A DNA stretch of 23,039 nt from a virus, in the IMG/VR virus record IMGVR_UViG_3300030090_000244, positions 1 to 23,039 of that record; one strand, given 5' to 3'. Below, piece after piece: positions 1 to 23,039 of this stretch. The translations under genes were made by a program, and so were the position numbers. The number at the start of each line of letters is the position of its first letter. Within the stretch, counting starts at the first letter, position 1. The notes under the pieces are model-generated. The model saw nothing but the letters and a program-made list of their open reading frames with translations, did not search any database and was not told the origin of the DNA.

Positions 1-210
1 TACTTTGAAAAACATCAAGTTTGCTGTTCCGTTCTCTATCTCGTCAAGTTGCTCTCTAGCATACTCTGGATAATTACCTGATAGATTTCCCTGTAATGTG
101 TTTAGATGATACTGACGATAGTTTTCTGTAATAGTATCAGCATAAGTTTGAGTCCAATCTGCAACTCTTGTTTCTAGTGTTGGATTTTGTACTGTTTCTG
201 AAAAGGTCAT
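1..210 (-). CDS. Hypothetical phage protein, C-terminus beyond window
   Basis: The frame is open from an ATG at 210 to the window edge, so only the first 70 residues are visible. The protein begins MTFSETVQNPTLETRVADW and is polar, rich in Gln, Asn, Tyr and Glu, with no membrane segment or signal peptide. No family was recognised. It is the first gene behind a CCAT-box promoter at about 211-275. It has no Shine-Dalgarno sequence; its leader ends AAACAAACAACT before the ATG, as in the other genes headed by this promoter class. Expression early or in mid-infection is inferred only from that promoter. Confidence 0.7.
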   Translation of the reverse strand, partial: MTFSETVQNPTLETRVADWTQTYADTITENYRQYHLNTLQGNLSGNYPEYAREQLDEIENGTANLMFFKV

Positions 211-275
211 AGTTGTTTGTTTCTTATACTATTATAATAGTATAATATTATTTAAAATGGTAGTAAAAGTGGACA
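211..275 (-). promoter_or_regulatory. CCAT-box promoter, copy 1
   Basis: On the minus strand TACCAT (262-257) is followed after 17 nt by TATTAT (239-234), which overlaps a TATAAT (236-231), and then by GTATAAGAAACAAACAAC running to the ATG at 210. The upstream flank ACTTTTAC is identical in copy 2. The -10 lies inside a 22-bp perfect palindrome (224-245). No TTGACA-like -35 is present. The start site is inferred to lie about 15-20 nt before the ATG. Confidence 0.6.
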
Positions 276-295
276 GTAATAATAGTGGCACAATG

Positions 296-523
296 TCACT
301 TGAAAGCGGTCAATTTGTGTGGTCTATTATCTCCATATTCAATATCAGTAATACACCATCCCATAGTATCACTAATTTTGTCTAGCAAGTGATCTTCATC
401 ATAAGCGAACCATACACCCAAAGTATTGAGTATAATGTCTCTTTGATCTTCCTCTGGAATAGTTCCCTGACTATCCTCGAAATCAAAATTAATTGATTCA
501 ACTAAGTAAGATTTTAATTTCAT
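296..523 (-). CDS. Hypothetical small acidic protein (75 aa)
   Basis: The start at 523 is chosen because it forms an ATGA overlap with the stop of the upstream gene and has GGGGAG about 12 nt upstream; an in-frame ATG at 544 would overlap that gene by 25 nt. The protein starts MKLKSYLVESINFDFEDS and has a Trp-rich middle (LGVWFAYDED, TMGWCITDIEYG). It resembles in style the short soluble proteins of T4-like cyanophages, but no function is known to me. It is the last gene of a three- or four-gene operon started at copy 2 of the CCAT-box promoter; the next promoter cassette begins about 20 nt after its stop. Confidence 0.75.
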   Translation of the reverse strand: MKLKSYLVESINFDFEDSQGTIPEEDQRDIILNTLGVWFAYDEDHLLDKISDTMGWCITDIEYGDNRPHKLTAFK

Positions 524-858
524 AGGTATTCGATCTCCCCACATTCTACTGCTTCCATGTATTCACAAAATTCATTATGTGCTTTTTCTCTATCTTCTTG
601 CCATTGATTCCAACATAGTCTCCTATTAATGTCTAGCAACTTGCCAAGGTCAACACCTTCCATATCTGTCCAGTTACTGACATAATCAAGTTGACTCTCA
701 TCATATCCACCTGACTTAAGACTAGGTGCTGATAGAAATTCAAAGGCAATATCAATAAAGAAATGCCTACCAAAATGTTCTGACTCAATAGTTTGCATAG
801 GTTTAAACTCTAGAGTATCATCCTCACATTTTGATTTAAAAATGTATGTACTTGTCAT
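520..858 (-). CDS. Hypothetical protein (112 aa)
   Basis: The ATG at 858 gives an ATGA overlap with the upstream stop and has GGGAGGA about 10 nt before it; the longer start at 876 has neither. The soluble acidic protein begins MTSTYIFKSKCEDDTLEF and ends in a charged, probably helical stretch (WNQWQEDREKAHNEFCEYME) with four cysteines in the whole chain but no spaced metal motif. No family was recognised. It is translationally coupled on both sides, which argues for co-expression with the genes at 296 and 855. Confidence 0.8.
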   Translation of the reverse strand: MTSTYIFKSKCEDDTLEFKPMQTIESEHFGRHFFIDIAFEFLSAPSLKSGGYDESQLDYVSNWTDMEGVDLGKLLDINRRLCWNQWQEDREKAHNEFCEYMEAVECGEIEYL

Positions 859-1052
859 TGTAATGAATCCTCCCATTGTTGTAATACAAAATTTTCTCTA
901 GCAATTTCTGCTTCCTGTAAAGTGTCAAAAGTCTCATGTACTGAACCAGTATCGTCAAATACTTCCCAGTTACCAACACCATTGAAACAGGGACGTATAT
1001 CCCATGAGTCATTGATGCCTTCAAAAATAAGTTCGTTTTGTAATGTACTCAT
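855..1052 (-). CDS. Hypothetical protein (65 aa)
   Basis: The ATG at 1052 is preceded by a strong AGGAGG site. The protein reads MSTLQNELIFEGINDSWDIR at its start and continues with short beta-type stretches (WEVFDDTGSVHETFDTLQEA) ending in a helix. This layout of a small strand-turn-strand plus a helix is seen in many phage accessory proteins, but I cannot name a family. Its Shine-Dalgarno overlaps the stop of the 57-residue gene upstream. Confidence 0.8.
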   Translation of the reverse strand: MSTLQNELIFEGINDSWDIRPCFNGVGNWEVFDDTGSVHETFDTLQEAEIARENFVLQQWEDSLQ

Positions 1053-1061
1053 TGTATCCTC

Positions 1062-1235
1062 CTATTGAAATTTTGGGTCTGGTTTTACAACATCACTTCC
1101 TGAGTTGCATACAAGATCAAGTAATGAATCGAAATCATCCTGATCTATATCTCCACCAACACCGAGGTCATTGAAGTAGGATAGCATTGCTACAAGAACT
1201 GCATCCTGTTTGTCGTTTAGAGTGTAAGTGTTCAT
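1062..1235 (-). CDS. Hypothetical acidic mini-protein (57 aa)
   Basis: This short frame runs from ATG at 1235 to TAG at 1062-1064 and encodes MNTYTLNDKQDAVLVAMLSY, then an acidic stretch with GVGGDIDQDDFDSLLDLV. It is supported by its position directly after promoter copy 2, by filling an otherwise empty 180-bp gap, and by its stop lying against the Shine-Dalgarno of the next gene. It lacks its own Shine-Dalgarno and has the A-rich leader AACAAAAAACCACT. The predicted fold is helical. Function unknown. Confidence 0.75.
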   Translation of the reverse strand: MNTYTLNDKQDAVLVAMLSYFNDLGVGGDIDQDDFDSLLDLVCNSGSDVVKPDPKFQ

Positions 1236-1246
1236 AGTGGTTTTTT

Positions 1247-1302
1247 GTTTCTATAGTACTATTGTAAAGGATGATAATACCAAATGGTAGTAAAAGTAGA
1301 CA
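1247..1302 (-). promoter_or_regulatory. CCAT-box promoter, copy 2
   Basis: Minus strand: ACTTTTAC, TACCAT (1289-1284), 17 nt, TACAAT (1266-1261), then AGTACTATAGAAACAAAAAA leading to the ATG at 1235. The segment from ACTTTTAC through CCATTT is identical to copy 1. There is no sigma70-type -35. It should drive the 57-, 65-, 112- and 75-residue genes. Confidence 0.65.
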
Positions 1303-1323
1303 CTTTACCAGGTGGCACACAAC

Positions 1324-1548
1324 CTATTTCGCATAATCGTCTAGTGTGATACCTTTTTCATAACAATACTGAATTAATATACTATGAATCTCATCAGGCA
1401 TAAAATCCCAATCTCCCTTATTTTTGAGATCATCAGCAAGTATATCAACTTGAACATCATCTAATAATGGATAGAATGATTTAATAATCTGAGTCAGGTT
1501 AAACTCTATAAAAGTATCCTGATTTGTAATTACAACTTTCCGTTTCAT
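1324..1548 (-). CDS. Hypothetical protein (74 aa)
   Basis: ATG at 1548 overlaps the upstream stop as ATGA. The protein starts MKRKVVITNQDTFIEFNLTQ and continues with helical segments (IIKSFYPLLDDVQVDILADD, then EIHSILIQYCYEKGITLDDY). It is soluble and has no recognised motif. It is the last gene of the operon initiated at promoter copy 3. A GTGTGCCACC sequence follows a few bases after its stop, one of several GTGCCAC/GTGGCAC sites that flank the promoter cassettes. Confidence 0.75.
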   Translation of the reverse strand: MKRKVVITNQDTFIEFNLTQIIKSFYPLLDDVQVDILADDLKNKGDWDFMPDEIHSILIQYCYEKGITLDDYAK

Positions 1549-1757
1549 AAAATTTCAAGTTCAGTATAATCGTGGCAAGTAATTCTCTTGCCATTGTTGT
1601 TAATCAGGATAGTAAAGTTTTCTGTTGGGATAAATCCCTTACGATCTTTATCTCCCTTGATATAGTTGATAAGTACCTGATAATCCTTACCTCTATATCT
1701 GACATTATCAGATACACCGATATATTCTGGTTTTTTATATCTTTGGATAAATGTCAT
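1545..1757 (-). CDS. Hypothetical basic protein (70 aa)
   Basis: ATG at 1757 is fused to the upstream stop (TAATG) and has AGGAGG about 10 nt upstream. Unlike its acidic neighbours it is basic: MTFIQRYKKPEYIGVSDNVR, then YRGKDYQVLINYIKGDKDRK. The pattern of alternating hydrophobic residues suggests a small beta-barrel (SH3- or OB-like), which would fit a nucleic-acid-associated protein, but this is a guess from composition and strand pattern only. Confidence 0.75.
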   Translation of the reverse strand: MTFIQRYKKPEYIGVSDNVRYRGKDYQVLINYIKGDKDRKGFIPTENFTILINNNGKRITCHDYTELEIL

Positions 1758-1954
1758 TAGTATTTTCCTCCTGTATTATTGATGTCAATAAAGAGATCAT
1801 CCTTATCTGGGTATGGATACTGATTAGCAATTACATCCTGTAATTGTGTGAGTTGATTCTCATCTAATAAGTTAAACATCACATCAATTATATCATGTGC
1901 TGTACCATTGTCTCCTTCTTCAACAATGTCATGAATGTCATTTAAAAAAGTCAT
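1757..1954 (-). CDS. Hypothetical acidic helical protein (65 aa)
   Basis: ATG at 1954 (TAATG with the upstream stop) follows a GAGGAG ribosome site. The sequence MTFLNDIHDIVEEGDNGTAH and the following helical stretch (IIDVMFNLLDENQLTQLQDV) are strongly acidic and probably all-helical. Family not recognised. It is coupled on both sides. Confidence 0.75.
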   Translation of the reverse strand: MTFLNDIHDIVEEGDNGTAHDIIDVMFNLLDENQLTQLQDVIANQYPYPDKDDLFIDINNTGGKY

Positions 1955-2211
1955 TAGTTAGTCTCCTCGAATGATTCTCTTAGTGGTTTTTTGAAAGGTG
2001 TTTTCATGTAATCTTGAATCTCATCAACTACTTCGCCAAAACTATCTTCCCAATAGTTTTCTGCTTCATCAAGAAATTCTGCATCTGACATTTTCTCATA
2101 GTATCTGTCAAGATCGTCCATAACATATTGAACTAAATCTTTTGTTGACATATTATCAACATATCTCTCAACTAAAAATGATTTTAGTTCATTAATGATT
2201 GCTTTGTCCAT
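1954..2211 (-). CDS. Hypothetical acidic helical protein (85 aa)
   Basis: Starts at ATG 2211 (TAATG coupling) with GGAGG about 10 nt upstream in the end of the preceding gene. The protein begins MDKAIINELKSFLVERYVDN and has the repeated acidic/aromatic pattern DLDRYYEKMSDAEFLDEAEN. Its ELKSFLVE segment recalls the KLKSYLVE start of the 75-residue product at 296-523; whether they are related cannot be decided by eye. Function unknown. Confidence 0.75.
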   Translation of the reverse strand: MDKAIINELKSFLVERYVDNMSTKDLVQYVMDDLDRYYEKMSDAEFLDEAENYWEDSFGEVVDEIQDYMKTPFKKPLRESFEETN

Positions 2212-2378
2212 TAGAAAAATCCTCCGTTGACTTCTGCGTCTTGAATGTTCTCAAAGACTTGTATCTGCTCATCAGATAACTCAAAATCCATATCTCTGAG
2301 TAGGTCATATAGTTTTACCATGTGGTATAACTGATCTCCAGTAAGGTTTACTGGTAATGTTTCTGGAATTAAGTTCAT
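2211..2378 (-). CDS. Hypothetical small protein (55 aa)
   Basis: This frame runs from ATG at 2378 to TAA at 2211-2213. It encodes MNLIPETLPVNLTGDQLYHM, then a helix (VKLYDLLRDMDFELSDEQIQ), ending NGGFF. Exact stop-start contact with the genes on both sides (TAATCATG upstream, TAATG downstream) and the Shine-Dalgarno of the next gene inside its 3' end support it as a real gene. No family recognised. Confidence 0.75.
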   Translation of the reverse strand: MNLIPETLPVNLTGDQLYHMVKLYDLLRDMDFELSDEQIQVFENIQDAEVNGGFF

Positions 2379-2380
2379 GA

Positions 2381-2626
2381 TTAGACCTCGTAAAAGAAAT
2401 CGTCCTCACCACCAAAAGGTGATGCTTCATACTCTGTATCTGCATCTATGTTCTGTTTTAGATTGTCATCATAGATGCGAATAGATAACTCTCCGTTATC
2501 TGCCATGCCTACCCATCCCTTACGATCGAGTGCATTGTCAATAATGTCATATATTTTTAGGACTTCTTCATCATTGAGAAATCCACATATATTCCAGTAT
2601 TTTTGAGTTGTTAAATGGTTTGGCAT
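2381..2626 (-). CDS. Hypothetical protein (81 aa)
   Basis: First gene after promoter copy 3. The ATG at 2626 lacks a Shine-Dalgarno and has the leader ACAAACAACCATT. The product starts MPNHLTTQKYWNICGFLNDE, followed by helix (EVLKIYDIIDNALDRKGW) and an acidic C-terminus ending EDDFFYEV. Soluble, unknown family. It is followed after 2 nt by the 55-residue gene. Confidence 0.75.
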   Translation of the reverse strand: MPNHLTTQKYWNICGFLNDEEVLKIYDIIDNALDRKGWVGMADNGELSIRIYDDNLKQNIDADTEYEASPFGGEDDFFYEV

Positions 2627-2635
2627 AATGGTTGT

Positions 2636-2694
2636 TTGTCTATAGTATTATTGTAATGGATGGATAATTAAAATGGAAGTCACTTTGTGCCACT
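2636..2694 (-). promoter_or_regulatory. CCAT-box promoter, copy 3
   Basis: Minus strand: AGTGGCACAAAGTGAC, TTCCAT (2678-2673), 17 nt, TACAAT (2655-2650), then AATACTATAGACAAACAACC to the ATG at 2626. Spacing and initial-transcribed sequence match copies 1, 2 and 4. It should drive the six genes from 2626 down to 1324. Confidence 0.65.
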
Positions 2695-2704
2695 AATAAA
2701 ATTG

Positions 2705-2929
2705 TCATGCGGTGTTCTCATTCCATACAAAATTTGTTATATCCTGTTGTCTAGCATCCGCCTGACCTGTATTCTCCTCTAAGAAAAATGTCCTATGGAA
2801 TACTTCATAATCAGCATAATCCCACTCGACTCCTTCAAAGTATGGGTCTTTAATCCATGCTTCAACTTCTTCTTTAGTTTTGAAGTCAATAGTGCCTGTG
2901 TTGTTTTCGTGAATTGTAATTCTGTACAT
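2705..2929 (-). CDS. Hypothetical acidic protein (74 aa)
   Basis: ATG at 2929 abuts the upstream TAA directly and has GGAGTGG as ribosome site. The protein opens with a short strand MYRITIHENNTGTIDF, then KTKEEVEAWIKDPYFEGVEW and an aromatic, acidic tail. The start resembles small single-domain proteins with a beta-alpha unit. No function assigned. It is the last gene of the promoter-copy-4 operon. Confidence 0.75.
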   Translation of the reverse strand: MYRITIHENNTGTIDFKTKEEVEAWIKDPYFEGVEWDYADYEVFHRTFFLEENTGQADARQQDITNFVWNENTA

Positions 2930-3139
2930 TTACCACTCCATAGTAGGTTGTTTGCTTTGTGCTTTTTCTATCTTAGCATAATGTTTATCAATAACACCTT
3001 CTAAGATTTCAAAAATGTCGTCAACTTCATTGCAAAGTTGTTCATCATCATTGCCTTGAACATATCCTTCAAGTACATAGAGAATAGTACTGATATGTCC
3101 CTCTGTAAGATTGACATTGTGTAATGTGTTTAATGACAT
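2930..3139 (-). CDS. Hypothetical acidic helical protein (69 aa)
   Basis: The ATG at 3139 (MSLNTLHNVNLTEGHISTIL) is preferred over an in-frame TTG at 3148 because it sits just after the upstream stop and has GGAG upstream. The rest is helical and acidic (VLEGYVQGNDDEQLCNEVDD). No recognised family. Its stop codon directly touches the next start. Confidence 0.7.
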   Translation of the reverse strand: MSLNTLHNVNLTEGHISTILYVLEGYVQGNDDEQLCNEVDDIFEILEGVIDKHYAKIEKAQSKQPTMEW

Positions 3140-3141
3140 GA

Positions 3142-3327
3142 CTACCAATCTCCGTTAGAGTCAGCAAAGACATCTTCATTCCAATGCTCTGTCTTGTCTA
3201 GGATACCGCAATGTCTCATAATGCCATCATAGATTTCCATCCCTGATCTTGACATTCTTCCTGCTGTGTAATCCCAACCTAATTCTGTTAGGTTGTCGAT
3301 AATAAAATTGAGTGATACTTTTTTCAT
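3142..3327 (-). CDS. Hypothetical protein (61 aa)
   Basis: ATG at 3327 follows the stop of the 52-residue gene by 2 nt (TAATCATG). The product MKKVSLNFIIDNLTELGWDY continues with TAGRMSRSGMEIYDGIMRHC. It has an unremarkable mixed composition and no motif I recognise. No clear Shine-Dalgarno, so translational coupling with the gene upstream is likely. Confidence 0.7.
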   Translation of the reverse strand: MKKVSLNFIIDNLTELGWDYTAGRMSRSGMEIYDGIMRHCGILDKTEHWNEDVFADSNGDW

Positions 3328-3329
3328 GA

Positions 3330-3488
3330 TTATTTGAAGTTGAGTGATTTAACTGGATTGTCTGTGCCTGTAAATGCTATCTGAAGAATAGTCTCTGCTA
3401 AGTCTCTCTGGTCAGTAGTCATTTTGAACTCATAATAATCGAAAGCATCTTTGATGAGATCATAAGATTGTCTGTCAAGTTTGGTCAT
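3330..3488 (-). CDS. Hypothetical small protein (52 aa)
   Basis: Short frame from ATG at 3488 to TAA at 3330-3332: MTKLDRQSYDLIKDAFDYYE, then FKMTTDQRDLAETILQIAFT. It is the first gene after promoter copy 4, with an A-rich leader (AAACCAAAAAATCAAC) and no Shine-Dalgarno. Probably two helices. The position directly behind the promoter and tight linkage to the next gene are the main support. Confidence 0.75.
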   Translation of the reverse strand: MTKLDRQSYDLIKDAFDYYEFKMTTDQRDLAETILQIAFTGTDNPVKSLNFK

Positions 3489-3500
3489 GTTGATTTTTTG

Positions 3501-3556
3501 GTTTCTATACTATTATAATAGTGTATGTTATACCACTATGGGGAAATAGTGTGCCA
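3501..3556 (-). promoter_or_regulatory. CCAT-box promoter, copy 4
   Basis: Minus strand: AGTGGCACACTATTT, CCCCAT (3543-3538), 17 nt, TATTAT (3520-3515, overlapping TATAAT 3517-3512), then AATAGTATAGAAACCAAAAA. A 14-bp perfect palindrome (3509-3522) is centred on the -10, as in copy 1. It drives the genes from 3488 down to 2705. Confidence 0.6.
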
Positions 3557-3576
3557 CTAAAATACCTGGCACACTA
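3547..3576. repeat. Perfect 10-bp inverted repeat at the helicase stop
   Basis: tagtgtgcca (3547-3556) and tggcacacta (3567-3576) are perfect complements separated by 10 nt. The right arm contains the TAG stop of the helicase gene. In minus-strand RNA it would form a hairpin just after translation ends, but there is no long U-tract, so it is either a weak terminator, an mRNA 3'-end stabiliser, or a protein-binding site for promoter copy 4. Confidence 0.7.
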
Positions 3577-4848
3577 GACATATGATAGAGGTGGGATGCC
3601 CTCTATAAAGATATAGTCAACTACATCCTGTATTCTCTTAGCAATTCTCTCAGAATACTTACCAGATAGAGGAACACACACCTTACCATAAGGTTTATGG
3701 TATAACTCAAATGCACCTACTGGAACTCTGCCCTCTGACATTGCTAGTCTGTCCTTAGGGTGTATCCTGATGACTCTACCAATAGTTTGTGCCATTTCGA
3801 TTGTAGGTAGATTTCTCAACATGATTGTATGAGTAAGACCTGCTACATTGATACCTTCAGATAATATAGAGTAATGGAATATGATAAACTTCTTGTTCTC
3901 ATCCTTACCATATTCTGTAAGAGTATTGAAAAACTCTTCTCTACCAACTTTCTGTCCATTGATGTTAGCACCATACTTAGAGGTAATATGTAATACCTCG
4001 AATCCCTGCATGTATAACCAAGCAAGTGTATCAGTTCTTGTAAGAATACCATAGATGTTAGCAGTTGATTGTCCTGCTACTAGAATCTTAGGATTGATGA
4101 CATTCATGTCCTCGATCATATCTTTTAGATTGTCAGCATCAACTTCAACAGCATTGTATCTGTCTCTTACTCTGTCTGTTTTAAATGGTATTACTTCGGG
4201 TGGTAATATAGAACCACCATCAATAAGTTCCTGTGCAGTTGTTTGCTCTAATACTGAACCATATACCTTACGATTGCACATCCCTCTAACTCCGTTTGCA
4301 CTCTTCTTACCTCTGGATACTTTAGGTGTAGCAGTAAAGAAAAACTTACGAGTTCTGGGTCTGTGTGATAGTTGCTCAATAGGAATAAAGAAGTTCTTAG
4401 CAGTTCCATTGTGTGCTTCATCAAAATAGATTGTATCAATTAAGATACCACTCTCTACCACTCTGTGTAATGAATGATATGTAGTGAAGATGATACGATT
4501 CTCTCCTGTCTGCATCACATTGTTTTGCCATCTAACAATATGATCTGTCTTAAGTGTACTATCGTAGATTGTCTCTCCACTATGTACATGTAAACACTCT
4601 ATTGAAAGATTATGCTTACCATCTAAGTTCTGCTCAAAAAATTCTGAACATAATTGATTTGCCAATAATATGCGAGGAGCAACAACAACAATAGTCTGGT
4701 CTGACTTGTTTGATAGTTCTCTGATTATATCAGCGATCATGACGAATGTTTTACCACCGCCAGTAGGAATAATAATTTGACCATGACCAGTAGTTGCCAT
4801 TGAGTTGTATGCTCTGGTCTGATGTGGTCTTAATAAATCTGAGAACAT
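3574..4848 (-). CDS. SF2 (DEAH-type) DNA helicase
   Basis: ATP-dependent nucleic-acid helicase/translocase of superfamily 2, probably acting on phage DNA in replication, recombination or repair. Visible motifs in order: RPHQTRA (7-13, Q-motif position), PTGGGKT (28-34, Walker A), VVVAPRILLANQ (54-65, motif Ia), FDEAHNG (142-148, Walker B), FFTATP (170-175, motif III), and QTIGRVIR (354-361, motif VI with arginine finger). At 424 residues it starts almost at the Q motif and so lacks the roughly 100-residue N-terminal domain of T4 UvsW; the closest general match is the COG1061/type III Res-like group. The ATG at 4848 has no Shine-Dalgarno and a short leader from the promoter at 4867-4897. It is transcribed alone, between a terminator and the inverted repeat at its stop. 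Exact biological role is inferred. Confidence 0.92.
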   Translation of the reverse strand: MFSDLLRPHQTRAYNSMATTGHGQIIIPTGGGKTFVMIADIIRELSNKSDQTIVVVAPRILLANQLCSEFFEQNLDGKHNLSIECLHVHSGETIYDSTLKTDHIVRWQNNVMQTGENRIIFTTYHSLHRVVESGILIDTIYFDEAHNGTAKNFFIPIEQLSHRPRTRKFFFTATPKVSRGKKSANGVRGMCNRKVYGSVLEQTTAQELIDGGSILPPEVIPFKTDRVRDRYNAVEVDADNLKDMIEDMNVINPKILVAGQSTANIYGILTRTDTLAWLYMQGFEVLHITSKYGANINGQKVGREEFFNTLTEYGKDENKKFIIFHYSILSEGINVAGLTHTIMLRNLPTIEMAQTIGRVIRIHPKDRLAMSEGRVPVGAFELYHKPYGKVCVPLSGKYSERIAKRIQDVVDYIFIEGIPPLSYV

Positions 4849-4866
4849 AATAAAATTAACTTGATT

Positions 4867-4897
4867 CCATTATAGCATAAAAAAATCCCCCTGTGTA
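4867..4897 (-). promoter_or_regulatory. Extended -10 promoter of the helicase, -35 inside terminator loop
   Basis: The extended -10 TGCTATAAT (4877-4869) is preceded, 17 nt from the TATAAT hexamer, by TACACA (4897-4892; 4 of 6 matches to TTGACA), which is exactly the loop of the terminator hairpin. TSS predicted near 4862, giving a leader of about 14 nt without a Shine-Dalgarno. The flanks ATGNTATAATGG are shared with the promoter at 7529-7558. Confidence 0.65.
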
Positions 4898-4904
4898 GGG
4901 GGAT
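4879..4904 (-). terminator. Rho-independent terminator of the methyltransferase operon
   Basis: Minus-strand RNA forms ATCCCCC (4904-4898), loop TACACA, GGGGGAT (4891-4885), followed by an uninterrupted run of Ts (4885-4879). A 7-bp stem with five G-C pairs and a 7-nt T-tract is a strong intrinsic terminator. It ends transcripts coming from 7509 through the two methyltransferases and the structured intergenic region. Confidence 0.88.
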
Positions 4905-5127
4905 GTAAACCACTTAACCAACTGTCCACTATGGAAACTACCACCTATAGAATAACCAGTTCTATAGACGAGAGGAAACAAAACTAGATCAAATACTTAA
5001 GTTCGACTTAAATGCGTGTTGCTGAGTGGTTTCAACTGCTAGTTGAATCTGCTTAGTCATCCTAATGACTTCACTTTAGGTATCCGCAACCTTGAAAGTT
5101 TTACATTGATCGGGTTTGTTTCCCCAC
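4905..5127 (-). ncRNA. Candidate structured non-coding RNA between methyltransferase and helicase
   Basis: This 225-nt stretch holds no convincing gene but is densely self-complementary. Pairings seen: GGAAACAAA (5123-5115) with TTTGTTTCC (4982-4974), 9 bp, enclosing GATC/GATC (5111-5108 with 4990-4987); GTTGC (5090-5086) with GCAAC (5022-5018), enclosing two hairpins, AGTCAT/ATGACT (5070-5055, 4-nt loop) and TTCAACT/AGTTGAA (5047-5031, 3-nt loop); TTAAGT/ACTTAA (5011-4997); and CTATAGAA/TTCTATAG (4967-4945, 7-nt loop). The RNA would end at the 4879-4904 terminator. An extended -10-like TGTTATATT (5140-5132) could start it at GTGGGG near 5127, but no -35 is visible, so it may instead be the 3' UTR of the methyltransferase mRNA. 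It does not match tRNA, tmRNA or riboswitch consensus that I can recall. Confidence 0.5.
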
Positions 5128-5129
5128 TA

Positions 5130-6086
5130 TTAATATAACAGGTCTGCGAGAGGATTAGTGGTGTCTTGTGCAACTTCTTCAACTGGCACACGTTGGTCTA
5201 TCAAATTACCATATTCTTCATGCAACTCACATCCGATATAATCTCTACCTAAATGCTTTGCAACCATAGCAGTAGTTCCTGATCCCATGAATGGATCAAG
5301 AATTATATCTCCCTTCTCACTCCCTGCCAGTATGCAAGGTGTAATTAAGTCAGGTGGAAAAACAGCGAAGTGACTTCCCTTGAATGGTTTATTTGTTACC
5401 GACCAAACATCACGTTTATTTTTCCTGTCATAAGACTTGGATAAACCACTATGAGGAGATAACCCACTGCCACTATTATGGTACTTACCCTTAGTGCGAT
5501 CTCTTGTCCCCCAATCTTGCTTAACTGGTTCTTTGATTGCTTCATTGTCATAATAATACTTTTTGTTTTTAGATAATAAAAATATGTACTCATGTGATTT
5601 AGTACATCTATCCCTTACCGATTCTGGCATTGGATTAGGTTTATGCCAGATAATATCCTGACGTAGATACCATCCGTCCGATCTCATTGCAAATGCAAAC
5701 ATCCAAGGGATGCCAATTAAATCTTTTTCTTTTAATCCATCTAATTTATTACCACGTTTATTACATTGAGTTGGTAGGTCTTGATTAGTTTTAGATACTG
5801 ATTGTTTAGGATATGATTGACCTTTTCCTGGTCTATAATTATAATAACTATCTCCTAAGTTAACCCATAGAGTACCATCATCAGTTAATACATTTCTAAC
5901 TTCTTTGAATACACTTACCAGTTGATCTATAAACTCTTCTGGTGTATTCTCTTGTCCTATTTGATTCTCCTCTCCTCCATAGTCTCTTAATCCGTAGTAT
6001 GGTGGCGAAGTCACACAAGTTCTTGCCTGTTCATCAAATTGTTTGAGAGTGTCTCTGCAATCTCCGTATAAAATTGTGTTTCTCAT
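5130..6086 (-). CDS. Beta-class DNA methyltransferase (TSPPY type)
   Basis: S-adenosylmethionine-dependent amino-methyltransferase (N4-cytosine or N6-adenine). The catalytic motif IV TSPPYYGL (26-33) precedes the AdoMet-binding motif I LDPFMGSGTT (263-272), the order that defines the beta class; GDSYY and a DIIWHKPNPMPES stretch are also typical of this family. TSPPY is common in N4-cytosine enzymes, DPPY in adenine enzymes, so cytosine is slightly favoured. At 318 residues it is a complete stand-alone enzyme with a variable target-recognition region between about 85 and 240. It overlaps the upstream dam-like gene by ATGA. Its likely role is phage DNA self-modification against host restriction, or part of a modification system with the nuclease two genes upstream. 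Confidence 0.92.
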   Translation of the reverse strand: MRNTILYGDCRDTLKQFDEQARTCVTSPPYYGLRDYGGEENQIGQENTPEEFIDQLVSVFKEVRNVLTDDGTLWVNLGDSYYNYRPGKGQSYPKQSVSKTNQDLPTQCNKRGNKLDGLKEKDLIGIPWMFAFAMRSDGWYLRQDIIWHKPNPMPESVRDRCTKSHEYIFLLSKNKKYYYDNEAIKEPVKQDWGTRDRTKGKYHNSGSGLSPHSGLSKSYDRKNKRDVWSVTNKPFKGSHFAVFPPDLITPCILAGSEKGDIILDPFMGSGTTAMVAKHLGRDYIGCELHEEYGNLIDQRVPVEEVAQDTTNPLADLLY

Positions 6087-6982
6087 TGTTTAATAATTAG
6101 AATTTCATGTGACTCTTTTTTATTATGCTCTACTCCTCTTTCTTTCTTATATTTACCTACTCTTGTCTCTCCTGCTTGATATGAGTAATGCCACTTAGGA
6201 TATACTAATTTAAAATCTTTATAGTATTCTCTAATAGTTTCGCAATCGTTGTATGAGAGTATAAATGTTCCTTTGTGACTATGTAATAAGTCTCTTAATA
6301 GTTCATGATTAAATCCTGTATGATGTACATCTATATTGCAATTAGGATACATACCTTTTAACATTTTATTATCTTTATCCTTCTCCAAATAATATGGTGG
6401 GTCAAGATATAGTAATTCATTGGGATTATTTGTTATTACATCTTCAAAAGATGCTTTCTCTATATGTAAACAATTATTCTTGTAACCCTTGATATAGTGG
6501 GTCATTCTGTCCCATTTAGTTTGACTCTGATATATCTTACTCATCCATCCTAAGTACATTGGACCGTATGATAAATTATGATTAAAGTAATAATATGCTG
6601 CTGCATCTATGTTACTTAATTGTATAGATTGTCTCTTATAATAGTCAGTATGCCAATCTTTTAACATGTCCTGAGTATAATCCCATTGCAATAATATCTC
6701 TTTGATTTCATTATACTTTTCTTTAGTTGGTTCTAACTCTTGTAATCTATTTGCCAACTCAATAGGATTGTCTAATAACACTTGCCAAAAATTAACAAGT
6801 GCATCAAATATATCATATCCATAGACAGGTATATTGAGTTCACTTGACCATCTAGACTCAAGACTACCTCCACCAACAAAGGGAGATATTATTTTACTAG
6901 GATATGGTAGTATTGGGAGATAATCAGTAATAATTTTATATGCCTTCGACTTTCCCCCTGCATAACGTATGGGTGTTTTCAT
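6083..6982 (-). CDS. dam: Dam-type (D12 class) N6-adenine DNA methyltransferase
   Basis: Transfers a methyl group from AdoMet to adenine in DNA. Motif I region IRYAGGKSK (5-13) and SPFVGGGSLE (33-42), and catalytic motif IV YLDPPYYLE (192-200), have the order and spacing of the D12/alpha class (T4 Dam, E. coli Dam). At 299 residues it is slightly longer than T4 Dam. The recognition site cannot be deduced; GATC is usual for the family but not certain. It is coupled by ATGA on both sides: upstream to the GIY-YIG-like gene and downstream to the TSPPY methyltransferase, so all three should be made together from the promoter at 7529-7558. Confidence 0.92.
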   Translation of the reverse strand: MKTPIRYAGGKSKAYKIITDYLPILPYPSKIISPFVGGGSLESRWSSELNIPVYGYDIFDALVNFWQVLLDNPIELANRLQELEPTKEKYNEIKEILLQWDYTQDMLKDWHTDYYKRQSIQLSNIDAAAYYYFNHNLSYGPMYLGWMSKIYQSQTKWDRMTHYIKGYKNNCLHIEKASFEDVITNNPNELLYLDPPYYLEKDKDNKMLKGMYPNCNIDVHHTGFNHELLRDLLHSHKGTFILSYNDCETIREYYKDFKLVYPKWHYSYQAGETRVGKYKKERGVEHNKKESHEILIIKQ

Positions 6983-7509
6983 CTTTGTGCTGTAGTTGTC
7001 ATAATTTTAGCATGTCCTTCTTGAATAAACTGATCCCAACTTCTACCTGACTCTTGATAGTTCCAATCAGGATATGAACCTGTAAATGCAACATACTCTT
7101 TAACACACTTATCTTCCATTTCTTTAAATGCACTTACCTTATCATGTGATACACCAAATAATCCTTTTACAGGTGCAGTTACTTGTTCAGATATAATCAT
7201 ATAAACTTCAACTATACTTCCCTTCTTAAGTGCATTATACATTAAAGTATTGATACCAAATGATCTTATAGAGGGTCGTCCAGTATTACCTGATACATAG
7301 AATGACATTGTTGACTTGATTCCATTCTTACTTACACTACCACCTATTTTCTTTATCTCTCCATCTACTACCAATAGATATACTCTACCTGCATCATCAG
7401 TTAATCTAGGATGATCTTCCCACTCAACTCTTAGATTTGATTTGTTTTTACTGGTATTCAATACTACTTGACCTACCTTGGATGCAGTTGATACTCGATT
7501 GATGTTCAT
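6979..7509 (-). CDS. Putative GIY-YIG-like endonuclease
   Basis: The ATG at 7509 (MNINRVSTASKVGQVVLNTS) is chosen because the in-frame ATG at 7566 would lie upstream of a terminator and promoter. The core GRVYLLVVDGEIKKIGGS (41-58) matches the GIY and YIG strands, followed by arginines 78 and 82 in GRPSIRSFG (77-85), a further strand EVYMIISE (101-108), and KEMEDKCVKEYVAFTG (129-144) with DWN (148-150), where the family's metal-binding glutamate normally sits. The tyrosine of YIG is replaced by Lys/Ile. Known members of this fold include homing, repair and restriction nucleases (Eco29kI type). It is the first gene of an operon with two methyltransferases, which fits a restriction-like or nicking role, but activity is not shown by the sequence. 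Confidence 0.55.
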   Translation of the reverse strand: MNINRVSTASKVGQVVLNTSKNKSNLRVEWEDHPRLTDDAGRVYLLVVDGEIKKIGGSVSKNGIKSTMSFYVSGNTGRPSIRSFGINTLMYNALKKGSIVEVYMIISEQVTAPVKGLFGVSHDKVSAFKEMEDKCVKEYVAFTGSYPDWNYQESGRSWDQFIQEGHAKIMTTTAQR

Positions 7510-7528
7510 TATATTAGTTGTATTACTA

Positions 7529-7558
7529 CCATTATACCATAAAAAAGACCCCTGTAAA
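7529..7558 (-). promoter_or_regulatory. Extended -10 promoter of the nuclease/methyltransferase operon
   Basis: TGGTATAAT (7539-7531) is an extended -10; 16 nt upstream lies TTTACA (7558-7553; 5 of 6 matches to TTGACA), which forms the loop of the terminator hairpin at 7541-7564. Predicted start near 7524, about 15 nt before the ATG at 7509, with no Shine-Dalgarno. Same architecture as 4867-4897. Confidence 0.7.
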
Positions 7559-7564
7559 GGGGTC
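7541..7564 (-). terminator. Rho-independent terminator after the twin-CX3C gene
   Basis: Minus-strand GACCCC (7564-7559), loop TTTACA, GGGGTC (7552-7547), then six Ts (7546-7541). It begins 7 nt after the stop of the small gene at 7572-7721 and should end transcripts arriving from the 2OG-oxygenase region. Confidence 0.88.
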
Positions 7565-7571
7565 AATTAAA

Positions 7572-7721
7572 TTACTGGAACATTTCGCTACATATTCGTT
7601 TACATTGACTTGGATGCGTGTTGTCTGTTGTACATTCGATTAAACACTCGAAGTACTCGTTTTGAAGATCATCCGTATCTGCACTCGTAAAAGTGTTATC
7701 ATTAAAATGATATGAGGTCAT
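7572..7721 (-). CDS. Twin-CX3C mini-protein (49 aa)
   Basis: Short frame from ATG 7721 to TAA at 7572-7574: MTSYHFNDNTFTSADTDDLQ, then NEYFECLIECTTDNTHPSQC and KRICSEMFQ. Cysteines 26, 30, 40 and 44 form CX3C-X9-CX3C, the pattern of two antiparallel helices joined by two disulfides (as in CHCH/small Tim-like folds) or of a small metal site. No close phage family is known to me. An in-frame ATG at 7748 would add nine residues (MHNILSINQ); neither start has a good Shine-Dalgarno. It is followed by a strong terminator, which supports a real gene end here. Confidence 0.65.
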   Translation of the reverse strand: MTSYHFNDNTFTSADTDDLQNEYFECLIECTTDNTHPSQCKRICSEMFQ

Positions 7722-7895
7722 TTGATTGATTGAAAGTATATTGTGCATAGGATGAGGGTAAATGTGTACTATTCCATTACAACTAAGTTAGGGAACATTG
7801 TTCTATCCTCCACATTCTACACTATTATTTAATATTATAATGTGTTTTGAAATGCTAATTGTTGCAAGAATTAATGCCTATTGTAGTTAGTAATA
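7722..7895 (-). other. Intergenic stretch with candidate promoter and leader peptide
   Basis: The 174 bp between the oxygenase stop and the twin-CX3C gene contain a TATAAT on the minus strand (7839-7834) without a good -35, then GTGGAGGA (a strong ribosome site, 7811-7807 core) 8 nt before a 9-codon frame MFPNLVVME (7798-7769). This could be a leader peptide controlling the small gene downstream. Nothing else recognisable is present. Confidence 0.35.
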
Positions 7896-8564
7896 CTATT
7901 CAATTTCTAAATCTATATTAAATGCTACACTTATTCTTTCCTCGTCAGTTGTATTCGGGCAAGTATTGTGCATTAACCATGATGGGAATAATATAATCTC
8001 TCCATCACAAGGAATAAACTCCATACTCTGAGGGCAAGTATTAGTATTCTCTGGAAAATTACATGATTGTATTATATTATTAGGATTCAAGAATTGAATA
8101 CCACCTTGATCTGGACTCACTCTCATATAATATACACCTGATACTTGATATCCAGGATGACAATGCCACTCATGATTCTTATCTTTACCTTGAATATTCA
8201 TCCATGAGTTTTTTATATTGATTCTCCATTTACGTCCATGTAATCTACTCCACATTGTAGATGTAACATAGTTAGTTGCTGTGTCTATGATTCTTTGTTT
8301 AAGATTGATTAGATTGTATTTACCAATTAAATCATCTTTGATAAGATACATTGAATCAGTTTGTTTTCTTGACTTTTGTTCTCTTGCTATTGGATGAATG
8401 TATGATACTTCAGCATAATCATTGTCTGCCTGTATCTTCATGAGTGCTGACTTTACTTCCTTTTGTATTGGGTGGTAATTGTCAGGTCTAGGTAGGTCTT
8501 TGTATATTAAAGTCGGGAATATTGGCATTGTACCCGAATATGCCTGTACATTTACTTCATTCAT
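7896..8564 (-). CDS. 2OG-Fe(II) oxygenase family protein
   Basis: Predicted non-haem iron, 2-oxoglutarate-dependent dioxygenase, 222 residues. The double-stranded beta-helix core is visible as WHCHPG (133-138), VSGVYYM (141-147), GGIQF (154-158), GEIILFPSWLMHN (188-200) and ERISVAFNI (209-217): candidate iron ligands His134 or His136 and His199, with Arg210 for 2-oxoglutarate. The first motif reads HXH rather than the usual HXD, as in the cyanophage-rich 2OG-FeII_Oxy_5-type group. Substrate unknown; roles in T4-like cyanophages are not established. Overlaps the upstream 66-residue gene as ATGA. Confidence 0.82.
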   Translation of the reverse strand: MNEVNVQAYSGTMPIFPTLIYKDLPRPDNYHPIQKEVKSALMKIQADNDYAEVSYIHPIAREQKSRKQTDSMYLIKDDLIGKYNLINLKQRIIDTATNYVTSTMWSRLHGRKWRINIKNSWMNIQGKDKNHEWHCHPGYQVSGVYYMRVSPDQGGIQFLNPNNIIQSCNFPENTNTCPQSMEFIPCDGEIILFPSWLMHNTCPNTTDEERISVAFNIDLEIE

Positions 8565-8761
8565 CTTTTAACTATCCAATCAGGGTCATTAGTTGGGTGT
8601 ACCCAAAATCCTATACCAGTAGTAGGATTTCTTACTGCCCACTTATCTAGTCGTTCTGTGATCCACATGTTTGGATCTCTCCTCATGTGATACTTGAACA
8701 GGTCTTTTGCTTTTCTTGATGCTGTTTCTCTTGGGTACACCCTAACTCTATGAGTATCCAT
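8561..8761 (-). CDS. Hypothetical basic protein (66 aa)
   Basis: ATG at 8761; the product MDTHRVRVYPRETASRKAKD continues with LFKYHMRRDPNMWITERLDK and a Trp-rich end. It is basic (many Arg/Lys), unlike most small neighbours, which would suit DNA or RNA contact, though no domain was recognised. No good Shine-Dalgarno is visible; it overlaps the end of the 45-residue gene by 14 nt, so it is probably translationally coupled to it. Confidence 0.7.
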   Translation of the reverse strand: MDTHRVRVYPRETASRKAKDLFKYHMRRDPNMWITERLDKWAVRNPTTGIGFWVHPTNDPDWIVKR

Positions 8762-8885
8762 GTATTACATCAGATATTGTATCGTCTTGAGTGCCAAGTA
8801 CAGAAGAGATCCAACTCTCCTCGTTCTCTTGTGATTGATCGTAGTTTTTGTCATAGTCCACCTCAAGGTAGTTTTTTTTCTTCAT
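8748..8885 (-). CDS. Hypothetical acidic mini-protein (45 aa), overlaps both neighbours
   Basis: Frame from ATG 8885 to TAG 8748-8750: MKKKNYLEVDYDKNYDQSQE, then an acidic stretch ending DDTISDVIHGYS. It overlaps the end of the upstream gene by 23 nt and the start of the downstream gene by 14 nt. A GGAGG ribosome site 9 nt upstream of its ATG makes it the best candidate for the otherwise empty 100-bp gap; a competing 29-codon basic frame (from 8853) has weaker support. Confidence 0.6.
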   Translation of the reverse strand: MKKKNYLEVDYDKNYDQSQENEESWISSVLGTQDDTISDVIHGYS

Positions 8886-9063
8886 AACCAAATCCTCCAT
8901 TTTGGAATTGACGTTCTTCCTCCACTTCTACTCTAAGTTTCCTTAAAGCAAGTTTGAGTTTATGCAGTTCCTCGCTATCATATAGCATAGGGTCTTGCTC
9001 ACTCTTTTTGAGTGCATGTTTTAAAAGTCTGATTTGACCTTTTGAACTGAAGAACTTTTTCAT
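8863..9063 (-). CDS. Hypothetical basic helical protein (66 aa)
   Basis: ATG at 9063 is joined to the upstream stop (TAATG). The sequence MKKFFSSKGQIRLLKHALKK and then the helix (LHKLKLALRKLRVEVEEERQ) is Lys/Arg/Glu-rich and almost surely a helical hairpin or coiled coil. Family not recognised. Its 3' end contains the ribosome site of the next gene. Confidence 0.7.
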   Translation of the reverse strand: MKKFFSSKGQIRLLKHALKKSEQDPMLYDSEELHKLKLALRKLRVEVEEERQFQNGGFGYEEKKLP

Positions 9064-9716
9064 TATAGTAAATCCATGTCTTTTCCTGGTCGATTAGTAG
9101 ACACCTCTTCTACTGGCACAGGTGCTATTGTGAAGTTTGCACTAAATGTAATGCGTGTATTAGTTCCCTTATATGGTGTAACTAAGTGTAGGTAATGTGA
9201 TGGGAACATTAAAACATCACCAGTTTTCACCTTTGGTATTGTTAGTTGCTCATCAGGTGTATTTAATACTTCATCAATACCTAATAATTTAATTGTTGAA
9301 TGTTCTCTGTTATAGAATCGGAAACCTACGTCATCATCATCTATATCATAGAAATAAACCATGCTGATATTGGTTCTCATGCTATCACTATGGTCATGTA
9401 CCTCTTGATAGTCTCCTATATCATATTTGTTTGCCCAACTATTGTCCATGATGATGTCAACATCACATTTTGTACCAACAACTTCAACAAATCTATCCAT
9501 AGTTGGTTTGAGATTCTTTAACCATGAGTGCCAAAGTTCCTTTGTATTATTCTCTCGTCCCCACGAGGATTTAACATTGCAACTCCAACCTCTAGGTTGT
9601 CCAAAGTTGTCATCATTATTTACGAAGTCACTAAACAATTCTCTGGTCTTTTGTTGATCTTCTATTGAAAGTTGATCGTGAAAGAACCATTTAGGACTAA
9701 ACACTTGTATTGTCAT
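9063..9716 (-). CDS. 2OG-Fe(II) oxygenase family protein
   Basis: Second predicted dioxygenase, 217 residues. Core features: DYQEVHDHSD (102-111) giving candidate ligands His107 and His109, VYFYD (120-124), GFRFYN (131-136), then GDVLMFPSHYLHLVTP (166-181) with His177, and TRITFSANF (187-195) with Arg188 as the 2-oxoglutarate anchor. Like the protein at 7896-8564, it has an HXH in place of HXD, but overall sequence is very different, so this is not a recent duplication. The substrate cannot be told; a soluble cytoplasmic enzyme is expected. Overlaps the downstream gene (TAATG) and the upstream gene (ATGA). Confidence 0.82.
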   Translation of the reverse strand: MTIQVFSPKWFFHDQLSIEDQQKTRELFSDFVNNDDNFGQPRGWSCNVKSSWGRENNTKELWHSWLKNLKPTMDRFVEVVGTKCDVDIIMDNSWANKYDIGDYQEVHDHSDSMRTNISMVYFYDIDDDDVGFRFYNREHSTIKLLGIDEVLNTPDEQLTIPKVKTGDVLMFPSHYLHLVTPYKGTNTRITFSANFTIAPVPVEEVSTNRPGKDMDLL

Positions 9717-9913
9717 GAATGTTTATAAAGGTCTTTTAAGTGTAATGCTTCACATATTAAATCTACATCTTTCATCTTCTTCTCATATTCGTTAAATGGT
9801 ATTGCACCATCACGAAAATACTGCTTTTGCAGTTGACAAACGTACATTATCAAAGAGTCCTTGACTATTAATTTTTGTTCGTGATTCAGTATAGCACTAT
9901 GAATTATGGTCAT
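9713..9913 (-). CDS. Hypothetical protein (66 aa)
   Basis: ATG at 9913 overlaps the upstream stop as ATGA. The product, MTIIHSAILNHEQKLIVKDS then LIMYVCQLQKQYFRDGAIPF, is predicted helical and ends LCEALHLKDLYKHS-like (exact end ICEALHLKDLYKHS). No family recognised. It is coupled to the oxygenase downstream. Confidence 0.7.
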   Translation of the reverse strand: MTIIHSAILNHEQKLIVKDSLIMYVCQLQKQYFRDGAIPFNEYEKKMKDVDLICEALHLKDLYKHS

Positions 9914-10101
9914 TTTCTTAATGTTTTGACGTATTCTACCATTGTATCACGAATTTCGATCAGTTCATCATAACATCCCTGATTATGTGCACATCCACGT
10001 AATTTAGGGTCTGGTTTTAATAGAGATTCTATAAAGAGATCAAGTCCTCTATTGTACTTGATCTCCTTAGATTCTTCTTTATCAATAGAGAGTCGATCCA
10101 T
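9910..10101 (-). CDS. Hypothetical protein (63 aa)
   Basis: ATG at 10101 is linked to the upstream TGA/TAA region by a 1-nt overlap. MDRLSIDKEESKEIKYNRGL is charged and helical, followed by KPDPKLRGCAHNQGCYDELI with two cysteines in GCAHNQGC (CX5C). Too small and divergent to assign. Confidence 0.7.
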   Translation of the reverse strand: MDRLSIDKEESKEIKYNRGLDLFIESLLKPDPKLRGCAHNQGCYDELIEIRDTMVEYVKTLRK

Positions 10102-10226
10102 CAGTATTGAGTTGTGTAATCTAAATCTATGTCAGCAAATGAAGCATCATCATAGTCTAGTTCTTCATCATCAAAAGTCTCTTTCTTCGTTGAGTCTTTT
10201 AATTCTTTTGTCTGTTTTTTTGTCAT
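10101..10226 (-). CDS. Hypothetical mini-protein with acidic tail (41 aa)
   Basis: The ATG at 10226 gives MTKKQTKELKDSTKKETFDD, then an acidic aromatic tail (LDYDDASFADIDLDYTTQY). Although the frame stays open upstream to 10313, that part is overprinted by the better-supported gene at 10171-10335, so the short version is preferred. Basic head and acidic tail suggest a disordered protein; function unknown. It touches the next gene at its stop. Confidence 0.55.
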   Translation of the reverse strand: MTKKQTKELKDSTKKETFDDEELDYDDASFADIDLDYTTQY

Positions 10227-10335
10227 AATTCGACTCAGATTGGAAACGATTTTTTGAACCTTTTTGACGTTTATCCCGAATTGATTTACCGAAAGAATAA
10301 CTTTCAGAACCATTGCGTCTAAATGTCTTACCCAT
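10171..10335 (-). CDS. Hypothetical very basic protein (54 aa)
   Basis: Frame from ATG 10335 to TGA 10171-10173: MGKTFRRNGSESYSFGKSIR, then DKRQKGSKNRFQSESNYDKK and TDKRIKRLNEERDF. It is extremely Lys/Arg/Ser-rich. The MGKTFRR-type start is of a kind I associate with short conserved proteins of T4-like cyanophages, but I cannot name a role. It overlaps the following gene by 56 nt in another frame. No Shine-Dalgarno is present; a candidate promoter lies about 30 nt upstream. Confidence 0.65.
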   Translation of the reverse strand: MGKTFRRNGSESYSFGKSIRDKRQKGSKNRFQSESNYDKKTDKRIKRLNEERDF

Positions 10336-10365
10336 GATAGATTAGTTTTTACTAAACATATTTGT

Positions 10366-10371
10366 ATTATA
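10366..10371 (-). promoter_or_regulatory. Possible -10 element upstream of the basic 54-residue gene
   Basis: ATATATAAT on the minus strand contains TATAAT (10371-10366), 31 nt before the ATG at 10335, in a short non-coding gap (10336-10391). No convincing -35 is seen. A small hairpin TTAGT/ACTAA follows in the leader. Low confidence because the gap is AT-rich. Confidence 0.35.
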
Positions 10372-10391
10372 TATTAGCATAACTTCCTCTT

Positions 10392-10637
10392 TTATTCAAG
10401 AGTTATGTGATCAAAATTGAGAAGTGTATCATCTGTTTCTTTTGTGTTGATGATGACATCCTCTTTTATTATAGGGTCTGATTTACCTACGACCAAATCT
10501 AGACTATCAAAGACATAACCCACACCATGCAAAAAATCCTCGACCTTCTCTACTACAATAGGTAGAGTGTCCGAGGAAAAATCTTTAGTTGTGACAGTCC
10601 CATCTTCGTCTGTGCATGCTAATTGAAACTCTGGCAT
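10392..10637 (-). CDS. Hypothetical acidic protein (81 aa)
   Basis: ATG at 10637. The product begins MPEFQLACTDEDGTVTTKDF and contains VEKVEDFLHGVGYVFDSLDL, ending FDHITLE. It has an alternating strand/helix pattern and strongly acidic composition. Family not recognised; comparable small proteins are frequent next to structural genes in T4-like cyanophages. It is headed by a sigma70-like promoter lying in the end of the preceding late gene, so it may be expressed early while its upstream neighbour is late. Confidence 0.75.
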   Translation of the reverse strand: MPEFQLACTDEDGTVTTKDFSSDTLPIVVEKVEDFLHGVGYVFDSLDLVVGKSDPIIKEDVIINTKETDDTLLNFDHITLE

Positions 10638-10659
10638 TTTATTGCTATGAAGTTCCTAT

Positions 10660-10687
10660 AGTATAGCAGATTTTTTATGGTTTGGCA
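10660..10687 (-). promoter_or_regulatory. Sigma70-like extended -10 promoter
   Basis: TTGCCA (10687-10682; 5 of 6 to TTGACA), 16 nt, then TATACT (10665-10660) with the extended TGC in front. It lies over the last codons and stop of the gene at 10675-11157. Predicted start near 10653, about 15 nt before ATG 10637. Belongs to the same extended -10 class as 4867-4897 and 7529-7558. Confidence 0.6.
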
Positions 10688-11157
10688 ATAGCGTCTTTTA
10701 CTGCTTTCACACCAAGATAGAATTTTCCTGACTTAGGAGAGTCTCCAAATCTTCCTGCTGCTATGTCGTCATATAAATCTGCTAGTTGCTGATCCATCCT
10801 TTTATATCTCTTTTGCCTTAATCTTATATACTCTCCTTGAGTATAAGTTCCTTTAATTACATCTAATTCTGCAACTGCGTCTGCCCAAGTGATACCTATA
10901 GTTGAGTTATCAGTAACAGTATTCCAAGATTTACCAGTAGCAGGGTCAATTCCTCTGTTCTCTGTCTTTACTTCATCAGGGATGCCATCGCCATTTGCGT
11001 CCATATCATAGAACTCAAATGCTGTTAAGAAATTAGATTCATTAATATCTTCTGCACTTAATAAATTAGTCCAATCGTACCTGGTTTTACTTTGTAGTAG
11101 AGATGCAACTGCATCTACTATATCAGGTTCTTTTAATGATTCTGAACTATATGACAT
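10675..11157 (-). CDS. Putative tail-fibre-associated protein with Ca-binding-like loop
   Basis: 160 residues, soluble. Residues 51-62 read DMDANGDGIPDE, an acidic loop typical of EF-hand/thrombospondin-3 calcium sites. The C-terminal part (YTQGEYIRLRQKRYKRMDQQ, LADLYDDIAAGRFG, then FYLGVKAVKDAIAKP) resembles the R..YP..QLD.L..DI..G pattern found in many phage tail or fibre assembly-type proteins. It is the gene after a fibre gene in a late transcript (late promoter at 11881-11888), which supports a structural or assembly role, but the family is not certain. Confidence 0.6.
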   Translation of the reverse strand: MSYSSESLKEPDIVDAVASLLQSKTRYDWTNLLSAEDINESNFLTAFEFYDMDANGDGIPDEVKTENRGIDPATGKSWNTVTDNSTIGITWADAVAELDVIKGTYTQGEYIRLRQKRYKRMDQQLADLYDDIAAGRFGDSPKSGKFYLGVKAVKDAIAKP

Positions 11158-11159
11158 AA

Positions 11160-11855
11160 TTAATACCTCGTAAAACTATTAGTTGAGAAGTTAGTGTTGT
11201 CTATCTCCCAGACTTCCATAACTGCGTTGTTCCATCCGTTTCTTCTGTAGTCGTCACCAATACCAGAATTAACACGATAGTTAACATCATTATGTCTATC
11301 CATGTATATCCTATACTTATGGTTCTGTGTATTGTTTACTACAGGTACATAAGCAAAGAATTGTCCAACAACATACCAATCGGATAATCCGTTAACATAA
11401 TGTGAGTGTGAACCCATGTCAAGGATTCTACTCCATCCTCCATTATTTACGTTTCTGTATAGACCAAATCCAAATCCGTCAGGGTTTGAAGGACCACCTG
11501 AGTCATCTGTCACAGTCCACCAGTAAACTCTATGCCAGTTATTTGATCCTGCGGGTACTCCACAATCTACCTCAGTACCATTAATATATGTCATATTACT
11601 GGTGCTAGTACCTCTTCTACTACTAATAGTTTGGTTTACTGTAGTACCACCATGTGCCCATACTTTTATGATATTCTGTTGATTAGTTGCAGGTGCCCAC
11701 GCACTTCCTGTCCATGTCAGAGATTGATTAGTACCAGGTGTACCTGACACGTTGGTCATGTCCTCTAGTGACCTGTTCGCTGAAGTTGAACTCGTTGAGT
11801 CTCCTGTATAATTTATTGTCGCTGCATTTACAGTTCCAACGTTGAGTTGAGACAT
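11160..11855 (-). CDS. Short tail-fibre-like protein (231 aa)
   Basis: Begins MSQLNVGTVNAATINYTGDS, the shared adaptor start of the fibre genes in this window, followed by a Ser/Thr/Gly-rich linker and SLTWTGSAWAPA. The rest (about 60-231) is a Trp/Tyr/Asn-rich beta domain with WHRVYWWTVTDDSGGPSNPD and NGGWSRILDMGSHSHY; no catalytic motif. It lacks the RP.SP..G..RYN hinge seen in its paralogues. A late promoter lies 26 nt upstream of the ATG. Probably a host-surface-binding fibre or its tip. Confidence 0.7.
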   Translation of the reverse strand: MSQLNVGTVNAATINYTGDSTSSTSANRSLEDMTNVSGTPGTNQSLTWTGSAWAPATNQQNIIKVWAHGGTTVNQTISSRRGTSTSNMTYINGTEVDCGVPAGSNNWHRVYWWTVTDDSGGPSNPDGFGFGLYRNVNNGGWSRILDMGSHSHYVNGLSDWYVVGQFFAYVPVVNNTQNHKYRIYMDRHNDVNYRVNSGIGDDYRRNGWNNAVMEVWEIDNTNFSTNSFTRY

Positions 11856-11880
11856 TATTAGACTTGATATTTTCTAAAAG

Positions 11881-11888
11881 TATTTATA
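11881..11888 (-). promoter_or_regulatory. T4-type late promoter TATAAATA
   Basis: Perfect TATAAATA on the minus strand, 26 nt before the ATG at 11855, within the 28-nt gap between the permease and fibre genes. Its TAA is the stop codon of the permease gene (11886-11884). In T4-like phages such sites are read by the late sigma factor gp55. Confidence 0.85.
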
Positions 11889-12921
11889 TTAAAAATGTCG
11901 TTATCCAAGCATATCCTATTAACCATGCACATAATCCACCAAGTACCTTGTAATACTTTCTTATAGGTGTACCAAAGTATTGTTGTCCTATCATTAAACA
12001 CTTGTGTGCAGGGGATAATAAGTATCCTGAGTATTCTGTTGCCAAGAACCATACAAGATATTGAGGACCAAATATTATTACAAGTGCTGAGGTCATTCCT
12101 GCGTATTTACCTGATGACCCCATAATCCATGCTGCTATTGTAGCAACTATTGATACTGGTATAATCATAGTTGGATTTGCTGCTGATAGATATGCCATTA
12201 CAGGTGCTTTGATGAGTCCTACCACACCACCAAGTGCTAATACTATCGTTGCAATAATAGCAAACTTACCATCAAGAAACTGACCCCAGTTCCAATCCTT
12301 ACAAATATAAGCATAATAACAACACATTACTGCGAACCAAGGAAAGAAAAATATTGCTCCTGCTTTACCTACACACAATAAAAACCAAATCGTTGCTATA
12401 AATGGTGCCCAACCTCTTAATGCTCTCTGCCAATCAAAGTCTTGTATTCCATCCATGTTAGGTAATACACTTCGGGGATCCACCTTACTAAAAATATACC
12501 ACCATGTGTACGTCAAACATATTACAAGTGGTATGAATGTATATGATAGCATCTGTCCATAAGTTATACCTAACGCTGCCATAGGTAATATGATAGTCTT
12601 TTCTAATGGACTCCACCAATAGTAGTGATGTGTAGATAGATAATCAATAATACCAAATGCACTCCTCTTCTTCTTATCAGGTGGTGCTATAGCATCTAAT
12701 AATGGTGCTGATAATGCAACTCTACCTGGTATTGGTAGCACTCCACCAAATATAGAGGTGATAATTATCATCACCCTATTGTCTTTAATATATCTCTTTG
12801 CAAGTGAGTAAACATCATTGAGTACATTATACTTACGAATGTATCCTCCCAGTATCATGATACCAAAGATATAACCCATGTAGAGTTCTTTCTGTAAGAT
12901 TGATAATAGTATTTCAAGCAT
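11884..12921 (-). CDS. DUF401-like integral membrane permease
   Basis: A 345-residue polytopic membrane protein with roughly nine to eleven hydrophobic segments by eye (for example 14-28, 50-75, 108-145, 172-206, 221-240, 250-268, 279-300, 325-345). The segments GGVLPIPGRVALSAPLLDAI (59-78) and YSGYLLSPAHKCLMIGQQYF (297-316) resemble the conserved G..P.PG...SAP and G...SP.H.C......YF signatures of the DUF401 family, predicted gluconate/organic-anion-type transporters in the ion-transporter superfamily. Length is slightly short for the family. It overlaps the 2OG-oxygenase gene by 8 nt and its stop is inside a late promoter, so it is within the structural gene cluster. Transport substrate unknown; family call from memory of motifs. 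Confidence 0.7.
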   Translation of the reverse strand: MLEILLSILQKELYMGYIFGIMILGGYIRKYNVLNDVYSLAKRYIKDNRVMIIITSIFGGVLPIPGRVALSAPLLDAIAPPDKKKRSAFGIIDYLSTHHYYWWSPLEKTIILPMAALGITYGQMLSYTFIPLVICLTYTWWYIFSKVDPRSVLPNMDGIQDFDWQRALRGWAPFIATIWFLLCVGKAGAIFFFPWFAVMCCYYAYICKDWNWGQFLDGKFAIIATIVLALGGVVGLIKAPVMAYLSAANPTMIIPVSIVATIAAWIMGSSGKYAGMTSALVIIFGPQYLVWFLATEYSGYLLSPAHKCLMIGQQYFGTPIRKYYKVLGGLCAWLIGYAWITTFLI

Positions 12922-13423
12922 AGTTAAAGTTAACCACTAAACGATAGTCTGAGTCAGATGTAGATGTACCTGTGTGCTCAGTATGATTTGGAAATGTCAC
13001 AAATCTATTGGCAACAGACTCTATGATAGTACCATCTTCAAATTTTGTATATCCATTGTTAGTATTCATATAAAGAATAGATGTTTTCATATGATCTTTG
13101 ATAGGATGATACTCTGAGTCTGTGACATCATGATGAAAACCATGTTCTATAATAGCATTTTGATTAGGCATCATGTTTGCCTTGATTTTAAAGATAGCAA
13201 TGGGTTGTATGATCTGTAATACAGGTTGTAATATATTTACACTTTCATCTACAGGAGAGTATCTCTCATAAAATAGATGAGTGAATTGAAAATTATTATT
13301 TCTATTCTGTTCAGTATCATTTACAATTTTAGATGTGTACCAAGGAAAATTCCATGACATCAATTCTGCGTGTACTCTCTCGAACTCCCTGAGTGGTAGA
13401 AAATTATCTTTTATGTCTATCAT
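12914..13423 (-). CDS. 2OG-Fe(II) oxygenase family protein
   Basis: The ATG at 13423 (MIDIKDNFLPLREFERVHAE) is chosen for its ATGA overlap; a start at 13459 would extend 12 residues into the upstream gene. The 169-residue protein has HGFHHDVTD (94-102) with a canonical HXD (His97, Asp99), TSILYMNTNNGYTKF (114-128), FVTFPNHTEHTG (141-152) with His147/His150, and YRLVVNFNY (160-168) with Arg161. Compared with the two oxygenases at lower coordinates it has the classical HXD...H...R set and a compact prolyl-hydroxylase-like size. Its late-cluster neighbours (permease and methyltransferase fusion) suggest a modification role, possibly of a fibre or a small molecule; this is inference. Confidence 0.8.
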   Translation of the reverse strand: MIDIKDNFLPLREFERVHAELMSWNFPWYTSKIVNDTEQNRNNNFQFTHLFYERYSPVDESVNILQPVLQIIQPIAIFKIKANMMPNQNAIIEHGFHHDVTDSEYHPIKDHMKTSILYMNTNNGYTKFEDGTIIESVANRFVTFPNHTEHTGTSTSDSDYRLVVNFNYA

Positions 13424-15138
13424 TTTGATATTACCATTATATGTAATCCATTCCACCAACTTTTATCATCCTCTGCTATCTCTGTCCTGAGTGTCTTTTC
13501 AAATACTACTTCTTTATCCTCTTGAAACTTCTTAGCATTGTCCACTACACCATTGAAGTTAGCATCATCTATGATTAAAATGTAATTATCTTTTGCCTGT
13601 TCATGTAGGTGTTCTAAGTTTGCAACCATATTATCACCCACTTCACCATCATAAAAGATAACGTCAGGTCTATACTCTTTGTTAGGCAACCATTGTAATA
13701 CAGGTTTGACACAAAATCCTACTGAAGTATCAAGATTCATCCATTTGTCTGCGTTCTTGACCATTTCATCTATAGGATTCTCTACATCAAATTTGTTTCC
13801 TAAATCTTTTTTCTTTGGTTTAACAACTCCATCACTATAATCATCTATAGCATATGCGTTGACAGCACTATTCTTATACAATGCTGCAAATAATGTGCTA
13901 CCCATGTAGCAACCAACGTCAGCATATACTGTGCCACGTTCTGAACATAGATTATTTAATAGGTGTCTGACTTTATCAGATGATAATCCTAAAACATCAT
14001 ATCCCTCTGGATTAAACCTGGAATTGTTATCCGTTGCTGCGTCAATCGCTCGGATCACACGATCCACATAAGGATTCATAGTACGTTTCTCCTTCTTCAG
14101 TACAGATTCTACCACAGATTCACAATAGTTGCAATCCCAACAATCAAATCTGCAACTTTTAATTTTGTTTCGCCATATATTTATGGGTGCATCTTTGATC
14201 TTCACATCAGTTAAATATCTATCAAATTCTGGATATAATATATCTTTACCTTCATCCCAACGTTGTATTAAGTCTAGTGACTCTACAAGTCTGGTTGCTG
14301 ACTCTCTACCATGTAACTTAAATACATCTATGACATCTAAAAACTCCTCCCAATCCTCTCTCCAAGGCGGTAGGTTTGCTTCTTTTAATGAAAATGCAGG
14401 GTCATACTGATCCCAACGTGAACAAGATACTCTACTAATATCACTATCAAAATACTGAGGGTCACTATCTTTTCTTGTACTATTATAATGATAATGCTCT
14501 GGCATAATCGGGCATCCACCCCAACAATGCTCATTTGCCAAGAGTGATAGCATTACTGGATTACCTTTCTCTGCACAATATTCTTTTGCTTGTTTGAGTC
14601 TATCTAAGAGTGGTCTGTCTCTCATCACATCACGATCAAGATTGATGTAATAAAAACCTGCACTAGCAAGTGATACTATCTCATTAGGTTTTGATACCTC
14701 TCTGAGTATAGTATTCTTAATTTTTAATTCTGGATATTCTTTCTGTATCTGTCCTGTCATTACCCATGATGTATGGGGAATGGTTGCAGTTCTTACACCA
14801 TTATCATATAAAAATTTAAAGTTGGTGATAAATTCCTCAAGATTTTTTTGATCTGGTTTCACCCATATATTATTAAATGTCGCTGATAATGGTAGTCCTG
14901 TCTTATCTCTGATATAAAATGCGTTCTTTACTGCTGCCTGTGCATCACTTGTACCACGAAATACATCACCCATTGCATCTTGCATGAATGGTGGCATCCT
15001 CGTAGTAAAATATAAATCGTATATTAAATGCTTATGTTTGTTTAGAAATGGTATTATCTTACCATCAATATACTCAGGTTCTATCTTCGGGTTTATCGGA
15101 AGGGAGAATAGATCTTCCTGTGACATTGTTATGTGCAT
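13420..15138 (-). CDS. TIM-barrel/Cys-cluster protein fused to a class I methyltransferase
   Basis: 572 residues with two parts. N-terminal (about 20-345): repeated alpha/beta units (NGVRTATIPHTSWVMTG, NEIVSLASAGFYYINLDRD, GNPVMLSLLANEHCWGGCP) and cysteines 205, 209, 239, 329, 333, 336 and 339 (CX3C and CX3CX2CX2C), reminiscent of U32-peptidase/UbiU-type TIM barrels that hold an Fe-S cluster. C-terminal (about 355-572): AdoMet-binding motif TVYADVGCYMGSTLFAAL (403-420), acidic strand end AIDDYSDG and YILIIDDANFNG, resembling TylF/methyltransferase-24 enzymes. It overlaps the upstream coiled-coil gene by 65 nt; a second ATG at 15126 (MSQEDLF) is possible, but AGGAGT lies about 12 nt before the first. 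The linkage suggests hydroxylation/methylation chemistry; substrate unknown. Confidence 0.6.
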   Translation of the reverse strand: MHITMSQEDLFSLPINPKIEPEYIDGKIIPFLNKHKHLIYDLYFTTRMPPFMQDAMGDVFRGTSDAQAAVKNAFYIRDKTGLPLSATFNNIWVKPDQKNLEEFITNFKFLYDNGVRTATIPHTSWVMTGQIQKEYPELKIKNTILREVSKPNEIVSLASAGFYYINLDRDVMRDRPLLDRLKQAKEYCAEKGNPVMLSLLANEHCWGGCPIMPEHYHYNSTRKDSDPQYFDSDISRVSCSRWDQYDPAFSLKEANLPPWREDWEEFLDVIDVFKLHGRESATRLVESLDLIQRWDEGKDILYPEFDRYLTDVKIKDAPINIWRNKIKSCRFDCWDCNYCESVVESVLKKEKRTMNPYVDRVIRAIDAATDNNSRFNPEGYDVLGLSSDKVRHLLNNLCSERGTVYADVGCYMGSTLFAALYKNSAVNAYAIDDYSDGVVKPKKKDLGNKFDVENPIDEMVKNADKWMNLDTSVGFCVKPVLQWLPNKEYRPDVIFYDGEVGDNMVANLEHLHEQAKDNYILIIDDANFNGVVDNAKKFQEDKEVVFEKTLRTEIAEDDKSWWNGLHIMVISK

Positions 15139-15985
15139 AATCAGTTAGGACTCCTGTAGTATCAAACATTTGAGGTGTTTCACTATCCATGAGGTGTTCG
15201 ACCTTTTTCTCTGCTGCTGCTTTGATCTTACCTATGTTGATGTTCATAGCAGTAGAATATGTGAGTGCAAGATCAGTTACTGCTGCTTGATCTTCTGGAC
15301 TCATCATTAACATACTATCAAGATTACCTGCCTGTAGTCTACCAGTTGTTAGTAAATCAAGAGCAGATTGTTTTGCCATCCTGGCAATCCAATACTTATG
15401 CTCTTCTCTCTCTTCAATCTCCTTATTCAATACAGTTTCTTTGAGTTCCTCAAAGTCATACTCTTCATCAGGTTTCTTTCCTAACTTCTCTTTGATGATT
15501 CTAAGTAAACCTTCTATCTCGTCTTTTGATTGACGCATTTTATTATCCCACACCTGTAGGTCAATAAAGAGAAGTTCTAACTCATATTCTTTATCCTGTT
15601 TATAAAATTTATTCTCTTCCTCTGCCATTTCTGACTTTGTACGTTCAATATCATTTAACGTACGTTTATATTGTATAGTAACTTTCTGAATGGCATTGAG
15701 ACGAGTCTGTATCTCCATGACCGCCTGTCTCATTTGTCGCCAAGGTGTGACTTGTGAGTTTACTACAAAATATTTGTTTTGATATTCTGTCTGCCCGAAA
15801 AATTGTGAGTCTGTCCAATCAATTAAACTCTTATCAAATTCACTTAAATCCCAACCTTCCTTGAGATCTTTCATGTCTGATAATGTCTTTTCAAATGGAA
15901 TAGAAACCTTGGGTTTCCTATGTCCTTTAGAACTGGATTCCGTACTTAACTTCTGATTTTCTGGAGATGAGTCCTGTTGTGTCAT
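15074..15985 (-). CDS. Coiled-coil protein of the tail-fibre region (303 aa)
   Basis: Hydrophilic protein with a long central helix/coiled coil (about 90-215, e.g. TRLNAIQKVTIQYKRTLNDI and EEENKFYKQDKEYELELLFI) and no membrane segment. It starts MTQQDSSPENQKLSTESSSK, a disordered Ser-rich head, with GGAAGG 10 nt upstream. It overlaps the upstream gene by 59 nt and the downstream gene by 65 nt, unusually long overlaps here. No family recognised. A structural, scaffold or fibre-chaperone role is suggested by its place between fibre genes and the coiled coil. Confidence 0.65.
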   Translation of the reverse strand: MTQQDSSPENQKLSTESSSKGHRKPKVSIPFEKTLSDMKDLKEGWDLSEFDKSLIDWTDSQFFGQTEYQNKYFVVNSQVTPWRQMRQAVMEIQTRLNAIQKVTIQYKRTLNDIERTKSEMAEEENKFYKQDKEYELELLFIDLQVWDNKMRQSKDEIEGLLRIIKEKLGKKPDEEYDFEELKETVLNKEIEEREEHKYWIARMAKQSALDLLTTGRLQAGNLDSMLMMSPEDQAAVTDLALTYSTAMNINIGKIKAAAEKKVEHLMDSETPQMFDTTGVLTDYAHNNVTGRSILPSDKPEDRT

Positions 15986-16682
15986 CCTGTGTGCACCTTC
16001 CGTAATCTAAACATTGTTCGCTTGTCATTGACTCTCCAAAGTAATCTTCTAAGAAAACTACAACTTCCATCACATTTGCAGATGATTTTAGTTTGGTAAT
16101 CAATGTTTGTTCTTGAACTGCAAGGTCATAGACTTTAGTTTTCCATGCGTCTTGCTTTTCAATCACTATAGCAGCAAAGTCTGCGGTTGTCAATCCTCTA
16201 ACCTCTGCTAATCTATGTATCAGTTTTGTCTCAAAGGAATTATCAGCAATATATGCGGTTGCCTCACATAACTGATCTGTCCATGTTTCTCTCTCTAATC
16301 CTCCCCATGAATCATATAGAGTTGAGTATCTCTCTTCAAATATCTCCTGTATTTTTAATGTTATCACCCCTATCATGAAAGGTTTAACATACTTAGTACC
16401 AAGTGTAGAGTCAACTTCTACCTTTTCTTTTAAAGTTGTACCACTATCATCTACACCATACTCTGATTTCATGTTTCGAGTCTCACCCCATAGTCTCATA
16501 CCATAGGTTGCTGTATCGTAATCAAATCTTAGATAATGAACATGAGGTGGTATGTACTGAAAATGTGTATCTTCAAGTTCATAATATTCTAGGTTCATCC
16601 ATGAACCACACTTTGTACCTACAGTCGCAATGTGAGGATATTTCTCTTCGTCTATGACGATTATGTCAGGTTTCGTTGCCAT
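15927..16682 (-). CDS. Putative tail-fibre assembly-like protein (251 aa)
   Basis: ATG at 16682 is joined to the fibre stop (TAATG). The first 120 residues form a beta-rich segment (FQYIPPHVHYLRFDYDTATY). Residues 131-207 (RETWTDQLCEATAYIADNSF, then RLAEVRGLTTADFAAIVIEK) follow the W..Q..EA..Y......T..I...A..RG.....A..V pattern common to phage fibre-assembly or DUF4376-type domains. Two Cys near the end (CLDYGRC). Directly following a fibre gene in the transcript fits a dedicated assembly chaperone, but no activity is proven. Confidence 0.6.
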   Translation of the reverse strand: MATKPDIIVIDEEKYPHIATVGTKCGSWMNLEYYELEDTHFQYIPPHVHYLRFDYDTATYGMRLWGETRNMKSEYGVDDSGTTLKEKVEVDSTLGTKYVKPFMIGVITLKIQEIFEERYSTLYDSWGGLERETWTDQLCEATAYIADNSFETKLIHRLAEVRGLTTADFAAIVIEKQDAWKTKVYDLAVQEQTLITKLKSSANVMEVVVFLEDYFGESMTSEQCLDYGRCTQDDTTGLISRKSEVKYGIQF

Positions 16683-18073
16683 TAGTAATTAGGAATAGTT
16701 GTACCATAATTGTACCTTACAGTACCATCTGTTTCAGTACCAGATATTGCACTTGATGATGAGCAGTGTGCTGAACTCATACCAGAGTGACCTGAAGGTG
16801 GTGATGATCCACCAAGATTATTATATGAATCAGTTGCATAGTTCACCTTAAAGGTGTTATTGTTCTGTTGTCCGTTGTAATTACCTAAACAATATCCTTT
16901 TCTCATTCCCATTTCAAAGTTCTCTTCACCCATGTTTCCAAAGTTAAGACCTCTAACCTGTATGCCTGTGGTATCATCACACTTCTGATTACCATTTTGA
17001 TTATTATTACCAGTTCCAACGTACATGTGACCGATCATAGTAGGAAGTATTTTCTTCCATCCATCACCACCTGGTCCGTGGTTCCATGATGTCCATGATT
17101 CGTTTGCCCATCTAAATCCTGCTCTTGAACCTGATCTCTTCCACCATCCCATGAGTCTACCATGTCCTCCCCATGTTGGGTCAGCACCACCATCATTCTG
17201 GTTTGGTGGGAATCCAGAGGTTCTCATGACCTCTGTTGTGAGATTGAATACGTCAGTTCTTGAATTACCACCACCATGTAAGTAAGAATATCCTCCACCA
17301 AATACATGATCTTGGAATGAACCCATAGAACCTCTGTTCACTGTCATATCCCATGAGTTTTGATGAGTTATTCCTGCTTCATTTGTCATACTGAAACCAG
17401 AGGTATATGTTGATGATCCTCTGTATGTGTTCTCCATTGAGTGATAGAAGTGTCTCCTATCATTCCATGATCCAGACATATATGCACCTGATCTGTCTAG
17501 TGTATCTCCTAAGTTTGTTGATGTATCAGTAGCATGAACTGTTCTATTAACGTTTCTCCAAGGTGAACCTGATCTATATCCTCCTCCTACATATCCGTGT
17601 GTCCAAATTCTTGCCATTGACCAATCGGTATCTGTACCATCTAGTGACCAATATGTTGATGTACCATCAGATTTAAGTGAAGCATTGACTGAATAATCAT
17701 CACTATATCTACTTGTGCTTTGTGCGGGTATTCCACCTGCACCTGCTATAGGTCCCCACTCTACTGCGTTTGTTGATTCATTGAGTGCGTACCCCTCGAA
17801 GGTTCGATCGGTACTATTGTAGCGGAACATCCCTTCTACTGGGGATCCTGGTCTTTCATTAGTTGTACCTTTTGGCACTATCATACTATCAGTCGTTGCC
17901 ATATCGACTGATACTCTAGGAGAAGATGTGCCAATACCTACTCTATTATTTGCTGAGTCAATATAAAATGTACCAGAGTCAAAATTAAAATTACCATTAG
18001 ATGCTAACTGAAATTCGGCAGTACTACCACCTCCACTCAAAGATACAATTTTATCAACGTTTAATTGTGACAT
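16682..18073 (-). CDS. Tail-fibre protein with repeat-rich C-terminus (463 aa)
   Basis: Starts MSQLNVDKIVSLSGGGSTAE. Contains VGIGTSSP (45-52) and the hinge IVPKGTTNERPGSPVEGMFR (65-84) followed by YNSTDRTFEGY, as in the paralogous fibres. The remaining 350 residues are rich in Gly, Ser, Asn, Trp and His (GGYRSGSPWRNVNRTVHATD, FGGGYSYLHGGGNSRTDVFN), a repetitive all-beta domain compatible with a propeller or beta-solenoid, of a kind found in T4-like cyanophage fibres. ATG at 18073 has AGGAGT and a late promoter upstream. Probably a receptor-binding fibre. Confidence 0.8.
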   Translation of the reverse strand: MSQLNVDKIVSLSGGGSTAEFQLASNGNFNFDSGTFYIDSANNRVGIGTSSPRVSVDMATTDSMIVPKGTTNERPGSPVEGMFRYNSTDRTFEGYALNESTNAVEWGPIAGAGGIPAQSTSRYSDDYSVNASLKSDGTSTYWSLDGTDTDWSMARIWTHGYVGGGYRSGSPWRNVNRTVHATDTSTNLGDTLDRSGAYMSGSWNDRRHFYHSMENTYRGSSTYTSGFSMTNEAGITHQNSWDMTVNRGSMGSFQDHVFGGGYSYLHGGGNSRTDVFNLTTEVMRTSGFPPNQNDGGADPTWGGHGRLMGWWKRSGSRAGFRWANESWTSWNHGPGGDGWKKILPTMIGHMYVGTGNNNQNGNQKCDDTTGIQVRGLNFGNMGEENFEMGMRKGYCLGNYNGQQNNNTFKVNYATDSYNNLGGSSPPSGHSGMSSAHCSSSSAISGTETDGTVRYNYGTTIPNY

Positions 18074-18096
18074 TTCAGTAATTTACTCCTTCGTAT

Positions 18097-18104
18097 TATT
18101 TATC
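18097..18104 (-). promoter_or_regulatory. Late promoter variant GATAAATA
   Basis: GATAAATA on the minus strand (7 of 8 to TATAAATA), 24 nt before the ATG at 18073, overlapping the TGA stop of the upstream fibre gene (18105-18103). An AGGAGT ribosome site follows at 18090-18085. The same stop-over-promoter layout occurs at 11881-11888. Confidence 0.65.
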
Positions 18105-19125
18105 AGATAGCGAATGTATCTTTATAGTAATTGTATATTGTTATCTGTTCTGCTGTAGTGATATGCCTACCATAGTGCATAAAGACAGGGAATGAACCAC
18201 AATTCTGTGATGTATTATGAGGATCTCTACTACTATTACCCCATGCACCTATGTGGTGGAATCCTCTATTGAATCTACTATTACTACTATTGATAGTAGC
18301 TCTTGGGGTTGTCTCATCATTAAAGTAACATTGATAGTTTGGAGAGTATTGTCCAGACTCATATGAAGATAATCTCCATGTGTACATATTGAATTTACTA
18401 TCCCAGTTAGGGAACTGGTCAATATCATATCCAGTATCATTAAATCCTGTAGCATCATTATCATACATACCAAGATTTCTTGTACCAGATTGTACAATAA
18501 TATGGTGGTCACTAGCTCTTGATCTTAATGGTGTTCTCCATTGATCATTACTGGTTCTCCATTTTAAGAAGAATATAACAGTTAGATGAGGATAGTAAGG
18601 TGAATCTGTATAGTTACCCTGTGAAACTAATTTAGCACAACCAGAACCATTAACAGAGAAATCCATATATTTAACTACCTGCCCATTGATAGACTCTTGA
18701 GCATATCTATCTGTAGGTATAGCAGCATGAAAGTTATTTCCACTTATATCATACCAGTAGTTTGCATCCTGATCATTTGCATTAGGCATCAATGATCTTG
18801 GATTGTTTGCATCATACCATATTACTAAGTTCTTTCTAACTATATCAGCACTACTCGTAGCAGTTGCACCTGCGTCAGATGCCATCAAGTTAATCCAATC
18901 AGTACCATTATATCCTTCTACAGTTTCTAGTGTGCTATTATAACGTATCATACCTGCGGTTGGTGATGCAGGTCTTTGTCCTGTAGTTCCTACTGGTAAT
19001 ACTAAACCAGAATCAATGTCAGCAGTATAACTACCATTGACTAACAAGTTTGCACTAGAAGGCATCTGAATCTCAAAGTTGTGATCCGAATTACCTATTA
19101 ATCTGTTTACTCTTACTGTACTCAT
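18103..19125 (-). CDS. Tail-fibre protein with LamG/concanavalin-like domain (340 aa)
   Basis: ATG at 19125 (MSTVRVNRLIGNSDHNFEIQ) is chosen for its ATGA overlap; the longer frame to 19212 only overprints the previous gene. Hinge LVLPVGTTGQRPASPTAGMI (41-60) and RYNSTLETVEGYNGTDWINL (61-80). From about 97, NLVIWYDANNPRSL, YWYDISGNNFHAA and the end HHIGAWGN with HYGRHITTAEQITIYNYYKD match the laminin G/concanavalin A-like lectin pattern (W.D.sgN..H ... YnR.Lt..Ei...Y). Expected to bind cell-surface glycan as a virion fibre. Late gene. Confidence 0.82.
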   Translation of the reverse strand: MSTVRVNRLIGNSDHNFEIQMPSSANLLVNGSYTADIDSGLVLPVGTTGQRPASPTAGMIRYNSTLETVEGYNGTDWINLMASDAGATATSSADIVRKNLVIWYDANNPRSLMPNANDQDANYWYDISGNNFHAAIPTDRYAQESINGQVVKYMDFSVNGSGCAKLVSQGNYTDSPYYPHLTVIFFLKWRTSNDQWRTPLRSRASDHHIIVQSGTRNLGMYDNDATGFNDTGYDIDQFPNWDSKFNMYTWRLSSYESGQYSPNYQCYFNDETTPRATINSSNSRFNRGFHHIGAWGNSSRDPHNTSQNCGSFPVFMHYGRHITTAEQITIYNYYKDTFAI

Positions 19126-20165
19126 CTTACAAAGAAATAACCTGGATGACCTTGACCACCTGCGGGACCTGAACCATAGATACCTGCTGAAGCAGTACCA
19201 GTATAACCCCACAGAACTCTATTGTTACCATAACGAGATGTTTGATAGTTTGATGGGTTTGAGTGGTAATCAAAGACTTTATAATTGTTATTATATAATC
19301 TAATATGCTCCCATCCGCCAGGTTGCTCCCAGTTGTAGGGATATACATGAGAGACTCTAAAGTTTCCTTCTCGTCTGTCACCCTGACGACCATCCCCACC
19401 AGTATTTAAGTTACTATAGTATTGAATACCACCACGATATTTAACAAATGAAGCATAATTCCACCTGTCTCCACTAACTGTACCACCATTATAAGTGTCA
19501 TAAGGACCGCCTGGTGGTTGTGTATTATCCTTTGCTAGTCTAACATTTATAACTTCATCACCACCATTACGTGCTTCAGCGACTGCTCTGATAAACACAT
19601 CATCATATTTACTACCAGTTGTTGAACTATAACCAGTACCAGATACAGGAACATATGATGCTGATACACCACCAACTGTCCGAGTGTATAAGTTTGATGC
19701 TTCAAAAGTTCCATAATGATTAGTTGATGATGATCCTGCAGTCATAACCAACACCCATCCACCATCATAATTATCACAATCCACATAACAATAGGTTGGT
19801 GTTTCATAACCTATTGGTTGTATCCAATAATAACCAGAGGGTCTATTGGCAAGTTTGATTTGTATTCCGTTAGCAGCAGGACTTGTATAATCTCCTACTG
19901 TTGCACCACCTGCTCCTGCAGCACCTAGACTTTTCCATAACACACCAGTATAAATTTCAAAAGAATTAGTGCCAGTATTAAATCTTGTGTCACCAATCGT
20001 AGGACTAGCAGGTCTTTCTGCTGTAGTTCCTGTTGGTAATTGATGTGCCTCAGTTGAACTGAATTTTAATTTTCCTTCGACATTAAGAGTATGACCAGGA
20101 GATACTGTGACCTGACCTAGTGTTTGTGCTATTCCTGCTAACTTACTGACTTGTACTTGACTCAT
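19122..20165 (-). CDS. Tail-fibre protein with fibrinogen-like C-terminal domain (347 aa)
   Basis: Starts MSQVQVSKLAGIAQTLGQVT; hinge QLPTGTTAERPASPTIGDTR (42-61) and FNTGTNSFEIYTGVLWKSLG. From about 100: NRPSGYYWIQPIG, TYCYVDCDNYDGGWVLVM (124-141; Cys126, Cys130 and the GGW core) are the hallmarks of fibrinogen-related/intelectin-like lectin domains, ending in Gly/Tyr-rich repeats. Such domains usually bind acetylated sugars, here presumably on the host surface. No Shine-Dalgarno; 4 nt from the upstream stop, so translation is probably coupled. Confidence 0.82.
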   Translation of the reverse strand: MSQVQVSKLAGIAQTLGQVTVSPGHTLNVEGKLKFSSTEAHQLPTGTTAERPASPTIGDTRFNTGTNSFEIYTGVLWKSLGAAGAGGATVGDYTSPAANGIQIKLANRPSGYYWIQPIGYETPTYCYVDCDNYDGGWVLVMTAGSSSTNHYGTFEASNLYTRTVGGVSASYVPVSGTGYSSTTGSKYDDVFIRAVAEARNGGDEVINVRLAKDNTQPPGGPYDTYNGGTVSGDRWNYASFVKYRGGIQYYSNLNTGGDGRQGDRREGNFRVSHVYPYNWEQPGGWEHIRLYNNNYKVFDYHSNPSNYQTSRYGNNRVLWGYTGTASAGIYGSGPAGGQGHPGYFFVR

Positions 20166-20169
20166 ATTA

Positions 20170-21579
20170 CTATGTATTATCGAATGTTACAGGGTACATT
20201 GCCCAACCACCTCTAGTTCCATAAGAGGGATATGATAGTGCAGATGAATTAATATCCATCAATTCTAACATATACCAACGATACCCATACACGTTGGTAA
20301 AACTTTGTGATCTCTGTGATCCCTCACCACCAGAACCTTGTCCACCAAAGTGAAGTCTTGCAATATATGTCCATTGTGTTCCTGTTTCCGTGAAGTTGGT
20401 GCGGTTTATATCTTGATTAGATCCCCAGACATTTACATTACCAATAGCATTTGTATGTTTATACCATCTAACTCTATTGATTACTTGTCCGAAAGGATAT
20501 GCAGTAACTTTAACTGCAAGATACTGGGGCCAAGCAACATTACCAGGACTACTATGTCCTGTATGAAATGCAAAGTCATTACTGCTTGTTGATGAAACAT
20601 ACTCTAAGAATGAACGTGTATTAGGTGTTGAACTTAAAGTTTCATCACCAGTAGTACCATCATTATATCTAAGTCCTTCAAATAATATTTCATTCTCCGT
20701 TCCTGTTATTGCATTATGTGCTGTATCTCTTGCTCCCTCTGCTACTGTAAATCCTCCACCATTACCAAAGGAACCCACTGCTCCTCCTGTGTTTGATGAT
20801 CCTGCTTGATCTACAAAATCATTACCTTTATATAATCTTAAATTTGTAGTCTGAGCATTGTATTGTATGCTTCCTGTCTCTCTTGAATTTGCATCATGCT
20901 TTGGTGTATCAGCACCTTGAACAAAATCACCAACTGATAATCCTAATTCTAATTGTGCACCATCCCACCATAAATTTCCACTACTAGAACCAGTAGGTCC
21001 GTTCATTCTGACACATACACCTGTTGTATTACTATTACTAAACGTTGCACTTCTTGAAACTCTCTGCCATGATGTTGTTACACCAAAAGTAGATGTATGA
21101 AAATTAGTATAATTACCTGCGTCATCTACCTCAAAAATGTATATCATACAATTACTCAAGGATCTATCTCCCTTGACATATACACTAAATGTCCATTGCT
21201 GTCCATTTCTAGCAGGTGTTACAATATAATCAGTACCATTATTATATGAATAGGTATAGGCATCATTACCAGATAATGCCATCTTCAGTGCTACACCACC
21301 TACAGGTGAATCTGAATTACCACCAGTTTCTCTACTTAATGTACATCTAACACCATCTTCAAATCCTTTAGTTCCTCCTCCACCAGTATATGCTGTAAAT
21401 AAATCTAAAGGGTAGAATTTATGGGCGAGAAAATTTTTTGAATTACCTACAGGTATTGCTTGCCATTTCTGTTGTGTTAAACGTAGTTGACCTGCAGGTG
21501 CTAACGTTGAGTCCTTATCAACAGTGATTTTAAAATCTGGACTATTGCCTTGTAGATTTGCTACGTTTAATTGTGCCAT
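20170..21579 (-). CDS. Tail-fibre protein with carbohydrate-binding-like domains (469 aa)
   Basis: Starts MAQLNVANLQGNSPDFKITV. Residues about 50-230 (TFSVYVKGDRSLSNCMIYIF, SWQRVSRSATFSNSNTTGVC, NLWWDGAQLELGLSVGDFVQ) match the jelly-roll carbohydrate-binding module pattern (CBM4/9-like). It is followed by a hinge-like RETGSIQYNAQTTNLRLYKG, and a second beta domain at the C-terminus (INRVRWYKHTNAIGNVNVWG, VYGYRWYMLELMDINSS) resembling a discoidin/F5-8-type fold. Two binding modules separated by a hinge suggest a multi-tip fibre. TAATG coupling upstream. Confidence 0.75.
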   Translation of the reverse strand: MAQLNVANLQGNSPDFKITVDKDSTLAPAGQLRLTQQKWQAIPVGNSKNFLAHKFYPLDLFTAYTGGGGTKGFEDGVRCTLSRETGGNSDSPVGGVALKMALSGNDAYTYSYNNGTDYIVTPARNGQQWTFSVYVKGDRSLSNCMIYIFEVDDAGNYTNFHTSTFGVTTSWQRVSRSATFSNSNTTGVCVRMNGPTGSSSGNLWWDGAQLELGLSVGDFVQGADTPKHDANSRETGSIQYNAQTTNLRLYKGNDFVDQAGSSNTGGAVGSFGNGGGFTVAEGARDTAHNAITGTENEILFEGLRYNDGTTGDETLSSTPNTRSFLEYVSSTSSNDFAFHTGHSSPGNVAWPQYLAVKVTAYPFGQVINRVRWYKHTNAIGNVNVWGSNQDINRTNFTETGTQWTYIARLHFGGQGSGGEGSQRSQSFTNVYGYRWYMLELMDINSSALSYPSYGTRGGWAMYPVTFDNT

Positions 21580-21995
21580 TATCTAACACTCCATGCACCA
21601 CCACTCTCAACTGTTACTGTGTATCCTGTTGCAATCGTTATTGGACCTGCACTCATTCCGTTGGCAAACTCTGCACCTGCTGTAGGTCCTACTGTTATAT
21701 TTTCTGCTATCGTTGTCGGGTTAGTACGAATTATACTATCAGTTCCTAGTGATGGTCCTCCACCTGCCAATGGTGCCCAACCTGCACTTCCTGTACCATC
21801 ATCTGCCTTGTATATTTCAGCAGAGTCAGTATCAGAGTTGAAACGCATAGTACCAACCGAGACACCAGTAGGTCTTTGTGCCTGAGTACCTGAGGGTAGT
21901 CTAAACACTGAGTTAGTGTTTAAGAAACTTAAGGTTGTTATAATTGCACTTGTTGAAGTAGAAATCTGGTTTCCACTAATTCTTGAAATAGCCAT
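21579..21995 (-). CDS. Short fibre/adaptor protein (138 aa)
   Basis: Starts MAISRISGNQISTSTSAIIT and has the hinge FRLPSGTQAQRPTGVSVGTM then RFNSDTDSAEIYKADDGTGS, as in the longer fibre proteins, then a Thr/Gly-rich beta tail (TIAENITVGPTAGAEFANGM, TIATGYTVTVESGGAWSVR). It is an adaptor plus hinge without a large lectin domain, so it may be a spacer or a trimmed fibre. It is linked to the next gene by TAATG and lies 4 nt from the large virion protein upstream. Confidence 0.75.
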   Translation of the reverse strand: MAISRISGNQISTSTSAIITTLSFLNTNSVFRLPSGTQAQRPTGVSVGTMRFNSDTDSAEIYKADDGTGSAGWAPLAGGGPSLGTDSIIRTNPTTIAENITVGPTAGAEFANGMSAGPITIATGYTVTVESGGAWSVR

Positions 21996-21999
21996 GAGA

Positions 22000-23039
22000 T
22001 TAGATAGGTAGTTCTAAGATGTGAATAGTATCAGTTGATAATGGTGCATCCCCAGATGAGAATACAACGTTAGCACCATTTGAATCGACTGTATAATTTT
22101 GTCCTGCGATTTGTGCTACACCATTAAGGAATACCAATAGTGAATCATCAGAGTGTTTGATACCACCGCCATACGTAGTAACAGCGAAGGTTAAAGTTGT
22201 ACCATCACCTGTATAGAACTTAGTAATATATTTGTCTGATCCAACAACACCTCGACCAGTACCAACTACGTCACCATCAATCCTAACAGAACCATTTATT
22301 CTTACTCTATATGTTGCATCAGGTGATTCCCCTAAACCTATATGTCCATTACCTGTGGTAGATATATTAATATCTCCTGTATCTGTTAGTCCAAACTCTT
22401 TCCATACTGCACCATAGTATATCCAACCTAGTGATTTACCTGGTGTCCAGTTGATATTGTAAACTATATCTCCATCAGCAGGTGTATCATATCCTGTGAT
22501 ATTAGAAAAATCTGGTAGTCCACTTGCGTTTTCTGGTGCTAGTAGAGTCTGTTTAATAACAGTACCATCTTGGTTGAAGTATGTAAGTTTCTTAGCAGAT
22601 ATATTATTAGTGAATGTACTCTGTCCTTGGAATGTGACAGGACCTGCAAAGATAGATTCTAACTGGTTTGATGCTCCACCAATAACAGTTATCTTGTCCG
22701 TTAGAACCAACTCAGAGAATGTTTCAATGGTTGTGTTCTCTTCACCAACAACGTTTAACTGTGCAACATCTTCGTTAGTGATCTGACCTGTGACTGGGTT
22801 GATAACCTGATTACCAATGAATAGGTCACCGTTAGAGTTAAGTCCAGAGTAGAATGAAACTCCTCCTTCTTCTTTAATTGACTGTGAGAATCTAATTTGC
22901 TCTTGAGTTAGAGTTTCTACCTGTGTTTGAGGGAACGCTGTACTATAGTTACCTGGACCAAAACCAAGGTATTCAAACGTATGGTTTCCTGATCTTAGGA
23001 TAGAGTGTCGTCTAAACTCTACGTTAATCGGTGCTACTG
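22000..23039 (-). CDS. C-terminal part of large virion structural/fibre protein, N-terminus beyond window
   Basis: The frame stays open from its TAA at 22000-22002 to the right edge without a stop; the internal TTG at 22710 is not the start. The visible 346 residues begin VAPINVEFRRHSILRSGNHT, followed by FEYLGFGPGNYSTAFPQTQV and KEEGGVSFYSGLNSNGDLFI, segments typical of large virion structural proteins of T4-like cyanophages (base-plate/fibre type). The C-terminal half has GGASNQLESIFAGPVTFQGQ, a fibre hinge-like DTPADGDIVYNINW, and beta-repeats ending TDTIHILELPI. Probably the proximal fibre to which the paralogous adaptors attach; this is inference. Confidence 0.8.
   Translation of the reverse strand, partial: VAPINVEFRRHSILRSGNHTFEYLGFGPGNYSTAFPQTQVETLTQEQIRFSQSIKEEGGVSFYSGLNSNGDLFIGNQVINPVTGQITNEDVAQLNVVGEENTTIETFSELVLTDKITVIGGASNQLESIFAGPVTFQGQSTFTNNISAKKLTYFNQDGTVIKQTLLAPENASGLPDFSNITGYDTPADGDIVYNINWTPGKSLGWIYYGAVWKEFGLTDTGDINISTTGNGHIGLGESPDATYRVRINGSVRIDGDVVGTGRGVVGSDKYITKFYTGDGTTLTFAVTTYGGGIKHSDDSLLVFLNGVAQIAGQNYTVDSNGANVVFSSGDAPLSTDTIHILELPI

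Follow-up and report, generated by a model that had tools for sequence, protein, structure and literature searches.

Cyanomyoviruses lack the T4 polymerase modifiers, motA, and asiA (PMC2984593), and how a marine T4-like cyanophage without alt, modA, motA, and asiA starts its program is therefore a question. It is raised here by a 23-kb stretch of viral DNA (IMG/VR record IMGVR_UViG_3300030090_000244, positions 1 to 23,039; hereafter, the window). This fragment comes from a T4-like phage of Prochlorococcus and shows 90 to 94% identity to P-SSM3, P-SSM4, and P-RSM3, the first two of which belong to the genus Ronodorvirus. Small open reading frames (ORFs) of unknown function fill positions 1 to 3556 of the minus strand and adjoin a helicase gene (3574 to 4848, minus strand).

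Probable promoter sites in the window

A preliminary description of the window had placed four CCAT sites at 262 to 234, 1289 to 1261, 2678 to 2650, and 3543 to 3515, and all four were found on the minus strand. At each, CCAT is separated by exactly 17 nt from a TATTAT or TACAAT hexamer, which is followed by RTASTATA and, 3′ of this, by an AAACAAA-like leader. In the window, we counted 5 instances of CCAT-N17-TAYWAT where 0.9 would be expected and 4 of the pattern together with RTASTATA, against 0.0 (order-1 Markov shuffles). The fifth exact match (CCAT-N17-TATAAT, 410 to 436, plus strand) lies inside an ORF without the other parts of the module, and we took it as chance. The ORF that follows each of the four sites is the first of an operon-like run, and its start codon begins 24 to 27 nt past the end of the −10 box. 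The proteins encoded 3′ of these sites fall into phage families without known function. The four sites are very likely genuine marine cyanophage promoters.

A two-part element upstream of the −10 box

Alignment of the window sites with sites from P-SSM3 and P-SSM4 showed that conservation extends far 5′ of CCAT. The common core is a quasi-palindrome of 22 bp, TGNCAST-N6-ASTGNCACA (22 to 24 bp when written as TGTGNCAST-N6-ASTGNCACA), at about −63 to −42, and its distance to the −10 box is 29 bp (±1), with values of 29, 29, 30, and 29 bp at window sites 1 to 4. In promoter 1, the element (TGCCACTATTATTACTGTCCAC) occupies positions 269 to 290, the CCAT box, lineage specific and at the −35 position, 257 to 260, and the −10 box TATTAT 234 to 239, with the ATG of the ORF at 210 (minus strand, as for all promoters of the window given here). 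Promoter 2 has its element (TGCCACCTGGTAAAGTGTCTAC) at 1296 to 1317, CCAT at 1284 to 1287, and TACAAT at 1261 to 1266, ahead of the ORF 1062 to 1235, which starts at 1235. In promoter 3, the element (TGACAATTTTATTAGTGGCACA) at 2686 to 2707, CCAT at 2673 to 2676, and TACAAT at 2650 to 2655 lead a run of ORFs from 2381 to 2626 through 1324 to 1548. Promoter 4 (element TGCCAGGTATTTTAGTGGCACA, 3550 to 3571; CCAT, 3538 to 3541; TATTAT, 3515 to 3520) leads the ORFs 3330 to 3488, 3142 to 3327, 2930 to 3148, and 2705 to 2929, and its element lies within a perfect 8-bp inverted repeat, GTGTGCCA/TGGCACAC. The right half of the element has diverged at window sites 1 and 2 and, as TGTCCAC, in several Ronodorvirus copies.

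The preliminary description gave the four sites correctly but missed this conserved upstream element and, with it, a fifth promoter at 5188 to 5132 that has no CCAT. There, the element (TGCCAGTTGAAGAAGTTGCACA, 5167 to 5188; equivalent site, P-SSM4 43130) precedes a TATATT −10 box (5132 to 5137), 5′ of a stretch without ORFs and the helicase gene.

The layout of the class also includes a TATAAT-like −10 box, no consistent −35 box, a predicted purine start, and an A-rich leader of ∼15 to 20 nt that usually runs to a start codon. In a set of 154 distinct sites, those from IMG/VR were chosen by pattern, a choice that by itself fixes the columns covered by the pattern. The free columns were conserved as well: TG at −65/−64, 5′ of the left box; T and A beside the inner spacer; and C at −13. 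The +1 predicted from the sequence was A or G (77 and 22%, respectively) in 99% of the 154 sites, followed by T at +2 and A-rich sequence up to +12, and the first ATG or GTG mostly lay 21 to 28 nt past the −10 box. Of 81 strong sites, 65 run into an ORF of at least 35 amino acids, compared with 28% for random positions.

The two S positions of the element, −58 and −49, are associated as G..G or C..C (75 and 45 sites versus 21 and 13; Fisher P, about 1e−11). CAGT-N6-AGTG and CACT-N6-ACTG are reverse complements of each other, so the element is polar and is used in both orientations. In P-SSM2, a single element (66591 to 66614) appears to serve two divergent promoters, at 66561 (minus strand) and 66644 (plus strand), both of which score highly.

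We also observed a GC-rich hairpin nested in the 29-bp spacer between the element and the −10 box of many sites (for instance, P-SSM4 1916 to 1944), with a similar arrangement in the window at 4905 to 4865 (minus strand). A perfect spacer stem of at least 5 bp was found in 25% of the 154 sites, compared with 3% after shuffling, and a stem together with at least four T residues, resembling an intrinsic terminator, in 8%, compared with 0%. At such sites, an operon may have a promoter into which the terminator of the preceding operon is folded.

Distribution of the module

A Ronodorvirus matrix was built from 15 sites in the window, P-SSM3, and P-SSM4. The window sites, which are themselves part of the matrix, scored 45 to 73 bits, compared with a null maximum of ∼7 for the window; in genomes outside the training set, scores reached 42 bits in P-RSM4 (null maximum, 6.4) and 34 bits in P-TIM40 (null maximum, 5.6). 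Counted on both strands, the element was found 3 to 13 times per genome in eight cyanomyoviruses, against 0.0 in shuffles, and its distance to the −10 box peaked sharply, with 22 cases at 29 bp and 5 at 30 bp. When up to three mismatches were allowed over the element plus the −10 box, the module was present in all eight marine T4-like cyanophages (3 copies in Syn9 and 4 to 18 in the others, both strands) and absent from all five outgroups (S-TIM5, P-SSP7, HTVC008M, Ma-LMM01, and T4). Reversed-pattern controls gave no matches at this threshold. Few clear sites were found in Syn9, whose early genes may use further variants.

An exact-pattern scan of IMG/VR found the module in at least 120 stretches, whereas only eight stretches carried it among 84,980 species genomes. 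By blast, seven of these eight belong with cyanophages, and their assemblies bear the names Nonlabens, Flavobacteriales, and Gammaproteobacteria; the remaining one, from a Ferruginibacter MAG, was not placed. None of the eight came from an assembly titled as a cyanobacterium. With its bacterial matches being so largely cyanophage-like and none titled cyanobacterium, a host regulon was rejected. One of the contigs, NZ_RMVE01000006.1 (188 kb, filed under Nonlabens xiamenensis), is 98 to 99% identical to P-TIM40 over the 16 kb examined and appears to be phage DNA that contaminates a bacterial assembly.

Standing of the CCAT box

The preliminary description saw a promoter class defined by CCAT. 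The class itself stands, as a repeated promoter of neither the MotA nor the late type, but CCAT does not define it. One could read CCAT, at −33, as a box recognized by a phage activator or an altered sigma factor, in the manner of a MotA box, with the upstream sequence incidental. The exact 17-nt spacing in all four window copies speaks for this, as does the presence of CCAT in six P-SSM4 promoters and in 6 of 15 strong P-RSM4 matches. However, in the genome-wide search for CCAT-N17-TAYWAT that had been suggested, the clear excess in the window faded in related phages, to near shuffle expectation in P-HM2, S-PM2, and P-SSM2 and to mildly above it elsewhere. These same phages carry the upstream element at an equal distance from the −10 box without CCAT, and even Ronodorvirus has promoters of the class that lack it (window 5137 and P-SSM4 51406). 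We therefore regard a recognition box at CCAT as improbable and rejected CCAT, near chance in most cyanomyoviruses, as the class-defining box. Elsewhere, the −35 position holds CACTACC in P-TIM40 and GTTGA in many sites. CCAT is best taken as a lineage variant at the −35 position, which it fills in many Ronodorvirus promoters and several of P-RSM4, the phages to which its role as a promoter mark is mainly confined; it may contact sigma region 4, or it may be a relic of shared descent.

Proposed mechanism

We consider it quite probable that all these sites belong to a single class of promoters in marine T4-like cyanophages, probably early, at which host RNA polymerase works with a dimeric activator. 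The preliminary description had also named an activator as one possibility, and host RNA polymerase acting with one likewise seems probable to us. The putative dimeric activator would occupy the element, centered at about −53 and adjoining the polymerase, and would recruit the polymerase of the host, carrying the main sigma factor, to a promoter that has only a −10 box. Promoters without a −35 box are ordinary in marine cyanobacteria, the hosts here (PMC3219970), and the features of such −10-only promoters were found here, namely, a TATAAT-like −10 box at all sites and a predicted purine start about 7 nt downstream at 99% of the 154 sites. The probable time of use would be the onset of infection, when small genes for host takeover would be expressed; early timing is the most likely on the basis of gene content and of the novel early-gene element that Doron et al. 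2016 reportedly described.

The putative activator could be delivered by the phage or encoded by the host. The exact module is absent from bacterial chromosomes, and the module is absent from S-TIM5 and P-SSP7, which are phages of marine Synechococcus and Prochlorococcus; this lineage-restricted distribution fits a phage-encoded factor better than a host factor. A more specific version is possible, though we hold it with considerable doubt: a virion-carried dimeric activator of an undescribed kind, binding the polar 24-bp element either way, might switch host polymerase to phage-only −10 promoters, sometimes arranged as divergent pairs. A regulator co-occurring with the motif, another suggestion of the preliminary description, was sought with mixed results. 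The phrog_385 “transcriptional regulator” is found in all eight positive phages but also in HTVC008M, which has no element, and it was rejected as the activator by co-occurrence. DUF1825 tracks the element exactly (8 of 8 phages with it versus 0 of 5 without it, among 13 phages) but is only a weak lead, because many cyanophage core genes would track the element equally.

The element might instead be an operator through which a repressor shuts the promoters off later. Activator and repressor sites look alike in sequence, and the presence of phrog_385 in the eight positive phages speaks for this reading, but its occurrence in HTVC008M counts against it. Moreover, the element, at −63 to −42, lies entirely 5′ of the core of the polymerase footprint, at a distance typical of an activator, the spacing is fixed, and a −35 box is missing, so we think a repressor site unlikely. 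There is even less to be said for ordinary host-type sigma-70 promoters that resemble one another through recent copying within the phage. The −10 boxes are indeed host-like and the copies share one gene cluster, but the four window copies are only 44 to 62% identical in pairwise comparison and nonetheless keep the element and its spacing, and identical architecture recurs in distant genera; we judge recent copying very unlikely. Finally, it is hardly credible that the palindrome acts in RNA, as a hairpin or an intrinsic terminator for the preceding operon, and is no protein site: promoter 4 could fold an 8-bp stem and some sites do have a terminator-like hairpin, though in the spacer and outside the element, but the reading was rejected by the anti-covariation of −58 and −49 (34 Watson-Crick pairs versus 74 expected), and the distance to the −10 box is fixed, with no T run 3′ of the element.

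With the class defined by two TGNCA boxes, 29 bp to the −10 box, and a predicted start with its leader, early operons can be called in any cyanophage contig, and the conserved part of the promoter can be told apart from lineage decoration, such as CCAT. The element can also act as a bait in a search for the putative activator.

A structured RNA beside the fifth promoter

Directly 3′ of the fifth promoter, we observed a structured RNA at 5126 to 4970 (minus strand), with copies at P-SSM4 43219, P-SSM3 123782, P-RSM4 41536, and P-HM2 41484 and in 48 IMG/VR stretches. Its invariant strands, AARACUUUCAAGGU and UUUAAGUCGAACUUAAG, are linked by a covarying 4-bp helix that is paired in all 31 distinct copies. 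Each position of this helix shows two to four types of base pair, and the core is enclosed by an outer helix whose sequence varies. No Rfam family matched it at the gathering score. It looks like an undescribed cyanophage riboswitch, ribozyme, or leader RNA. In Ronodorvirus, the covarying helix holds an insert of ∼75 nt (window 5019 to 5095, minus strand), compared with a loop of about 6 to 23 nt in other phages, and the insert contains a possible ORF of 23 codons (ATGACTAAGCAG...).

Comparison with known systems

Like the T4 MotA middle promoter, the class combines an activator box with a −10 box and has no TTGACA −35 box; it differs in that the element is longer and centered near −53, compared with near −30 for the MotA box. 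The preliminary description was right that its four sites have neither a TTGACA-type −35 box nor a MotA box. Neither TTGAC(A) nor a standard sigma-70 −35 box (TTGACA with a ∼17-bp spacer) was found in any of them, and the MotA box WWTGCTTYA near −30 was found in none of the four or of the 154 sites; TTGACA was present in 10 of the 154. The late promoter motif of T4-like phages (gp55), NATAAATA, was likewise absent from the four window sites and the 154 sites. Class I and II sites of CRP and NtcA resemble the element in being dyads 5′ of the −10 box, but TGTGA-N6-TCACA and GTA-N8-TAC both differ from it in the sequence of the half-sites and in their spacing. Neither pattern occurred in the four window sites, and among the 154 sites, the NtcA pattern occurred in 4 and the CRP pattern in 0.

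The preliminary description called the class unknown, but it has probably been reported before, in one or both of two forms. The Syn9 genome paper, as relayed in PMC2984593, reported a putative middle promoter that P-SSM4 and Syn9 possess and that P-SSM2 and S-PM2 lack. Compared by description, that promoter is likewise a non-MotA motif in the same phages, whereas the element here, as set against the relayed account, is present in P-SSM2 and S-PM2.

The second form is an element that Doron et al. 2016 reportedly assigned to early genes; we found no open paper that quotes the sequence of its motif. That study reportedly showed a novel regulatory element that controls the early genes of Syn9 and P-TIM40 and is conserved among T4-like cyanophages, with middle genes said to be driven by host-like promoters. 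Syn9 and P-TIM40 also carry the element described here, which is widespread among viral contigs from metagenomes. It is probably the same element, matched by description and not by sequence, and the promoters of the window most probably belong to an already reported class.

Follow-up and report, generated by a model that had tools for sequence, protein, structure and literature searches.

The DUF401 family (COG1906/arCOG04354/TIGR00529/PF04165) is a known and little-studied group of bacterial and archaeal proteins, whose members under arCOG04354, COG1906 and PF04165 have been predicted to be possible carboxylate transporters on the basis of their similarity to GntP and DctM (PMC5898192). On the viral side, pstS, hli and petE are among the auxiliary genes compiled in a review on cyanophages, in which we found no such carrier under transporter or permease (PMC10452541). 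We found no paper on DUF401 in phages among open-licence publications, in agreement with the original prediction, which knew of no described role for the family in phages, and as far as we could find its viral use is apparently undescribed in the searchable literature. Known cyanophage auxiliary genes mostly alter intracellular metabolism, and to our knowledge genes for whole membrane carriers are uncommon among them. The novelty reported here is a clipped, phage-borne and mobile version of a known family of putative transporters.

The DNA analyzed (the window) is a viral contig of 23,039 bases that carries a DUF401 gene at positions 11884-12921 on the minus strand, with an ATG at 12921, a stop codon at 11884-11886 and a product of 345 amino acids. 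This product scores 44 bits against the PF04165 profile, above the gathering cut-off of 24 (E = 2.5e-11), and the corresponding proteins of S-CAM4, S-H25 and metaG-MbCM1 likewise exceed that cut-off. Its match to TIGR00529 (AF0261; E = 3.6e-12) reaches 46.3 bits, far under the equivalog cut-off of 378.4, which places it outside that equivalog. The match to PHROG 14035 extends over residues 1-344 of 345 (E = 4.9e-180), making the protein a full-length member of a family that PHROG labels "unknown function" and to which we add a predicted fold, a range, an estimate of selection and a genomic context. Together with a strongly polytopic hydropathy profile, these results identify an intact polytopic membrane protein of the DUF401 family, bearing out the original prediction of a whole polytopic DUF401-like permease.

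The phage and cellular proteins differ in the length of the N-terminus. A profile-profile alignment joins the two groups over 326 columns (probability 100, E = 7e-40, ∼17% identity) and pairs phage residue 2 with cellular residue 51, from which point onward the order of helices is the same. The ∼50 N-terminal residues of cellular DUF401, comprising two predicted helices that are usual in the family although not demanded by the Pfam cut-off, are absent from all fetched viral versions, and the reading frame upstream of the viral start is open for only 0-27 codons in these copies. The patterns G.L..PG....S.P in the first hairpin and G...SP.H.C in the second half are common to both groups, whereas R67 and the loops HHYYWWSPLEK and MGSSGK are specific to the phage proteins. 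A search of predicted viral structures returned a single clear match, the DUF401 family protein of the Ralstonia jumbo phage RP12 (A0A1L7N0V7; E = 4.5e-15, 27% identity), which at 346 amino acids shows the same reduced length. RP12 belongs to the Chimalliviridae, a phage family unrelated to cyanophages. This equal shortness may reflect either shared ancestry or convergent shortening.

An AlphaFold2 model of the 345-residue protein (mean pLDDT 78, pTM 0.77) superposes nearly end to end on carriers of the DASS/SLC13 group. In comparisons with VIA-align, in which small differences in Z count as ties, the plant chloroplast dicarboxylate transporter AtDiT1 aligned over 340 of the 345 residues (Z 23.8, rmsd 4.0), followed by LaINDY (23.3), NaDC1 (22.6), Pho90 (22.4) and NaS1 (22.3), with remoter carriers scoring much lower (TRAP membrane subunits ∼15, AbgT-type 12.7, nucleoside carriers of the CNT type 9 or less). 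The phage protein is therefore predicted to adopt an IT/DASS-type (SLC13-like) elevator fold, being similar to it along the whole chain and well above unrelated structures. We base this prediction on VIA-align and homology because Foldseek by itself was marginal (best E 1.1e-3, with none below 1e-3); sequence searches of solved structures with the single protein and with a profile returned nothing meaningful. In contrast to its fold, the phage sequence has no significant match to DASS/SLC13 carriers, its N-terminus is shorter and it lacks their SNT signature, the predicted tips reading PIPGR and MGSSG instead. Because SNT is absent we do not class the protein as a DASS member, nor can its substrate be read from that group.

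Helix breaks in the model suggest the placement of two hairpin tips and two unwound loops, one pair in each half of the protein. The predicted first hairpin tip is LPIPGR (residues 62-67; 12721-12738, minus strand), which is invariant in 49 viral representatives, each below 97% identity, and whose L..PG is common to cellular DUF401. The presumed unwound loop of repeat 1, HHYYWWSPLEK (residues 98-108; 12598-12630, minus strand), is also invariant in the viral copies, and the likely second tip, MGSSGK (residues 267-272; 12106-12123, minus strand), is invariant except for residue 271. The corresponding loop of repeat 2 would be GYLLSPAHKC (residues 299-308; 11998-12027, minus strand), whose SPxHxC is common to cellular DUF401. 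Nearly all residues of these four loops are invariant in the viral set, in which 165 of the 345 positions are invariant overall, and by analogy with DASS carriers the loops may form a binding site. An internal repeat was detected when the halves of cellular DUF401 were aligned together (probability 88, E = 3e-6), and the viral halves alone, in a shallow alignment, did not pair with each other (probability 0.6); we take a repeat in the viral protein to be likely by homology with its cellular relatives. The missing N-terminal residues could weaken carrier function. The predicted transport core is retained in all fetched viral versions.

We consider it probable, with considerable room for other readings, that this DUF401 gene belongs to the mobile auxiliary genes carried by cyanomyophages (T4-like phages that infect marine Synechococcus and its relatives) and encodes a shortened secondary carrier of the DASS/IT elevator type that most likely handles a small carboxylate. 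The protein would probably insert into a host membrane during infection and, in its shortened form, likely dimerize on the remaining scaffold helices, while a transport domain built of two inverted hairpin repeats slides and so carries its substrate across, with coupling to Na+ or H+. This substrate would be a small organic anion, with a di- or monocarboxylate the likeliest. The result would be altered carbon or 2-oxoglutarate pools in the infected cell, which would match the talC, glutaredoxin, cpeT, hli and psbA genes of these phages; a tie to their many 2-oxoglutarate-dependent oxygenases is offered purely as an idea. A carboxylate is favored because the published family prediction (PMC5898192) and the fold both point to it. 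Of the functions originally suggested, import of organic acids or ions among them, the organic acid is best supported and inorganic anions become a rival reading. If the gene does encode a conserved mobile carrier, the virus would control a traffic of small anions between infected cyanobacteria and sea water or from one compartment to another, and infection might in this way be tied to dissolved organic matter. A further extension, which we hold to be less likely than not and more doubtful than the carrier itself, is that the gene stands for a class of auxiliary gene new to cyanophages. Its product would be an elevator carrier pared down by the loss of two scaffold helices, would import or export a carboxylate (2-oxoglutarate or malate, for example) during infection and would exist in clipped form in unrelated phage lineages, the cyanophages and the Ralstonia jumbo phages. 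The presence of this compact DUF401 member in the cultured phages S-CAM4 and S-H25 makes its function directly testable.

The structural matches include carriers of sulfate (NaS1) and phosphate (Pho90) with the same fold (Z 22.3-22.4), and the phage protein might accordingly be a secondary transporter for an inorganic or other anion, such as sulfate, phosphate or an amino acid, that supplies a nutrient required for phage replication. Further genes connected with phosphate, such as pstS and phoH, are present in cyanophages (PMC10452541), and in Peptoclostridium a cellular DUF401 gene adjoins peptidases and an amino-acid transporter. However, the published profile comparison ties the family to carboxylate carriers (PMC5898192), and the highest structural score belongs to a dicarboxylate carrier, even though Z differences of this size are ties. 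We judge a noncarboxylate substrate rather unlikely. The auxiliary-gene neighbors of phage DUF401 point to no specific substrate.

Loss of the two N-terminal helices would also be compatible with a membrane effector that transports nothing and instead acts in superinfection exclusion, in changing the membrane potential or as a step towards lysis, and the S-CAM4 copy lies ∼1.5 kb downstream of an endolysin gene. This we find improbable, given that the predicted binding loops are invariant in both halves, that the recurrent direct neighbors are not lysis genes and that the protein is far larger than known holins. The earlier suggestion that it alters the membrane before lysis thus finds no support, because invariant loops of a predicted binding site are not needed for lysis.

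Relatives of the probable carrier are rare among isolated phages. Proteins 72-79% identical were found by tblastn in nine public records, all of Synechococcus phages, namely the myophages metaG-MbCM1, S-CAM4, ACG-2014j and S-H25, and a search of phages at E values up to 10 returned these nine cyanophage records and nothing beyond them. By comparison, a talC relative occurs in 485 phage records, a count that includes some noncyanophages. The metaG-MbCM1 copy is annotated merely as "hypothetical protein Glov_0511". At least 275 IMG/VR contigs contain a relative, the S-CAM4 branch having been added by a second query.

The viral copies are under strong purifying selection. None of 151 nontruncated copies is broken, and the median dN/dS among unsaturated pairs of the 49 representatives is 0.096 (maximum 0.22), which, at 70-100% identity across the 151 copies, shows that conservation of the reading frame is not due to chance. 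Intact, selected, phage-borne, belonging to a cellular family and lying outside the phage core, the gene qualifies as an auxiliary metabolic gene.

Genes adjacent to the viral DUF401 copies were grouped into clusters and identified through sequence families. Contexts that have flanking genes in common, six to seven at first, were treated as three regions, which keeps mobility from being overstated. Of 148 placed copies, with labels that are approximate for short contigs, 53 share the window's location in the tail-fiber/neck region. Another 66 occupy a region of auxiliary genes (talC, glutaredoxin, a Phd-like gene, cpeT, hli or psbA), and the remaining 29 adjoin uvsX-gp41-mazG. These three labels require 13 changes on the maximum-likelihood protein tree (minimum possible 2, shuffled mean 28), several of the changes being forced by well-supported branches, and we therefore conclude that the gene moves between sites or that the sites recombine. 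The placement amid tail-fiber-like genes described initially is correct for the window, with such a gene 28 bases downstream (PHROG 8195; 11160-11855, minus strand) and others upstream (16682-23037). It is nevertheless incidental and the gene stands outside the tail-fiber machinery, since 95 of the 148 placed copies are found in the two other regions; for the same reason the proposed cooperation with the neighboring oxygenase and methyltransferase fusion is unsupported. The changing positions might suggest a chance-acquired host gene or an assembly artefact that is functionless in the phage, but this is highly improbable given its recurrence in four named phages and hundreds of contigs from many metagenomes and is contradicted by the absence of broken fetched copies and the low dN/dS.

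The start of the DUF401 gene sits within the last codons of an upstream gene assigned to PHROG 274 (12914-13459, minus strand; 8-nt overlap), and in most viral copies the start overlaps or abuts the gene upstream. PHROG 274 is labeled "DNA endonuclease V"; the product of 12914-13459 contains an HxD...H...R pattern and on this motif resembles a 2OG-Fe(II) oxygenase, in which case the label may be wrong. The nearby fusion gene (PHROG 1458; 13420-15138, minus strand) has no Pfam match above cut-off, and from sequence features its N-terminal ANEHCWGGCP recalls the Fe-S cysteines of U32/UbiV-like proteins and its C-terminal part appears methyltransferase-like. Two more 2OG-Fe(II) oxygenases (PF13759) are encoded <5 kb from the transporter, at 7896-8564 and 9063-9716, and two adjoining DNA-methyltransferase-like genes at 5130-6982, all on the minus strand. 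At the other end of the DUF401 gene, the T4-type late-promoter-like sequence TATAAATA (11881-11888, minus strand) overlaps the stop codon and lies upstream of the next, tail-fiber-like gene. Its single exact copy in the whole window compares with 3.5 expected by chance and is thus not above chance; (T/C)ATAAATA occurs near the end of the gene in 43 of 150 relatives.

In other cyanophage contigs, a glutaredoxin gene (PF00462; 4363-4611 of contig L028, L046 and others) regularly adjoins talC and DUF401. Many copies are preceded by a gene for a cyanophage outer-membrane-like beta-barrel (PF24653). An ORF near DUF401 and cpeT in one cyanophage contig (L072:769-1935) begins with a flavin-binding-like GAGTAGLLTA that recalls flavin-dependent halogenases.

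Among cells, a scan of 84,980 genomes with the viral alignment, using two peptide patterns only, revealed no close relative of the phage proteins. The scan of the genome collection with a cellular DUF401 query matched a single Atribacterota genome, and a query from that genome found DUF401 in 29 of 50 genomes of the phylum. The recurrent neighbors of these Atribacterota genes pointed to no substrate. In ∼18 of the genomes (L165-L183) the cellular DUF401 gene follows an Asp23/Gls24-like ORF and an ORF for a small membrane protein.
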